The position numbers and the translations under genes are program-made. This document shows positions 1 to 64,000 of a stretch of DNA of 64,000 bases, in pieces. Numbering within the stretch: the stretch's first letter is position 1; every line of letters begins with the position of its first letter. The notes under the pieces are model-generated. The model was not told the origin of the DNA. It did not search any database and worked only from the letters and a program-made list of their open reading frames with translations. The DNA lies in assembly GCF_000763135.2 (NCBI RefSeq), contig NZ_JRPR02000001.1, forward strand, positions 310,001 through 374,000, read 5' to 3'. The DNA is from Helicobacter jaachi (lineage in GTDB: Bacteria; Campylobacterota; Campylobacteria; Campylobacterales; Helicobacteraceae).

Positions 1-1
1 T

Positions 2-2353
2 AATGATGATAGTAATATAAAGGCTGCGGATAAAGCCATAAAGGGCAATAGCCTTGTATTTATTAGCTCCACACGCAGCGACAATGCGCAGGCTTTTTAT
101 AATGTGGGCGTGATAGGCTCGATTATGCGCAAAGTTGCTTTGCCCGATGGGCGCGTGAAGCTGCTCTTTAAAGGCTTATATCGAGGTAAGATTTTAAAAC
201 TTATCCAATCGCCCAAAGAGCCGCTGCAGGTGGAAGTGGATATGATTCGCTATAAAGAATATGATGCTAATAAAATGAATGCGCTCCTGCAAGTTTTGCG
301 CGAGAAAGTGCGGCATTTGGCTAATCTTGATGGGCATTTCCCGCCAGATTTATTAAAAAGCATTGAGGAAAATCACGAGCCTAATCGCATTGTTGATTTA
401 ATCGCCTCTGCTATGCGCCTCTCAAAAGAGCAAGCCTATGAGCTTTTTGCTAAAGATGATGTAGAAGAGCGCGTGCTAGGGCTTATTGAGTATATCATCG
501 AGGAGACGCAAGCCCAAAAGTTGCAAAAAGAGATTAAAAATAAAGTGCATAATAAAATGGAGCAAGTCAATAAGGAATATTTCCTAAAAGAGCAGCTCAA
601 GCAGATTCAAAAAGAGCTTGGCACAGACAATGTGCGCGATGAGGAAATGGAGCAGTATCAAGAAAAATTAAATGCCCTAAAGCCCTATATGAGCGAGAAT
701 GCTTATAAAGAAGTGCATAAGCAGATTAAGCGTCTCTCTCGCATGCATCAAGATAGTGGTGATGCTAATATTTTGCAAAATTACATCGAATGGGTGCTTG
801 AAATCCCCTTTGATAAATATGCTAAGGAAAAATTATCCATTCAAAAAGTGGCAAAGCAGTTGGATTTAGACCATTATTCTTTGCAAAAGCCAAAAGAGCG
901 CATTATTGAGTATTTTGCCGTGCGCGAGCTTATCGCTAAGCGCGCAGATTCTATAAATGAGAGACATACAGAATCTAAAGCCCAATTCGTTATAGAATCT
1001 AGAAAACGCGCGGATAAAAAACATATAGAATCTAAAGACATAAGCAAATATGAAAAAGGCACGATTTTATGCTTTTATGGACCGCCGGGCGTGGGTAAGA
1101 CAAGCCTTGCAAACTCCATTGCCAAAGCCATTAAGCGCCAGCTTGTGCGCATAGCACTTGGCGGCTTAGAAGATGTAAATGAATTACGCGGACATCGCCG
1201 CACTTATATTGGCGCTATGCCCGGGCGCATCGTGCAGGGCTTAATTGAGGCAAAGGAGATGAATCCTGTCATTGTGCTTGATGAGGTAGATAAGGTAGGC
1301 AGGAGCTATCGCGGCGACCCTACAAGCGTGCTGCTTGAGATTTTAGACCCGGAGCAAAATCACGCTTTTAGGGATTATTACACAAATTTTGATATTGATT
1401 TATCGCAAGTAATTTTTATTGCAACAGCAAATGATATATCTACAATCCCCGCACCCTTGCGCGATAGAATGGAATTTATTGCCGTTTCATCATACACGCC
1501 GCAAGAAAAACTAGAAATTGCTAAAAAATATCTTATCCCACAAGAGCTGCAAAAGCATGGCTTAAGCGCGCAGGATATAAAGCTAAGTGTAAGTGCGCTT
1601 AAAGAAGTGATTGAAAAATACACGCGTGAAGCGGGCGTGAGAAATCTGCGCCACAAAATTGCTCAAATTATGCGCAAAAGTGCCAAACTTATCTTGCAAG
1701 GAAGTCAATCTGTGCATATCACGCCGCGCAATCTTGGGGAGTTCCTTGATAAAATTGTCTTTGAAATCTCGCCTGCGGATAAGAAAAATCTTATCGGTAT
1801 AGTCAATGGCTTAGCTTGGACGAGTGTGGGTGGTGATGTGCTAAAGATTGAAGCCATTAAGATTAAAGGTAAAGGTGCGCTCACACTCACAGGCAGCCTT
1901 GGTGATGTGATGAAAGAATCTGCACACATCGCGCATTCTGTGGTAAAAGTGCTGATTGATAAAAAGATTTTAAAAGTCAAAGAGCATGGCAAAACACCTA
2001 TTTATCAAAATTATGATATTCACTTGCATGTGCCAGAGGGTGCTACGCCAAAAGATGGTCCAAGTGCGGGCATTGCTATGGCTTGCGTGATAGCCTCTAT
2101 TTTGACAGAATCTAAAATCTATGCAAGTGTGGCAATGACGGGCGAACTGACATTACAAGGTAATGTGTTGCCTATTGGCGGCTTGCGTGAAAAGCTTATC
2201 GCTGCACATAAAGCAGGCATTAAAACAGCACTTATTCCGCAGAAAAACTATGAGCGGGATTTGAAAGATATACCAAAAGAGGTGCTTGAAAAACTACAAA
2301 TTATTGGTGTGAGTGATATTAAAGAGGTGCTTCATCTTGCCCTTGTGGTGTGA
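2..2353 (+). CDS. lon: ATP-dependent protease Lon (5' truncated by window edge)
   Basis: Cytoplasmic AAA+ serine protease of protein quality control. The frame is open from base 2, so the true start lies upstream; only the first ~60 residues of the usual ~800 seem missing. Walker A GPPGVGKT is encoded at 1079-1102, followed by the GHRRTYIGAMPG segment and Walker B VIVLDEVDK. The protease domain keeps PKDGPSAG (Ser codon at 2063-2065) and the GGLREK segment carrying the dyad Lys. Just before Walker A there is an insertion of about 36 residues relative to E. coli Lon (roughly nt 940-1055) containing four copies of the AGAATCT word, read as DSI, TES, IES and IES. This position is a known tolerant linker, so the enzyme is probably active. 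Confidence 0.97.
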   Translation, partial: NDDSNIKAADKAIKGNSLVFISSTRSDNAQAFYNVGVIGSIMRKVALPDGRVKLLFKGLYRGKILKLIQSPKEPLQVEVDMIRYKEYDANKMNALLQVLREKVRHLANLDGHFPPDLLKSIEENHEPNRIVDLIASAMRLSKEQAYELFAKDDVEERVLGLIEYIIEETQAQKLQKEIKNKVHNKMEQVNKEYFLKEQLKQIQKELGTDNVRDEEMEQYQEKLNALKPYMSENAYKEVHKQIKRLSRMHQDSGDANILQNYIEWVLEIPFDKYAKEKLSIQKVAKQLDLDHYSLQKPKERIIEYFAVRELIAKRADSINERHTESKAQFVIESRKRADKKHIESKDISKYEKGTILCFYGPPGVGKTSLANSIAKAIKRQLVRIALGGLEDVNELRGHRRTYIGAMPGRIVQGLIEAKEMNPVIVLDEVDKVGRSYRGDPTSVLLEILDPEQNHAFRDYYTNFDIDLSQVIFIATANDISTIPAPLRDRMEFIAVSSYTPQEKLEIAKKYLIPQELQKHGLSAQDIKLSVSALKEVIEKYTREAGVRNLRHKIAQIMRKSAKLILQGSQSVHITPRNLGEFLDKIVFEISPADKKNLIGIVNGLAWTSVGGDVLKIEAIKIKGKGALTLTGSLGDVMKESAHIAHSVVKVLIDKKILKVKEHGKTPIYQNYDIHLHVPEGATPKDGPSAGIAMACVIASILTESKIYASVAMTGELTLQGNVLPIGGLREKLIAAHKAGIKTALIPQKNYERDLKDIPKEVLEKLQIIGVSDIKEVLHLALVV

Positions 2354-2373
2354 AATGCGCAAGATGAGATTGC

Positions 2374-2589
2374 ATGGTGCAAGCTAGATTCTATATAGGC
2401 ATTATTTTATGCGCACTAGGCTGGATATTTATCGGCTTAGGCGTGCTGCTCTTCCCTTTGAGCCTCTTTTTTATTATGCGTGCTAAATACCATTATGCGC
2501 TTTTTGTGTTTTTGGTAATTATTAATGTCGCAGGATTTAGCCTTTCACTCTATGCTAATGCCCAATTTATTGCAAAGCAGATTCTCTAA
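2374..2589 (+). CDS. small hydrophobic membrane protein, 71 aa
   Basis: Not recognised as a named family. The product has two or three hydrophobic stretches (about residues 7-33 and 41-62) separated by a short basic turn, so it is probably an inner-membrane protein. It begins 20 bases after the lon stop on the same strand and may be cotranscribed. The SD-like purine run before the ATG (AGATGAG) is weak. Its 3' end overlaps the convergent glycosyltransferase gene by 45 bases. Hydrophobic content and position favour a real gene, but conservation was not tested. Confidence 0.5.
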   Translation: MVQARFYIGIILCALGWIFIGLGVLLFPLSLFFIMRAKYHYALFVFLVIINVAGFSLSLYANAQFIAKQIL

Positions 2590-3750
2590 TATACTTAAAT
2601 TTGCCTCCAAATGCCATTTTTGCGCGGCTTTTTGCGCTTGCATTTTATATATATTAATATCTTCTATGGATAAATTAAGCAAAGATTGCGCTATATCTTG
2701 CACCTCAAAGCCTTGAGTAATTACCCCACATTTGTGGCTTTGCACAAATGCACTTACATCTTGCAGTGGGGTAGTGAGTATAGCAAGCCTTGATTGAATA
2801 TACTCAAAGAGTTTATTTGGCATACAATGAGCAAGATTAAAGGTCGTAGGCTTAAAGGGAATAAGCCCTATATCATACTGCGCGCTAGTTGGGATAATAT
2901 CTGGCAGCCTTACAGGCGCTAGCATGGTGAGCGTGGGGATAGAATCTGCCCTTTTGCAAAACTCCTCCAAAAAGCCCCTTTGATTGCTAAGAGCCATTAT
3001 GTAAAGCCTATAATGCGTCCCGCACAGCAGCTCTGCTAGCTCTAAAAGCTCCATACTGCTTCTATCTGGACTTATAAAGCCATGATATAAAATTTTAATC
3101 TCCTTTGTATCTTGGAGGATTTTGGGTGTTATGTCAAAAAAAGGCGGCAGGGAGTAGAAAATATCACATATAATGTGAAATTCGCTCCTATATCGCTCGC
3201 ACAGCCCTTCACTCACACTTATGGCTAAATCTACATAGGGCAAATATGTCTGGCACAAATGGCTAAAAAATCGCCCAAAAGAGCGCAGCCACTCTGTATC
3301 ATTCTCATATTCAAGCGGATAAAATTCGCGCAAATCAATTAAAATCTTACAAGATGTATGCGTATTTTTATACGATACTGCAAAGGGCAAAAGTGTAATA
3401 TCCTCTACAATCAGCACATCTTGGGGATTTAGACTATCAAGCAATGTAGGCAGGATTTGGCGATTTTGGGTAAAAATAAGTGGCTTAAAATCACCTATTT
3501 CGCAATATTTTATAATCATTTCATTTTCTGCTTTTGTGCGCTGCTTGCTTGATTTATCACTAGGGAAATTTAACAAATGGGCTTGTATATGGAGGGCTTT
3601 AAAATCGCCTTGCTCGCAGGCTTTGGAGATGACATTAAGGTGCATCTTCGCTCTATGCTTGTGGCGTAGCATATCTAGGAGCTTTAGCATACGACTTGAA
3701 CGGGGTTTTTTAGTAATATCATGGTCACAAATCACGCAAATCTCGCACAT
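2545..3750 (-). CDS. glycosyltransferase, GT-B fold, GT4-like
   Basis: A 401-residue soluble protein that looks like a two-domain GT-B glycosyltransferase. The N-terminal half carries an acceptor-domain pattern (LIDLREFYPLEYEN, then DLAISVSEGL). The C-terminal half contains IKILYHGFISPDRS and, around residues 305-330, DIGLIPFKPT followed by MPNKLFEYIQS, typical of the nucleotide-sugar site in GT4-like enzymes. It probably transfers a sugar to a surface glycan; donor and acceptor cannot be told. It stands alone between two plus-strand genes and overlaps the small membrane ORF tail-to-tail. Confidence 0.82.
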   Translation of the reverse strand: MCEICVICDHDITKKPRSSRMLKLLDMLRHKHRAKMHLNVISKACEQGDFKALHIQAHLLNFPSDKSSKQRTKAENEMIIKYCEIGDFKPLIFTQNRQILPTLLDSLNPQDVLIVEDITLLPFAVSYKNTHTSCKILIDLREFYPLEYENDTEWLRSFGRFFSHLCQTYLPYVDLAISVSEGLCERYRSEFHIICDIFYSLPPFFDITPKILQDTKEIKILYHGFISPDRSSMELLELAELLCGTHYRLYIMALSNQRGFLEEFCKRADSIPTLTMLAPVRLPDIIPTSAQYDIGLIPFKPTTFNLAHCMPNKLFEYIQSRLAILTTPLQDVSAFVQSHKCGVITQGFEVQDIAQSLLNLSIEDINIYKMQAQKAAQKWHLEANLSILENLLCNKLGISIE

Positions 3751-3902
3751 AATAATCCTCTCATTTATAATTATTGCTATAAATTCATCGCCGCATTTTG
3801 CCCTATTTTACCTTATAGAATCTAAGACAAAAAAGTGTGTTAAATGATTATATAAATGCGCAGCAAGCGGCAAAATAAATAGAGCGCGCCATAAAAATAT
3901 GC

Positions 3903-3931
3903 TTGACTTTAAATAAAAATATTGCTACTCT
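3903..3931 (+). promoter_or_regulatory. candidate promoter upstream of cysK
   Basis: TTGACT at 3903-3908 is followed after 17 bases by TGC-TACTCT (hexamer at 3926-3931), leaving a ~70-base leader before cysK. The -35 is good and the -10 poor, but it has an upstream TGC. Based on sequence similarity only. Confidence 0.3.
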
Positions 3932-4006
3932 TTGCGCGCCTAAATTGCTCGCGAGTAAGCCCGCAGGCAGACAAATAGGCGTTTATTTAACAACAAAGGA
4001 TTGCTT

Positions 4007-4912
4007 ATGAAAATTGCAAGTAACATCACAGACATTATTGGTAACACCCCTATCCTACGACTTCATCAGTTCGCACCTAATTTGTATGGCAAATGCGAGT
4101 TTTTAAACCCTAGCCATTCAGTTAAAGACAGACCCGCATTTGGTATGATTAAGCAAGCACTTGATGATGGTAAAATTAATAAAGATACGCTTATTGTGGA
4201 ATGCACTAGCGGGAATATGGGTATTTCGCTAGCGATGATTTGTGCTTCGCTTGGGCTAAAAATCACTATCACCATGCCAGAATCTATGAGTATTGAGCGG
4301 CGCAAAATGATAGCCTTTTTTGGCGCAAATCTTGTGCTAACACCCGCAAGTGAAGGAATGAAAGGCGCACTTAATCGCGCTCAAGAGATTTTAGAATCTA
4401 CGCCAAATGCCTTTATGCCAAGCCAGTTTGAAAATCTAGCCAATAAAGAAATGCATAAGCGCACGACAGCTATTGAAATTTATGAGAGCTTTGAGGGCAA
4501 ACTTGATTATTTTGTGGCAGGATTTGGCACAGGCGGCACGATTAGCGGCGTTGGCGAAGTGTTAAAAGAAAAGATTAAAGGCATTCAAATCATTGGCATA
4601 GAGCCAGCGGCTTCACCGCTTTTGAGCAAAGGACAGGCAGGACCGCACAAGATTCAAGGTATCGGGGCGAATTTTATCCCGGGTATTTTAAATCGCGATG
4701 TGATAGACGCTATTGAATGCGTGGAAAATGATGAGGCTATCGCTACAGCGCAGGAGTTAGGGAGAGCGGGCATAATGGTTGGTATTTCAAGCGGTGGCAA
4801 TGTGGCTATCGCGCGCAAAATTGCTAAAGCCCACCCTGATAAAACGGTGCTTACCGTGCTTAATGACACAGCTGAGCGATATTTATCAACCGACCTTTTC
4901 AATACGCTCTAG
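4007..4912 (+). CDS. cysK: cysteine synthase (O-acetylserine sulfhydrylase)
   Basis: PLP enzyme that makes cysteine from O-acetylserine and sulfide. The 301-residue product has NTPILRL at the N-terminus, PLP-lysine motif NPSHSVKDRP, phosphate-binding loop GFGTGGTISG and a C-terminal GISSGGN. The Asn loop that normally reads TSGNTG reads TSGNMG here, a conservative departure in the substrate loop. The ATG at 4007 is preferred over the in-frame TTG at 4001 because AAAGGA at 3995-4000 sits six bases before it. CysK and CysM paralogues cannot be separated with certainty. Confidence 0.92.
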   Translation: MKIASNITDIIGNTPILRLHQFAPNLYGKCEFLNPSHSVKDRPAFGMIKQALDDGKINKDTLIVECTSGNMGISLAMICASLGLKITITMPESMSIERRKMIAFFGANLVLTPASEGMKGALNRAQEILESTPNAFMPSQFENLANKEMHKRTTAIEIYESFEGKLDYFVAGFGTGGTISGVGEVLKEKIKGIQIIGIEPAASPLLSKGQAGPHKIQGIGANFIPGILNRDVIDAIECVENDEAIATAQELGRAGIMVGISSGGNVAIARKIAKAHPDKTVLTVLNDTAERYLSTDLFNTL

Positions 4913-4961
4913 ATTCTATCGCCATTTCGCGTTAGTTCTTAAAAACAGCGATGCATGTGTA

Positions 4962-5828
4962 ATGATAGAATCTACACAAAAAATGCCCGTTGTATTCATA
5001 GGGCATGGCTCTCCTATGAATGCTATAGAATCTCATCTTACCACGCAGAATTGGGAGCGTTTGGGGCAGATTCTAAGGCAGCATTTTGCGCCACGTGCTA
5101 TACTTGGTATATCCGCGCATTGGGCTACAAATGGGCTTTTTATCAATAATAGCCCACACCTTAGGCAAATTTATGATATGTATGGCTTCCCACAGGCGTT
5201 GTATGACCTCACATACGAGGCAAGTAGCGATGAGCAAATCGCACAGATAATTATGCACTCTCTTAAGGATTGGGAAATACGCGTTGATAATACTTGGGGA
5301 CTAGACCATGGGCTTTGGAGTGTGCTATGCAGAATCTATCCACAGCCCTCACACAAGTCTGCGCATACGCTAGATTCTATAAATATTCACACACCGCCCA
5401 TCATTCCGCTAAGTATAAATCTTAATATAAGCTTAGCGCAGCAATTAAGGCTTGGTGAGGTGTTGCGCTTTTTGCGCCAAAAGGGTGTGCTAATTTTGGC
5501 AAGTGGAAATATCGTGCATAATCTAGCGCTTTTGTCTTGGACGGCGCAAAATGAGGGCTATGAGTGGGCTAGGGCATTTGATGTGGGCATTAAGCATTGT
5601 ATCTTAAGGCGCGATTTTAATGCGGTTGTGGATTATAAGACACTTAAAGGCAGCAATAAAAGCTTTGTTACACTAGAGCATTTTATTCCGCTGCTTATTG
5701 CGCTTGGGGCGAGTGAAGCGCAAGATAAGATAATTGTCTTTAATGAGGCATATAATTTTGGCGCACTTGCTATGACTTCATATATTTTTACAGAATCTAG
5801 CGCTTTTGAGGGGGTGTTTTTAAGCTAA
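4962..5828 (+). CDS. DODA-type extradiol ring-cleavage dioxygenase (YgiD family)
   Basis: About 288 residues, matching the class III extradiol dioxygenase family typified by E. coli YgiD (4,5-DOPA dioxygenase). Likely metal ligands are in PVVFIGHGSPMNA, LGISAHWAT and DNTWGLDHGLWS; the C-terminus holds ASGNIVHNL and the family-typical FNEAYNFGALAMTSY. The open frame extends upstream into cysK, but family similarity begins near the ATG at 4962 (MIES) or 4983 (MPVVFIGHG); neither has a strong SD, so the start is uncertain. It lies 49 bases after cysK on the same strand. The substrate is unknown. Confidence 0.85.
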   Translation: MIESTQKMPVVFIGHGSPMNAIESHLTTQNWERLGQILRQHFAPRAILGISAHWATNGLFINNSPHLRQIYDMYGFPQALYDLTYEASSDEQIAQIIMHSLKDWEIRVDNTWGLDHGLWSVLCRIYPQPSHKSAHTLDSINIHTPPIIPLSINLNISLAQQLRLGEVLRFLRQKGVLILASGNIVHNLALLSWTAQNEGYEWARAFDVGIKHCILRRDFNAVVDYKTLKGSNKSFVTLEHFIPLLIALGASEAQDKIIVFNEAYNFGALAMTSYIFTESSAFEGVFLS

Positions 5829-5865
5829 TGCGCGCAAGTTTATGCTTAAAAGTAGCTGCAGCATT

Positions 5866-6009
5866 TATAGAATCTAACCTCTAAAACTAAGTTGATAGAT
5901 GCTTAAAGCAGCTATAATTTTATACTTTGAGGGCTCAAATGGGCTTTGCTCATTTGTGCAAGATGTGCGCGGCTTTTACAAAAGCAACAGCGCGGAAATT
6001 ATAGAATCT
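5866..6009 (+). repeat. ~145-bp dispersed intergenic element, copy A
   Basis: Bounded at both ends by TATAGAATCT in direct orientation (5866-5875 and 6000-6009). It contains TTGATA at 5892-5897 and TATAAT at 5913-5918 with 15 bases between, then an imperfect hairpin at 5936-5956 (arms CAAATGGGC / GCTCATTTG) and a perfect one at 5972-5985 (GCTTTT-AC-AAAAGC). It aligns over its whole length with the reverse complement of 14631-14778 and over its first half with 43423-43491. It sits between two convergent genes. Confidence 0.7.
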
Positions 6010-6025
6010 GGGGCTAGATTCTATA
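6000..6025. repeat. inverted pair of the AGAATCT word
   Basis: TATAGAATCT, six bases, AGATTCTATA: a perfect 10-bp inverted repeat in the convergent intergenic region between the dioxygenase and the chemoreceptor. No T-tract follows, so a role as terminator is only possible. Confidence 0.75.
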
Positions 6026-6088
6026 ACTTTGACTAGCTTTACGCCATTAATACCCCGTTACAAAGCTCCAAAGTCCGCGCGATAGAAT

Positions 6089-8179
6089 CTAGAATTTCTT
6101 TTTATTGGCATCTTCTAGAATAGTAGTTGCCACATTATCAAGGGCATTACTGATTTCTTGAGAATGGTGGGCGATTTCTACATTTTGCTGCGTGAGGCTT
6201 TCAAGCTGCATGATAGCCTCATTAATTTGCGCCACGCCTGTGGTTTGCTCTCGTATGGATTCTCCCATATCATTAATGCTTTGAAGTAATAAATTTGTAT
6301 TTGCCTCAATCTCACTTAGGCTTTTTTGTGTGCGCTCGGCTAACTTGCGCACTTCATCTGCCACCACCGCAAAGCCACGCCCATGCTCGCCTGCGCGCGC
6401 GGCTTCAATGGCGGCATTGAGCGCTAGCAAATTTGTTTGGTCGGCTATGTCATTAATAATGCCTATTACATTTTTAATATCTTCACTTTGGTTGATAACT
6501 TCATTAGTTTTGCCGCTTACATTTTGCATAGAGCTTGTGATTTGCTCTATGGCAGAAGCGGTTTGCTCAAGGCTTGCAGCTTGCGAATTTGAGCCTTGTG
6601 TAAGCTCATCTACTGCAGATTCTAAAGCCTTTGATTTACTATCAAGCTCTTTGGCATAATGCATAGAATCTTGGAGCATTTTGGTAATAGATTCTCCTAA
6701 TTCATTGAGTGCTACGCCCATACCGCGCGGATTTTCTACCCTATCTGTAAAATCATTTTTAGAATAGCTTTGAAACACGCGCCTATTTTTACTCAAATCA
6801 TCGCCCACTAAGTTTAATAATGCCAAAGACATTTCATTAATCACTTTTTTGAGTTCATTAATTTGCGGATTTAAGCTATTTTGCTCAATGTTTTTACCAA
6901 AGCGCCCCTTTTTTGCCTCATCAACAATATGCACCACTTCGCTAATAAGTTCGCTATCAAGCTTTAAGCCCTCCTGCGTGCGGGCGATATTTTCATTAAT
7001 GGCTGTGCCCATTTTGCCTAGCTCATCATTGGCCAGAATCTTAAGCGGCTTTGGGCTAGTATCTGTTTTGTGATTAAGATAATCAAAAAAGCCAAAGAGC
7101 GTCCTAGAGATATTATGCAGCCTCCTAAGAATGCTAATTCTCACATACAGCGCGATAAAAACAGCCGATACAATAAGCGTTAAAACAACACCCACAATAG
7201 CAATCGTAGCAATCTTTGAAGCAGAGGCATATACAGAATCATCAATAGCCGTAACAAGTGTGGTGTAGCATACATCGCTATCTTCATCAATGCGGAAGCT
7301 CGCCACACCCGAAGTGGTGCTTATGCCATTGACATTTTCATAGCCATACACGCCTGATTGGCATTTAGCAGCAAGCGCGGTGATGATTTTAGCATTTTCA
7401 TTATGATTAATATCTGTGAGTTTGTGGAATAGGCGCGATGAATCGGTATTATTTACGATAACGCCCTCATTATCCATAGCCCAGCGATAGTCATCTTCAA
7501 ACACAGAGTAATTCTCACTCAAAAGCTCCTTGCCCACCCAATCAAGATTTATGCCCATACCTACGACCCCTTGAGCTTTACCGTTTTCATCAAAAATAGG
7601 CAGGATAATATCAAATACAGCCGTATTCGCGCCGCTATGCTTTGAGGGGTAGGGCTTGCTGATAGCAATCTTGCCATTTTGCATAGCTTGGGATATTTGA
7701 TTTAGTGAAAGCACGGAAGTATCTTCTGGAGTGAATGTTATGCCACCTTTAGCAAGTGGATTTTCATCATGGGCGTATAAAAATAAATCGCCATTTACGA
7801 TATGCTCTGGTTCTACTTGAAATTTGCTTAGTGCCTCTTTTTTAATGAGTAAAAAGCCATTTTCAATGTATGCAGTGCTATCTAGTGCGTCGCTAAGCCT
7901 TGCTCTTGTGCGTGCCATAAAGCCCATATCGGCTTTCTCTTGGATAAGTCCTGAAATATTTTGCTGTAAAAACTTAAGCGCGACTAGGCTTTCATGGATA
8001 CGCCCTTGATATTCATTTGCCACGCGCTGGGAAGCATTAAAGATAAGCACTTTTGCATCTTCTCTGGCAATATCTGTGCTTTGCGTAACTAGCACAGATA
8101 TCATAATCGCCATACATATTGCCAATATACCCACAATACTAAGAATTGACTTTGTCCCAAGTGAAAAATGTTTTAGCAT
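6089..8179 (-). CDS. methyl-accepting chemotaxis protein, dCache-type sensor
   Basis: Inner-membrane chemoreceptor of 696 residues. TM1 is at about residues 10-30, followed by a ~285-residue periplasmic region with dCache-like features ([15 protein letters not shown] and a repeated MGI-containing half), TM2 at about 320-345, a HAMP-like segment, and a cytoplasmic helical bundle. The signalling tip is fully conserved ([18 protein letters not shown]). No CheR/CheB-binding pentapeptide is seen at the C-terminus. Two ATGs are adjacent; the second (8179) is preferred because AGGAAGG would be too close to the first. The ligand is not predictable. The gene is monocistronic by spacing. Confidence 0.95.
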
Positions 8180-8338
8180 CATACCTTCCTTAGTTTGAGC
8201 TTAAATCAACAAAAACAAAGCGCATTTTTAGCAAAATAATGAGAAATATAAGCTTAAGCCTATCCATTATTTTTGCGGATTTTAGGGAAGTGCTGTGGGG
8301 GATTTGGAGATTAGATGAGCGTATTTATGGGACTTAAA

Positions 8339-8794
8339 TCACTCATCATCTTTGAAGCGAAGTTTAAATATTTTTTTATCAAAAACAGCAATGTGAAAGA
8401 TAGAATCAAAAATTTTAATATCAAGCAAGTAGCCCTCAACCTTAACTTCACATTTTTTAGTATCGCTTTGAATGGCTTCGGCCTTAAAAATAACCTCATG
8501 CCCTAGCTCAATAGGCGCTAGAAACTTCACATCAGAGGCAATAAGCACGCTATATTTTTTATTAATCGCAGCCATTGCAGCATAGCTTGCAGAGTTAAAG
8601 ACAAAGCCTGCGTGTATCATTTTACTCTCATCCATTATCATACGCTCATTGGGGACAAATTTCACAACAGCTTTATGACGATACAGCTCCACAAGCTCGC
8701 CCACAATATTTGCAGGCATACTTGTGCAGACTTCTAAATCACTATTTTCAAGTGGGATATTTACTACTTCTTCATTTAATCCATCATCTGGCAT
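8339..8794 (-). CDS. hotdog-fold thioesterase-like protein
   Basis: A 151-residue protein with PaaI-like hotdog features: the helix segment IHAGFVFNSASYAAMAAIN, then strands around VLIASDVKFLAPIELGHEVIF. Probably an acyl-CoA or acyl-ACP thioesterase; substrate unknown. The start chosen is the ATG at 8794, six bases after AAGGAG; an upstream TTG at 8809 would overlap cmoB. It closes the run metG / Mur-like / cmoB / thioesterase, an order I recall from H. pylori. Confidence 0.75.
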   Translation of the reverse strand: MPDDGLNEEVVNIPLENSDLEVCTSMPANIVGELVELYRHKAVVKFVPNERMIMDESKMIHAGFVFNSASYAAMAAINKKYSVLIASDVKFLAPIELGHEVIFKAEAIQSDTKKCEVKVEGYLLDIKIFDSIFHIAVFDKKIFKLRFKDDE

Positions 8795-8805
8795 GGCCTG
8801 CTCCT

Positions 8806-9738
8806 TCAATCTTTTCTCAATTTAAAGTATCCTCGTATAGGTGCTTGATAGCCCTCTATAGTGAGGGTTTGGCTCTCATTTAAAAATGCAGCCAAACTTT
8901 GAGAATCTACCCATTTGCTCGCGCGCTGCTCTTTAGTGGTGGTGGGGCTTAGGGCTAGGATTTCAAAATGGCTAAACTTTGCCCGCTCGCACCAACCTTT
9001 AAGCGCACTAATGCTAGGGATAAAATAGACATTTGACATTTTAGCATAGCTTTTAGCAGGGCTTAGGCAAATTTCCTCTTCACTTTGATAAATAAGTGTG
9101 TCTAAAATCACTTCTCCCCCGCTTTGCAAAGACTGCGACAAAATCTTTAGCGTGCTTATAGGCTCAAGACGATGATACAGCACACCCAAACAAAATATCA
9201 CATCAAATTTGTGCTTATGCGCTTGCGTGTAGGCTAATAAATCCTCTACACCTAGTAGCTCAAAGTTAATAGGCGCGTTTATAAAGTGATTAACAAAATC
9301 AAATTGCGCCTTGAACAGCCCGCTTGGGTCAAAGCCTATTATAGAATCTGGCTCGTGGGAGAGCATTTCAAACATATAATAGCCATTATTGCAGCCTACA
9401 TCTGCTATATGCTTGCCTTTAAGATTACAATGCGGAGCGAGCAGCTGCCATTTCATAAAGCTCTGCCACTCGCTATCAATGTGTATATCAAATAAAAAAA
9501 ATGGTCCCTTGCGCCATGGTTTTAGCTGTATAGCCATATCATAAAGCATGTCATGGTGTGTTGCTACCATATCTGCTGCAAGTGCTTGAATGTGGATTCC
9601 ATCTTTGGCATAAAAAGTCGCAGGAATGCGCGGCAAAAGGGCTAGCTGCTCATAGAATCTAGCAATATGTTTAGCCCCTTGAATGCGCGCAGATTTCTCT
9701 CTTGCGTATTTAAAAAAGTCGCTCATAAACTGGGGCAT
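8806..9738 (-). CDS. cmoB: tRNA U34 carboxymethyltransferase CmoB
   Basis: SAM-fold enzyme that uses carboxy-SAM to convert 5-hydroxyuridine at the tRNA wobble position toward cmo5U. The 310-residue protein matches CmoB along its length: LKPWRKGPF near residue 95, a DSEW block, SAM motif IADVGCNNGYYMFEM, then FCLGVLYHR and a late MSNVYFIPS. The C-terminus ends in the typical EGYQAPIRGYF. The start is ambiguous between ATG 9738 (overlaps the upstream gene by 29 bases) and ATG 9726. No cmoA is present in the window. Confidence 0.92.
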   Translation of the reverse strand: MPQFMSDFFKYAREKSARIQGAKHIARFYEQLALLPRIPATFYAKDGIHIQALAADMVATHHDMLYDMAIQLKPWRKGPFFLFDIHIDSEWQSFMKWQLLAPHCNLKGKHIADVGCNNGYYMFEMLSHEPDSIIGFDPSGLFKAQFDFVNHFINAPINFELLGVEDLLAYTQAHKHKFDVIFCLGVLYHRLEPISTLKILSQSLQSGGEVILDTLIYQSEEEICLSPAKSYAKMSNVYFIPSISALKGWCERAKFSHFEILALSPTTTKEQRASKWVDSQSLAAFLNESQTLTIEGYQAPIRGYFKLRKD

Positions 9739-10750
9739 CTTCTAGCATATTTGAAAATAAATTTGGCTCAATAACTTGCTTGCGGTGCGTGCTTAAGGCG
9801 TGCATTAAGCTTGTATCATCAATGCCTAAAATCAAAGCAAAATTAAAATTTTCATTATGGATATATTCACATAATTCATCATCTGTTTTGTAAGCAAAAG
9901 TTTGCCCGATTTGATTAAAAAGCTCCAAATACACAAGCGGCACAAGGAATAAAATCCTTCCCCAAGTGGCATTATTAGCAATATAAGCCATATATTTTTT
10001 AAACTGCTCAATATCTTTTTCAGCAATGGCGACTTTTGAGGCTTGCCCATATTCAATAACTTGCCCCAAGCTGTTTAAAAAATTAGGTTTAAAAAATGGG
10101 ATATGTTTAAAGTGGCTTAGGGCGTATTGGATTTGCTTATTTTCGCATACATTAAGCACAGCGCTTAATTCATTAAAAAATAATTTGGGTAGATTAATGC
10201 GATAGTGCGCGCTTTTATAAAAAATCGTGCTATCAAAAAGCGTATGCGATAGCACTAAAAATGGGCGTTTGTTGGGTATATGAGCTTTTAGCGCTTCAAA
10301 ACTAAGCTCTAAAATCTGCTCATTATGCGTAAAAATAAAAGCAATCTCATCATTTAATAACTCAATAAAAGCATACAAATCCTCATTACAGAATCTAGCC
10401 CGCTCATCGCACACAATTTCTTTTGCTATGGCGTATTCAATGGCGCTTACATAAATGGTAGTAATGTTTTTAGCAAGGAGTTTGTAGCGTATGAGGCGCG
10501 TTAAGCACTCTTGCATATTTTCAACCACTATCCACGCAATTTCTGCGTCACTCACTTCAGTATGAGGAGTGCAAATAATCCCATATGCGCCAGCAGCGAT
10601 AGCGTGGGGGATTTGGGATTTATCTTTGGCGATAAATAAATCACCCTTTTGCACCACCCTTGCATCGCACACAATGCGCAAAAAGGCAGTGATAGAAGGC
10701 GTGGTGAGCAATGCCCCTTTGGTGATTTCTACGACTTCATTTACTCTCAC
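9710..10750 (-). CDS. conserved Mur-ligase-like protein of unknown function
   Basis: A 346-residue protein whose first ~80 residues resemble the UDP-binding domain of MurE/MurF (CDARVVQKGDLFIAK, then AAGAYGIICT and AWIVVENMQE). The central ATP-binding domain of a true Mur ligase is not visible: no GTNGKT-type P-loop. It is therefore probably not an active amino-acid ligase. A protein of unknown function occupies the same place between metG and cmoB in H. pylori as I recall it. GTG start with AAGGA six bases upstream. Nothing in the sequence allows a firm function. Confidence 0.7.
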   Translation of the reverse strand: MRVNEVVEITKGALLTTPSITAFLRIVCDARVVQKGDLFIAKDKSQIPHAIAAGAYGIICTPHTEVSDAEIAWIVVENMQECLTRLIRYKLLAKNITTIYVSAIEYAIAKEIVCDERARFCNEDLYAFIELLNDEIAFIFTHNEQILELSFEALKAHIPNKRPFLVLSHTLFDSTIFYKSAHYRINLPKLFFNELSAVLNVCENKQIQYALSHFKHIPFFKPNFLNSLGQVIEYGQASKVAIAEKDIEQFKKYMAYIANNATWGRILFLVPLVYLELFNQIGQTFAYKTDDELCEYIHNENFNFALILGIDDTSLMHALSTHRKQVIEPNLFSNMLEDAPVYERLF

Positions 10751-10771
10751 ATAAAGTCCTTGTTTAAGAAT

Positions 10772-12754
10772 TTAGCTCACCTTACTCCCATTGGCTCTTG
10801 GGCTGTCTATACCTAGCAAGGATAAGCCATTTTCATCTTTACTAGCAAGTATCATTCCCTCACTTAGCTCGCCCATAAGCTTGGCGGGTTTGAGATTTAC
10901 AATAAGGCATATTTGCCTGCCTATGAGTGAAGTTGGCGAATAATACTGCGCAATGCCTGATAGAATCTGCCGCGGCTTTGCTTCACCAATATCGACTAAA
11001 AGCTTTAAAAGTTTTTGGCTTTTTTTTAGGGCTGTGCATTCTACAATCGTGCCTATGCGTATATCAAGCTTGCTAAAATCTTTAATATCTACAATATTTG
11101 CGCCCTCTTCACTCGTATGGGAGGTATTTATAGAATCTAGGCGCGCAGCTTGTGTGTTAGGGGTTTTGGCGTTTATAGAATCTAGTTTAGAATCCGCGCT
11201 AGATTCTATAATGAGCGGAGATTCTATGCGCGGGAAAAGCATGGGTGTTTTATTTAGGCTAAAAGGCTCAAGCAGTGCTTTATGCGTGATAAAGTGCGCG
11301 AAGTTTTTAGCATTTATCTCAATATTTAGCGCGAGTGCGATTTTGCTAGCCGTCTCTGGCATAATAGGATAAAGCAAAAGGCTACCTTGCGCTAAGATAT
11401 TTGCCACAAGCGCGAGTAGCGCCATAGCCTCTTTATCTTTATTGGCTTTGACTAGCGCCCAAGGCTCATATTGTGTAATGATATGATTGCCCAATTTAAA
11501 GATTTTCCATAGCTCTTCAATGTAGCGGTGTGGCTGCATTTGGGGCATTTTCTCTTGCACGCTTTGAGTGAGCGCATAAAGCTTTTTAAGCTCATCATTA
11601 AAATAAGCAGGTATGTCTTTAGAATCTAGCTGCAAGTTAAAATATTTCTCACTCATACCTTGCAAGCGATTAAGCAGATTGCCCACATCATTGCCAAGTT
11701 CGGCATTAATGCGCTCAATCAATGCCTTTTGGCTAAAGTCACCATCTTGCCCAAAGGGCATTTCACGCATAAGAAAATAGCGAAAAGATTCTATACCGTA
11801 CGCGCTAGCAACTTCTTGTGGATTAATCACATTGCCAATGCTTTTACTCATCTTTGCGCCATCTTTTGTCCACCAACCATGCGCATAAATATGGCGCGGC
11901 AAGGGCAGCTCAAGGCTCATTAAAAATGCAAGCCAATAGACTGCATGAAAGCGCAAAATATCTTTGCCCACAAAATGCGTAGCATTGTGCCAATACGCCA
12001 TTTGTGCATTATCTTGCATATAGCCTAGCGGGCTTATGTAGCTTAAAAGCGCATCAAGCCATACATACATCACATGCTTTTTGTCATTTTTTTGCGCGAT
12101 ATTTTGCGGCAGCGGCACACCCCATTCAAAGCTTGTGCGTGTGATAGATAAGTCATTTAGCCCTTCTTTAATAAAGCTTATGACTTCATTTTGGCGAAAT
12201 GAGGGCGCAATCATATGGGGATTAGCCTCATAATGGGCTAAAAGGCGCTCTTGATATTTGCTTAGGGCAAAAAAATAGCTCTCCTCTTGCACAACCTGCG
12301 TAGGTTTGCCGCAATCTGGGCAGGTATTACCGCTCCCTAGCTGCGTTTGGGTAAAAAAGCTCTCACACGATATGCAGTAATGCCCCTCATAGCTACCTTT
12401 GTAAATATCGCCCTTATCATACATAAATGCAAAGGCTTTCTGCACGCATAGGCAGTGATTTGCATCAGTGGTGCGCACAAAAATATCATAATCTAGCCCA
12501 AAATTATCCCATAACTCGCGAAAACGCAAGCTTATAGAATCTGCATAGCTCTGCGGGCTTTGGTGGTGTTTATTGGCAGATTGCTCAATTTTCTGCCCAT
12601 GCTCATCTGTGCCGGTAAGAAATAGCACATCTTTACCCTGCAGTGCATAGAATTTTTTCAGCATATCGCATAAAATAGTCGTGTAGGCATGCCCAATATG
12701 GGGAATATCATTGACATAATAAATAGGGGAGGTGATAAATACTTTTTCTTGCAT
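10772..12754 (-). CDS. metG: methionyl-tRNA synthetase
   Basis: Class I aminoacyl-tRNA synthetase, 660 residues, with a C-terminal tRNA-binding (EMAP-II-like) domain. The signature HIGH is PHIGHAYT near residue 17 and KMSKS is AKMSKSIGN near 300. Zn-site cysteines are in CISC and CPDC near 125-150. The dimer/tRNA-binding domain begins at about residue 560 (FSKLDIRIGTIVECTALKKSQ). Between anticodon domain and C-terminal domain lies a ~55-residue linker (nt ~11100-11245) packed with AGAATCT copies. ATG 12754 follows AAAGGAAA. Confidence 0.97.
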   Translation of the reverse strand: MQEKVFITSPIYYVNDIPHIGHAYTTILCDMLKKFYALQGKDVLFLTGTDEHGQKIEQSANKHHQSPQSYADSISLRFRELWDNFGLDYDIFVRTTDANHCLCVQKAFAFMYDKGDIYKGSYEGHYCISCESFFTQTQLGSGNTCPDCGKPTQVVQEESYFFALSKYQERLLAHYEANPHMIAPSFRQNEVISFIKEGLNDLSITRTSFEWGVPLPQNIAQKNDKKHVMYVWLDALLSYISPLGYMQDNAQMAYWHNATHFVGKDILRFHAVYWLAFLMSLELPLPRHIYAHGWWTKDGAKMSKSIGNVINPQEVASAYGIESFRYFLMREMPFGQDGDFSQKALIERINAELGNDVGNLLNRLQGMSEKYFNLQLDSKDIPAYFNDELKKLYALTQSVQEKMPQMQPHRYIEELWKIFKLGNHIITQYEPWALVKANKDKEAMALLALVANILAQGSLLLYPIMPETASKIALALNIEINAKNFAHFITHKALLEPFSLNKTPMLFPRIESPLIIESSADSKLDSINAKTPNTQAARLDSINTSHTSEEGANIVDIKDFSKLDIRIGTIVECTALKKSQKLLKLLVDIGEAKPRQILSGIAQYYSPTSLIGRQICLIVNLKPAKLMGELSEGMILASKDENGLSLLGIDSPRANGSKVS

Positions 12755-12775
12755 ATATTTCCTTTGGTATAGAAT

Positions 12776-12982
12776 CTAGTTAAAGTCAAAGCCGCCTTGC
12801 TGCCCTTTTGACATACTCTCATACACGGCTTTGACATAGGCTTGCCGCACTTCACAGCCAATGAGCTGCTTACAAGCTAGACAAGAAGTGAAGCCTTTAT
12901 CCCTTTGGCATTGCTGCAAAAGCGTGATTTGCGTATCTAGATTCTGTGTGTAGATGTCATTTTCATGTAATACTTCACTCAT
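12776..12982 (-). CDS. small conserved Cys-containing protein, 68 aa
   Basis: Unrecognised 68-residue soluble protein with four cysteines: CQRDKG, then CLAC, then GCEVRQAY. The ATG at 12982 follows AAAGGAAG and overlaps the stop of fbp by eight bases, implying translational coupling, and metG starts 21 bases after its stop. The same fbp / small gene / metG order exists in C. jejuni as I recall it, which supports a real gene. The paired CxxC with flanking Cys could bind metal, but that is inference. Confidence 0.72.
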   Translation of the reverse strand: MSEVLHENDIYTQNLDTQITLLQQCQRDKGFTSCLACKQLIGCEVRQAYVKAVYESMSKGQQGGFDFN

Positions 12983-13814
12983 AGACTTCCTTTACTAGCT
13001 TAATTTCATATTCGCTGCCAAAAAAGCAGGGCGTGCTATCGTGCAAATGTGCCACTTCAAGTTCTAAAAGCCTTTGTGTGCCATTAGTTGCATAGCCTCC
13101 AGCCTTTTCATAAATGAATGCAAAAGGGAATACCTCAAAGAGTTTGCGCAGCTTTCCTGTAGGCGCATCACTAGTCGCAGGGTAGCTAAAAAGCCCTCCA
13201 CCTTTAATAAGAATCTGATGCAAATCAGGCACCATTCCCCCCGAATAGCGTAAGCGATAGCCTTGAGCAAATAAAGATTCTATCATCGCCTTATGCTTAC
13301 CCTCCCAATGCTTTTGCGTGCCGCCGGGTGCGTTAATCTTGCCTTTAGTTTTAAGCTGCAGTGCGCCTAGATTATGCCAAGTCTGCCCATTATAGCGATA
13401 GTGCAGGGGTTGCTCTTGAGCGATAAGCATTTCAAGCTTTGGTCCATAAATGATATACGCGCTTGCGATGAGGTTTTTTGCCTCCAGGCTGTGATTGTAG
13501 ATACCAAAAATACTTCCAATGCTTAGATTACTATCAATGAGCGAAGAGCCATCAAGTGGGTCATAGGCAATCATATAAGGCGCTTGCGTGTGGCTAGAAT
13601 ACACTATATCTGCTTGCTCCTCACTACAAATGCCTTTCACACAAGGCAGCATAAGCAGGCTTTCTTGCAATAATTTATCGGCTAGCACATCAACTTCAAG
13701 CTGCATATCTCCGCTAGTATTGGTGCTTTGCAAATACTGCGCGGACGTGCTTTTTAGTAGAGAATCTATGCGGAGGGCAGATTCTTTTAGAGTATCAAAA
13801 ATAACGCTAATCAT
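12975..13814 (-). CDS. fbp: fructose-1,6-bisphosphatase class I
   Basis: Gluconeogenic phosphatase hydrolysing fructose-1,6-bisphosphate to fructose-6-phosphate. 279 residues, slightly short for the family. Metal and phosphate motifs are clear: SEEQADIV, the signature YDPLDGSSLIDSNLSIGSIFGIY at about residues 85-107, and YSGGMVPDLHQIL and ATSDAPTGKLRKLFEVFP in the C-terminal half. ATG 13814 has AAGGAG nearby. Consistent with a Helicobacter lacking full glycolysis. Confidence 0.95.
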   Translation of the reverse strand: MISVIFDTLKESALRIDSLLKSTSAQYLQSTNTSGDMQLEVDVLADKLLQESLLMLPCVKGICSEEQADIVYSSHTQAPYMIAYDPLDGSSLIDSNLSIGSIFGIYNHSLEAKNLIASAYIIYGPKLEMLIAQEQPLHYRYNGQTWHNLGALQLKTKGKINAPGGTQKHWEGKHKAMIESLFAQGYRLRYSGGMVPDLHQILIKGGGLFSYPATSDAPTGKLRKLFEVFPFAFIYEKAGGYATNGTQRLLELEVAHLHDSTPCFFGSEYEIKLVKEVYE

Positions 13815-13889
13815 AAATGCTCCTTGTAGTGGTAAATGCGTGGCTTGTGATGTGTTGTGTTTTTAAAGCGCGATTATAACATTTTAGGA

Positions 13890-14582
13890 TTAAGCTTTGC
13901 ATATTTTTGCTAGCTCTTTGTAAAAATGCGAGTGGGCTATCATTTGATGAATGCTTGCATGGTGAAAAGGGCGTGAGAGGCTAGCATTATAATCACTCAC
14001 ATTTAGTTTATCCCACGCTCTACCAAGTAGGGCTATGAGATTTACGCGGCGCGGATTATTAAGCTTATCTTGAATATATACATTTTCCCATATTTGCACA
14101 TTTAAAAGTCGCGCTTTGGGCTTTATTAATCCCACGCCATCAAGGGTAAGTAAGTAGTGCAGGGTAGGAGCAAAAAGATTTTTCTGCAAGGCTTTATGCA
14201 CATTGCTAGCCCCCCAAGAATGCGCGATAATAAAAAGCGGCAACTGCGTTTGATTGAGCATAGAGAGCCACGAAGAAGTAAAGAGATGCGTGCATTTAAA
14301 GCTTACATAGATTTTTATCACATGTGCTTCATCAAAATGCGCAAACTCCCTATACACAGCCCTAATAATCGTATCACAAAATCCACCGACAAAAATCACA
14401 ATGGCTTTATAATTTTTTATAGAATCTAGGCTAGATTCTATATTTTTAGATTCTGTATTTTGTGCGGGGATATTAATCCCATAGGGTTTAAAAAGAGCGG
14501 GCGGCTTTGGCAAAAGTGCGCGCGGATAGATGAGAGTAGGGACAAAGGGAGAAAGCAGCCAATAGAATTTATAAGCGCGCAT
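13890..14582 (-). CDS. alpha/beta-hydrolase-fold protein
   Basis: About 230 residues. The pattern fits a small alpha/beta hydrolase: a strand then VIFVGGFCDT (oxyanion-type loop), nucleophile elbow IIAHSWGAS, a following LTLDGVG and a late histidine-rich tail (FHHASIHQMIAHSHF). It is perhaps an esterase or lipase-like enzyme; substrate unknown. The open frame runs further upstream but the ATG at 14582 with AAGGA six bases before is the convincing start. Codons around 14418-14442 are a palindrome of the AGAATCT word. The element copy at 14631-14778 lies just upstream and could carry its promoter. Confidence 0.7.
   Translation of the reverse strand: MRAYKFYWLLSPFVPTLIYPRALLPKPPALFKPYGINIPAQNTESKNIESSLDSIKNYKAIVIFVGGFCDTIIRAVYREFAHFDEAHVIKIYVSFKCTHLFTSSWLSMLNQTQLPLFIIAHSWGASNVHKALQKNLFAPTLHYLLTLDGVGLIKPKARLLNVQIWENVYIQDKLNNPRRVNLIALLGRAWDKLNVSDYNASLSRPFHHASIHQMIAHSHFYKELAKICKA
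14418..14442. repeat. 25-bp palindrome of the AGAATCT word inside a gene
   Basis: TATAGAATCTAG, one base, CTAGATTCTATA: perfect 12-bp arms, lying within the hydrolase coding region where it encodes IESSLDSI. A third copy follows at about 14447. Confidence 0.8.
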
Positions 14583-14630
14583 AGCATTCCTTAAAGTGCA
14601 ATACAAAATGATTGTGTTACAATGGCGGCT

Positions 14631-14778
14631 AGATTCTATAACGCCACGCTGCTGCTTTTTTATAAAAAGCCGCGTGGTCTTATCTCTGGGCAAGTGAATT
14701 GCCCTGCGCCGCCTAAAGTATAAAGTTATAATCTGCTTATGCAGCCTATCAACTTTTTTCTTAAGGCTAGATTCTATA
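14631..14778 (-). repeat. ~148-bp dispersed intergenic element, copy B
   Basis: Reverse-complement homologue of 5866-6009, again bounded by the same word at both ends (14631-14640 and 14769-14778). On the minus strand TTGATA (14747-14752) and TATAAC (14725-14730) are 16 bases apart. Hairpins sit where they do in copy A but with different bases: 14688-14704 (GGGCAA / TTGCCC) and 14654-14670 (GCTTTTT / AAAAAGC), the latter enclosed by CCACGC / GCGTGG. It lies between divergent genes. Confidence 0.7.
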
Positions 14779-14793
14779 ATTTGAAGGATAATA

Positions 14794-15444
14794 ATGGCAA
14801 AGCAAGTGCTTGTATCTCCTAGCATGCTATCAGCGGATTTTGCGCGCTTAGGCGATGAGGTGGAGCGCGTTTGCGCGGCGGGCTGTGATTTTGTGCATAT
14901 TGATGTAATGGATGGGCATTTTGTGCCAAATTTAACCATGGGACCTGATATTGTAAAAAGTATCGCAAATCACGCTACTAAGCCGCTTGATGTGCATCTT
15001 ATGGTAGAAAATGTGCCATTTTTTGTGGATTTATTTATGGATATAAAGCCAGCATTTTTAAGCGTGCATATTGAGGCAGTTACGCACTTGCACCGACTTA
15101 TTTGGCATATTAAAGATAATGGCATAAAAGCAGGCGTGGTACTTAATCCCCACACGAGCGAGCAGTTATTAGAATATATCTTGCCAGATATTGATTTAGT
15201 ATTGCTTATGAGCGTAAATCCGGGCTTTGGTGGGCAGAGCTTTATCCCGCAGAGTTTAGAGAAATTAAAAAGGCTAAAAATTATGCGCGATAGGCTTAAT
15301 CCTGCATGCCTTTTAGAAATTGATGGCGGGGTGAGTGATAAAAATATTGCTGCTTTAAAAAATGCAGGGATTGATATGGTGGTGGCGGGGAGCTTTATTT
15401 TTAGTTCAAATGATTACGCCAAAGCTATTGCGTCTTTGCGCTAG
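14794..15444 (+). CDS. rpe: ribulose-phosphate 3-epimerase
   Basis: TIM-barrel enzyme of the pentose phosphate pathway interconverting ribulose-5-P and xylulose-5-P. 216 residues, normal length. Family signatures: SPSMLSADFARLGDE at the N-terminus, VHIDVMDGHFVPNLTMG, LDVHLMVEN, LLMSVNPGFGGQSF and EIDGGVS. ATG with GAAGGA upstream. The downstream exonuclease gene begins five bases after the stop, so the two are an operon. Confidence 0.96.
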   Translation: MAKQVLVSPSMLSADFARLGDEVERVCAAGCDFVHIDVMDGHFVPNLTMGPDIVKSIANHATKPLDVHLMVENVPFFVDLFMDIKPAFLSVHIEAVTHLHRLIWHIKDNGIKAGVVLNPHTSEQLLEYILPDIDLVLLMSVNPGFGGQSFIPQSLEKLKRLKIMRDRLNPACLLEIDGGVSDKNIAALKNAGIDMVVAGSFIFSSNDYAKAIASLR

Positions 15445-15449
15445 ATTCT

Positions 15450-16229
15450 ATGACTTATTCCCAGCTGTTTGAGAAAATGCGTGAAATGCCCCTAAGCGAG
15501 CAGCAATTTTATATGTATGTGAAAAATATTGGCGGACTTTATGCAGATATAGAATCTGAATTAGAATTGCTCAAAGGTGCGGGTGCGCCTATATGCAAGC
15601 AAGAATATGATGGCAAGATTTACTTTAGCCTTAATACCACGCACAGGCTATGGCAGGAGTGTGATTTGGTATTTGTGGATATTGAGACAAATGGCGCAAA
15701 GCCTCAAAGCTGCGAGATTATAGAGATTGGCGCGCTTAAAGTGCGCAATGGCGAAATTATTGAGCGATTTGAAAGCTATGTGTATGCTAGCATCGTGCCA
15801 GAGAATATCACGCAGCTCACAGGTATTACGCAAGCTGATATTGCCCTAGCGCCGCCTAAGCAAGTGGTATTAAGGCGTTTTAGAGATTTTTTAGATGATG
15901 GGGTGTTTGTGGCGCATAATGTGAGCTTTGATTATGGCTTTTTGGATTATCATTTGCGTCAGTGCGGGCTTTTTGGGCTATTAAATCCTAAGCTTTGCAC
16001 GATTGATTTGGCTAGAAAGACCATTCTTACTACGCGCTATGCGTTGTCGTATTTAAATACATTTTTGGGTATTAATACACCCATTGCCCACCGCGCGTAT
16101 GCTGATGCGCTCACAAGCTTTAAAGTATTTGAAGTGGCGTGCTGTATGCTGCCTTTGTATGTTAAAAGCGTGCAGGATTTGCTTGATTTTTCAAAAGGGC
16201 GCATTGGCTATGCACAGCACTCAATATAA
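15450..16229 (+). CDS. dnaQ: DnaQ-like 3'-5' exonuclease (DNA polymerase III epsilon family)
   Basis: 259 residues. The first ~70 form an extra N-terminal helical domain; the exonuclease domain follows with DEDDh residues in FVDIETNGAKP (Exo I), VFVAHNVSFDYGFL (Exo II) and HRAYADAL (Exo III). Likely the replicative proofreading subunit or a stand-alone DnaQ-type nuclease. In H. pylori dnaQ also follows rpe. It ends six bases before the convergent prmC. Confidence 0.87.
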   Translation: MTYSQLFEKMREMPLSEQQFYMYVKNIGGLYADIESELELLKGAGAPICKQEYDGKIYFSLNTTHRLWQECDLVFVDIETNGAKPQSCEIIEIGALKVRNGEIIERFESYVYASIVPENITQLTGITQADIALAPPKQVVLRRFRDFLDDGVFVAHNVSFDYGFLDYHLRQCGLFGLLNPKLCTIDLARKTILTTRYALSYLNTFLGINTPIAHRAYADALTSFKVFEVACCMLPLYVKSVQDLLDFSKGRIGYAQHSI

Positions 16230-16235
16230 ATCGCG

Positions 16236-17066
16236 CTAATCCCCAAAATTCGCACTAAATCCCCTATCAAAACCGCTCAAATCTTTATAGAATTGCACTT
16301 CTTTGGCGTCTTTAAGCAGGGGCAAGAGCTTGTCTTTTTGCTCATAGCCTATTTCGCAAATAAGCCTAGCGCGGCGGGCTTTAGATTCTATAATCACATC
16401 TTGCAGCACATCTAAGCCCTCACTCCCTGCAAAAAGCGCGATTTTTGGCTCAAAAGAAAGCGGCAGGCTTATGGGATAGTCTGTGCTAATATAGGGCGGA
16501 TTACTCACAATAAGTTCGCATTTTTTTATAGAATCTGCAAGCAGCGAGCCGCACTGCAGCTCAATTTGTGCATTTGGAGCGTGTGTAGCAATATTTTTGT
16601 GCGCTACTTCAAGGGCAGCGCTTGAAATATCTGTGGCAAAAAATACGCATTGTGGGTGCAGGAGCGCTAATGTAGCAGTAATAATCCCCGAACCAATGCC
16701 TATTTCTGCGATATATTTAATATTGTGTTTTTTAATGATATGGCTTGCTGTGTCGATTAATATTTCTGTTTCAGGGCGCGGGATTAGGACGGAGGGATTT
16801 ACATAAAATGCGCGCCCATAAAAGTTCGCACTCTGCGTTATATACTCAATGGGCTTGCCTTCTACGCGCTCATTAATGAGTAAAAAAAACTGCTCTGCTA
16901 GGCTAGATTCTATAATTTGCTCGCTATGGGCGTGCAAAAACACGCGAGGTTTATTTAAGACAAAGGATAGGAGTAGCTCGCTTTCATAGCGCGCTTTAAG
17001 CGCAAATGGCGCTTTAGTCAGCTTAGCAATAGAATCTAATAAGATTCTATCAATGCTGTATGTCAT
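16236..17066 (-). CDS. prmC: peptide chain release factor glutamine methyltransferase PrmC/HemK
   Basis: SAM-dependent methylase of the GGQ glutamine in RF1/RF2. From ATG 17066 the product is 276 residues, the usual size. The N-terminal helical domain is followed by PIEYITQSANFYG, then VLIPRPETEILID, SAM motif IAEIGIGSGIITATLA and the catalytic NPPY in VSNPPYIS. An open frame continues upstream to 17159, but family similarity begins at MTYSIDRIL. The start overlaps the end of the M48 gene by 17 bases. Confidence 0.93.
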   Translation of the reverse strand: MTYSIDRILLDSIAKLTKAPFALKARYESELLLSFVLNKPRVFLHAHSEQIIESSLAEQFFLLINERVEGKPIEYITQSANFYGRAFYVNPSVLIPRPETEILIDTASHIIKKHNIKYIAEIGIGSGIITATLALLHPQCVFFATDISSAALEVAHKNIATHAPNAQIELQCGSLLADSIKKCELIVSNPPYISTDYPISLPLSFEPKIALFAGSEGLDVLQDVIIESKARRARLICEIGYEQKDKLLPLLKDAKEVQFYKDLSGFDRGFSANFGD

Positions 17067-18276
17067 AATCCAAGGCTTTAAGGCGCTGCAAAAGTGGAGG
17101 GTGCGTGTAGTAAAAGAAAATATAAGCAGGGTGAGAGCTTGGGAAGCTTTTATTTTCATTCACAAGGCGCACAAGGGCATTTGCAAGGCAATGCTTGCTT
17201 GATAAGCTCGCACCAAAAGCATCTGCAGCATATTCTGCTTTGCGACTAAAATATCCCACCAATGGCATAAACCAAAAGGTAAGCACAGGCGATATAAGCA
17301 GCATGACAATAATCACTCCCGCGCCATTTTGCGCTAGCCCAAGTGCGCTAAAAAGGCTTGCAGGCAAATGCCCCACCACAAAAAATAGCACAAAAAGCAA
17401 GCAAGCAATGATTAAAATATTTTTTAATATATCTTTGTGTTTAAAACGCCCTAACTCATGCCCTAAAATAGCAATAAGCCCATCGGCGCTAATTTTGTCT
17501 AGCAAAGTATCAAATAGCACCACTCGCTTACTTTTGCCAATGCCGCCAAAATACGCATTTAATCGTCCATCGCGCCTGCTTGCGTCAATGACAAACACGC
17601 CATTACTTTTAAAGCCTATGGTGTTGAGTAAAGATTCTATGCGAGCTTTGAGATTGTCATCTTCTAGGGGAGTGAATTTATTAAAGAGTGGGGCGATAAG
17701 TGTGGGGTAGATGAGATTTGCTAAAATCACTATACAAAGTAAAACAATAAATCCCACAATCCACCACAGCGCGACATTTTCGATAATAAGAATAAGCAAA
17801 GCCGCAATAACGCCGCCAATAATAAGGCTTAAAAGCAGATGTTTGCATAAATCAATCATAAAAAGCTGCGGACTTTGCTTTGAAAATCCAAACTTTTTAT
17901 CTAGTCCAAAAGTTTTATAAATAGACAAAGGCAGCTCGATAATGCTCCCAAGCAGCACAAAGCTTAAAATTAAAGCCACACCTTGCCATAGGGGATTAAG
18001 CGTTTGGGGAAAGAGCAGTGTGAGCTCATGATTTAAAAGCTTTAAGCCAAAGCACACCCACGCGCTAAAAAGGATAGTCTCAAGCAAAGTGGAGATGATA
18101 TTTAATCGTAGTGAGGCAATGGCATACGCCCCTGCTTGCAAATAATCTTCAGATTCTAATAAAATGGCTGGTTTTTGTAATTCTTTTTTAATGTGTCTTA
18201 TTTGCAAAAGTGCGAGTGTAATGCTTGGTAGCGCATATAAACACACAAATAATCCAATAAATATAAATAATATCAC
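17050..18276 (-). CDS. M48 family membrane peptidase (Ste24/CAAX protease-like) with altered HExxH
   Basis: 408-residue polytopic membrane protein of the M48A type: N-terminal TM segments at about residues 1-22, 60-80 and 90-115, two in the middle, and the catalytic region near residue 275. The metal motif reads ILGHELGRFKHKD, so the second His of HExxH is Arg (codon CGT instead of CAT/CAC). The third ligand region RKAEYAADAFGA is intact, as is SRRDGRLNAYFGGIGKSKRVVLFDTLL. It may be a pseudoprotease, a very recent mutant or a sequencing error. prmC follows with a 17-base overlap. Confidence 0.88.
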   Translation of the reverse strand: MILFIFIGLFVCLYALPSITLALLQIRHIKKELQKPAILLESEDYLQAGAYAIASLRLNIISTLLETILFSAWVCFGLKLLNHELTLLFPQTLNPLWQGVALILSFVLLGSIIELPLSIYKTFGLDKKFGFSKQSPQLFMIDLCKHLLLSLIIGGVIAALLILIIENVALWWIVGFIVLLCIVILANLIYPTLIAPLFNKFTPLEDDNLKARIESLLNTIGFKSNGVFVIDASRRDGRLNAYFGGIGKSKRVVLFDTLLDKISADGLIAILGHELGRFKHKDILKNILIIACLLFVLFFVVGHLPASLFSALGLAQNGAGVIIVMLLISPVLTFWFMPLVGYFSRKAEYAADAFGASLSSKHCLANALVRLVNENKSFPSSHPAYIFFYYTHPPLLQRLKALDYDIQH

Positions 18277-18417
18277 TTATACTCCTTTAAGATATGTAAT
18301 AAACTTATGAATTACGCGGCAAAATCATAAGGCAGAAATCACAAAAAAAGGTAAATTAACGAGCTTTTAACCACTCATTTATTATCATTAGAGCAAAAAT
18401 TGAGCAAGGATTGCATG

Positions 18418-20040
18418 ATGTCAGTGAAATATATATTTGTAACAGGAGGTGTGCTAAGCTCGCTTGGCAAGGGCATTACCTCTTCATCAATTGCTACTTT
18501 ACTTCAGCACAGCGGATATAGCGTGTCTATTCTTAAAATTGACCCCTACATTAATGTAGACCCAGGCACAATGAGTCCTTTAGAGCATGGAGAAGTGTTT
18601 GTAACCTGCGATGGCGCGGAAACAGATTTAGATATAGGGCATTATGAGCGATTTTTGAATAAGAATTTTTATAAGACTAATAATTTTACTACAGGGCAGA
18701 TTTATATGTCTGTGATTGAAAATGAGCGCAAGGGCAAGTATTTGGGCAAAACCATTCAAATCGTGCCACATATTGTTGATGAGATTAAATCTCGCATTAA
18801 GCTCGCAGGAAGTGAAAGTGATTTTTTGGTCGTGGAGCTAGGTGGGACGGTTGGCGATATAGAGGGAATGCCCTATTTAGAAGCAATGCGGCAAATGAAG
18901 CATGAACTAGGCAGCAAGCAAGTCATTTCTATTCATGTAACGCTTATTCCCCTTGTGCGCGCTGCTGGTGAGCTAAAAACTAAGCCCACGCAGCATTCTG
19001 TGCAGGAGTTGCGTCGTATAGGGATTTCACCGCAGATTCTAGTGGCGCGTTGTGAGAGGGGACTTGATAAGGAGTTAAAGTGCAAATTAGCCATGAGTTG
19101 CGATGTAGATGATGATAGCGTGATTGTGGCTGAAGATACAGAAAGTATTTATAAATGCCCGCTTAATTTTTTAGAGGAGGGTATTTTAACGCCTATTGCG
19201 AGATTTTTGGAGCTAGGCGAGCTAAAACCTAAAATGGATAATTGGGATATGCTGGTTAAAAAAATTATCGCTCCAAAATCTCAAATCACCATTGGCTTTG
19301 TGGGGAAATATTTAAGCTTAAAAGAATCATATAAATCCCTTATAGAATCTCTTATTCACGCAGGGGCAAATACCGATACACGCGTGAATATCAAATGGAT
19401 TGATAGTGAGGAGTTAGCCGAAAATCTTTCACTCTTACATGATGTAGATTCTATCCTTATCCCCGGCGGATTTGGTGAGCGCGGCATTGCTGGTAAGTTA
19501 GAGGCCATAAAGTATGCGCGCATACATAATATCCCCATGCTTGGCATTTGTCTAGGTATGCAGCTTGCTCTCATTGAGTTTGCGCGCAATGTGCTTGGCA
19601 TAAAAGAGGCAAATTCTACAGAGTTTGACCCCCATACCACAGAGCCGGTAGTGTATTTGATTGAGGATTTTATCGACACACAGGGCAATAAGCAGCTACG
19701 CACGCATATTTCCCCTATGGGCGGGACTATGCGCTTAGGCGAATATGAATGCCACATTAAAAAGGATACTAAGCTTTTTAAGGCTTACGGCGGCACATCA
19801 CTCATTAGAGAGCGACATCGCCATCGCTATGAAGCAAATCCATGCTATCGCACGCTTTTTGAGGATAAAGGTATGATTATTAGCGGTGAAAGCGATGGAC
19901 TTATAGAATCTATTGAGCTTAAAAATCACCCGTGGTTTGTAGCCGTGCAGTTTCACCCCGAATTTACCTCAAGATTGCAAAATCCAAATCCCATTATCCT
20001 AGATTTTGTGAAGCATACTTTAGCCCATAAAAAAGCTTAA
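18418..20040 (+). CDS. pyrG: CTP synthase
   Basis: Final step of pyrimidine biosynthesis: UTP + glutamine + ATP to CTP. 540 residues. N-terminal amidoligase domain has [17 protein letters not shown] and [21 protein letters not shown]. The glutaminase domain from about residue 290 carries PGGFGERG, nucleophile LGICLGMQ and VQFHPEF. The ATG at 18418 is seven bases after AAGGA; an ATG at 18415 and TTG at 18400 are less well placed. recJ follows 18 bases later. Confidence 0.97.
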
Positions 20041-20058
20041 AGCGGCGTAAAAGTAAGT

Positions 20059-21627
20059 ATGCAAAAGCTCAATAAACAAAGCCTGCGCGCGCTTTTACAA
20101 AGCCGTGATATAGAATCTGGCATTCACTCCTTGCGCGATTTGCCACTGCCCTCAAGCCTTACCTTTGCCCTACAAGGCGCGCAGATAGTGAGTGAGGCTA
20201 TGCAAAAAGGGCAAGAAATTCTAGTCGTTGGGGATTATGACGCTGATGGTGTGTGCGCGAGTGCGGTGATGATAAAGTTTTTTGAGCATTTAGGCTATGC
20301 GCATTTTAGGCTTATTATCCCTCATCGCTTTGAAGATGGCTATGGCGTGAGTGCCGCGCTTTTAGACAAATACGCTCATAATGCCGCTGTGGTCATAAGC
20401 GTAGATAATGGCATAACCGCGCTAAGCGCGGCTACTTGGTGTAAGCAAAGGGGTGTAGCGCTCATTATTACTGACCATCACACGCCCACAGATACCTTGC
20501 CTGAAGCGAGCGTGATTATAAATCCTTATTTGCCACAATGCACCTTTGAGCCAAAGGCAATTTGTGGCGCAGTGGTGGCATGGTATTTTTGCGCCGCACT
20601 CAAGCAGATTCTAAAAGCCAACATAGATATGAGCATATTTTTAGAATATTTAGCCATTGCCACGATTGCCGATGTTATGCCGCTTGTAGGGGTTAATCGT
20701 ATGCTTGTAAAAAGTGGCATAAAGCGCCTTAAGAGCTTATCTACGCCTTTTGCTAGCCTCACACGCGCAAAGTGCAAAATGTTAAATGCTCAAAATCTTG
20801 CCTTTAGCCTTGTGCCGCTTTTAAACTGCGCTGGGCGCATAGCGCATGCTAATCTTGCTTTAGAGCTTTTGCTTGCACCAAGTATAAGCGCGGCTAATCT
20901 TGCTTATGAGCGTTTGAGTAGCCTAAATAGTGAGCGCAAGGCACTGCAAGCGATGATTTTAGAATCCGCGCGCGCAAATATTATAGAATCTAAGCATTTT
21001 GTTATAAGCTATGCTAGAGGCTGGCATGAGGGCGTGCTAGGCATTGTGGCGGCGCAACTTGCTCAAGAGATGGGGAAAAGCGCGTTTGTTTTAAGCCAAG
21101 ATGAGCAGATTCTAAAAGGTAGCGGGCGCAGTAATGGCGAGCTTAATCTCATCGCAAGCCTTACGCCACTTAGTGAGATATTGCTCACTTTTGGTGGGCA
21201 TAGCGGCGCTGTGGGTTTGAGTTTAGAGGTGCAGCATATACAAGATTTTGTGCAGGCTTTAGAATCTACGCTTGTGTATGCAGAGGAAACACAGGAGAGC
21301 GCGGCTTTGGGCGTGCTTGAGAGTTGTGATATTGATATGGAGCTATTAGATATATGCGAGGCGTTTGAGCCTTATGGCTGTGGGAATCCTAAGCCTATTT
21401 TTGTGTGTGAGGATTTAAATATAGAATCTATAAAGCCTCTAGGCAAAGCAGGTGCGCATTTTAGCTACACATTAAAAGATAAGCGCAATAATATCACTTT
21501 GCGCGCCATAGAGTTTTTCGCACCACACCCGCGCCAAATAGGGCAAAGCGCAAATGTGAGTTTTGAGCTTATACGCGATGATTTTAGCGGTATGCCAACG
21601 CTAAAAATTAAGGATTTTATGCCCTAA
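20059..21627 (+). CDS. recJ: single-stranded-DNA exonuclease RecJ
   Basis: 5'-3' ssDNA exonuclease of recombination and mismatch repair, 522 residues. DHH-family motifs are clear: VVGDYDADGVCAS (II), VISVDNGITA, ITDHHTP (III), IATIADVMPL (IV) and, in the DHHA1 domain, ARGWHEGVLGIVA and GSGRSNGELNLIASL. It probably shares a transcript with pyrG. Its last bases overlap the convergent nitrilase-fold gene by 11. Confidence 0.95.
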   Translation: MQKLNKQSLRALLQSRDIESGIHSLRDLPLPSSLTFALQGAQIVSEAMQKGQEILVVGDYDADGVCASAVMIKFFEHLGYAHFRLIIPHRFEDGYGVSAALLDKYAHNAAVVISVDNGITALSAATWCKQRGVALIITDHHTPTDTLPEASVIINPYLPQCTFEPKAICGAVVAWYFCAALKQILKANIDMSIFLEYLAIATIADVMPLVGVNRMLVKSGIKRLKSLSTPFASLTRAKCKMLNAQNLAFSLVPLLNCAGRIAHANLALELLLAPSISAANLAYERLSSLNSERKALQAMILESARANIIESKHFVISYARGWHEGVLGIVAAQLAQEMGKSAFVLSQDEQILKGSGRSNGELNLIASLTPLSEILLTFGGHSGAVGLSLEVQHIQDFVQALESTLVYAEETQESAALGVLESCDIDMELLDICEAFEPYGCGNPKPIFVCEDLNIESIKPLGKAGAHFSYTLKDKRNNITLRAIEFFAPHPRQIGQSANVSFELIRDDFSGMPTLKIKDFMP

Positions 21628-22399
21628 AGCCCCATTCTTGCTGCAATGCTCTAAGGTGCTTAAGCTCAAGGCTTGCAAGCAGCATGCCCTCCTTATCGCC
21701 TAAACTCTCCTCAATATCGCCATTTGCGTCAATCCAAAGACTATCGCCATAAAACTGCCAATCAAGTTTCTCATAATGCTCATTGCCTATGCGATTAATG
21801 CGCAAAATCGCCATAGAGTTTGTGAAGGCGCGCATTTGACACAATCGCCGCCATCGTATTTTGGAGGCAAAAGTATTGCTGCAAGGCAAAATCACTATAT
21901 CCACTTGGGATTGTTTAAGTTTAAGCCATATTTCATCAAAATGCACTTCAAATCCTGCTATTACAGCGATTTTAAAGTTATTTTTCTTAAAAATAAGCGG
22001 CGTTTTGGGGTGCTTTGGCGTGGGGTTAGCAAAAAATGCCTTTTCATTCCAATGCGGATAGGCTATAAGCCTCTGCTGATAGTAAAAGCGCGACTTGCTG
22101 CCTTGAATGAGCGCTATAGTTTTGTAGAGTTTATTTTCTTTCTCAAGCACGATGGGCGCGATGATATCAAGCTTATGTGCTTTGGAGAGCGTATGGAGTA
22201 TATCAAGCGTATGCGCGCTTGTGTGGGCAATTTGAGCAGCTGGCTTATGCGCGCAAAGTTTGTGATAAAAGGGATTAAAAATATACTCGCCAAATGCCAC
22301 AATCTGCACTTTTTGCTTTTTGCAAGTTTGAAAATATTTCTCAAGTAGCGGTGTGCATGGCGCTGTAAGTTCTGGAAGCTGCAGGAGGGCAATATTCAT
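21617..22399 (-). CDS. carbon-nitrogen hydrolase (nitrilase-fold) homologue lacking the catalytic Cys
   Basis: 260 residues of nitrilase-superfamily pattern: MNIALLQLPE start, Glu in IVAFGEYIF (about residue 38), Lys/Arg region RFYYQQRLIAYPHWNEK, and late FASKIRWRRLCQMRAFTNSMAILRINRIG. The nucleophile-elbow segment, usually C-x-D-x-R-F-P-E, reads GFEVHFDE, so Gly stands where Cys is expected. A Cys occurs ~28 residues later (LPCSN), not in the elbow. Probably non-catalytic or using other chemistry; a conserved Helicobacter variant is possible. ATG 22399 follows AAGGA. Confidence 0.75.
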   Translation of the reverse strand: MNIALLQLPELTAPCTPLLEKYFQTCKKQKVQIVAFGEYIFNPFYHKLCAHKPAAQIAHTSAHTLDILHTLSKAHKLDIIAPIVLEKENKLYKTIALIQGSKSRFYYQQRLIAYPHWNEKAFFANPTPKHPKTPLIFKKNNFKIAVIAGFEVHFDEIWLKLKQSQVDIVILPCSNTFASKIRWRRLCQMRAFTNSMAILRINRIGNEHYEKLDWQFYGDSLWIDANGDIEESLGDKEGMLLASLELKHLRALQQEWGFRA

Positions 22400-22423
22400 A
22401 CAATATCCTTAAAATTTAAAACA

Positions 22424-22445
22424 TTTAAGCGCGCAATGCGCTAAA
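22424..22445 (-). terminator. weak hairpin after ilvD
   Basis: On the minus strand, arms TTTAGCGC and GCGCTTAAA (one bulge) are followed by an interrupted T-rich stretch, 80-100 bases after ilvD and just before the nitrilase-fold gene. A weak intrinsic terminator at best. Confidence 0.25.
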
Positions 22446-22527
22446 TTTGTGATAACTATTTGCAATAGCTAAGCTTATTAAGGGCGTTATTGTAGCATAA
22501 GTTTTGCCCTGCACTAAATTATAGAAT

Positions 22528-24264
22528 CTAAAGCTCCGTTTTTAGAATGGCGCCGCTAGAGGCGTTTGAGACTAATAGGGAGTAGCGTTTTAGCCATTTG
22601 CTTTTGATGTTTTTTTTCACTGGCTGCCAATTTTTGCGTCTTTTTTCTAGAATCTTAGAATCTACTCTTAATTCCAAAGTGCCACGAGATACCGAAATAT
22701 CGATAATATCGCCATCTTCAATAAGTGCGATTTCGCCACCTTCAGCCGCTTCAGGGCTAATATGCCCAATACACGCCCCGCGCGTAGCCCCGCTAAATCG
22801 CCCATCAGTGATTAACGCCACGCTATCCCCTAGCCCCATGCCCATGATAAGGCTCGTGGGCGCAAGCATTTCTTGCATTCCAGGACCGCCCTTTGGTCCC
22901 TCATAGCGAATGACTACGACATTCCCGGCTTTCACCTTGCCCCCTGCGATTCCCTTAAGCGCGTCATCTTGGCTGTTGAAGCACACTGCCTTGCCGCTAA
23001 ACTCTTTCATACATTCATCAACGGCGGCGACTTTCAAAACCGCGCCCTGTTTTGCGATGTTGCCATACAAAATCTTTAAGCCGCCAAATTGCGAGTAAGC
23101 ATTCTCATTATTATGGATAATATTAGAATCTAAAATCGCCGCTTCCTTTATGCGCTCCCCCAAAGTCTCGCCGGTAATGGTAAGGGCGTCTAGGTGAATT
23201 ATGGGATTAGATTCTGTGTTTGGTGTTGAAATTTCGTGCGTGCGAGACGAATTTCGCTTTGAAACTTCGTGCATCACGGCAGACACGCCCCCCGCGCGAT
23301 TAATGTCTTCCATGTGAATAGTGCTTAACGCCGGGGCGATTTTAGCGATATGTGCGACATTTTGGGCGATTTCATTGATAGATTCTAAGTTGAAATCAAC
23401 TTCTGCCTCCTTAGCGATTGCAAGCATGTGTAGCACGGTATTTGTGCTGCCCCCCATCGCCATATCCACGACAAATGCGTTATGCACGGCTTTTTTGGTT
23501 AAAATATTGCGAAATCTAAATTTTTCGCTTAAATTAGAATCTAGCGCGATTTCTACGATTCGCCTTGCCGCACGACGCAGTAGCTCTTCGCGCTCAGGCG
23601 TTAAAGCCGGGATTGTGCCATTTCCTGGGAGTGCCACGCCCATGGCTTCACATAGCGTATTCATCGAGTTTGCAGTAAACATGCCACTGCAAGAGCCCCC
23701 GCCCGGACAGGCTTTGCACTCGATTTCATGCAGTCTAGATTCTGTGATTTTGCCCTGTGCAAACTCGCCCACCGCCTCAAAAGCCGAGCTTAAATCCAAA
23801 ATTGTGCCATCACTAAGCTGCCCAGCCCTCATAGGACCGCCGCTTACAAAAATCGCAGGCACATTCACACGCAGCGCGCCCATAAGCATTCCGGGCACGA
23901 TTTTATCGCAGTTTGGCAAGCACAGCATGGCGTCCAGCGCGTGCGCGTTCATCACAGATTCTATGCAGTCAGCGATTAGCTCGCGGCTAGGCAGCGAATA
24001 CAGCATGCCATCATGCCCCATCGCAATGCCATCATCAACGCCAATCGTGTTGAATTCAAAAGGCACAGCGCCAGCCTTGCGGATTTCATCTTTCACGATT
24101 TTTGCGTAATGATTTAGGAAAAAATGCCCCGGAATTATGTCAATATAGCTATTTGCAATGCCGATAAAGGGCTTTTCAAAGTCGCTATCGTTTAGACCTG
24201 TGGCGCGCAAAAGGCTTCTGTGCGGCGCTCTTTGATAGCCTTTTTTAATAATATCACTTCGCAT
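22528..24264 (-). CDS. ilvD: dihydroxy-acid dehydratase
   Basis: Fe-S dehydratase of valine, leucine and isoleucine synthesis. 578 residues, about 20 longer than typical. Motifs: [33 protein letters not shown] with the cluster Cys, [27 protein letters not shown], and the C-terminal [14 protein letters not shown] plus [10 protein letters not shown]. The extra residues (about 335-355, nt ~23190-23270) lie between VSKRNS and [10 protein letters not shown] and include a TESN encoded by an AGAATCT copy. ATG 24264 follows AAGGAGGA. No other ilv or leu gene is in the window. Confidence 0.96.
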
Positions 24265-24349
24265 ACACTCCTCCTTATGTCGTTGCCCTTATTTTGTGCT
24301 AAGCGCGTATTATAGGCTAACTTATTGAGATTCTTATAAATGGCTCAAA

Positions 24350-25807
24350 TTATTGTGAGAGAGAATCTGGAGCATCTTCAAACAGGAGTGAAATCACATC
24401 TTGCCCTGTGAAAAACTTCACGCACACGGCTATAAGGATAATGGCTGTAATAAATGGAGCAACATAGCGCACGATAAAATACCACACGCTAAAGCCAAAA
24501 TTATTAAAAAATGAAGCGCTAAATTCCTTTAGTCGCGTTTTTGGTATCACCCAGCCCACAAAAATCACTGCTACAAGACCCCCTAGCGTCATAATCACAT
24601 TTGCAGAGAGAAAATCAATAATATCCATAAGTGATTTGCTCTTAAAGGTGAGATAATCTTTTGCAGGCGTGCAAATGGAGCAAATAATCACTATACCAAG
24701 CAGGACAATGGCAAGAGTAAGCGTCCAAGTGGCTTTTGCTCTGCTCCATTTGTAGGTTTCACACACATACATCACAGCAGGTTCTAAAAGCGATATGGTC
24801 GAAGTAATGCCTGCAAAGCTAAATGCAGCAAAGAAAAGAAATGCAATGATATTTCCCCAAATGCCGAGGTGAGAGAGCATAACGGGCAGTGTTTTAAAAA
24901 TAAGTCCTGTGCCGCTGCCCACTTCGCCGCCGTATTCATATACGAGTGTAAAAATCATAAGCCCTGCCATGATAGCAATTACAATGCCAGAAAGCACCAC
25001 CCATAGAGAGCTTTTAAGGAGATTTTGATTGGGTGCGGAGGAGGCTGCATAAGTGATAATAATGCCAATACCAAGGGAGAGTGAGAAAAATACCTGCCCT
25101 AGAGAATCTATTAAGACATTAAGATTAAATACTTGCTTTAAGGTTTGCTTAGCTTGCGCTATATCGCCAAGCGTAAGGCTTGCGATACTATCTTTTGCCC
25201 AGTCGGTGTTTAGCATAAAATTTAGAGCCTTAGGGAAAGAGGGCATACTCATTGCATAGAGCAATAAGCCAAAAAAGATAAGAAAAAGTAATGGCGTAAG
25301 GATAAGATTTAGCGCTTCAATGCCCTTTTTTACACCGCGTGAGATAATCCACGCCGTTGCGCCCATAACAAACAATAATCCTAGCAGTTGTGGCACAAAG
25401 CCTTTTTCATAGAGAGCGTTAAATATAGCATCTGAATCTGCCATATTGTGCGGCAGGCTAAAGCTTACGACAAAGAGATAGTAAAACACCCAGCCTAACA
25501 CGATAGAGTAAAATGAAAGAATAATAGGACCGCCAATTAAGCTAAGCCCAGCCCAGCGCCATCTTTTGGCGGGATTTGGGTCTAGATTCTCATAGCTTTT
25601 GACTGCATTTGCCCCACCTTTATTGCCGATGAGCATTTCGCCAATAAGCATAGCAATGCCTATAGTTAGGGCTAAAAACAAATACAGCAGCACAAAAGCA
25701 CTGCCTCCATTTGTCCCAGCAATGTAGGGGAATCGCCAAATATGTCCCAAACCAATAGAGCTGCCTAGAGCGGCAAGGATAAAGCCGATTTTACTAAAAT
25801 TATTCAC
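24350..25807 (-). CDS. sodium-dependent transporter, NSS (SNF) family
   Basis: Polytopic inner-membrane Na+ symporter of the neurotransmitter:sodium symporter type, 485 residues with about 11-12 TM segments. The N-terminus is the family hallmark FSKIGFILAALGSSIGLGHIWRFPYIAGTNGG. The GTG at 25807, eight bases after AAAAAGG, places the family N-terminus correctly; the open frame runs on upstream to 25915 without similarity. The substrate is probably an amino acid but cannot be specified. Confidence 0.93.
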   Translation of the reverse strand: MNNFSKIGFILAALGSSIGLGHIWRFPYIAGTNGGSAFVLLYLFLALTIGIAMLIGEMLIGNKGGANAVKSYENLDPNPAKRWRWAGLSLIGGPIILSFYSIVLGWVFYYLFVVSFSLPHNMADSDAIFNALYEKGFVPQLLGLLFVMGATAWIISRGVKKGIEALNLILTPLLFLIFFGLLLYAMSMPSFPKALNFMLNTDWAKDSIASLTLGDIAQAKQTLKQVFNLNVLIDSLGQVFFSLSLGIGIIITYAASSAPNQNLLKSSLWVVLSGIVIAIMAGLMIFTLVYEYGGEVGSGTGLIFKTLPVMLSHLGIWGNIIAFLFFAAFSFAGITSTISLLEPAVMYVCETYKWSRAKATWTLTLAIVLLGIVIICSICTPAKDYLTFKSKSLMDIIDFLSANVIMTLGGLVAVIFVGWVIPKTRLKEFSASFFNNFGFSVWYFIVRYVAPFITAIILIAVCVKFFTGQDVISLLFEDAPDSLSQ

Positions 25808-26019
25808 TATCTTAACCTTTTTGCATATTGTGTCTTTATAGAATCTACAAAGATTGTCCATTATTTGCCATAAGAGCGCATATAAGAGTATGAAGGCTGC
25901 GCTTAAAAAAGGCATATTACTTAAGGATTTATTAAATATTACTGAATTAAGCTAGGATTTTGTTTTAAATGCATGGAAATTTTTGGAATTATTTATAGCA
26001 GATATTAAAAGGAGCATAG

Positions 26020-26898
26020 GTGCGGTATTTAGTTATTGTGAGCATTATTTGGGCGTTTTCATTTCCGCTTATTGGACATTATTTAGTTGGGCGCAGTGTA
26101 GCGCACCCTGTGGATAGCTATTTTATCATTGTGGTAAGATTTGGACTAGCGCTATTGGTATTTGCGCCATTTATGCGCTGGAGGGGCGTGGATATGAAGC
26201 TTAAATGTTCGCTTATTGCCATAGGCGCAGTGCAAATTGGCATTATGTATGTGTGCTATTATCAATCATTTAAATATTTGCGTATTCACGAAGTGGCGCT
26301 ATTTACGATTTTTACGCCATTTTATGTGAGCGTATTTTATGATTTATGTATGCGTAATATGCGTTGGCGATATTTGCCAAGTATCGCGCTAGCTGTTCTT
26401 GGGGCGTATATTATTAAAATGGGTGATGTGAGCGATGATTTTTTGGTGGGGTTTTTGTGGATTCAGGGCGCGAATGCGTGCTTTGGGATAGGGCAGAGCG
26501 CGTATAAGTATGTGATGCAATCTTATGGACATTTAAAGCAGGAGCATATTTTTGGCTACTTTTATGTGGGCGCGCTGTGCGTGGGGATAGTGAGTTTTGT
26601 AATCTTTGGTAACGCGCAGAATCTCCCAAGAGAGCTATATCAGTGGCTTATTCTTATTTATCTTGGCGTAATTGCCTCAGGTTTGGGATATTTTTTATGG
26701 AATAGGGGTGCTTGCGCGGTGGATAGCGGAGTTTTGGCGATTATGAATAATGTGCTTATCCCCTTAGCGATTGTGGCAAATTATTTGGTGTGGGGTGAGA
26801 AAATCGAGCATTTTGGGCAATTTTGCGCAGGCTCTAGCCTTATTCTTATCTCGCTTTGGTGGCATTATAAGATTATAGCGCGACAGGGGCGCAAATAA
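26020..26898 (+). CDS. EamA/DMT-family transporter
   Basis: 292-residue membrane protein with about ten TM segments arranged as two EamA repeats: first repeat starts YLVIVSIIWAFSFPLIGHYLVG, second around GFLWIQGANACFGIGQSAYKYVM. Members are drug/metabolite exporters. GTG start with AAAGGAG five bases upstream. It is divergent from the NSS transporter (213 bases between, no clear regulatory site seen) and convergent with the glycan cluster, ten bases away. Confidence 0.9.
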   Translation: MRYLVIVSIIWAFSFPLIGHYLVGRSVAHPVDSYFIIVVRFGLALLVFAPFMRWRGVDMKLKCSLIAIGAVQIGIMYVCYYQSFKYLRIHEVALFTIFTPFYVSVFYDLCMRNMRWRYLPSIALAVLGAYIIKMGDVSDDFLVGFLWIQGANACFGIGQSAYKYVMQSYGHLKQEHIFGYFYVGALCVGIVSFVIFGNAQNLPRELYQWLILIYLGVIASGLGYFLWNRGACAVDSGVLAIMNNVLIPLAIVANYLVWGEKIEHFGQFCAGSSLILISLWWHYKIIARQGRK

Positions 26899-26907
26899 GG
26901 GCTACAT

Positions 26908-28540
26908 TTATGGCGCAGGCTCTGGCATAAAGATTATGTCAAAATCATTTTTGATTAGCCCATATACGCGCAATGTATGCGTAAAGCCCGGGAAAAACCA
27001 GCTCTCCCATCGCCAATGCGGAAAGGAGGCGGGGATAGTGATTGTAAGTGTTGGCTTTGTGGGCTTATTTTGTGTGCTAGATTCTATGGATTGTGCGGAG
27101 GGTGTGCCGCTAGATTCTGTAATTATAGAATCTGCGCTATGAGATGCTGCTTTTTTAGAATCTAGGGCTTTGTCAAAGGCTTGAGCCTGCGCAACCCACG
27201 CGCTAGAGTAGCTTTTAATATGATGATATGCCACCCTTGGACGCTCCTTATAATAATTTGAGCTTTGCAAGGCAGCAATGAGAGTAAAGCATAAGCTAAG
27301 ATAGCCCAAAGTGCGACTTTTAGCAATAATTATGCTCACCCACACGCACATTACGCAAAGCACGCTCAAATAAAAGCCGCTCATAAGGTAGTATTTCGCG
27401 CCGCATTTTGAGACTACCAGCGTATAAAAAATAAGCATAAGCACAAGCCAAATCACGCCACCATAGAGCAAAACTCGATATTTTTTATCCCTAAATGCCA
27501 CAAAAAGTGCAATAGCAAAGCAGAGCAAACACAATATTTTAAAGCCACTTGTTGTGCTTTGAAGTGAATGCGTGGCGTATGCTAGTCCATTTGATAGATG
27601 AAAATCACCACAATATTGCGCCCTCCCGCTACCCATATCAAGAATAGCAGCACTTACCCAAAGTGCGATAATAGCAAGGAGCGTGTATTCAAGCGCGCCA
27701 AAGTGCTTAAAAGTGCTTAAAAATGTTGCAAAGTGCTTTGTAATAGGGCGTTTTGGCACACTAGATTCTATAGTGCGCGATGTTGTAGGGCTAGATTCTA
27801 TAATCTTTAATTTTAGGCGTTGATAGAGCGTAAAGCAAAGCAAAAGCCCAGCAAAGCTTGCCAAAATGTAACTTGCTGTGGTCATTGAAAATTGGCTCAA
27901 AAATATGAGTATCGCCCCCCCCCCCGTTAATAAATACAACTAATTGCCTTTGTGTAACAAATCCCAAAAACACCAGCAGGAAAAATATCACAAGGCAGAG
28001 ATTAAGGATATAAGGCAGTGTGTAAAAGCACATAACAGTTAGCACATAGCCCATTCCCTCTGCTTCTAAATCTGCAGGATAGGCAAGTGGCATTAAATGC
28101 GCGCGCATAGCCACAAAAATGCCAAGTGTGAAAAGTGTGGGGCAAAGCAGGCTAAATATATGCCTTTGTGTAAGGGCGCGCGTAAGTATATAGAGTGCAA
28201 AATTTAGCGCGCTAAACGCGCTTGCGCAAATAAGCGCGACACTAAGGCTTATAGAATCTAGAAAGCTAATAGGCGTAAAAAGGCTTACAATGGGCGTTAT
28301 TATGTAATTGCCAAAGCTGCCTATAAAGCTTTGTAAATACACGGGCAAGATTCTAGCGGGAATCCACGAATGCGGCTTTGGTCTAAGGCTAGGCTCGCCG
28401 CTTAGCATTTGCCAATCATCACCCCAAAAGACCACCACAGGATACATATAACCATAAAACAACAAAAGTGCGCCAAATAGCGCCAAAAAATAGCCCCAAA
28501 TTATAAGGCGCTGATAAGTTTGTGTAGGGTGAGTTTGCAT
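26908..28540 (-). CDS. phase-variable polytopic membrane glycosyltransferase-like protein, out of frame as sequenced
   Basis: One gene broken at a G11 tract. The N-terminal frame (28540 down to stop at 27791) starts with a TM segment then FWGDDWQML, an Asp-Asp in the first periplasmic loop typical of GT-C glycosyltransferases, and several TM helices. After the tract it runs into a short non-membrane tail. The continuation is in another frame (26908-27939), resuming hydrophobic sequence AILIFLSQFSMTT and ending in a ~100-residue soluble part. Ten G instead of eleven would fuse them as NGGGAILIF, giving ~543 residues; as sequenced the gene is OFF. ATG 28540 has AAAGGAG and overlaps the end of the GtrA gene. 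Likely adds or builds a sugar on a lipid-linked or LPS glycan. Confidence 0.8.
27915..27925 (-). repeat. G11 homopolymer (phase-variation tract)
   Basis: Eleven C on plus, G on the coding strand, immediately after an AAC codon. Slipped-strand mispairing here would switch the membrane glycosyltransferase-like gene; the current length leaves it out of frame. Confidence 0.92.
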
Positions 28541-28992
28541 TATGCTCCTTTATGTGAGATGTGAGATTTATAAATCACGCCATAGCGCAGGCTAAAATTA
28601 AAGATAAAAGCCACACCTGTGGCGATGATTTTGCTTAGCATGGCATTACATTCAAGTAAATCCACGCCCACAAATAAAATGCCTATATCAATTAATAATC
28701 CCCCAAGGCTTACCAAATACACTAGCGTGCTTTCTTTAAGCAATGAGTGCTGTGAGGCTTTAAAAATAAAAAGTCTAGCTAAAATAAAATTCCACAAAGT
28801 TGCTAGCACAAAGCTTAATAACCCCGCATAGATATACCACATATTAAATGTAATGGCAGTATAAAAAATAAGCCAATTAATAAGTGCTGCCGACCCGCCA
28901 ACAAGCAGGTATTTAACAAATTTCACAAGAAATTGCTTTGAGCGTATGTGCGTAAGCAAATCGTAGCATTTGTGTGATAGCGCGGGCTTCAT
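28540..28992 (-). CDS. GtrA-family flippase-like membrane protein
   Basis: 150 residues with four TM segments; the pattern FVKYLLVGGSAALINWLIFY and LWNFILARLFIFKAS matches GtrA family proteins, which flip undecaprenyl-phosphate-linked sugars across the inner membrane. Together with the GtrB-like GT2 at 31583-32347 and two large GT-C-like membrane proteins it completes a Gtr-type glycan-modification set. The SD is weak; its stop overlaps the next gene's start. Confidence 0.87.
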   Translation of the reverse strand: MKPALSHKCYDLLTHIRSKQFLVKFVKYLLVGGSAALINWLIFYTAITFNMWYIYAGLLSFVLATLWNFILARLFIFKASQHSLLKESTLVYLVSLGGLLIDIGILFVGVDLLECNAMLSKIIATGVAFIFNFSLRYGVIYKSHISHKGA

Positions 28993-29022
28993 AGTATGCT
29001 CAATTGTGTTGCATGCTCGGCA

Positions 29023-29679
29023 TTATGCTTGCACCTTGCGTAAGAGGGCAAAATTATTCATACCGCATTGAAAATATTTATGCTTTTGTAAGCAAAGGTT
29101 TGGCACTTGGTGAGCTAGATTTGCTAAATCAGCCTTGTTGTAGTAGCGTTTGTGGTCTCTTATCTCCGCTTCACTTACAATTTTAAGCCTATAAGATAAA
29201 AATTCTAGCACAGGTTTTGCCGCGCGGCTAGGCACAGTGAGCAGCAAAATGCCATTTGGTTTTAGCACGCGTGCAATTTCTTGCAGCATTTCTTTGGGGT
29301 GGTTTAAATGTTCTAAGACTGCCAAAAGCGTTACCACATCAAATTCCTCATTTTCAAAAGGTAAGTGGCAATGTTTGGTTGATAAATTTGCATTGCCCCC
29401 CCCCCCGTTAAAAGTGAAAGCATTTTGGCTAGATTCTGTAATTTCTTCTTTTTGTTCAAAAAAATAGGCAAAAGTCTCAAGCTTTGGTGTGCTAATTTTT
29501 GGGGCTTTAAAGTCGATGCCCACACCTTTTGAAATATAAGGCTCAATCTCGCGCAAAAGTCTAGCCTCCCACCCACAGCCAATATCTAAGACTTTTGGAT
29601 TTGCAAAGCTCTGTATGTAAGGCAGCACTCTAGCAAGTCTCATTTTTCGCAATAGCGGCTCTAAAATCGCTTCTTTCAT
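29023..29679 (-). CDS. class I SAM-dependent methyltransferase, phase-variable
   Basis: 218 residues. Motif I is KVLDIGCGWEARLL (about residues 29-42); the later FDVVTLLAVLEHLNHPKEMLQEIARVLKPNGILLLTVP is typical of small-molecule/sugar methyltransferases. Between acidic motif and LPFENEEFDVV sits an inserted loop, TESSQNAFTFNGGGGNANL, carrying one AGAATCT copy and a G11 tract. The tract is in frame, so the gene is ON. A slip would truncate the protein before its second half. Probably methylates a sugar or lipid carrier in the glycan pathway. AAAGGA precedes ATG 29679. Confidence 0.85.
   Translation of the reverse strand: MKEAILEPLLRKMRLARVLPYIQSFANPKVLDIGCGWEARLLREIEPYISKGVGIDFKAPKISTPKLETFAYFFEQKEEITESSQNAFTFNGGGGNANLSTKHCHLPFENEEFDVVTLLAVLEHLNHPKEMLQEIARVLKPNGILLLTVPSRAAKPVLEFLSYRLKIVSEAEIRDHKRYYNKADLANLAHQVPNLCLQKHKYFQCGMNNFALLRKVQA
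29396..29406 (-). repeat. G11 homopolymer (phase-variation tract)
   Basis: Eleven C on plus, following an AAC codon on the coding strand exactly as in the tract at 27915. In frame here (NGGGGN). Confidence 0.92.
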
Positions 29680-29688
29680 TTGTGTCCT

Positions 29689-31536
29689 TTATTTAATAAT
29701 ATATGCCTTTCTGCCACCAATGCTGCTCTCTTTTACATTTTTCATAAGATAAGGTCCGCTAGGGCGCGGCTCATAGTCATATGGTGTAGTTTTATCAGTG
29801 GGATTGTCACGACGCACATATATTTTAACGCCATAATCTGTAAATTGCTCCTCTATAAAAATAGGGCGCACCTTTGGTATTTCTTTTATAGCAACATATT
29901 GATTGCGATAGAGATTTGGAATAGCTAACAGTTGTGAGATAATGGCAAGAGATACATAGATTCTATAATTTATGCCTTTAGGCAGTAGCAGTAAAACCGC
30001 CCATACAAGCACAAAAGCAGCACGTTCGGACTTAAACAAACATATCACACTTATAAGAAAAAGCAAATATAGTGCGTATTTTACAAAGCCATCATCAAAC
30101 CCTTTTATCGCGCAAACATTATAGGCAAAGAAAAATCCAAGTAAAGGCACGATATACACCATTCCAAAGCGTGGGTCAGGACCTGTGAGAAACCAAAAAA
30201 TAATACCTATGCAAATAGAGCAAAACACACTCACAAATCCAAAGCGAGGCATAGAATCTAGTGCGCTATTTGCGTTTATATAAACTTTTGCGCCATAGAT
30301 TCTACAGAATCTAACAAGTGCAAAAATGATTAAGGACACACAAAGCGCGTAGCAAAAATGTTTAAAATAGCCAAAATAATGCGGCTTCATTTTAAGCCAA
30401 TCTATAAGCCACATAGAATCTGCTAGCACTTCTCTGCAGTCTTTACCCGGTGCGCGCGCCCAGCTCATAATCCAGCACACATCACTTTGCCTTACACTCT
30501 CACTCATCGCCCAAGGCAGACTTTGTATAAAGCCAATGGGCGCAGGAGAGGCTATCATGCCTGTAGTCATTATGCCCTTTATCGCCCAAGGTAGCACCAA
30601 AATAAGCGCACAAATGCCTATAATCACATAAGTTTTTATAAAAGATTTTGTAAAAATATAAGCCCTAAAAAGCACAATAAAGCAGCATATCACGCTAACT
30701 ATGAGCGCGGCATTAGCAATTTTTACCATTATGGCAAATAGGCTTATAAAAAAGCAAAGGATAAATATTGCGCTATTTTTACGCTCAAAACCAGCAAAAA
30801 GCAGAGAAAATACACAAATACCCATAACCGCGCCAATACCCTCACAATAAAGCCCTTGAAACTCACCCCACATCATCAAAAAAGGCAAAGCAAATAAGCA
30901 GCAGCCCAAAAATACATAATAAAAATGTGTAAATTCTCGCTTTAAAAAGATGTAAATCCCACTAAAAGCTAAGCCAAAATACACGATTTCATTGCCAATA
31001 AATGCCCTTAAATGTGGGATAATTTGACTTACATCACTTAGTGCGTAAAAATTATAAATAAGCCCATTAAAGCCTAGTCGGCTATGGATATTTGCAAGTC
31101 CGAAAATCACAGGGCTTTGCTGTATCCAAGTAACAATTTGTATATGATAATTCACACTATCACCCACAGAATCACTTATCATACTAAGTGGTGCAACCAT
31201 ACAAAACGCAAAAGCCGCACTCGCAATAAGCCACACATCACGCCAGTAGATTCTATAAAAATAAATAAAAAGTCCTATACCGCACACAAGGAGGGCAATT
31301 GAAATAAATGATGAAATAGGCAAAAAGAAATTTAGAATCTGCACTATAAAACTTAAAAAGAAAACACCCAAAAGAGCGCTTGCAAGTAGTTTTAAAGGTA
31401 AAATGCTTTTAAATATATCCCCTCCCTTTACATAGCGCGTAAAATAATGCAGTGCCAACCCACCATAGCCATATACGCTTGCAATCCACGCTAAAAGCAC
31501 GCAAGCAATAAGTAAGTTGGTAATAAACCAGCCCAT
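29689..31536 (-). CDS. large polytopic membrane protein, GT-C-like (LIC_10190-type)
   Basis: 615 residues with about 13 TM segments and a ~70-residue C-terminal soluble tail. The periplasmic motif after TM4, DSVNYHIQIVTWIQQSPVIFGLANIHSRLGFNG, resembles the YHxQ...WI...GLxNLHxRLGFN pattern I associate with LIC_10190-family membrane proteins, thought to be GT-C-like. A polyprenyl-sugar-dependent transferase role is inference. ATG 31536 follows AAGGAG. It lies nine bases upstream of the methyltransferase gene in the same transcript direction. Confidence 0.75.
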   Translation of the reverse strand: MGWFITNLLIACVLLAWIASVYGYGGLALHYFTRYVKGGDIFKSILPLKLLASALLGVFFLSFIVQILNFFLPISSFISIALLVCGIGLFIYFYRIYWRDVWLIASAAFAFCMVAPLSMISDSVGDSVNYHIQIVTWIQQSPVIFGLANIHSRLGFNGLIYNFYALSDVSQIIPHLRAFIGNEIVYFGLAFSGIYIFLKREFTHFYYVFLGCCLFALPFLMMWGEFQGLYCEGIGAVMGICVFSLLFAGFERKNSAIFILCFFISLFAIMVKIANAALIVSVICCFIVLFRAYIFTKSFIKTYVIIGICALILVLPWAIKGIMTTGMIASPAPIGFIQSLPWAMSESVRQSDVCWIMSWARAPGKDCREVLADSMWLIDWLKMKPHYFGYFKHFCYALCVSLIIFALVRFCRIYGAKVYINANSALDSMPRFGFVSVFCSICIGIIFWFLTGPDPRFGMVYIVPLLGFFFAYNVCAIKGFDDGFVKYALYLLFLISVICLFKSERAAFVLVWAVLLLLPKGINYRIYVSLAIISQLLAIPNLYRNQYVAIKEIPKVRPIFIEEQFTDYGVKIYVRRDNPTDKTTPYDYEPRPSGPYLMKNVKESSIGGRKAYIIK

Positions 31537-31582
31537 AATTTATTCTCCTTAAATATTTTTAGAATCTAAGTTTGTGTAGTTA

Positions 31583-32347
31583 TTAATCCTTAAACCTATA
31601 TTTCACAATCGCCCAAAGTGCGCGAAAGCCGTCCTTTACGCCAATTTTTTTACCCTCCTCATAAGTGCGCCCATAGTAGCTAATGCCCACTTCATAGATT
31701 CTAATGCCTTTAATTTTTGCAATTTTTGCCGTGATTTCAGGCTCAAAGCCAAAGCGATTTTCCTCTATCGTGATGCTTTGAATGATTTCGCGCCTAAAGA
31801 CTTTGTAGCAAGTCTCCATATCAGTCAAATTAAGGTTTGTCATCATATTTGAAAGCAAGGTGAGCATACCATTTGCCATTCTGTGCCAGAAATACAGCAC
31901 GCGATGAGAATCACCACTCACAAAGCGTGAGCCAAAGACCACATCCGCCACGCCCTTTTCAAATGGCGCCAATAGCTTTGCATACTCGTTTGGGTCGTAT
32001 TCTAAATCCGCATCTTGGATAAGCACAATATCCCCGCTAGCCTGTGCTATGCCGCTTCTAAGGGCTGCACCTTTGCCTTGATTTTTAGTATGATAGATGA
32101 TTTTATATGTAGATTCTAAGGATTTAAGAATGTCTTGTGTGCCATCGCTGCTGCAATCATCAACGATGATGATTTCTTTTTCATAGGGCAGCGCGACATT
32201 ATCCACCACTTGTAAAATATTTTTTATCGTGGCTTTTTCATTAAAGCAAGGAATGATGATTGAGAGTTTATGAAGTGTATTCGCGCCAGATAAATGTGGC
32301 GATAAATCTTGCTTTGCCCCCCCCCCATTAGCTAATTGTGAATCCAT
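31583..32347 (-). CDS. GT2 family glycosyltransferase (GtrB/dolichol-P-mannose synthase-like), phase-variable
   Basis: 254 residues. GT-A fold: [18 protein letters not shown], then [36 protein letters not shown] (DxD-type metal site) and [14 protein letters not shown]. No C-terminal TM pair of GtrB is evident, so it resembles Dpm1-like soluble enzymes charging undecaprenyl phosphate. Codons 8-10 are inside a G10 tract (NGGG), in frame here, so ON; a slip would abolish the enzyme almost at its start. AGGAG precedes ATG 32347. lpxB is 111 bases upstream. Confidence 0.9.
32317..32326 (-). repeat. G10 homopolymer (phase-variation tract)
   Basis: Ten C on plus, following an AAT codon near the GT2 start. 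In-frame length. Third such tract in 4.4 kb. Confidence 0.92.
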
Positions 32348-32458
32348 TAAAACTCCTAAAATATATAAAATAAAATGCGCGATTTTAATAAAAATAAACT
32401 TAAAAATAGTTATTCGCGCAAGTGCTGCAAACTTGTAGATTCTGTAATTTTATAGAAT

Positions 32459-33649
32459 CTAGCCATAAGAATCTCGCGCAATGCTTTCATTGAGCAGTTT
32501 TGTAAGTAGCGCACCCACTTCTTTGGCGCTGCCATGCTTGAGATACGCGCGGATTTGCATAGCCTTATTGAAAAAATCCTCCACATCATATTGCTCATAG
32601 GCTTTGAGCAAATTTTGCGTAGTGAGCTGGGATTGGATAAATTCAGGGTGAATTTGCATATTGCCCACTTTTGGACTCCCAAAATGCAGCGCATTATAAA
32701 AAATATTTGCAAGCCCAATGTGTTTAAGCCGCACAAATGCACGTGCGATAAGCACATCAAGTGCGCGTGTCTTGTAGCCTAGAACAAGCGGCGTGCCAAT
32801 GAGTGTGGCCTCAAGCGTGGCAGTACCTGAACACACAAAAGCAAAGCTAGATTCTATAAGTGCGCTATTAGTATCAAAGCTTATTTCAAAATCCTTTATC
32901 GCTTCTCCATAAAGCTCTGTGAGCGCTTGCGGGGTAAGCTTTTGAAAATGCTTTGGCAGGATTAAAATTTTTGGATTATTAAGCTTTTTTGCTAGTGCGG
33001 CAAAGATAGGAAAAATTCGCTTAATCTCGCCCCTGCGGCTGCCGGGCATAAAGGCTATTTTGCCATTTTTGAGACTTAGCGGCTTAGATTTCATATGCGT
33101 AATTTCATCAAGGAGCGGGTGTCCTACATACTTTATGCGCTGCTCCTGTAGGGCGCGCGGATACATATCTAGCTCAAAAGGCAAAATCGCGCACAAATAA
33201 TCGCAGCTAGATTCTATATTTTTAGCGCGCCACGCTTTCCACGCCCACACTTGAGGCAGGATATAATACACCACGCGCGCTTTGGAGTTAGATTGTTTCA
33301 CGCGCTTAGCGATGGGCAGATTAAAACTTGAGCTATCAAGCAAAAGCACGACATCACAACTCTTTGCAAGCTCGCTCATCTCTTGCACAGCGCGCTTAAA
33401 GAATAAAAGCTTTTTGCACACATCAAAAAATCCCATAATAGCAAAGTCTTTAAGCGTAAATGAGGGCTGCGCATGTTTAAAATCGGCAAATACTTCAGGT
33501 TCAAACACTCCACAAATGCGCAATGATGTATCAAGGTGCTTTGCAAGATAGGCTAAATGCACATTTGCGCTAGGCTCGCATGCGCTTACAAAAAGCGATT
33601 TTTGCGCTGGTGTAGAGAGTGTGGATTCTGTAGATTCTATAGGTTTCAA
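32459..33649 (-). CDS. lpxB: lipid-A-disaccharide synthase
   Basis: Glycosyltransferase joining UDP-2,3-diacylglucosamine to lipid X in lipid A synthesis, peripheral inner membrane. 396 residues. N-terminal SLFVSACEPSANVHLAYLAKHL corresponds to the SxGEASGD block with Helicobacter-like substitutions. Further: AIMGFFDVCKKL, VVLLLDSSSFNLPIAK, YYILPQVWAWKAWR, KYVGHPLLDE, FMPGSRRGEI and VCSGTATLEATLIGTPLVLGYK. TTG start with AAAGG upstream; the first ~15 residues (IESTESTLST) are an extension built on the AGAATCT word. First committed LPS gene upstream of the Gtr-like cluster. Confidence 0.94.
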   Translation of the reverse strand: MKPIESTESTLSTPAQKSLFVSACEPSANVHLAYLAKHLDTSLRICGVFEPEVFADFKHAQPSFTLKDFAIMGFFDVCKKLLFFKRAVQEMSELAKSCDVVLLLDSSSFNLPIAKRVKQSNSKARVVYYILPQVWAWKAWRAKNIESSCDYLCAILPFELDMYPRALQEQRIKYVGHPLLDEITHMKSKPLSLKNGKIAFMPGSRRGEIKRIFPIFAALAKKLNNPKILILPKHFQKLTPQALTELYGEAIKDFEISFDTNSALIESSFAFVCSGTATLEATLIGTPLVLGYKTRALDVLIARAFVRLKHIGLANIFYNALHFGSPKVGNMQIHPEFIQSQLTTQNLLKAYEQYDVEDFFNKAMQIRAYLKHGSAKEVGALLTKLLNESIARDSYG

Positions 33650-33660
33650 ATTTTATGCCT

Positions 33661-34113
33661 TTAAGCTTTGGGCGCATTTTTAGATGAAGGCTTGCTAGAT
33701 TCTGTATGTTTAGAATCTACGCGCGCTTGCGCGAGATTTTCTTCAAGCTGAAATTCACTTTTTAAATCCCTTATCTCCACGCGTAGTTTGGAATTTTCAA
33801 GCTCAAGCTCGGTGATTTTTAGCCCCAAAGCCTCGCTATCTGCTGGCAAAGTGGGCATTGAGGAAAGCCTCTCTTCAAGGCCTTTTAGTATGTCTTGAGC
33901 GGCTTTAATCTGCTCTCGCAGTGTTTTAAGCGTGGTTTTGCAATTTGTGATGTCCTCCTCATATTGGGCGACTTCAAGCCTTAGCTTGGCGCGCTCATGC
34001 TCAAAAATGCCCACAATATCCCATAGATTCTGTGTATTAGCATCATATTTCAAAAGTTTTTCAAACACCTGCTCATCGAGCTTTTGGGCTAGTGGCTTTG
34101 CTTGCTTTTTCAT
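33661..34113 (-). CDS. coiled-coil protein between hypA and lpxB
   Basis: 150 residues, highly charged and heptad-rich from about 45 to 130 (ERAKLRLEVAQYEEDI through LELENSKLRVEIRDLKSEF), with no signal peptide or TM segment. The C-terminal ~20 residues (DSKHTESSKPSSK) are low-complexity and carry two AGAATCT copies. A gene of unknown function occupies this position between hypA and lpxB in H. pylori as I recall it. ATG with AAAGGA upstream. Function unknown. Confidence 0.75.
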   Translation of the reverse strand: MKKQAKPLAQKLDEQVFEKLLKYDANTQNLWDIVGIFEHERAKLRLEVAQYEEDITNCKTTLKTLREQIKAAQDILKGLEERLSSMPTLPADSEALGLKITELELENSKLRVEIRDLKSEFQLEENLAQARVDSKHTESSKPSSKNAPKA

Positions 34114-34125
34114 AATTGTCCTTTT

Positions 34126-34482
34126 TTAAGATGGTATATCAAGCTCAAGGCTTAAAAGATGCAGCTCCTTGCCCTGTGTAATAATCACATCTTGGCTTTG
34201 GCAATGCGGACAAGTGCTGTAGGAAAGATTGCTAGATTGGAAACTTTGCTCACACTGCTGGCATTGTAATATCACTGGCTGATAGCTTAGCTCAAGTTTG
34301 GCTTGCTGCATAAATACAGAATCTAGCTTAAAAGTTTCAAACGCACTTTCTATAAGTGCGCTATCCACGCCACTGCGCTCACCTATGGCAACACATACTT
34401 TTGCCACAGAGATAGCATTATTGGCTTTAGCGTGGCTCTCACACATTTCAATTAAAGAGGTGATAATAGAATATTCGTGCAT
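34126..34482 (-). CDS. hypA: hydrogenase/urease nickel-incorporation protein HypA
   Basis: 118-residue Ni metallochaperone for [NiFe]-hydrogenase, and in Helicobacter also urease maturation. Ni-binding N-terminus MHEYSI is intact (His2). The Zn domain has two CxxC pairs, CQQCEQSF and CPHCQS, 14-15 residues apart. AAGGA precedes ATG 34482. The neighbouring minus-strand genes lead into lpxB. Confidence 0.95.
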   Translation of the reverse strand: MHEYSIITSLIEMCESHAKANNAISVAKVCVAIGERSGVDSALIESAFETFKLDSVFMQQAKLELSYQPVILQCQQCEQSFQSSNLSYSTCPHCQSQDVIITQGKELHLLSLELDIPS

Positions 34483-34561
34483 TTTTATCCTTGCGCAAGT
34501 TATGGGTGGAATTTTACCTAAGAAGTGATAAAATAAGCAAAAATTTCATAAAGGTTTGATT

Positions 34562-35626
34562 GTGCAAAGAGTAAAAACAAAACAAATTTTTGTCGGTTCT
34601 GTGCCTGTGGGTGGAGATGCGCCCATTTCTGTGCAAAGTATGACTTTTAGCAAAACGCGCGATATTGAAGCGACAAAAGCCCAACTAGATAGATTGTATT
34701 TTGCTGGAGCGGATATGGTGCGCGTGGCGGTGTCTTGCGGTGAAGATGCTAATGCGCTTAAAGACCTAAAGGCTATCTCGCCTCTGCCATTAATTGCAGA
34801 TATTCACTTTCGCTATCGTTACGCGCTCATCGCGGCTGAAAGTGTGGATTGTATCCGCATTAATCCCGGAAATATTGGCTCAAAAGATAGGATTAAAGCA
34901 GTGGCAGATGCGTGCAAAGAGCGCGGCATACCCATTCGCATCGGTGTAAATGGCGGGAGTTTGGAGAAGCAATTTGATGAAAAATATGGCGCAACACCTA
35001 AGGGAATGGTGGAATCTGCGCTTTATAATATTAAATTGTTAGAAGATTTTGGCTTTACAAATTTAAAAGTTTCACTAAAAGCAAGCGATGTGCTGCGCAC
35101 AATGGAGGCGTATAGAATGCTGCGCCCTTTGGTTGAATACCCCTTTCATTTAGGCGTTACAGAGGCTGGGACATTGCCGCATTCTATGGTAAAAAGCGCT
35201 ATGGCACTAGGTGGTTTGCTTATGGAGGGCATCGGCGATACGATGCGGGTATCAATCACTGGCGAGCTAGAAGAGGAAATCAAAGTCGCGCGTATGATTT
35301 TGCAGTATTCTGGGCGGCAAAAAAGCGGGGTTACTATTGTTTCTTGCCCTACTTGTGGGCGCATAGAGGCAAATTTGGTCAAAATGGTGCAAGAAGTTGA
35401 AACGCGCATAAAGCATATCAAAATCCCACTACAAGTGAGCGTTATGGGTTGTGCGGTTAATGCTATAGGTGAGGCGAAGCACGCTGATATTGCCATTGCC
35501 TTTGGCAATCACGATGGGCTTATTATTAAAGGCGGCAAGGTGCTGTGTAAATTAAAAGAAGATGCGCTTTTGGAGCGCTTTATTGCTGAAGTGGAAACAC
35601 TTGCTAAAGAGCGCGAGGAGGCGTAA
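34562..35626 (+). CDS. ispG: 4-hydroxy-3-methylbut-2-en-1-yl diphosphate synthase (flavodoxin)
   Basis: [4Fe-4S] enzyme of the MEP isoprenoid pathway converting MEcPP to HMBPP. From GTG 34562 the product is 354 residues. Signatures: [68 protein letters not shown], and cluster Cys in SCPTCGR and [24 protein letters not shown] 34562 lies seven bases after AAGG, better than TTG 34556. Confidence 0.95.
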
Positions 35627-35653
35627 AGGGCTAAGGCTTACAGGGCAAAAAGC

Positions 35654-36304
35654 ATGCAGCACTTATATAATAAAAGACTAAAAATGAATGGCTTAGATTT
35701 ATTACAGAATCTGCCTGCTCAAAGCGTGAAGTTATGCTTTTTTGACCCGCAGTATCGCGGTGTGCTTGATAAAATGAGATATGGCAATGAGGGAAAGCGG
35801 CAAAAGGGTAGAAGCGAGCTAGCTCAAATGAGCCAAGAGGCGATTATAGCATTCATAAAAGAAATTTATCGCGTGATAGAATCTAGCAGCTATCTTATGC
35901 TATGGATTGATAAATTTCATTTGTGCGAGGGTGTTGGAGCGTGGATAGATGGGCTAGAGCTAAAAATTGTGGATTTAATCACTTGGGATAAGGGCAAAAT
36001 GGGTATGGGTTATCGCACAAGAAAGCAAAGCGAATATCTCTTAATCCTCCAAAAATCCCCGTGCAAGGCTAAAGGCACTTGGTATGCGCATAATATCCGT
36101 GATGTGTGGAGTGAAAAAATTCCTACAGATGTGCAAAAACTCCACCCACACGCGAAACCAAAGGGATTGCAAAAGGCACTGATAGAATCTTGCACACATA
36201 AAGGTGAGCTAGTGCTAGACCCAGCTAGTGGGAGCTTTAGCGTGCTTGAATGCTGCCTTGAGCTAGAGCGCAACTTTATAGGCTGTGATTTAAGTCCCAA
36301 ATAA
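35654..36304 (+). CDS. orphan DNA methyltransferase (N6-adenine/N4-cytosine type, beta-like order)
   Basis: 216 residues. Catalytic motif IV is [10 protein letters not shown] (DPPY variant with Gln) near residue 30 and the SAM motif [16 protein letters not shown] comes near the C-terminus, i.e. catalytic motif first as in beta-class enzymes. Central [12 protein letters not shown] is a basic segment that may contact DNA. No restriction endonuclease or specificity subunit is adjacent. An internal ATG at 35684 (MNGLDLL) is an alternative start. Target sequence unknown. Confidence 0.82.
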
Positions 36305-36406
36305 GCGCAAAGAGCAGCATAGGAGTAGCAATGCAGGAATAATAGTTATTTTATGTGTGCTAAAATCCCTTTTATAGAATCTAAATAATTATCCAAAGGA
36401 GCAGGC

Positions 36407-37615
36407 ATGAAAGAGGCTGGCATAGAGTTAATGAAAAACACAAAAAGCGTGCGCGATATTGATATTCAAGGTAAAAGAGTGCTTATCCGCGTGGATTTTA
36501 ATGTGCCAATGGACGAGGATTTTGACATAAGCGATGATACGCGTATTCGCGAGGCATTGCCTACGATTAATTACTGCATTGATAATCACGCTAAAAATAT
36601 TGTGCTTGTAAGCCATTTAGGGCGACCAAAGGAGCGCGATTGGCAATTCTCACTCAAACATGTGCTTAAGCGTGTGGAGCGACTTTTGGGGCGTGATATA
36701 GCTTTTGGGCAAAATATTGAAGATGTGCAAAAACTCCAAGAGCAAAGCAGCGATGGGGCGGTGATTTTGCTAGAAAATATTAGATTCTATGAGGGTGAGG
36801 AAAAAAATAGCAAAGAGCTATCCAGCAAGCTTGCCTCTTTGTGCGATGTGTATGTTAATGATGCCTTTGGCACAAGCCACCGCGCGCATGCTAGCACTTG
36901 TGGCATTGCTGAATTTGCCAAAGAGCGCGTAGCGGGGCTATTATTAAAAAAAGAAATTGATTCATTTGCTAAGGCAATGACAAATCCGCTGAAGCCTGTG
37001 CTGCTTATCGTTGGCGGGAGTAAGGTAAGCTCAAAGCTCGCACTTTTATATAATATTCTTAATGTCGTGGATAAAATTATCATCGGCGGGGCGATGAGCA
37101 ATACATTCCTTAAAGCCTGTGGCTTTGATATGCAAAAATCGCTTGTAGAGGATAATCTCGTAGCCGAAGCGCGCAAGATTTTGGAGCATGCAAGAGAAAA
37201 AAATGTCAAAATTTATTTGCCCGTTGATGTGGTAAGCACAGATAATATAAAAGAGCATCATAATATTAAAATCACGCCCGCTCAAGATGTGCCAGAGGGC
37301 TTTATGGCAGTGGATATGGGACCTGCGACAAGTAAGCTATTTAGTGAAGTGGTGAGAGATTCTCAAACTATTATTTGGAATGGACCTTTGGGGGTTTATG
37401 AAATTCAAGCCTTTTCACGTGGCACATTTAATCTAGCCCACGCGCTAAGCGATACCTATGCTTTTAGTCTCATTGGCGGAGGGGATACAGCTGATGCGAT
37501 TGATAAAGCAGGGGAGCGCGATAATATGAGCTTTATCTCAACAGGTGGGGGCGCGAGTTTGGAGCTGCTTGAGGGGAAAGTTTTGCCTGCATTTGAGGTG
37601 CTTGAGCGCAAATAA
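36407..37615 (+). CDS. pgk: phosphoglycerate kinase
   Basis: Glycolytic/gluconeogenic kinase interconverting 1,3-BPG and 3-PG. 402 residues. Motifs: KRVLIRVDFNVPMDE, LVSHLGRPKE, NDAFGTSHRAHAS, VLLIVGGSKVSSKLALL, WNGPLGVYE and LIGGGDTADAI with STGGGASLELLEG. ATG 36407 has AAAGGA six bases upstream. The DUF455 gene starts directly at the stop codon. Confidence 0.97.
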   Translation: MKEAGIELMKNTKSVRDIDIQGKRVLIRVDFNVPMDEDFDISDDTRIREALPTINYCIDNHAKNIVLVSHLGRPKERDWQFSLKHVLKRVERLLGRDIAFGQNIEDVQKLQEQSSDGAVILLENIRFYEGEEKNSKELSSKLASLCDVYVNDAFGTSHRAHASTCGIAEFAKERVAGLLLKKEIDSFAKAMTNPLKPVLLIVGGSKVSSKLALLYNILNVVDKIIIGGAMSNTFLKACGFDMQKSLVEDNLVAEARKILEHAREKNVKIYLPVDVVSTDNIKEHHNIKITPAQDVPEGFMAVDMGPATSKLFSEVVRDSQTIIWNGPLGVYEIQAFSRGTFNLAHALSDTYAFSLIGGGDTADAIDKAGERDNMSFISTGGGASLELLEGKVLPAFEVLERK

Positions 37616-38437
37616 ATGAATGATTTTTTTACCCTTTGCCTTGAGGCTCAAGAAGCAAGCAATATAGAATCTAAGCTTGCTTTAATGCAAGTTTTGCGCC
37701 AAAATGGGCAAATGCTGCTAGAGCGCATAACTTTTGTGGATTCTCAATCGCTCCATACGCCCAAAATGCCATCCTATGCTACATTTTGCACTATCACTCA
37801 CCCCACTAAAATCCGCCGCCCTAAACATCTTAAAAGCATTCAATCTGTGGCAAAAGTGCTGCATTCTATCGTGCATATTGAGTATAGCGCGATTGATTTA
37901 GCCCTTGATGCGCTCTATCGTTTTAGACATATGCCTTTGGAGTATTATAGTGATTGGCTAAGTGTGGCACTGCAGGAGGCAGAGCATTTTGAGCTTTTGC
38001 GCACTTGCTTGCAATCGCTTGGCTATGAGTATGGCGATTTCCCTGTGCATACGCAGCTTTTTGACGCGCAAGTGGCTACACCTCATTTGTACGAGCGAAT
38101 GGCTCTTTTGCATCGTGGTTTAGAGGCAAATGGGCTTGATGCTAATCCCTTTGTTACGAGTAAAATAGCCACTTTTGAGCATAGTGTAACGCCTCATATC
38201 CTCTCATCTTTACATATTATTTTGCGCGATGAGATAGAGCATGTCAAAAAAGGCGATAGATGGTGGAGATATGCTAGCTCAAATGCCACGCCAGAAAAGT
38301 TTATAGCCATTCTTAAAAAGTTTAACTATCTATGTCAAATGCCAAAGATTCTAAACATAGACGCAAGGCTTGCCGCGGGATTTAGTTTAGAAGAATTAAA
38401 TCTTATAAGTGGAGTTAAATCTCATGGGCAGGGCTAA
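37616..38437 (+). CDS. DUF455 ferritin-like protein
   Basis: 273 residues. Fits DUF455, a ferritin-like four-helix protein with probable di-metal ligands: VHIEYSAIDLALDA (Glu), QEAEHFELL (ExxH), RGLEANGLDANPF and the hallmark RDEIEHVKKGDRWWRY (ExxH). Some family members are linked to tRNA 2-methylthio-type or hydroxylase chemistry, but the role here is unknown. ATG begins at the base after the pgk stop, so it is cotranscribed. Confidence 0.85.
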   Translation: MNDFFTLCLEAQEASNIESKLALMQVLRQNGQMLLERITFVDSQSLHTPKMPSYATFCTITHPTKIRRPKHLKSIQSVAKVLHSIVHIEYSAIDLALDALYRFRHMPLEYYSDWLSVALQEAEHFELLRTCLQSLGYEYGDFPVHTQLFDAQVATPHLYERMALLHRGLEANGLDANPFVTSKIATFEHSVTPHILSSLHIILRDEIEHVKKGDRWWRYASSNATPEKFIAILKKFNYLCQMPKILNIDARLAAGFSLEELNLISGVKSHGQG

Positions 38438-38477
38438 ATCTTTTAAGTAGCCTTAGCCCAAAAGTGTGCTTGTAGGC

Positions 38478-38957
38478 TTAGTTGGCAATCTTTTTTGCCA
38501 TATTTTTATCAAAATTTTCATAGCCCTGCACTCGCTCAAAGTAATCACTTAGCGCGTTATTATCCTTTGCAGGATTATAGACATCTCTATCACGCTTTGC
38601 GATAGCATCTTTATAGAATCTCACCTTGCAGTCAAGCTTATCAAGGGCATTTTGGTAAGATTCTATAATTTTTAATGTCTCCTCCCGTTGCGCCTGCATA
38701 ATTTCAAGCCGCTGCTCTAAAGTCTCATCGCCCATAAGGCACAAATGCACATAATGTTTGATTGCCTCAATGCTTAGCCCACCTCTGCGCAAGCAATGCA
38801 CGATAGCCACCCACTCTAAATCTTTATCACTAAAGTAGCGCACGCTCGCTGCACCACCACGCTCAACATAAGGAAATAGCCCCTCTTTAGCCCAAAATCT
38901 AATCGTATGGGCTGAAATACCTGTTTTTTTCTCCACTTCTTTAATCGTATAAGCCAT
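38478..38957 (-). CDS. MerR-family transcriptional regulator
   Basis: 159 residues from ATG 38957, preceded by AAGGAG. Winged-helix domain at about 1-70: YTIKEVEKKTGISAHTIRFWAKEGLFPYVER followed by RYFSDKDLEWVAIVHCLRRGGLSIEAIKHYV. A long coiled-coil dimerisation helix follows. No obvious metal-binding Cys cluster, so an organic-signal or stress sensor is more likely. It is divergent from proA-MFS with 121 bases between and may control that pair or itself. Confidence 0.9.
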   Translation of the reverse strand: MAYTIKEVEKKTGISAHTIRFWAKEGLFPYVERGGAASVRYFSDKDLEWVAIVHCLRRGGLSIEAIKHYVHLCLMGDETLEQRLEIMQAQREETLKIIESYQNALDKLDCKVRFYKDAIAKRDRDVYNPAKDNNALSDYFERVQGYENFDKNMAKKIAN

Positions 38958-38972
38958 ACTTACTCCTTTGTG

Positions 38973-38992
38973 CTTCAAGTGTAGTTCTTAAG
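38973..38992. promoter_or_regulatory. candidate MerR-type operator dyad
   Basis: CTTCAAG (38973-38979) and CTTAAG (38987-38992) form a loose CTT-AAG dyad 16-36 bases upstream of the regulator start. On the minus strand it lies downstream of a CATAAT -10-like box (38999-39004), a position suggesting autoregulation. Weak, inferred. Confidence 0.25.
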
Positions 38993-39043
38993 TCCGAAAT
39001 TATGGCAAAAAAGCGTTAATAGTATCAGCTTAAGGGTTTATGC

Positions 39044-39049
39044 TATAAT
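39044..39049 (+). promoter_or_regulatory. -10 box for proA
   Basis: Perfect TATAAT preceded by TATGC (extended -10), about 30 bases before the proA ATG. No good -35 is seen, as is usual for Helicobacter vegetative promoters. Confidence 0.55.
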
Positions 39050-39078
39050 GCGCTTAAAAATAACGCTGGGATTGGAAA

Positions 39079-40320
39079 ATGAAGCAAATGATGAAAGATA
39101 TGCTTAACAGAGCCAAAGAAAGCTCAAATGCGCTCATTACTTTAAGCGAGGATAGGCGTAATGCTGTGCTTAGGAGTATGGCAGATGAGATTGAGGCTCA
39201 AAGTGCCTTTATTTGCGCGCAAAATGCTAAAGATGTGCAAAAAGCCCACCATTTGCCCATAAATATGCAAAAAAGACTTGAATTAAATGACAAAAAAGTG
39301 CGCGCTATGGCGGATTCTATCCGCGATATTGCGCTTTTGCCCGCTGTGGTAGGGCAGGTGATGAGGCAATGGACGAATAAAGCAGGTTTAGAGATTAAGC
39401 AAATAAGCGTGCCACTTGGGGTAATTGGCGTGATTTATGAATCTCGCCCTAATGTTACAAGCGATGTTGCCGCGCTGTGCTTTAAAAGCGGAAATGTGTG
39501 TGTGCTTAAAGGCGGAAAAGAGGCTTATCAATCAAATTTGGCTATTTATAAAGCCTTGCAGTGCGCACTAGAGAAGCATGCTCTTCCAAAGCACTGCATA
39601 AGCATGATAGAGGATACTTCGCGCGAGGCGGTGTTGGAGTTTGTTAAAATGGACGCATATGTGGATTTGCTCATACCTCGCGGGGGTGAGGGACTTATTG
39701 AGTTTGTGAAGCACAATGCCACTATTCCTATCATCAAGCACGATAAAGGCGTGTGCCATACTTATATCCATAAAAGCGCGTCTTTGCGCATGGCAGAGGA
39801 AATTATCCTTAATGCAAAGCTAGGCTATCCTGCGGCGTGTAATGCGTGCGAATGTGTGCTACTTGATAAAGCATTGGTTGAGACATTTTTACCACATTTG
39901 CTTAATGTGCTGCATAAAAACGATGTGCGCGTGATGTTTGAAGATGCGACATGGCTTACTAAATATGGCGCGCAGGGCGATGATTTAGCCATATATGAAA
40001 AAGAGTGGGGCGATAAGATTATTAATCTTAAGGTGGTGAATGGCATAGATGAGGCATTAGCCCATATTGCGCGCTTTGGTTCAAAGCATTCAGAATCTAT
40101 AATTGCCAGTGATGAGCAAGCCTCCACGCGCTTTATGCAAGAAGTTGATGCGGCATGCGTGTATCTTAATGCTTCTACGCGCTTTAGTGATGGTGGGGAG
40201 TTTGGCTTTGGCGCGGAGGTTGGCATATCTACTTCTAAGTTTCATGCGCGCGGTCCTATGGGGATAGAATCCTTGCGAAGTTATAAATATTGTATCTATG
40301 GTAATGGGCAGGTGCGTTAA
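39079..40320 (+). CDS. proA: gamma-glutamyl phosphate reductase
   Basis: Second step of proline synthesis, reducing gamma-glutamyl phosphate to the semialdehyde. 413 residues, family length. [34 protein letters not shown] is the cofactor-binding segment; catalytic Cys in [14 protein letters not shown] (about residue 256); C-terminus [27 protein letters not shown]. proB is not in this window. The MFS gene starts immediately after the stop. Confidence 0.96.
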
Positions 40321-41553
40321 ATGCGAGCAAGTGCGCCTTTTAAAACTTGGCTGCCTGTAGTGTCTCTCTCATGTGCGGCGTTTGTGTTTAATACTTCGGA
40401 ATTTGTGCCTATTGGGCTTTTGAACGCTATTGCGAGTGATTTTCATATGAGTGAGGCGCACGCAGGGCTGCTTGTTAGCATTTATGCGTGGGTGGTGGCT
40501 TTGTTTTCTTTGCCTTTAATGCTTTTATGCTCGCGTGTGGAGTTAAAAAGGCTTATGCTTTGCGTGATTGCACTTTTTACGCTTTCTCATTTTCTTTCTG
40601 CGTTTTCTAGCGGCTATTATATGCTTATGGTTTCGCGTATTGGCGTAGCACTCTCTCATTCGCTTTTTTGGTCTATTGCCTCGCCTATGGCTGTGAATGT
40701 CGCGCCAAAAGGCAAGCAAAGTATGGCTCTAGGCTTTATAATTACTGGCACTTCGCTTGCTATGGTTGCTGGGCTGCCGCTTGGGCGAGTGATTGGGCTA
40801 TATATTGATTGGCGCACGACTTTTGGCGTTATTGGCGTGTTTGCGCTGCTCATTGGTATTTTGTTTTATGTCGTTTTTCCTACTATTGAGCCTTTGCAGA
40901 CTTCGCACCCTACGCAAAATCCGCTAGATTCTAAACATAGGCATGCTGCGTGGGCGGCTAATCTCTTAATGCTTATTAAAAATGAAAAGTTTTTAAGAAT
41001 CTGCTTTTTGACTATGATTTTTATCACTGCGCATTTTACAGCTTACACCTACATAGAGCCGCTTTTAGCGCAAGTAAGCGGCTTTAGCGATGGTGCTATC
41101 ACTTTTGTGCTTGTGCTTTTTGGGCTTATGGGCATAATATCTAGCGTGCTTTTTTCAAAATACTATGATAGATTCCATAAATATTTTGTTTTTGGCTGTT
41201 TGTTTGGGCTGTGGATTAGCTTTGGTGGGCTATATTTGATAGAATCTTATAAAATAGCAGTAATTATGCTTTGTGCATTTTGGGGAATGTGTATTATGTT
41301 TTTTGGGCTGGTGTTTCAGTCTCAAACCATTGCCATATCCAAAGAGGCAAGCATGATAGCTATGTCAATTTACTCTGGCATTTATAATGTCGGCATAGCT
41401 AGCGGAGCGATGATTGGCGGCGCTGTGGTTAATCACCTTGGCATAGCGTATGTGGGCTTAGCAGCCAGCCTTTTGGCTTTATTAGCTGGGCTTTATTTTG
41501 TGTTTAAAATGCCCTTTGCAAGGGTGTTTAATAGATGGACAAATGAGAATTAA
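40321..41553 (+). CDS. MFS transporter, DHA1/SotB-like efflux family
   Basis: 410-residue polytopic protein with 12 TM segments. N-terminal AAFVFNTSEFVPIGLLNAIASDFHMSEAHAGLLVSIYAWVVALFSLPLML matches the SotB/AraJ-type sugar-efflux and drug-efflux MFS group. A loop between TM6 and TM7 (about residues 190-220) carries an AGAATCT copy. It begins at the base after the proA stop. Substrate unknown. Confidence 0.9.
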   Translation: MRASAPFKTWLPVVSLSCAAFVFNTSEFVPIGLLNAIASDFHMSEAHAGLLVSIYAWVVALFSLPLMLLCSRVELKRLMLCVIALFTLSHFLSAFSSGYYMLMVSRIGVALSHSLFWSIASPMAVNVAPKGKQSMALGFIITGTSLAMVAGLPLGRVIGLYIDWRTTFGVIGVFALLIGILFYVVFPTIEPLQTSHPTQNPLDSKHRHAAWAANLLMLIKNEKFLRICFLTMIFITAHFTAYTYIEPLLAQVSGFSDGAITFVLVLFGLMGIISSVLFSKYYDRFHKYFVFGCLFGLWISFGGLYLIESYKIAVIMLCAFWGMCIMFFGLVFQSQTIAISKEASMIAMSIYSGIYNVGIASGAMIGGAVVNHLGIAYVGLAASLLALLAGLYFVFKMPFARVFNRWTNEN

Positions 41554-41562
41554 GGAGAGCAA

Positions 41563-42357
41563 ATGCTAGATAAAAAACTCACACTAAATGCCTTTAAAGC
41601 GAAAAAAAATAAAGAAAAAATCGCGGCTATCACGGCGTATGACGCTCTTATGGCGCATATTTTTGATGGGCGCGTGGATATGATTTTGGTTGGCGATAGC
41701 CTAAAAATGAGCTTTGGTGGGGAGTGCAGCACGCTTGGTGCGAGTGTGGGCGAGATGATTTATCACGCAAAGGCGGTAAGTCACGCGGTAAAAAAGTCCT
41801 TTCTTATCGCGGATATGCCCTTTGGCAGCTATTCTAGCAAGGAAGTCGCGCTAAAAAACGCGCTTAGATTCTATAAATCTTGCGAGATTGACGCGCTAAA
41901 ACTCGAGGTGGGGGCGGATAAACTTGAAGTCGTGCGTGCGCTGTGCGATGAGGGAATGGCGATAATGGCGCACATTGGGCTAAAGCCGCAGTTTATGCGA
42001 TTTGATGGGGGCTTTAAGGTGAAGGGCAAAAGTGAGGCAGAGGCGCAAAGTCTCATTGATTTGGCGCGAAATTTGCAGGAAGTGGGCGTGTTTGGCTTGC
42101 TGATTGAAGGCGTGGTAAGTGAAGTGGCAAGTAAAATTACGCAAAGCGTTAGCATTCCTACCATTGGCATAGGCGCTGGGGGCGGCTGTGATGGGCAGAT
42201 TCTAGTGTGGAGCGATGCGTTTGGATTTTTTGATACTTTTAAGCCAAAATTTGTGCGCCATTATCTAAATGGCAAAGAGCTGCTGCAAGGCGCGCTAGAT
42301 TCTTATGTGAGAGATGTGAAAAATGGGGCTTTTCCAAGTGAGAGCGAGAGTTATTAG
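41563..42357 (+). CDS. panB: 3-methyl-2-oxobutanoate hydroxymethyltransferase
   Basis: First step of pantothenate synthesis, adding a hydroxymethyl group from methylene-THF to ketoisovalerate. 264 residues. [25 protein letters not shown] holds Mg ligands; [21 protein letters not shown] and [24 protein letters not shown] follow. AAGGAG precedes the ATG. ruvB starts nine bases later; this panB-ruvB order is known in H. pylori. Confidence 0.96.
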
Positions 42358-42365
42358 GATTAGCA

Positions 42366-43409
42366 ATGGAAAAGCTCACACTAGCAGAAACCAATCGCGT
42401 CGTAGAGGTAGAGAAATTTAGTTTTGAATCCGCGCAAGAAGCCTCACTGCGCCCGAGTGTGTGGGAGGAATATATCGGACAGGAAAAAATTAAGAAAAAT
42501 CTAAAAGTGTTTATTGAGGCAAGCAAAAAGCGTGGAGAGTGCCTCGACCATATTTTATTTTTTGGACCGCCCGGGCTTGGAAAGACGACGCTTAGCCATA
42601 TTATCGCGCATGAAATGGGGAGCAATATCAAAGTAAGTGCTGCGCCCATGATTGAAAAATCTGGCGATTTAGCAGCGATTTTAACTAATCTTAGCGCGGG
42701 GGATATTTTATTTATCGATGAGATACACCGCTTAAGCCCTGCTATTGAGGAGATTTTGTATCCTGCGATGGAGGATTTTAGGCTTGATATTATTATTGGT
42801 TCAGGACCTGCTGCGCAGACGCTTAAGATTGATTTAGCGCCATTTACGCTTATTGGCGCGACAACGCGCGCGGGAATGCTTTCAAATCCACTGCGCGATA
42901 GATTTGGTATGAGTTTTCGTCTGCAGTTTTATGAGCCTAAAGAGCTTGCAAATATCGTGCTACGCGCTGCTAAAAAGCTTGGGAGAAATCTTGCGCATAA
43001 TGGAGCAGATGAGATTGCTCGCCGCTCGCGTGGCACACCGCGTATCGCATTGCGGCTTTTGAGGCGCGTGAGGGACTTTGCTGATGTGAGTGATGGGGGG
43101 ATTGATAGGGAGATTGATTTGCAATGCGTGAATTACGCGCTTAATGAACTTGGTGTGAATGAACTTGGCTTTGATGAACTGGATTTGCGCTATTTGGCCA
43201 TTTTGGCAGAATCTAGGGGGAAGGCAATAGGCTTAAATACCATTGCTGCGGCGATGAGCGAGGACGAGGCGACTATTGAAGATGTGATTGAGCCTTATTT
43301 GCTGGCAAATGGCTATTTGGAGCGCACGGCAAAAGGGCGCATAGCAAGCCCAAAGACTTATGAACTCCTGCGCATTCCTTTTTTGGAGCAAAAGGGACTT
43401 TTTGAGTAG
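42366..43409 (+). CDS. ruvB: Holliday junction branch migration helicase RuvB
   Basis: AAA+ motor of the RuvAB complex. 347 residues. [18 protein letters not shown], Walker [18 protein letters not shown], Walker [17 protein letters not shown], sensor [18 protein letters not shown], arginine-finger region and the C-terminal winged helix ([18 protein letters not shown] ... [16 protein letters not shown]). AGGA precedes the ATG. Confidence 0.97.
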
Positions 43410-43422
43410 GTTCTGTAGAAAT

Positions 43423-43491
43423 TATAGAATCTAACTTTAAGAGATGAAGTTGATAGACTGTACAAGTGGATTATAACTTTATATTTTAGGC
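43423..43491 (+). repeat. dispersed intergenic element, partial copy C
   Basis: Starts with TATAGAATCT (43423-43432) and matches the first half of copies A and B: TTGATA at 43450-43455, 16 bases, TATAAC at 43472-43477, then CTTTATATTTTAGGC. After 43491 similarity fades and the distal word copy is absent. Lies between convergent ruvB and waaC. Confidence 0.6.
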
Positions 43492-43602
43492 ATAATTGTG
43501 CGGCTCCAGCTGAAGCTACAAAACAATGCTTTTTATAACCTTATGCAATGAAATAGGTAAATGGCTATTTGTGCGCTTTTAAATACATCTTTTAATTCCG
43601 CT

Positions 43603-44730
43603 TTAAATCTTTAAAATCTCATTTTTGAATACATTAAAAATATCATTTGGACTAATAGATTCTATCTCGAAATTATCGCTTTGTGAGACAAGGTAAGGGT
43701 TGCCTAAAAGTATGCGTGAAAGCTCTGTATTTCGCATATTCTTAGAGCTTTTTTTATTTTTTTTAGAATCTTTAGATTCTGTATTTTTAGAATCTTTATT
43801 CCCATAAAGGCTAATAGTTGGCACACCAAGAGCCCACGCAAGATAAGTTAGCCCCGTATCTCCGCCAATAGCGCAATTCATATTGCTTAGCATATATTTT
43901 AAGCTATTAAAATCAAGGTTATGAAGCTTTATACATTCTATATTTTCTAACTTTAAAGCATTAAAAATTTCATTGGCACTATCAATATTATCCTTAAAAG
44001 TTAGGAAAAATGTAGTATTTATAGAATCTAAAGTATTAATTTTCCTAGCTAATTCAATAAATTGTTTAGCTGGATAAATTTTCTCTTTAATAGATGCCTC
44101 AAGCACAAATAAGATTCTATAACACTTGTTTTCTAGTATTTTAAAAAGGGTAGAATCTAGCGTATTTTTATTGTAAGAAAAGCCATTTTTACGCAGTCTT
44201 AACGCAGTTTTTAAATCGCTTTGCAAAAGATTTGAATGCCCATTTTCAGGCTCTAAAATCTTAATAGATTCTATAATAAGCTTAAAATTTCGCTCCAAAA
44301 TATTAGCGTGATAACTAATATGAATTTTTTTAGAATAAAAAAAACTAGCTAGGCTTTCACGAGCGCTTTTAAAGCTAAAACCGATAAATTCTTTAGAATC
44401 TAGCATTTTAGTAACTATCCCAGATTTAATAAGACCCTGCAAATCAAGCACAACATCATACTCCCCGCAATTTTTACAATATTTTTTAAGGCTCAAAAGT
44501 CCGCTAATACTTCTTAAGTTTTTTTTAAAATCAAGCACATGCAAACAATCAATCACAGGCGAATCCACCAAAATATCCGCAAATCTTTTATCAATAAACC
44601 ACTCAATTCTAAGCGTCTCGCCCTTATGCGTCAAAAAAGCCTTTTTTATCTCGCCTAAAAAGCCCAAAAAACTCGCACTAATAATCACATCGCCAAGCGC
44701 ACTAAGACGCACAATCGCCACCCTTTTCAC
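43603..44730 (-). CDS. waaC: lipopolysaccharide heptosyltransferase I
   Basis: GT9 enzyme adding the first heptose to Kdo in the LPS inner core. 375 residues. VAIVRLSALGDVIISASFLGF at the N-terminus, DVVLDLQGLIKSGIVTKML, and CAIGGDTGLTYLAWALGVPTISLYG near residue 290. Directly after that loop comes a ~27-residue insertion KDSKNTESKDSKKNKKSSK (nt ~43725-43805) holding three AGAATCT copies; comparable GT9 enzymes go straight from LYG to a short loop. More AT-rich than its neighbours. Confidence 0.92.
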   Translation of the reverse strand: MKRVAIVRLSALGDVIISASFLGFLGEIKKAFLTHKGETLRIEWFIDKRFADILVDSPVIDCLHVLDFKKNLRSISGLLSLKKYCKNCGEYDVVLDLQGLIKSGIVTKMLDSKEFIGFSFKSARESLASFFYSKKIHISYHANILERNFKLIIESIKILEPENGHSNLLQSDLKTALRLRKNGFSYNKNTLDSTLFKILENKCYRILFVLEASIKEKIYPAKQFIELARKINTLDSINTTFFLTFKDNIDSANEIFNALKLENIECIKLHNLDFNSLKYMLSNMNCAIGGDTGLTYLAWALGVPTISLYGNKDSKNTESKDSKKNKKSSKNMRNTELSRILLGNPYLVSQSDNFEIESISPNDIFNVFKNEILKI

Positions 44731-44889
44731 ACTACCTCTTTAACTATTCAACTTGTAAAAAATCAGATTAAAACCCTTTATTGTGATTGTATCTATGAAA
44801 TACTAAAAATAATAAAATATTCCTATTATGACTACATAAAATACAAAAAAACCATAATAAAATAAATGCTATCTATTTTGTAAAAACCC

Positions 44890-46230
44890 CTAGCGATTTT
44901 TTATCATATCGGCTATGAGAAATGCCATTTCCATAGCTTGTGTGGCGTTTAGGCGCGGGTCGCACTGCGTGTTATAGTTGCACGCCAAGCCCTCCTCTGT
45001 GATGTCCTGCGAGCCGCCCACGCACTCTGTTACATTCATACCTGTCATCTCTAAATGCACGCCCCCAGCGTAGCTACCATATGCCTTATGGATTTCAAAA
45101 AAGCTCTTTACCTCATCAAGCACATTATCAAACACGCGTGTCTTGTAGCCATTATGCGCTTTTATGGTGTTGCCATGCATAGGGTCGCAACTCCATAGAA
45201 TCTCGCGCCCCTCGCGGTTTATAGATTCTAAAAGTTTGGGGAAATGTGCCTTAATCTTATCCGCGCCCATACGCACGATGAGGTTTAGCCTACCGCTTTG
45301 ATTATGGGGATTAAGGATATCGCAAAGTCCCATAATATCAGCCTTTGTAGCCGTTGGTCCAATTTTTACACCAATAGGATTTTTCACCCCGCGCAAAAAT
45401 TCGATATGCGCCTCATCAAGCCCCCTTGTGCGCTCGCCAATCCACAGCATATGCGCCGAGCAGTCATACCATTCTCCAGTGAGTGAATCTTCGCGACAGA
45501 GCGGCTCCTCATAATTTAGCACAAGGGCTTCATGAGAGGTGTAAAATTCTGTTTCGCGTAAAGTAGGCGTATGCTTAGAATCTATCCCGCAAGCTTTCAT
45601 AAAATCAAGTGCTTGCGTGATGCGCGAGGCAAGCTCCTCGTATTTTTGCCCAAAGGCATTGTTTTTCACAAAGCTTAGATTCCATTTATGCACTTGATGC
45701 AAGTCGGCAAATCCTCCTTGTGCAAACGCACGCAAGAGATTAAGCGTAGCAGCACTTTGATTATACGCCTGCAGTAGGCGACTAGGGTCATGCTCGCGCG
45801 CTTCTTGCGTGAAAGCCATATCATTAATCATATCGCCGCGATAGCTAGGCAGGCTCACGCCATTATAAGATTCTGTATCGCTTGAGCGTGGTTTGGCAAA
45901 CTGCCCCGCAATGCGCCCCACTTTGACTATAGGGCATAATCCCCCAAATGTGAGGATTGCGCCCATTTGCATAATCACCTTAAACAAATCGCGGATATTG
46001 ATAGCATTAAATTGCGAAAAGCTCTCCGCACAATCCCCGCCCTGTAGTAAAAACGCCTCTCCCCTACACACTTTAGCCAATCTCTCTTGCAAAGCTCGTG
46101 CCTCGCCAGCAAAGACAAGCGGCGGATAAGATTTAAGCTGCGCCTCTACAGATTCTAAAAGTGCTGTATTTTTGTAAGTAGGGTGCTGCTTAATGGGCTT
46201 AGTGCGCCAACTTTTTGCATTCCATTGCAT
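44890..46230 (-). CDS. aroG: 3-deoxy-7-phosphoheptulonate synthase, class II
   Basis: First step of the shikimate pathway, condensing PEP with erythrose-4-P. 446 residues, plant-like AroA-II class rather than E. coli AroFGH. Signatures: [74 protein letters not shown] and [18 protein letters not shown] 46230 has AAGGAGGA. Symbol varies between genomes (aroF/aroG/aroH). Confidence 0.95.
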
Positions 46231-46251
46231 AAATCCTCCTTAAATGCTGTG

Positions 46252-47007
46252 TTATTGTTTGTGATTTTTATACACATTGAGTGCAGCGGGGGCTTGAGTG
46301 GTGGGCATAATCTCAAGGCGATTAATATTTACATGATGAGGCAGGCTTGCTACCCAAAACACGCATTGAGCGATGTCTGCTGACATAAGCGGCGTGGTGT
46401 CTGCATATACACTTTTGGCTTTTTGCACATCGCCCTTAAATCGCACTTGTGAAAACTCGCTCCCATCACAAAGTCCGGGTTCAATATCTGTAACGCGAAT
46501 ATTTTTATCATACAAATCCGCGCGTAAATTCAGGCTAAATTGCTTCACAAATGCCTTTGTCGCGCCATACACATTCCCACCCGGATAAGGATAAGTCCCA
46601 GCAATAGAGCCGATATTAATAATATGCCCATAGCCCTGCGCGACCATTTGAGGTAAAAGCAGGTGAGTGAGTTTAATTAGAGCTAGCACATTTACTTCTA
46701 CCATTTGTTGCCAGTCGGCCATATCGGCTTTATCTGCGCTTGTTAAGCCTAGAGCTAATCCTGCATTATTGACTAGCATATCAATATTTTGAAATGCTTC
46801 GGGCAGGGCTTTTAGGGCAGATTCTATAAATTGTGTATCGCGCACATCAGCCACAATCATTTCACACAGCGCGCCTAACTCGTTTTTAAGAGCTATGAGC
46901 CTCTCCTCCCTGCGCGCTAGAATAATCACCCTATGCCCATTATGAGCAAAAATCTTTGCAATATCTGCTCCAAACCCCGAAGATGCGCCTGTAATAAGTG
47001 CTGTCAT
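46252..47007 (-). CDS. SDR-family NAD(P)-dependent oxidoreductase (YdfG-like)
   Basis: 251 residues, classical short-chain dehydrogenase: nucleotide motif ALITGASSGFGADIAKIFA, then ADVRD, MLVNNAGLALG, NIGSIAGTYPYPGGNVYGATKAF with Ser, Tyr and Lys in place. The TADIEPGLC-type segment reads VTDIEPGLCDGSEFS, resembling YdfG 3-hydroxy-acid dehydrogenases. Substrate uncertain. AAAGGAG precedes ATG 47007. Confidence 0.9.
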   Translation of the reverse strand: MTALITGASSGFGADIAKIFAHNGHRVIILARREERLIALKNELGALCEMIVADVRDTQFIESALKALPEAFQNIDMLVNNAGLALGLTSADKADMADWQQMVEVNVLALIKLTHLLLPQMVAQGYGHIINIGSIAGTYPYPGGNVYGATKAFVKQFSLNLRADLYDKNIRVTDIEPGLCDGSEFSQVRFKGDVQKAKSVYADTTPLMSADIAQCVFWVASLPHHVNINRLEIMPTTQAPAALNVYKNHKQ

Positions 47008-47034
47008 ATGAACTCCTTTAGTTTAAGTGTGATG

Positions 47035-47943
47035 TTAATGTGTGCAAAGCTCAAAAGTCTGCCTATGCGCTACAAACTCTATTTTCCCCTCTCTCACAAG
47101 CTCATTAATGAGGCGCTTAAAGAGCTTTTTGCTCATTTTAAAGGCATCAAAAATGGCTTGCGGTGAGGAGGAAAAATTAAGATAAAGCGGCATACTCTCA
47201 AGCAATATCGCCTTTTGATTATGGCTGCTTGGCGGATAAAGTGTTAAGTCTATCTTGCCATCTTTGCGCACGGCTTTAATGTAGGCATTAATAGATGCGC
47301 CTAAGGTAAGATTTTCAGCACTTTTGGGCAATTCATTTTTATAAATAAGCCCATAATAGGCATTATCTATCGCGCAGCCAAAGCCAAGAGGTGTTTGCTC
47401 AAAGACAAAGGCTTTAGTAAGCGTATGCGGCGCATAGAGTGCAGGGCGTGCGCTTTTAAGGTAAGATTTAATGCCTTGCTTAGCAATGAGCCGCCCTTGC
47501 TTATCAAGGGTGATAAATACGCAGACTTTTTGCTTTAGGCTAAATTTATGAGGAGTTTTGCTTGGCATAAAAATATGTTTGTCTAAGCCTAAATCCAAAA
47601 AGCAGCCAAAAGGCGCATAGCCTACCACTTCAAGTTGTGCTATATCGCCATATTGTGCCTTTGGGGTTTGTGTGGTTGCCACTAATCTATCGCTAGAATC
47701 TGTAAGGATAAATGCCTCTACTTCATCATTTATGGCGTGCGTGGGGGTTAGAAATTTCTTTGGTAAAAGCACTTCTGTAGCGTGCGTATAAGATAAATGT
47801 GATGATAGAATCTGCGCCTCTTTCGCGCGCAAATACGCTCCATGCGCGCTAAATCTGGCGATATAGAGCTTTTGCACTCTGCCTATAATAATGGCAGATT
47901 CTGTGTTAGTGCATGGTTTTAAGGAGGGTTTGGAACTGCTCAA
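47035..47943 (-). CDS. CvfB/YitL-like S1-domain RNA-binding protein
   Basis: 302 residues with tandem S1-like beta modules: GRVQKLYIARFSAHGAYLRAKE, then GDIAQLEVVGYAPFGCFLDLGLDKHIFMP, and a winged-helix C-terminus AIFDAFKMSKKLFKRLINELVREGKIEF. This fits the CvfB family implicated in RNA binding. TTG start at 47943 overlaps the DUF305 gene by 38 bases; no in-frame ATG lies near the domain start, so the exact start is uncertain. Confidence 0.78.
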   Translation of the reverse strand: MSSSKPSLKPCTNTESAIIIGRVQKLYIARFSAHGAYLRAKEAQILSSHLSYTHATEVLLPKKFLTPTHAINDEVEAFILTDSSDRLVATTQTPKAQYGDIAQLEVVGYAPFGCFLDLGLDKHIFMPSKTPHKFSLKQKVCVFITLDKQGRLIAKQGIKSYLKSARPALYAPHTLTKAFVFEQTPLGFGCAIDNAYYGLIYKNELPKSAENLTLGASINAYIKAVRKDGKIDLTLYPPSSHNQKAILLESMPLYLNFSSSPQAIFDAFKMSKKLFKRLINELVREGKIEFVAHRQTFELCTH

Positions 47944-48556
47944 TTTCTTGCTCTTGGTCTTTAATAATGCGCAGGGCGATAGCTTTTATATCCTCATTTT
48001 GCGTATATTGCAAAATCTGCTTAGAGGCATTAACCGCGCCTTGATGATGAGGTATCATACCTAATAAAAAATCTTTATCAATCTTGTGTGTAAGCTTAAT
48101 GCTGCTCATATCTTTGCCCATAGCCTCCATATCGGCTTTGGCTTGATTATTAAAAAGCGTAACTTCTTTTGGGCTATAGAGCTTTTTTTGCTCTTTGAGC
48201 GGCGGTAAGAGGGCTTCAAATTCCGCGATTTCAGCCTCTTGCGCTTTAATAATATTTTGTGCAATGGCACGCACTTTTTTATTTTTAGAATGTTCAAGGA
48301 GTAATTTTGCAGAATCTATAGCGCCTTGATGATGAGGTATCATATTGGTTAAAAAATTTAAATCCAAATTATCATCTTCTAAAAATACCGCTTTCATCAT
48401 TGGTTCATGCATGGCGTTAAGTATTTGCGTAGAGAGCGAAGGCGCTTTAGAATCTAGCATTTCTTGGTGATGCTGCATGGTGTGGGCTGGGGCATTTTGT
48501 GCTAAGAGGTGGGCAAAGCTAAGGGCTAGCGCGCTAAGTAAGAGCTTAATATGCAT
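47906..48556 (-). CDS. exported DUF305 protein, tandem duplicated
   Basis: 216 residues with a cleavable-looking signal peptide (MHIKLLLSALALSFAHLLAQ). Two copies of the DUF305 core: LDLNFLTNMIPHHQGAIDSAKLL and KDFLLGMIPHHQGAVNASKQIL, about 95 residues apart, each followed by IIKAQE/IIKDQE. The family is a ferritin-like four-helix fold whose HH pairs may bind metal, often copper-related. AAGGAG precedes ATG 48556. Confidence 0.9.
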   Translation of the reverse strand: MHIKLLLSALALSFAHLLAQNAPAHTMQHHQEMLDSKAPSLSTQILNAMHEPMMKAVFLEDDNLDLNFLTNMIPHHQGAIDSAKLLLEHSKNKKVRAIAQNIIKAQEAEIAEFEALLPPLKEQKKLYSPKEVTLFNNQAKADMEAMGKDMSSIKLTHKIDKDFLLGMIPHHQGAVNASKQILQYTQNEDIKAIALRIIKDQEQEIEQFQTLLKTMH

Positions 48557-48618
48557 AAAATCTCCTTATAAATTAAGTGGATTACAATCATAACAAAAAA
48601 GTTTGCAATTTGTGTAAA

Positions 48619-49398
48619 TTAGCCATTCTCATCTCGCACAATGGCGTTTTGGCAGAGGGTGTAGAATTCATGTGCTATGCGCGGATTATAAGAGCCTTTG
48701 CGCGTGCTAAATTGCACTGCTTGGAGCTTTAGCGCTTCGCTCAAAGGCTTTTTAAAAAGCGTTTGTAAAAATGCTAAAAACTCCGCCTGTCCCAAAGTAT
48801 AAAAGCCCAAAGTAAGCCCAAATCTATCGCTAAGGGATAGAATCTCATCTTGCATATCATTCATGTGCAGCGTGTCTTGTGGGTAAGATTCTATAATCAA
48901 ATGGCGATAGTTTGAAGTGGTGTAGAATGCAATATTTTGTGCCTTTGCCTCAAGCGAGCCTTCAAGCAAACTCTTTAGCCCCTTATAGCCATCCTCAAAA
49001 GCGTTAAATGATAAGTCATCGCATACAATGACAAATTTATAAGGCAGCTCGCGCAAGGCATCTTGCAATATAGGCAAAAGGCTTAGCGATTCTTTAGCAA
49101 TTTCCACCACGCGCAAAGGGCTATCAAAAGCAAGTAGCGAGCTTAGCACATATTGCAAACATGAGCTTTTCCCACAGCCCCTAGCACCCCAAAGGAGCGC
49201 GTGAGAGGCTCTATTACCTTGTATGAGGGCTTTTGTATTGTGAGTAAGTGCGCTCATTTCATTTTCTAAGCCAATGAGTTTGGTAGGCGCTTGCAGTGCT
49301 TTAATAGGCTTAAAATACCCGCCAAAGTCCTCAAATTTAGGGCGATAGACGCAGGCTAAATGCTCTTCCCATGAAAAATTAAAGAGCTTTGGTGGCAT
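48619..49398 (-). CDS. DUF815 P-loop ATPase
   Basis: 259 residues, AAA-like: Walker A LLWGARGCGKSSCLQ at about residue 70, Walker B FVIVCDDLSFN, YTTSNYRHLI as sensor 1, DRFGLTLGFYTLGQAEFLAFLQTL. This matches DUF815 predicted ATPases, usually of unknown role. The start overlaps the clpA 3' end by 20 bases, so it is translationally coupled to clpA and clpS. Confidence 0.88.
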   Translation of the reverse strand: MPPKLFNFSWEEHLACVYRPKFEDFGGYFKPIKALQAPTKLIGLENEMSALTHNTKALIQGNRASHALLWGARGCGKSSCLQYVLSSLLAFDSPLRVVEIAKESLSLLPILQDALRELPYKFVIVCDDLSFNAFEDGYKGLKSLLEGSLEAKAQNIAFYTTSNYRHLIIESYPQDTLHMNDMQDEILSLSDRFGLTLGFYTLGQAEFLAFLQTLFKKPLSEALKLQAVQFSTRKGSYNPRIAHEFYTLCQNAIVRDENG

Positions 49399-51625
49399 TT
49401 TTCTTGCTCTGTGCGCTTTTGTATTTAAGCGTGATGTGCGGAGTTGGATTCTGTAAAAGGCTTACTTTCACGCTGCCACCCTTTTTAAGCGCGCCAAAGA
49501 GAATTTCATCACTCAATGCAAGCTTAATTTGGCTATCAATAATCTTTTTTAGCTCCCTTGCGCCCAGTGCTTTATCCATACTTTGTGAGGCGAGGAATTG
49601 CAATGCTTGATTATCAATGCTTAGGCTAATGTGGCGTGCCTTAAGCAGTGTGGCAATGTCATTAATGTATTTTTTGGCAATGAGAGTATATTCTTTCAAG
49701 CCTAGTGGATTAAAGTGGATAATGCTATCAATGCGGCTGCGGAGTTCAGGTGAAAAAAGTGATTTTATCGCGGTGGCGTTCTTGCCCTGCATATTGGCAT
49801 TAAAGCCTAGCGTATTTGCCTCTTGACTGCCAGCATTACTTGTCATAATCACAATAACATTTCTAAAATCAGCCTTATTCCCTGCATTATCCGTAAGGCT
49901 CGCCGCGTCTAGAATCTGCAGCAAAATATTATAAATATCATGATGAGCCTTTTCAATCTCATCAAGCAGCAGCACGCAATGAGGACTTTTGCGCACCGCA
50001 TCAACAAGCAGCCCACCCTGCTCAAAGCCCACATATCCAGCAGGCGCGCCAATTAAGCGAGATATAGAATGAGGCTCCATATACTCACTCATATCAAATT
50101 TGATAAATGCAATGCCTAAAATCTTTGCTAATTCTTTTGCTAGCTCTGTTTTCCCCACACCGCTTGGTCCAGCAAATACAAAGCTGCCTATGGGCTTATT
50201 GCTTTCGCTCAAGCCCGCCTTATTGGTTTTAATCACATTACTTAGCTCATCGATAGCCTTATCCTGCGAGAATATACGCTCTTTAAGTTTTGAGGCAAGA
50301 TGCATAAGCGCCTTGCCCTCGTCCTTGCTAATAGAGCTTTTGGGGATATGCACACTTTTACTTAGGGTAGATTCTATATCTTTAATGGTGATGGTGGGGT
50401 GATTTACAGAATCTGCGCGGTAGATTCGCATATTTGCGCCCACTTCATCAAGCAAATCAATCGCCTTATCGGGCAGAAATTTATCACTAATATATCTTGC
50501 AGAGAGATTGACACAGGCTTCAAGTGCGCCCTTGCTGTATTTGACATGATGATATTTTTCATAAATTGGGGCTAAGCCTTGCAAAATTTGATAGCAATCT
50601 TGCAGGCTTGGCTCTTTTACTTCTACTTTGCTAAAGCGGCGTGAGAGGGCTTTATCTTTATCAAAATGCGTTTTAAACTCTGCAAATGTAGTCGCACCAA
50701 TGCAGCGCAGTGAGCCATTAGCAAGGGCAGGTTTGAGCAGATTTGATGCATCAAGGTTTGAGCCAGAAGTCGCTCCAGCGCCTACAATGGTATGAATTTC
50801 ATCAATGAAAAGCACGCCATGAGGCATTTGTGTAATTTCTTTAAGCACACCCTTAAGGCGTTTTTCAAAATCCCCGCGATACTTACTTCCTGAAATCATA
50901 GCCCCCACATCAAGGGCAAAAATTTGCGCATTATGCAGGGCTTTTGGCAATTTTTTATGATAAATCTCAAGTGCTAGCCCTTCGGCAATAGCTGTTTTTC
51001 CTACACCGGGTTCGCCCACAAGGATAGGATTATTTTTCTTGCGCCGTGCAAGAATTTCACTCACACGCCAAATCTCCTCCTCACGCCCAATAACTGGGTC
51101 GATTTTACCCTCTTTTGCAAGCATAGATAGATTTTTAGTGTATTTGGCTAGGTAGCTCTCTCCTGCCTCTTTTGTATCCTGCTGCTCTTGTTCTTTATAG
51201 TCTTGCTCTTGTTGAGTGATGACCTCAAGCACATTTAAGCGATTAATGCCTTGCGATTTGAGAATCTGCGTGCTAAAGCTCTGGCTCTCCTCCATAATCG
51301 AGGCGAGCAAATCGCCCACATCGATATTCTGGCGATTGCTATTTTCGGCATGCTTGACCATAGTTTCGATGATTCTATCAAGCGCTGGGGTTTGGCGTGG
51401 CTTTTGGGTAAGCTCATGGGAAAATGGCACATATTTTTGCAAGTAGAGATTGATAACGCGGCGCATTTCTTGGATATTGCCCCCGCATTTTTGCAAGATA
51501 CTTATGCCTTGCGTGTTGTTAAGTGTGGCTAAGAAAAGATGCTCGGTGGTGAGAATATTATGGCGCATTTCGCGCGCGATGTCGATAGATTCATTAAAAA
51601 TAAGCGTGAGATTCTGTCCTATCAT
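49379..51625 (-). CDS. clpA: ATP-dependent Clp protease ATP-binding subunit ClpA
   Basis: Hsp100 unfoldase feeding ClpP. 748 residues. N-terminal Clp repeats ([20 protein letters not shown]), first AAA Walker [33 protein letters not shown], second Walker [19 protein letters not shown] with [12 protein letters not shown] ClpP loop is present near [19 protein letters not shown] before ATG 51625. clpS is directly upstream, as in many bacteria. Confidence 0.96.
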
Positions 51626-51635
51626 TCATACTCCT

Positions 51636-51935
51636 TTAGGGCATTTCCTCTGTAATGACGCGTAAGGGATAGCCGTGCTGCTTTGCCTTTTGGCTTACGA
51701 TTTGCGTTTTTAGCTCGGCAATATCATAGGGGTAAATGCCACATACGCCTTTGCCATCGTTATGCACTTTGAGCGTGATAGCAGTGGCTTCATCAGAAGT
51801 CTTATCAAAGACCTCCATAAGAATCTGCGCGACAAAATCCATAGCCGTCCAATCATCATTTAAAATTAATACGCGATAGAGTTTTGGTTCTTCAAGCATG
51901 CTCTCTATGCTTGTTTCAAATGCTGTGTGCGCCAA
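51636..51935 (-). CDS. clpS: ClpA adaptor ClpS
   Basis: 99-residue N-degron adaptor. Core YRVLILNDDWTAMDFVAQILMEVFDKTSDEATAITLKVHNDGKGVCGIYPYDIAELK contains the ND-x-T-x-M/F-V pocket. TTG start at 51935 five bases after AAAGGA. It precedes clpA by ten bases. Confidence 0.95.
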   Translation of the reverse strand: MAHTAFETSIESMLEEPKLYRVLILNDDWTAMDFVAQILMEVFDKTSDEATAITLKVHNDGKGVCGIYPYDIAELKTQIVSQKAKQHGYPLRVITEEMP

Positions 51936-52093
51936 GAGAATCCTTTAAAATAAAAATAAATAATTTGCGCATTTTAGCAAAAATAATAAAACATACTCTT
52001 ATAAGCGCGCGAGATAAATTTGCGTTAAATGATAGAATCTAGCCTTTAAAAAGCCCATATAGCCCTGCTGCAAAGTCTAAAGGCTTAGAAAAC

Positions 52094-52254
52094 TTATCCC
52101 TTGCTCACCTCATTTAGCGCATTTATGGCGCGGAAGTAGCCGATGCAGGGGATTAGAGCAGTGATTACTGCAAGGAGGGTTTGCCTATCGTTTCCTACGT
52201 TTAGATTCCTAGTCCACTTGTCTTTATAAATTCTCGCGTTTTTATTTTGCTTCC
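52094..52254 (-). pseudogene. possible C-terminal remnant of an unidentified protein
   Basis: On the minus strand a frame open through the end of the aldo/keto reductase remnant ends at a TAA at 52094-52096. It reads coherently as ...YKDKWTRNLNVGNDRQ followed by a hydrophobic LLAVITALIPCIGYF and ALNEVSKG. There is no start codon or SD, so it looks like the tail of a decayed membrane protein. The rest of 51936-52254 holds one AGAATCT copy and nothing else recognisable. Confidence 0.3.
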
Positions 52255-52623
52255 TTATTTCCCCACGCGTTTGGCTAGCTCTGGCGGGTATCTATCGCCT
52301 TTTATTTCTATAGAATCTAATCTTTTATTAATGCGCTCTGGCTTAGAATCTAGCACTTGAGTGCCATTTTGCATATAGATTCCAAACTTTGTGGCGATGG
52401 TTACCTTGTCGCGCACACTTTGCAGCGCCTCGCCTACGATTTCCTCATTTAGCGTCCCATAGGCTTCCGCTGTGTCAAATAGCGTGATGCCGCTATCATA
52501 GGCTTTTTGCACGAGCTTTATTGCCTCACTTTTCTCCAAGCCTTTGCCATAGCCATAGCTTAGCCCCATGCAGCCTAGCCCTAGTGATGAAACCTCCAAA
52601 TTGCCTAATTTGCGCGTTTTCAT
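52255..52623 (-). pseudogene. aldo/keto reductase remnant with in-frame internal deletion
   Basis: 122 residues. Residues 1-103 match the N-terminus of a ~330-residue aldo/keto reductase (MKTRKLGNLEVSSLGLGCMG, FDTAEAYG with the catalytic Asp and Tyr, TKFGIYM). Then the sequence passes straight to KRLDSIEIKGDRYPPELAKRVGK, the family's extreme C-terminus. About 200 residues of barrel, including the catalytic His region and the NADP site, are missing. The frame remains open. The junction (nt ~52305-52325) contains TATAGAATCT. A full-length relative was presumably lost by recombination. Confidence 0.72.
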
Positions 52624-52730
52624 TTTGCCTCCTTTGTGTTTTTTAGTGCGTTTAGCCCGCCAATAATGCTAAGGCAAACAAAAGGCAGGATTTTCCAGTG
52701 CCTTTTCAAAATCTTTTGCAAATCAAACAT
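52620..52730 (-). CDS. candidate 36-aa membrane peptide
   Basis: Minus-strand ORF too short for ordinary calling: ATG 52728-52730 with AGGAG at a good distance upstream, product MFDLQKILKRHWKILPFV..., with a hydrophobic centre (about residues 13-28) flanked by basic residues. Its TGA overlaps the ATG of the reductase remnant, suggesting coupling. Real translation is plausible but unproven. Confidence 0.4.
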   Translation of the reverse strand: MFDLQKILKRHWKILPFVCLSIIGGLNALKNTKEAK

Positions 52731-52750
52731 TCAATCTCCTTAAACTAAAC

Positions 52751-52769
52751 TTAGATTCTTAGAATCTAA
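52751..52769. repeat. inverted pair of the AGAATCT word
   Basis: TTAGATTCT, one base, AGAATCTAA: perfect 9-bp arms in the 244-base region between oorC and the small ORF. Confidence 0.75.
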
Positions 52770-52860
52770 ATGCAAGTATAAATGATGATAGCTACTCTAA
52801 GTCAAGAGCTTTTTGCAAAAAATGTTGAAAAAGGGCAATAGGTGGGCGTTGGGATTAAAA

Positions 52861-52880
52861 TATAGAATCTAGATTCTATA
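52861..52880. repeat. 20-bp perfect palindrome of the AGAATCT word
   Basis: TATAGAATCT directly abutting AGATTCTATA, about 95 bases after the oorC stop. Could act as a hairpin at the end of the oor transcript, but no T-tract follows. Confidence 0.8.
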
Positions 52881-52974
52881 ACTAAGAATTTAAGTGCAAA
52901 TGTGTGTGGGTTGGCTTATTTGTAAAAGTGGTGTGATGAGGGAGTGGGGAGTATAAAAGTAGGGGTGATAGAAT

Positions 52975-53535
52975 CTAGGCTTCTATCACTTTGGCTTCTT
53001 TGGCGTATTTTTCCCCTAGTTCAAAAGCTTTTTTGTTAGCTTCTCGCACCTTTGGCGGGACTTTTTCTATCATGGTTTCAAACACTAGGTCGCGATTTAC
53101 GCATTGTGTGAGTGTTGTGGTGATAGCAAGGGCTACGACAGATTGCGTTACGACATTGCCCACCTCTTCTTTAGCAATGGTAATAATTGGGATTTCATAG
53201 ATTTTAAATTTCTTTAAATCCTCTGGGCTAGGCTGCACAAGATTAGGTTCTACGACTATCACGCCGCCTTCTTTCACGCCGCTTTTAAATGCATCATAGC
53301 TCACTTGCGCGGTTGAAAGCATAAATTCAATTTCCCCTTCATTGGCATAAGGATACAAAATCTCCTCATCACTTAGCAAAATATCCACCTTTGTAGGTCC
53401 TCCGCGCACTTGGCTTGTGTATGTAGCGGCTTTGACACCATAGCCATTGTCTTTTATCTGCGCTTCGGCTAGGATTTCACCTGCTAAAAGCACGCCTTGC
53501 CCCCCCACACCCGTAAATCGCAGCTGGTGCATCAT
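52975..53535 (-). CDS. oorC: 2-oxoglutarate:acceptor oxidoreductase, gamma subunit
   Basis: 186 residues: LRFTGVGGQGVLLAGEILAEAQ and KAATYTSQVRGGPTKVDILLS identify the gamma/OFOR catalytic-gamma domain. Together with OorDAB it oxidatively decarboxylates 2-oxoglutarate to succinyl-CoA with flavodoxin/ferredoxin as acceptor, in place of 2-oxoglutarate dehydrogenase. Starts one base after oorB ends. Confidence 0.96.
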   Translation of the reverse strand: MMHQLRFTGVGGQGVLLAGEILAEAQIKDNGYGVKAATYTSQVRGGPTKVDILLSDEEILYPYANEGEIEFMLSTAQVSYDAFKSGVKEGGVIVVEPNLVQPSPEDLKKFKIYEIPIITIAKEEVGNVVTQSVVALAITTTLTQCVNRDLVFETMIEKVPPKVREANKKAFELGEKYAKEAKVIEA

Positions 53536-53536
53536 T

Positions 53537-54367
53537 TTAATGCCCTCCTTTCGCGGCTTGGGCTTTTCTAATCACTTCATCATACGCCTCACAATACTCA
53601 ATCTTATCGGTTTGGTGTTTTAAAACGCCTGTTGGAAATTTATCTACGCGCTCTTCTGGAGGCAAGGTCTCAAATTTGCTTTTAGACACTAGTCTAGATT
53701 CTATCCATTTAAGCATAGAGGTGGCTTCTCCCATTTTGTTTTTGCGCCCTAGATTGATGTGGCAGTTGCTATGAATATCAAAAAAGCTAAAGCCCTTATG
53801 CGTAAAGCCCTCCATAAGCACTTTTTCAAGTTTTTTAGGATTAAGCACACTTTCACGCGCTACAAAGCTTGCTCCCGCAGCGCTTGCCACTTCGCAGGGG
53901 TCAAAATTAGGGTCGATATTGCCATATTGAGCTGTAACCGTCCAAAAGCCCTTTGGTGTGGTGGGCGAAGTTTGAGAGTTAGTAAGCCCATAGATAAAAT
54001 TATTAATCATCACTAAATTTAAATCAATATTGCGCCTGCAGGCATGGATAGTGTGGTTACCGCCAATTGCCATAGAATCTCCATCGCCTGAAATGACAAT
54101 GACTTTTTTATCGGGGTTGGCTAGCTTTATGCCTGTGGCATACGCCATAGTCCTGCCATGCGTAGTATGCACGGTATTGCAATTAACATAAGATGAAAAG
54201 CGCCCAGAGCAGCCAATACCGCTCACAATGCACACATCATTCATATTCCAGCCTAGTGAGTTAATAGCGCGGATTACGCTTTTTAAAATCACACCATCGC
54301 CGCAGCCCCAGCACCAAAGTGTGGGCATTTTATCCATTCGCAAATATTCTTCGTAATTAAAAGCCAT
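53537..54367 (-). CDS. oorB: 2-oxoglutarate:acceptor oxidoreductase, beta (TPP) subunit
   Basis: 276 residues. MPTLWCWGCGDGVILKSVIRAI, GIGCSGR and the TPP-binding GDGDSMAIGGNHTIHACRRNIDLNLVMINNFIYGLTNSQTSP. AAGGAG before ATG 54367, and one base separates it from oorA. Confidence 0.97.
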   Translation of the reverse strand: MAFNYEEYLRMDKMPTLWCWGCGDGVILKSVIRAINSLGWNMNDVCIVSGIGCSGRFSSYVNCNTVHTTHGRTMAYATGIKLANPDKKVIVISGDGDSMAIGGNHTIHACRRNIDLNLVMINNFIYGLTNSQTSPTTPKGFWTVTAQYGNIDPNFDPCEVASAAGASFVARESVLNPKKLEKVLMEGFTHKGFSFFDIHSNCHINLGRKNKMGEATSMLKWIESRLVSKSKFETLPPEERVDKFPTGVLKHQTDKIEYCEAYDEVIRKAQAAKGGH

Positions 54368-55492
54368 TTACATCTCCTTAATTGTCGTTATAATCTCTGT
54401 GGGCGATATGCTGCGACCATTAGCCTTGCCTAAAAATTGCACATCTCTTTGCATAACGCGCTCTACTTCCTGCCTGTATTGCCCTTTATTAAGCTCAATT
54501 AATAAAATTTTTTCAAATTTTTGTCCTAAGGTTTTAAGCTCTTTAGCTGGGCTTGGCCATAGCGTAATGGGGCGGAAAAGTCCCACTTTTATATTATTTT
54601 TGCGCAAAGTATGGATAGCTTCTTTAACCGCTAGTGAGACAGAACCATAGGCGATAATGAGAATCTCCGCATCTTCTAGCATGTATTCTTCATACTCTAC
54701 AATGTCATCTAGGTGAGACTCTATCTTATTAAACAATCTATCGATGAGATTTTGTGAGAGCTTTTCATCTTCTGTAGGGAAGCCGCTTGCGCCATGATGC
54801 AGCCCGGTGATGTGGTATTTGTAGCCTTTAAAGAACGGATTAAGGATAGCGGGCTTATCTTGAGGCACGCCATAGGGTTGATAATCACTTGGCGCACCTT
54901 GAAACACTTGGCGATTAATGATAGTGGGCTTAATATCCTCCAAATCAGGGATAAGCGCCTTGCCATGCATATGCCCAACGGTTTCATCAAGGAGGAGAAA
55001 AACAGGCGTCATATACTTTTCAGCAATATTAAAAGCGCGGATAGTTTGTGTATAAGCCTCCTCAAGATTGCCAACAGCAATAGCAATAGAGCAAAAATCG
55101 CCATGACTTGGTGATTTGGCTTGATTGATATCGCCTTGCGAAACACGCGTGGGCAGTCCTGTAGATGGACCTCCTCGCATAACATCAACCACCACAAGCG
55201 GAATTTCTGCCATAAAGCCATAGCCGATTTGTTCAGCTTTAAGCGATATGCCCGGACCAGAAGTAGCAGTCATAGCCTTAACGCCGCTCATTGAAGCGCC
55301 TAAGGCTACAGCAATCCCGCTAATCTCATCTTCCATTTGGATAAATTTCCCCCCAATTTTTGGCAGCTCCACACTCATTTCATGCGCAATTTCACTTGAT
55401 GGAGTGATAGGATACCCACCAAAAAACCGGCAGCCAGATTCTATCGCAGCAAGCGCAACAAGCTCATTTCCTCCTGTAATTAACTCACGCAT
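54368..55492 (-). CDS. oorA: 2-oxoglutarate:acceptor oxidoreductase, alpha subunit
   Basis: 374 residues. GNELVALAAIESGCRFFGGYPITPSSEIAHEM, then GASMSGVKAMTATSGPGISLKAEQIGYGFMAEIPLVVVDVMRGGPSTGLPTRVSQGD and a C-terminal transketolase-like domain with LLIELNKGQYRQEVER. AAGGAG before ATG 55492. Confidence 0.97.
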   Translation of the reverse strand: MRELITGGNELVALAAIESGCRFFGGYPITPSSEIAHEMSVELPKIGGKFIQMEDEISGIAVALGASMSGVKAMTATSGPGISLKAEQIGYGFMAEIPLVVVDVMRGGPSTGLPTRVSQGDINQAKSPSHGDFCSIAIAVGNLEEAYTQTIRAFNIAEKYMTPVFLLLDETVGHMHGKALIPDLEDIKPTIINRQVFQGAPSDYQPYGVPQDKPAILNPFFKGYKYHITGLHHGASGFPTEDEKLSQNLIDRLFNKIESHLDDIVEYEEYMLEDAEILIIAYGSVSLAVKEAIHTLRKNNIKVGLFRPITLWPSPAKELKTLGQKFEKILLIELNKGQYRQEVERVMQRDVQFLGKANGRSISPTEIITTIKEM

Positions 55493-55502
55493 CTTCTCTC
55501 CT

Positions 55503-55814
55503 TCATATCACCATAAATTTATTTTCTTTAATTTTTATAGCGCGCTCTTGGGCTTCCTTGCTTAATTTTGCAAATTTAAATTCACTTTTATCAGCCACAA
55601 AAATAGCAAAATCAGGGCAATGCAATTCACACTCTCTGCAGCCTATACAGCTCTCTGGGTGAGCCACAGAAATAATTTTACCTAGTATTTTATGCTCATC
55701 TTTTTTCATACCTAGCACACCGCTGGGACAGAGTGAAACGCACACATCGCATGCTTTGCAACGCTTCTCATCAACCCACACAGGCACATTCTGTGGCGCT
55801 TTTTTTATTCCCAT
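55503..55814 (-). CDS. oorD: 2-oxoglutarate:acceptor oxidoreductase, delta subunit (2x[4Fe-4S] ferredoxin)
   Basis: 103 residues with two complete [4Fe-4S] motifs: CKACDVCVSLCPSGV and CIGCRECELHCPDFA. Electron-transfer subunit of OorDABC. First gene of the oor operon; mdh lies 39 bases upstream on the same strand. Confidence 0.96.
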   Translation of the reverse strand: MGIKKAPQNVPVWVDEKRCKACDVCVSLCPSGVLGMKKDEHKILGKIISVAHPESCIGCRECELHCPDFAIFVADKSEFKFAKLSKEAQERAIKIKENKFMVI

Positions 55815-55853
55815 TCCTTATCCTTTCTTGTGTTTAATTGAAAATGCACAATC

Positions 55854-56810
55854 TTAGATTCTATAATTTAACAATTCGTTATTTTTGAGAATCTCAACTT
55901 GTTTTTTAATGCTTTGAGCAGACATGTGGAGCATATCGCGTTCTTGGTCATTAAGCGGCAATGTGATAATCTCTTTCACTCCCTTGTGATTAAGCCTAAT
56001 GGGCAAGCCAATATAGATATCTTTAATGCCATATTCGCCCTGCGCATACACGCTGCATACGACTATTTCATCTGTATCATTCATAATAAGTTCAAGCATT
56101 TTAATAACTGCACTTGCTGGAGCAAAGTATGCCGAGCCCTGCTGATAGTAGCCCACAATCTTTGCGCCACCATTTTTGGTCTGCTCAATCAGCTCTTCTT
56201 GCACAAATGGCGTAAATTGCTCCATTAAGCTTTTATTATCGCATAAAGAGTGCCTAAGCAGGGGTAGCATAAAATCACTATGCGCGCCTATGACATAAGA
56301 TTCTATATGATGTGCGGGGTTATTAAGCCTTATTTTGCTTTCATACGCAAGCCTTGCGCCATCGAGTATGCCTGCCATTCCCATTACACGCTTTTTAGGA
56401 AAGCCGCTCCAATGCTCTGCTACAAGGCACATAACATCAAGTGGATTTGATACTACAATCATTAAGCATTGCGGCGCTACCCTAGCAATGTTTTGGGCAA
56501 TTTCTTTCATAATGTGAGCGTTTTTTAGGAGCAAATCATCGCGGCTCATATCTGGCATTCGTGGGAATCCTGCAGAGATGATAACAACTTCGCTTCCGCT
56601 TAACTCCTCATAAGATTCACAGCCTTTGACAAAAACGGGGAGATTAAACACAGCGGCTGCTTGAGAAATGTCAAGCCCCACACCTTTACAGCGTGGCAAG
56701 TCAATACTAAAAAGCAAAATCTCCCTAGCCATTTTGCCCATAGCCGCCAAAAACGCAATATGCGAGCCAACATTCCCAGAACCACCGATGATAGCGATTT
56801 TTTGTAGCAT
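55854..56810 (-). CDS. mdh: malate dehydrogenase
   Basis: 318 residues, LDH/MDH fold. IAIIGGSGNVGSHIAFLA is the NAD site; the specificity loop AGFPRMPDMSRDDLL has Arg rather than Gln, indicating malate; catalytic His in VIGAHSDFMLP (the usual GxHGD has Ser). Precedes oorDABC as in C. jejuni, where I recall sucCD between; no sucCD here. AGGGA precedes the ATG. Confidence 0.93.
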   Translation of the reverse strand: MLQKIAIIGGSGNVGSHIAFLAAMGKMAREILLFSIDLPRCKGVGLDISQAAAVFNLPVFVKGCESYEELSGSEVVIISAGFPRMPDMSRDDLLLKNAHIMKEIAQNIARVAPQCLMIVVSNPLDVMCLVAEHWSGFPKKRVMGMAGILDGARLAYESKIRLNNPAHHIESYVIGAHSDFMLPLLRHSLCDNKSLMEQFTPFVQEELIEQTKNGGAKIVGYYQQGSAYFAPASAVIKMLELIMNDTDEIVVCSVYAQGEYGIKDIYIGLPIRLNHKGVKEIITLPLNDQERDMLHMSAQSIKKQVEILKNNELLNYRI

Positions 56811-56916
56811 TTTTCCCTCGATAAAATTTGTCTTTTTTAACTTAAAATCTGCAAAAGTTAAACAAAAATTTTAACTTGCTAACTATGAAACAATTTAACT
56901 TAAAAATGAATTAAAA

Positions 56917-57894
56917 TTAAAAATGACTGCGGTGTTCCTCGTAAGTTTTGCTAAATTTATGCGTCCCCGTGCTTCTATCGCGCACAAAATACAAATAATC
57001 TACATTGGCAGGTTTTAGCACTGCCTCAATAGCTGGTAAGCTCACACTGCCCACAGGATAGGGTGGCACACCTTTATGCTTGTAGGTATTATAAGGGCTA
57101 TTGTCATTGCGGATTCTATCTGGTGTTATTTTAGTGTGCGAGTATGCGCCATAATTAAGTGAGCCGTCCATTTGCAAGGGCATATTTTGCTTGATACGAT
57201 TAAAGATAACAGCAGCAATGAGAGGCATTTCATCATTATTTGCCGCTTCTTTCTGCACTATGGAGGCAGTGGCGACATGTTTAAACCATACTTCTTGATT
57301 ATACTCCCCAAGCAGTTTTATGGCACTTTGCTTGTGGCGCTCTATGGAGAGTTCATAGAGCATTTTCATCATCTCATCTTCCTTAATACCTAGCGGGAGA
57401 TGATAAGTATCAGGGAATATTACGCCATCAGGATATGGGAAATACTTATCATAGGCACTTTGGAGCATATCAGGTGAGAGATTAAAGCGCTCTGCGAGTA
57501 TGCGGATAAAATAATACAAAGTCTCGCCCGGTATCAGTGTGGCTTCTTTGGTAGCGGCTTTGGAGCTTGTTAGGGCTTTTAAAAACGCACCCTTTGGCAA
57601 TCTCTGCGCTCCCATATCAATAAACCCACTTTGAGGCTGCCCCAAAAAGCGTATAAAAAGCGCATCAAGCTTATTAAGATGCGCACCATTATCATTTAAG
57701 TATGCTATAATTTTGGGCAATGAGCCTTTGGGCAGGTTGATTATGCGTTCAGTTTGCATAGGCTGGAGTAAATAAAATAAAATGGTTATTGTAATGAGGA
57801 AAACAAAATCTAAAAATATCGCAAGTATCATCATCTTTTTAGGCATTTTACTCACACTTTCTCTTATGGGATATAAGATTCTATCCAATGGCAT
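56917..57894 (-). CDS. mltG: endolytic transglycosylase MltG (YceG-like)
   Basis: Inner-membrane lytic transglycosylase that may terminate glycan strands. 325 residues: one TM segment at about 22-43 (ILAIFLDFVFLITITILFYLL), then FPDTYHLPLGI and the catalytic region ATASIVQKEAANNDEMPLIAAVIFNRIKQNMPLQMDGSLNYGA (Glu in QKEA), SPYNTYKHKGVPPYPVGS. Older H. pylori annotation calls this family aminodeoxychorismate lyase. ATG 57894 or a later in-frame ATG (57846 or 57831); all overlap the divergent AsmA-like gene. Confidence 0.92.
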   Translation of the reverse strand: MPLDRILYPIRESVSKMPKKMMILAIFLDFVFLITITILFYLLQPMQTERIINLPKGSLPKIIAYLNDNGAHLNKLDALFIRFLGQPQSGFIDMGAQRLPKGAFLKALTSSKAATKEATLIPGETLYYFIRILAERFNLSPDMLQSAYDKYFPYPDGVIFPDTYHLPLGIKEDEMMKMLYELSIERHKQSAIKLLGEYNQEVWFKHVATASIVQKEAANNDEMPLIAAVIFNRIKQNMPLQMDGSLNYGAYSHTKITPDRIRNDNSPYNTYKHKGVPPYPVGSVSLPAIEAVLKPANVDYLYFVRDRSTGTHKFSKTYEEHRSHF

Positions 57895-60800
57895 TCATAG
57901 CCAATCTCTTAGCATTGGACAAATCCATATCGATGGATTGTATCTTAGATTAAATAACAAGCTCATTTTAGAGATACAAAGCCTTGATGTCTCTGCGCTT
58001 CAAAATAAAGGGCAAGATGATGAGGCAGATTCTATAAGTGCTGATGAAATCCTCACTTGGATTAAGCGATGTTTATTTGTGATTTCATATTTTGAAAAGC
58101 TTGATATACAAAACATCGTCTTTAGCGATAATTTAAAGCGCAGTGTGCATTATGATGGCAGAGAATATGAGATTTCTGCGCCAGAGTTTGTGGCTAAATT
58201 TGGCGTTGAGGATAATCACAAAAATACGCAGCTGCTTATCCATGAGCTTGAGATTTTGCGATTTGGCTTGCAGATACAAGGGCAGTTTGTGTATCAAAAT
58301 GTGAAAAAAACGCTCGAAATGGATATTTCACTCTCTCCCAAAGAGCCTACAAACGATAAAGAGCAGCCCACACTTTATATAAAGGGTATTACAGATTTTT
58401 ATCGCATCGAGATGGAGGCCTCCTCCACACACCTTTACAACCTTGATACAATTAAGCCCTATGTGCTAAAGCTCAACAATAAAATGCTCAATAATTGGCT
58501 TTTTAAAAATGTGCAATATGATGTGATGAAAGTGCATTCACTAAGGTTTCAAAGCACGCTTGATAGGAATTTTTTTGCCAAGCTCCAGCAGAGCTTAGCC
58601 CTTGATTTAGCTATAGAATCTCCTAAAGTCTATTTTGCTCCCCACCTTAAGCCCATTGAAGCCACGCGCGTGATTGTGTATATGCGCGAAGAGAATCTAA
58701 GCTTTTTATTTAAAGAGCCATCTTTTACAGACACTAAGCTTGAAGGCTCTGAAGTGCAAATAAGCAATGTTTTCACGCAGCCTATGGGTATAAAAATCGC
58801 CATTCGCTCTAATAATGCCACGCTTAGTGATGAGCTAGCGGATATACTTCGTTTTTATGACATCAATATACCGGTGCGCAGCGTAGATTCTAAATTACGC
58901 TTAAAAGTTGATGTGGATATGCAGCAGGATAAAAATAAGCAAATGTCTATCCTAGCTAATGGCAATATAAGCGCGCCCACACTTAGCCTTAGTATCGCAG
59001 GCTTAAGATTAGATATGAGCGATGTTAATGTAATTCTCTCTCAAAAGCCCTCTAAAAGCTATGTGCAGCTACTAAATACTAAGATTGATTATGCGAAAAA
59101 TATACAAGGTATCCTTAATGCAATATGGAATCTAGAGGATTCTTCGCTACAAGGGGATTTGCTCATTGAGCATTTTGCACTAAGCTCGCAGGCTTTATCA
59201 CAAAATGCAGGTATGCCTGCTGTGCCAGAGGGGAGTGATGAGCTTACAAAGCGCATTATTGAAGCTATTTATGCAGATTCTCAAAAAGGATTTAGCGAGG
59301 AGATTTTAAAAATTAATCCTAATGAGCTTAAAAAAATCCACTTTAAAGGGCATTTAAGCCAAGATGATAAAGTCATATCCTTGCCAGATTTTGGACTAAA
59401 TGTTTATATAGGTGAGCAAAGTGTCTTTGAGCTAAGTGATATTGCAAAAATTTATCCATATTCTCCCATATTGCGCTATTTTGGCATACCAAATGGATAT
59501 ATGAGGCTCTCTACTAAAGATTTTAAGAAGTTTGGCTTAAGTGGCGAGGTGAGTAATCTTACCTATCCGCTTTATGATAAAGAATCTAATCAATTAGCGC
59601 GCTTTGTGCTTGAGGGGCTAATCGATGAGCGGGGTATTTTTATCGGCTCACAAAATAGAAAATTTTTATTTGTGAAAGAAGGCAATGTAATAAAGCTTAT
59701 GCTTAATGGCTATGATTTAAACATTGATGAGCTTTTAAATAGTCAAATCCCAGCCCTTGCGCAAATTAATGAAGAGAGTAAAACCAGTCAAGCCCTAAGC
59801 CCACAAGAGCGCCAAGCACAAGAAGCTTTCATTAAAGCCAAGCAACAATACGAGCGCCAGCACAAGCTCTCCCCGCATATTACTTACCTTGAAGCGCGAA
59901 ATATGGATTTTTACTTAAATGATTATATTATTCCCACAGATATGGCATCTGTTTCTATGCGCGATGGCTTAATACGCGCTGATGCTACTTATGGCAATGG
60001 TGTGGCTAATGTCGATGTGGCGTATTCGCGTGCTAATGTGCGGCTCAATAACTTTAGCGATGTGTTTTTAAACCGCGTGTGGAAGCGTGATATTGTGAGT
60101 GGCGGCTTGTTTAATTTTAGGGGCATTTATGATGAGGGCGTGCTTAAGGGCGAAATAAGTATGCAAAATACCACTTATAAAGACTTAGCCATTGTGCAAA
60201 ATATTTTAGCCCTTATTGATACAATCCCTGCCTTGCTTACTTTCCGCAAGCCCGGACTTGGCGCAAATGGCTATGAGATTAAGCAAGGGAAAGTGGATTT
60301 TGTCTTAAATGACGAATATTTAGTGCTTGAAAATATCGATTTAGTGGGAAGCTCTATTGATGTGGAGGGCGGAGGGCTTATTAGGCTACAATCAAAAGAA
60401 ATTGATGTGATTTTAAAAGCCTCTACTTTGAAAACTTTGGCGGATATTATTGATAAAATCCCGCTTGTGGGCTATGTGATTTTGGGCAGTGATGGCAAAT
60501 TCACCACCGGAATCGCCCTCAAAGGCACGCTAGATAATCCAAAGAGTGAGGTAAATACTGCAGAGGATATTTTGCTTAGCCCATTTGAAATGGTAGGCAG
60601 AATCTTAAAGCCTGTGGATACGCTACTTAGCGGCTTATCAAACGCGCTTAATGAAAGTGTAGAATCTAGTCCATTAAAGAAGCCAGAGCCATACTTTGAG
60701 CCAGCTTTATCCGAGGAGCTAGATGCTATAAATGCTATAGAATCTACAAATGTTACAGAATCTGCAAACACTACAGAATCTAATCCTACACAATCCGCAC

Positions 60801-60967
60801 CCGCTCCCGCGCCAGATTCTATAACATCTCAATCACAAGAGATGCCAGCATCACAAACACCGCAAGGAATACAAGAGAATTTAGAATCTAGCCCATCTGC
60901 CCAAAGCCCCGCACAAGAGCCAGATTCTATAAATGAGCCAAACCTCCCGCAAGTGGAAGCGCCATAA
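57782..60967 (+). CDS. giant AsmA-like/bridge-type membrane protein (1061 aa)
   Basis: Single N-terminal TM (about residues 14-34) followed by a ~960-residue periplasmic region of repeated beta-strand pattern, with an AsmA-like C-terminal domain: GVFNFRGIYDEGVLKG, FRKPGLGANGYEIKQGKVDFVLNDEYLVLENIDLVGSSIDVEGGGLIRLQSKEIDVILKAST and LVGYVILGSDGKFTTGIALKGTLDNPKSEV. Such proteins are candidates for phospholipid transport across the periplasm (TamB/YhdP-like), an inference. The last ~100 residues are a Ser/Pro/Gln/Glu-rich tail packed with AGAATCT copies. Start 57782 has GGAG 13 bases before; 57794 is an alternative. Confidence 0.85.
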   Translation: MVIVMRKTKSKNIASIIIFLGILLTLSLMGYKILSNGIHSQSLSIGQIHIDGLYLRLNNKLILEIQSLDVSALQNKGQDDEADSISADEILTWIKRCLFVISYFEKLDIQNIVFSDNLKRSVHYDGREYEISAPEFVAKFGVEDNHKNTQLLIHELEILRFGLQIQGQFVYQNVKKTLEMDISLSPKEPTNDKEQPTLYIKGITDFYRIEMEASSTHLYNLDTIKPYVLKLNNKMLNNWLFKNVQYDVMKVHSLRFQSTLDRNFFAKLQQSLALDLAIESPKVYFAPHLKPIEATRVIVYMREENLSFLFKEPSFTDTKLEGSEVQISNVFTQPMGIKIAIRSNNATLSDELADILRFYDINIPVRSVDSKLRLKVDVDMQQDKNKQMSILANGNISAPTLSLSIAGLRLDMSDVNVILSQKPSKSYVQLLNTKIDYAKNIQGILNAIWNLEDSSLQGDLLIEHFALSSQALSQNAGMPAVPEGSDELTKRIIEAIYADSQKGFSEEILKINPNELKKIHFKGHLSQDDKVISLPDFGLNVYIGEQSVFELSDIAKIYPYSPILRYFGIPNGYMRLSTKDFKKFGLSGEVSNLTYPLYDKESNQLARFVLEGLIDERGIFIGSQNRKFLFVKEGNVIKLMLNGYDLNIDELLNSQIPALAQINEESKTSQALSPQERQAQEAFIKAKQQYERQHKLSPHITYLEARNMDFYLNDYIIPTDMASVSMRDGLIRADATYGNGVANVDVAYSRANVRLNNFSDVFLNRVWKRDIVSGGLFNFRGIYDEGVLKGEISMQNTTYKDLAIVQNILALIDTIPALLTFRKPGLGANGYEIKQGKVDFVLNDEYLVLENIDLVGSSIDVEGGGLIRLQSKEIDVILKASTLKTLADIIDKIPLVGYVILGSDGKFTTGIALKGTLDNPKSEVNTAEDILLSPFEMVGRILKPVDTLLSGLSNALNESVESSPLKKPEPYFEPALSEELDAINAIESTNVTESANTTESNPTQSAPAPAPDSITSQSQEMPASQTPQGIQENLESSPSAQSPAQEPDSINEPNLPQVEAP
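60659..60935. repeat. cluster of AGAATCT copies in the AsmA-like C-terminal tail
   Basis: Seven copies in about 280 bases: five AGAATCT (about 60661, 60739, 60757, 60775, 60882) and two AGATTCT (about 60814, 60922). They encode ESS/IES/TES/TES/LES and PDSI twice, in one reading frame despite both orientations. Confidence 0.85.
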
Positions 60968-61087
60968 GTACGAGCCTGTATGAGATTAATTAATAAAATT
61001 TATAGCGCAGTGGGATAGAATCTTATTATCTAAACTCCGCTATACTTGCGCTCCTTAAAAATTATTACCAACATTAAGGATATGAAA

Positions 61088-61330
61088 ATGACGCTTTGTG
61101 ATTGCTCATTGGGAGATGTGTGCAAAATCGTGCGCTGCGAGAGCCAAGATAGCGCGCTTAAAGATAGGCTTATGTCCTTTGGTATTGTAAAAGATAAAAT
61201 ATGTAAGGTCATGCGCTACTCGCTAGGGCGGCTAGCGGTGGCAATAATGATAGATGGCACGCAAGTGGCGCTAAGAGATTCTGAAGCCAGACTTATCGTA
61301 GTTGAGCCGCTTAGGCATGAGCCAAATTGA
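61088..61330 (+). CDS. feoA: FeoA-family protein
   Basis: 80 residues from ATG 61088, seven bases after AAGGA (an adjacent ATG at 61082 is too close). SH3-like FeoA fold: CSLGDVCKIVRCESQDSALKDRLMSFGIVKDKICKVMRYSLGRLAVAIMIDGTQVALRDSEARLIVVEP. Cytoplasmic partner of the Fe(II) transporter FeoB; no feoB in the window. The end overlaps nth. Confidence 0.87.
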   Translation: MTLCDCSLGDVCKIVRCESQDSALKDRLMSFGIVKDKICKVMRYSLGRLAVAIMIDGTQVALRDSEARLIVVEPLRHEPN

Positions 61331-62003
61331 AATGGCAGATTCTAAAAGCGCGCCCCAGTTTAAAAAATGCAAGCAAAAAGATGTGCAAGCCATTAAGGCA
61401 TTGTTTTTGGAGCATTTTGGAGATGCAAAAACAGAGCTTATTTATCATAATCTATATGAATTGCTTGTGTGCGTTATGCTCTCCGCTCAATGCACAGATA
61501 AGCGCGTAAATATCGTTACTCCAGCACTTTTTAGAGCCTATCCTAATGTCGCAAGCCTAGCAGGGGCTGATATTGAGGAGATAAAGGGCTTTATTAAATC
61601 TGTGTCATTTTTTAATAATAAAGCCAAGCACCTGCATGCTATGGCAAATCAAGTGATGAGGGATTTTAATGGGCAAATCCCCACCACGCAAGAGCAGCTA
61701 AAAAGCCTAGCAGGGGTGGGGCAGAAAACAGCTAATGTGGTGCTTATTGAGTTTTTTGAGCAAAATTATATGGCGGTGGATACGCATGTGTTTCGCGTCT
61801 CACATCGTTTGGGCTTAAGTGGAGCAAAAAGTGCTTTAGAGACGGAAAAGGAGCTTACAAAGCTCTTTAAAACGCAGCTTTCTACGCTTCATCAAGCTTT
61901 TGTGCTGTTTGGGCGCTATACTTGCAAGGCGCTAAAACCTATGTGTGAAAGCTGCTTTGTGAGTGCGTTTTGTCAAAATAAGTGCAATTTCAAGCCCACT
62001 TAG
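61317..62003 (+). CDS. nth: endonuclease III
   Basis: Bifunctional DNA glycosylase/AP lyase for oxidised pyrimidines. ~228 residues. HhH motif LKSLAGVGQKTANVVLIE with catalytic Lys, then AVDTHVFRVSHRLGL with catalytic Asp, and a C-terminal [4Fe-4S] C-x6-C-x2-C-x5-C (CKALKPMCESCFVSAFC). ATG 61317 overlaps feoA by 14 bases; TTG 61302 and ATG 61332 are alternatives. Confidence 0.96.
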   Translation: MSQIEMADSKSAPQFKKCKQKDVQAIKALFLEHFGDAKTELIYHNLYELLVCVMLSAQCTDKRVNIVTPALFRAYPNVASLAGADIEEIKGFIKSVSFFNNKAKHLHAMANQVMRDFNGQIPTTQEQLKSLAGVGQKTANVVLIEFFEQNYMAVDTHVFRVSHRLGLSGAKSALETEKELTKLFKTQLSTLHQAFVLFGRYTCKALKPMCESCFVSAFCQNKCNFKPT

Positions 62004-62054
62004 CCGCAAAATGTTATATAATATGCGCTAGATTCTGTAAAAAGGTGGTGAGTT

Positions 62055-62459
62055 ATGGACATCATTCATAGTAGTTTTTTTGATATTGTGCAAAATAGCA
62101 TTAGTAAGACGCCTCATGATTCTATCATGCCGCTTAAAAAGGGGTATTTGAGCAAGATTAGTATGCTTGGCACGCATAATGATGTGTTTTTGTTATTTAA
62201 TAAGGCTTTTTTGCGTATTTTTTGTGCCGATTTTTTAGGGGATAAGAATCCTAGCGAGCAATCTTTGGAGGATATGGCAAGGGAACTTGCTAATCTTGTC
62301 GTAGGCAGGGCAAAGGTGATGACGCAAGAATTAGGCAAAAATTTTAATATCTCAACACCGGAGTATTTAGGCTATCGTTTGATTAAAAATTATGACCATG
62401 GATTACATTTTAGGCTATCGCGCGGGCGATGCAGTATTTATATGCGCCGCGTGAGGTAG
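62055..62459 (+). CDS. CheX-like chemotaxis protein
   Basis: 134 residues. The segment LEDMARELANLVVGRAKVMTQELG carries ExxN (Glu77, Asn80) as in one half of CheC/CheX phosphatases; the N-terminal part forms the usual preceding sheet. It may dephosphorylate CheY or be a structural relative. GGTGAG precedes the ATG, and fliN begins 45 bases later, linking it to motility. Confidence 0.72.
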   Translation: MDIIHSSFFDIVQNSISKTPHDSIMPLKKGYLSKISMLGTHNDVFLLFNKAFLRIFCADFLGDKNPSEQSLEDMARELANLVVGRAKVMTQELGKNFNISTPEYLGYRLIKNYDHGLHFRLSRGRCSIYMRRVR

Positions 62460-62504
62460 GCTGTAGATTCTATGGTGTATCAGATTCTATAAAAGGAGCG
62501 GCTT

Positions 62505-62861
62505 ATGGCTGGAGAGACTATTTTAGACAAACAGCGCATTCACACAGCCAAAGAAATAGAGCTTGCCACATATCTTGAGGATATGATGAAAAACTATACC
62601 GGGCTTTTAGATATGGAAGTGCTATTTAATGCCGAGCTAGGTAATACCAAAATACCGCTTGGCGAGATTTTGCGCTTTGAGAAAGGCTCTATTATTGATT
62701 TAGGAAAGCCTGCAGGGGAGAGCATTGAGACATTTATTAATGGGCGCGTTATAGGTAAGGGTGAAGTTATGGTGTATGAGCGCAATTTGGCTATTCGTAT
62801 TAATGAAATTTTAGATTCTAATGCCATTGTGTATTATCTCACGCGTGAGAATGAAAAGTAG
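62505..62861 (+). CDS. fliN: flagellar motor switch protein FliN
   Basis: 118 residues with the SpoA (surface presentation of antigens) domain: LLDMEVLFNAELGNTKIPLGEILRFEKGSIIDLGKPAGESIETFINGRVIGKGEVMVYERNLAIRINEIL. C-ring component for switching and CheY-P response. AAAGGAG before the ATG. Upstream 44 bases contain two AGATTCT copies. Confidence 0.96.
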   Translation: MAGETILDKQRIHTAKEIELATYLEDMMKNYTGLLDMEVLFNAELGNTKIPLGEILRFEKGSIIDLGKPAGESIETFINGRVIGKGEVMVYERNLAIRINEILDSNAIVYYLTRENEK

Positions 62862-62878
62862 TTTAGACTATCACAAAT

Positions 62879-63820
62879 ATGAAAAAGATAATTTTTGTAT
62901 GTTTGCTGCCTTTGTGTGTTAGTGTGCTTTGGGCTAATGTAAAAGTAAAGGATTTTACTTTTAATCAAACAAGTCAAAGCATTGAGCTTATCCTCACGCT
63001 TGATAGCGCGTATGATAAAGCCCCTAGTTTGACAGAAGATGAGGGCTATAAAGGTGTGATTTTCCCGAATCTTAAAGCAGATTCTAAAAATGAAAACTTC
63101 AAGCAAACTTTTATCAGTCAAATACAAGTGTTTAATGTCCAAGATAAGCTCTATGTGCTAGGGATAGGCGATTCGCGCTTTATGAGTGTGAATGTGGGTA
63201 GAGCGCCCAATGCGCTAAAAATCACATTTAGTCGCGCTACCCCACCCCAAAGTGAGCTTGATAAATTGCTCCAAACGCCCCATAATGCCAATATCCCAAC
63301 TATTGAGATACAAAATAGCCAATCTAACCCCGCGCAAGCAGCGCTTGCCCAAACGCCAAATCCAATGCAGTCCGCTTCCACACAGCCCACATCTGCGCAA
63401 ACAAACCAGAATCTCCTGCCATTTAAAAATGATTTAAGCATTGATACTTGGCGATATGTGGCTGTGCTAGGCGTTATGGGCGTGCTTGTGTTGGTGCTAT
63501 GGATAGTCAAGCGATATGTAGTGCATAAAAAGCAGTTTGGGCATTATTTTTCCACGCCCAAAAAAGCGGCATTTGACCCCACAAAGATAGAGATTATCTC
63601 GCAGAAAAATCTAGATTCTAAACACAGAATCTTAACTATAGAATCTAATGGCTATCGGTATTTAATCCTTATTGGTTTATCGGGCACTACGCTTATTGAC
63701 CGCTATCCTATCCCGCAAAGTATTAGCAAAGAGGAGCAATTGCGCCTTGATGACCAGTTTGCCAAACTCTTAGAGCAAAAGCAAGAGCGACTTTCTCAAT
63801 ATATCCATGATGAGAAATAG
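62879..63820 (+). CDS. FliO-like flagellar biosynthesis protein with periplasmic domain
   Basis: 313 residues. Signal-like N-terminus (IIFVCLLPLCVSVLWA), a ~120-residue periplasmic beta domain (VKDFTFNQTSQSIELILTLD), a Gln/Thr/Pro-rich linker, one TM at about 198-216 (VAVLGVMGVLVLVLWIVK), and a cytoplasmic FliO-like part: IEIISQKNLDSKHRILTIESNGYRYLILIGLSGTTLIDRYP. In H. pylori the gene beside fliN is annotated FliO. The ATG lacks a clear SD. Confidence 0.75.
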   Translation: MKKIIFVCLLPLCVSVLWANVKVKDFTFNQTSQSIELILTLDSAYDKAPSLTEDEGYKGVIFPNLKADSKNENFKQTFISQIQVFNVQDKLYVLGIGDSRFMSVNVGRAPNALKITFSRATPPQSELDKLLQTPHNANIPTIEIQNSQSNPAQAALAQTPNPMQSASTQPTSAQTNQNLLPFKNDLSIDTWRYVAVLGVMGVLVLVLWIVKRYVVHKKQFGHYFSTPKKAAFDPTKIEIISQKNLDSKHRILTIESNGYRYLILIGLSGTTLIDRYPIPQSISKEEQLRLDDQFAKLLEQKQERLSQYIHDEK

Positions 63821-63821
63821 T

Positions 63822-64000
63822 ATGCAAGCAAATATAGGGCTTAATGCGCAGACTCACTCGCATTTGCGGCTATGGCTACTTGTCTCCTTAATCATTCATC
63901 TGCTTATTTTGGCCTTGCTTTTTGTGCGATTTCAGGGTTTGCAGTTTAAAAAAGGCACTTCGAGTAATCCACAGATGAAAGTTGCAGGCTTTCAGATTCT
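63822..64000 (+). CDS. TonB-like energy transducer (3' truncated by window edge)
   Basis: 59 residues visible: a short polar start then LRLWLLVSLIIHLLILALLFVRF, a single N-terminal TM with an internal His, typical of TonB/TolA-type anchors, then a polar segment. In-frame ATGs at 63807 and 63810 would overlap the FliO-like gene. The neighbouring fliN-FliO-TonB-like order supports the call; the C-terminal TonB domain is outside the window. Confidence 0.6.
   Translation, partial: MQANIGLNAQTHSHLRLWLLVSLIIHLLILALLFVRFQGLQFKKGTSSNPQMKVAGFQI

Follow-up and report, generated by a model that had tools for sequence, protein, structure and literature searches.

The window (the whole 64,000-nucleotide stretch of DNA analysed here) contains three copies of a dispersed repeat. 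Copy A (5866-6009, forward strand) runs from decamer to decamer, aligns end to end with the rest of the family and scores 145.2 bits with the covariance model R2 described below. Copy B (14631-14778, reverse strand; model score 127 bits) lies in a divergent intergenic region, upstream of the ribulose-phosphate 3-epimerase gene, and copy C (43423-43541, forward strand; 50.5 bits with R2), which follows ruvB, is full-length but decayed. As originally predicted, copies A and B align end to end in opposite orientations with TATAGAATCT at either end of both (in copy A at 5866-5875, which is annotated as the target motif, and at 6000-6009, both on the forward strand), and positions 43423-43491 of copy C correspond to the first half of the element; a cross-species covariance model lengthens this copy to 43423-43541. 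Beyond these three, R2 has no match in the window.

The source genome (1.90 Mb in 35 contigs; G000) is that of a Helicobacter near H. hepaticus/H. japonicus, and the closest named match of its methionyl-tRNA synthetase is from H. japonicus (73% identity). Two relatives recur below: G009, which is identical to H. japonicus in the 150 bases that precede the epimerase gene, and G008, of the same genus, which is presumably H. hepaticus ATCC 51449. Genome-wide statements are based on searches together with individually retrieved stretches. The expectation of further copies in the genome was borne out, as BLAST with A and with B found ~70 places each in the source genome and a covariance model built on 52 copies (R1) raised this to 110 matches. 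R1 also matched 27 places in the relative G003 and 20 in G004, one to three in each of five further relatives and none in three others. With the model R2, which was built on copies from the source genome and G003, the family was found in 13 of 119 Helicobacteraceae genomes belonging to three genera, with many copies in G076 and G094 as well. This distribution is patchy, the family being abundant in a few species and missing from their sister species. Most copies in the source genome and G003 are scattered across the chromosome, and the positions of the model matches in G003 showed, by eye, no obvious replication-strand bias. In G004 we also observed (loci L199-L214) a second dispersed repeat made of GAGATTCT/CGAAGAAT words, as well as arrays of shorter CTTTAGGCG-hairpin-CAAGACATYAAATCAAT units that lack the third hairpin (H3) of the element.

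Fold and covariation of the unit

From 5' to 3', the unit consists of an outer stem (CCT..AGG) around a first hairpin (H1), the linker TTTAGGC, a second hairpin (H2), the pentamer AAGAY and H3. H1 is generally built from AAGTT, a bulged G, ATAG, an A.G mismatch, a short variable stem, CTAT and AACTT; in copy A it occupies 5889-5920 on the forward strand, with the bulged G at 5894, TGC/GCA as the short stem and AAYTT as the last arm. The folds, covariation in helices 3 and 4 and the spacing of the boxes place the supposed TTGATA/TATAAT promoter inside this hairpin, so that TTGATA...TATAAY, which the original prediction had set apart as a promoter feature, corresponds to the arms of AAGTT-G-ATAG-A...G-CTAT-AACTT. 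H2 of copy A (5933-5959, forward; fold and helix 5 covariation) has a stem whose sequence differs widely among copies, and it is joined to H3 by the conserved AAGAY linker (5960-5964, forward). H3 (5964-5995, forward; fold and helices 6 and 7) comprises a lower stem, a bulged G, a variable upper stem and an asymmetric AACA loop. Among copies the lower stem of H3 reads CCGCGC/GCGCGG, CCACGC/GCGTGG or CCGCAC/GTGCGG, and in G003 CCTTGC/GCAAGG, and the 3' side carries a loop that is either AACA or AATA. The corresponding folds of copy B, all on the reverse strand, are H1 at 14723-14755, the inner stem of H2 (GGGCAA/TTGCCC) at 14688-14704 and H3 (CCACGC ... GCGTGG) at 14644-14677.

The compensatory changes originally seen between copies A and B are real and extend to 85 distinct copies from two species, in which 93.8% of cells are paired and two-sided changes occur in 36 of 42 pairs. 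Double-change cells numbered 527, compared to 144 in shuffles and 41-80 in slid versions. The alignment was fitted to the model and is hence biased towards the structure; however, the slid controls collapse and the independent sequence families of G004 and of another genus (g2) show, by eye, the same hairpins, which argues that the covariation is not an artefact. The covariance model that the original prediction had called for revealed a structure conserved across species with strong covariation. Since G.T cells outnumber A.C cells (190 vs 56), the strand named here is the folding strand. Template-switch correction of quasi-palindromes can also give covariation in stems without selection; however, conservation between species extends to the bulged G, the A.G mismatch and the AAxA loop, and the retention of this bulge, mismatch and asymmetric loop in the aligned lineages favours selection for a specific shape.

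Insertion sites and the decamer

Near-identical copies (100%, 99.3%, 98.7% and others) occur at unrelated loci; the median pairwise identity of copies is 82%. The identity of such pairs (97-100%) stops within a few bases of the TATAGAATCT decamers, and the flanks of random pairs are ~30% identical, which is background. At the site of copy B the element is absent in relatives: H. japonicus reads TTTATAGAATCTTGATATCCCATTGTATCACA, retaining a single TTATAGAATCT, where the source genome has TTATAGAATCT-element-TTATAGAATCTAGCCGCCATTGTAACACA; G009 likewise has a single decamer, and G007 has the near-decamer GATAGAATCC. G003 carries a diverged element of its own farther out in this intergenic region, which starts at TATAGAATCT. 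At a further locus (L055) G007 and G008 read GGAGAATG-TATAGAATCT-GATTG, as opposed to decamer-element-decamer in the source genome. Both of the empty-site loci examined were compared with other species and not with strains of one species. A search for an empty site of copy A matched only a methyl-accepting chemotaxis gene with many paralogs and returned no usable ortholog. The single decamers at empty sites indicate that the target is a pre-existing decamer; one decamer before and two after insertion fit duplication of the target or a decamer carried by the element alike. On these sequence comparisons, the unit is mobile and targets TATAGAATCT.

Tandem copies share one decamer between neighbours, and some arrays are local tandem duplications. 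Copies in g2 and G004 are not bounded by TATAGAATCT, so targeting of the decamer is not family-wide, and in a small sample of g2 copies no flanking motif of the decamer kind, abundant genome-wide, was found. We note that partly conserved sequence, e.g. AAGACTACAGAAGTGCGAACC, lies upstream of g2 copies (L269-L275 in G094; L259-L268 in G076), which suggests that in this genus the unit is longer or prefers another target.

With respect to the surrounding genes, 27 of 51 copies (scored in the element orientation) lie between convergent genes, compared to 13 of 48 bare intergenic decamers (p=0.014), and only 2 of 51 lie between divergent genes, compared to 9 of 48 (p=0.025). This bias is as expected if copies insert and are then removed from promoters by purifying selection, and copies in the source genome avoid 5' regions.

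The decamer was originally noted to bound copies A and B, as indeed it does, but it is not specific to the element: the window has 66 occurrences, where 0.22 are expected, and the source genome has 1,700 (861 and 839 on the two strands, compared to 3 and 3 for a reversed control). Its extended form in the window, TTATAGAATCTA, lies mostly within genes and is enriched between them. Sister genomes of the genus contain ~180-450 decamers and genomes of genus g7 almost none. G059, which belongs to another genus, contains 5,185, yet no element match; the motif is thus independent of the element, and we rejected the idea that the decamer is a mere part of it. Examples in the window lie at 946, 991, 1024 and 14433; overall the decamer occurs roughly once per kb, balanced between strands, in several genera of the Helicobacter family. 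Inverted pairs of decamers (TATAGAATCTAGCCTAGATTCTATA and similar) form terminator-like hairpins at 14400-14442 and 6000-6025; uptake sequences in Neisseria and Haemophilus also form such terminator-like inverted pairs. DNA uptake sequences (DUS/USS) are strand-balanced motifs of ~10-12 bp that occur roughly once per kb, and the decamer resembles them in length, strand balance and density. It looks like a candidate DNA uptake sequence or another genome-wide signal. The literature searched contained no description of the decamer, or of an uptake sequence in Helicobacter.

Phage copies and the search for a mobilising enzyme

Diverged versions of the element occur in Mu-like and other Helicobacter prophages. 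In the Mu-like transposable prophages of G007, G008 and another Helicobacter (L279, L280 and L287, the last being BK070158.1), the MuA-like and MuB-like genes are separated by one or more copies (L280, 5628-9124; L287, 204-3599) and others precede further genes, mostly in the sense orientation and near the start codon. In g2 genomes several copies abut a ribosome-binding site and ATG, and some copies on one contig (G076:C13) are antisense. Viral contigs, plasmids and phage records contained no element of the source genome's own type, only diverged copies in phages, and two viral contigs hit by a pattern search (L309, L311) had no match to the model. A further viral contig (L310, IMGVR_UViG_2885586584_000001) agrees with G094:C18 both in length (7,761 bases) and in where its copies lie, so that the two are probably one contig. 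RCC1-repeat proteins are also encoded again and again by prophages that carry the element, in different species (L279, 9315-10826; L280, 12016-13512; L281, 3497-5077); the RCC1-repeat genes of L279 and L280 each have an element copy immediately upstream. Copies ahead of phage genes may be transcribed as leaders with a regulatory effect.

The Y1/REP transposase domain (PF01797) was found in 0 of 19 genomes by a search that was positive in five known control genomes. Reverse transcriptase (PF00078) was absent from G000, G003, G004, G076 and G094 and present only in G083. Both enzymes were rejected as mobilisers, being absent from the high-copy genomes. Reading frames in the gaps of five clusters of copies revealed no evident mobiliser gene. 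The AAGAY that precedes H3 can pair with ATCT, as would an IS605-like guide, a tetranucleotide at the 5' foot of the hairpin that matches the site of cleavage; this AAGAY/ATCT pairing is not carried over to other lineages, G004 having the linker without the decamer and g2 having GGTCTT.

Related systems and interpretation

The attC sites of integrons have variable stems, a conserved fold and extrahelical bases, and are recognised as folded single strands. The element resembles them in the first three respects, but has no recognisable core boxes and no cassette genes. Miniature inverted-repeat elements (MITEs), including the Correia elements of Neisseria, are likewise small, non-coding, dispersed and highly base-paired (PMC3049150). 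The original description of a structured, possibly MITE-like element stands as regards structure, high copy number and empty sites, but not as regards a classical MITE: an alignment of 55 copies showed no terminal inverted repeats, the ends being direct TATAGAATCT repeats, i.e. copies of the target decamer, and no matching transposase was found, nor, in the gaps of the five clusters inspected, a parent insertion sequence. BOX elements of Streptococcus pneumoniae are structured interspersed repeats whose mobiliser is unknown and which, like the element, are enriched between convergent genes; they consist of boxA-boxB-boxC modules with terminal inverted repeats and target-site duplications (PMC3049150), and the element is set apart from them by its lack of terminal inverted repeats.

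Also among the closest known systems are REP/BIME/REPIN-RAYT (TnpA-REP) and IS200/IS605-type elements (PMC6006769, PMC3116915, PMC8266576). Like these, the element is short, present in high copy number and intergenic, has imperfect hairpins with conserved bulges and mismatches on one structural strand, and is inserted beside a fixed short sequence rather than via terminal inverted repeats. It differs in its length of ~145 bp, in having three different hairpins and an enclosing stem, in showing no GTAG/GTGG foot, in the absence of PF01797 from the 19 genomes and in that its bounding 10-bp motif is itself abundant genome-wide. The trait that defines REP/IS200-IS605 elements is the transposase (PMC6006769); as the search for it was negative and a GTAG-type foot is likewise missing, we did not file the element under this group. 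A SINE-like or retroelement assignment presupposes an available reverse transcriptase, and the high-copy genomes contain no match to PF00078, although a reverse transcriptase too divergent for this profile may exist. Rfam searches with gathering and relaxed thresholds found no family in the window or in two phage records, apart from weak chance matches in single copies; that the element belongs to no named family, as originally judged, agrees with the lack of any match at the curated threshold. The literature searched contained no comparable Helicobacter repeat family. The best reading is a previously undescribed variety of short, non-autonomous, structure-dependent interspersed mobile repeats.

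Comparison of copies and sites establishes mobility, site preference, precise unit ends, a kept fold and the folding strand. We consider it probable that the element is a non-autonomous mobile repeat that is inserted at an existing TATAGAATCT by a trans-acting enzyme, which likely recognises the folded strand. The unit would consist of TATAGAATCT and ~135 bases with a fixed fold on one strand; the enzyme would most likely read the folded strand, as single-stranded DNA or RNA, via the hairpin with the bulged G and the H3 loop, and insert the unit at a TATAGAATCT that is already present, so that a decamer flanks it on either side. We infer that the mobilising enzyme uses the fold as its substrate. 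Chromosomal copies would be tolerated parasites that cluster at gene 3' ends and are seldom found in divergent promoter regions; copies in some phages, mostly sense and a short way ahead of start codons, would form transcribed leaders. It is a more doubtful proposition, offered tentatively, that the element represents a folded single strand (DNA or RNA) without terminal inverted repeats that is moved by an enzyme class not known for short repeats, lands on an uptake-type motif and shuttles between chromosome and phage.

Two other explanations assign the element a function in RNA. The main original reading, a family of small RNA genes with their own sigma-70 promoter, draws on the presence of TTGATA and TATAAC in nearly all copies of the source genome, but is barely credible. 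Both boxes are helix arms that pair with each other, which would place the hexamers within a conserved hairpin; their spacing is 14-19 in the source genome, 13-19 in G003, 17-20 in G004 and 15 upwards in g2; and they change together in relatives, where a -35 TTGATG accompanies a -10 CATAAC. Spacing from 13 to >20 and paired changes in the boxes are explained by constraint on the helix and not by constraint on a promoter, and no constrained -35/-10 spacing conserved independently of the structure, as in a sigma-70 promoter, was found. A structured RNA with its own promoter is therefore not supported. That the element is instead a native 5'-leader or processing RNA of Helicobacter phages, which controls the downstream gene and whose chromosomal copies are relics or secondary spread, seems to us unlikely, even though the placement of copies between MuA-like and MuB-like genes, mostly sense and close to the start codon, the g2 copies adjoining a ribosome-binding site and ATG, and the excess of G.T over A.C cells, which is compatible with RNA, are what such a leader would give. 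The gaps in these prophages separate co-directional genes, so that the placement may merely reflect where insertions survive; furthermore, some G076:C13 copies are antisense, and the copies of G000 and G003 are mostly chromosome-wide, with 5' regions avoided in G000.

Other explanations dispense with a mobilising enzyme. Natural transformation, combined with recombination at uptake-type decamers that serve as short homologies, would account for a decamer on both sides of the unit, and agrees with the uptake-like frequency and strand balance of the decamer and with the failure to find a PF01797 transposase. However, 10 bp is a very short homology, and neither the conserved fold nor the copies that lack flanking decamers in other genomes and in phages would be explained, and we regard this route as very unlikely. 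It is still harder to believe that the copies are ancient mosaic repeats, now inert, which multiplied only through local duplication or rearrangement. Some arrays are plainly local tandem duplications, and the median identity of 82% is in keeping with age; but the occurrence at unrelated sites of copies that are 100% and 99% identical contradicts inertness, unless such pairs are products of gene conversion, and decamer-bounded empty sites also speak against it.

Returning to the mobile, enzyme-driven repeat that we favour, its clear fold, precise ends, empty sites and recent identical copies make the chemistry of its transposition directly testable. Through the copies that precede phage genes, the family is connected with possible regulation of prophage genes, and the abundance of the decamer (up to ~5,000 per genome in the Helicobacteraceae) raises the question of whether Helicobacter species other than H. 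pylori use a DNA uptake sequence.
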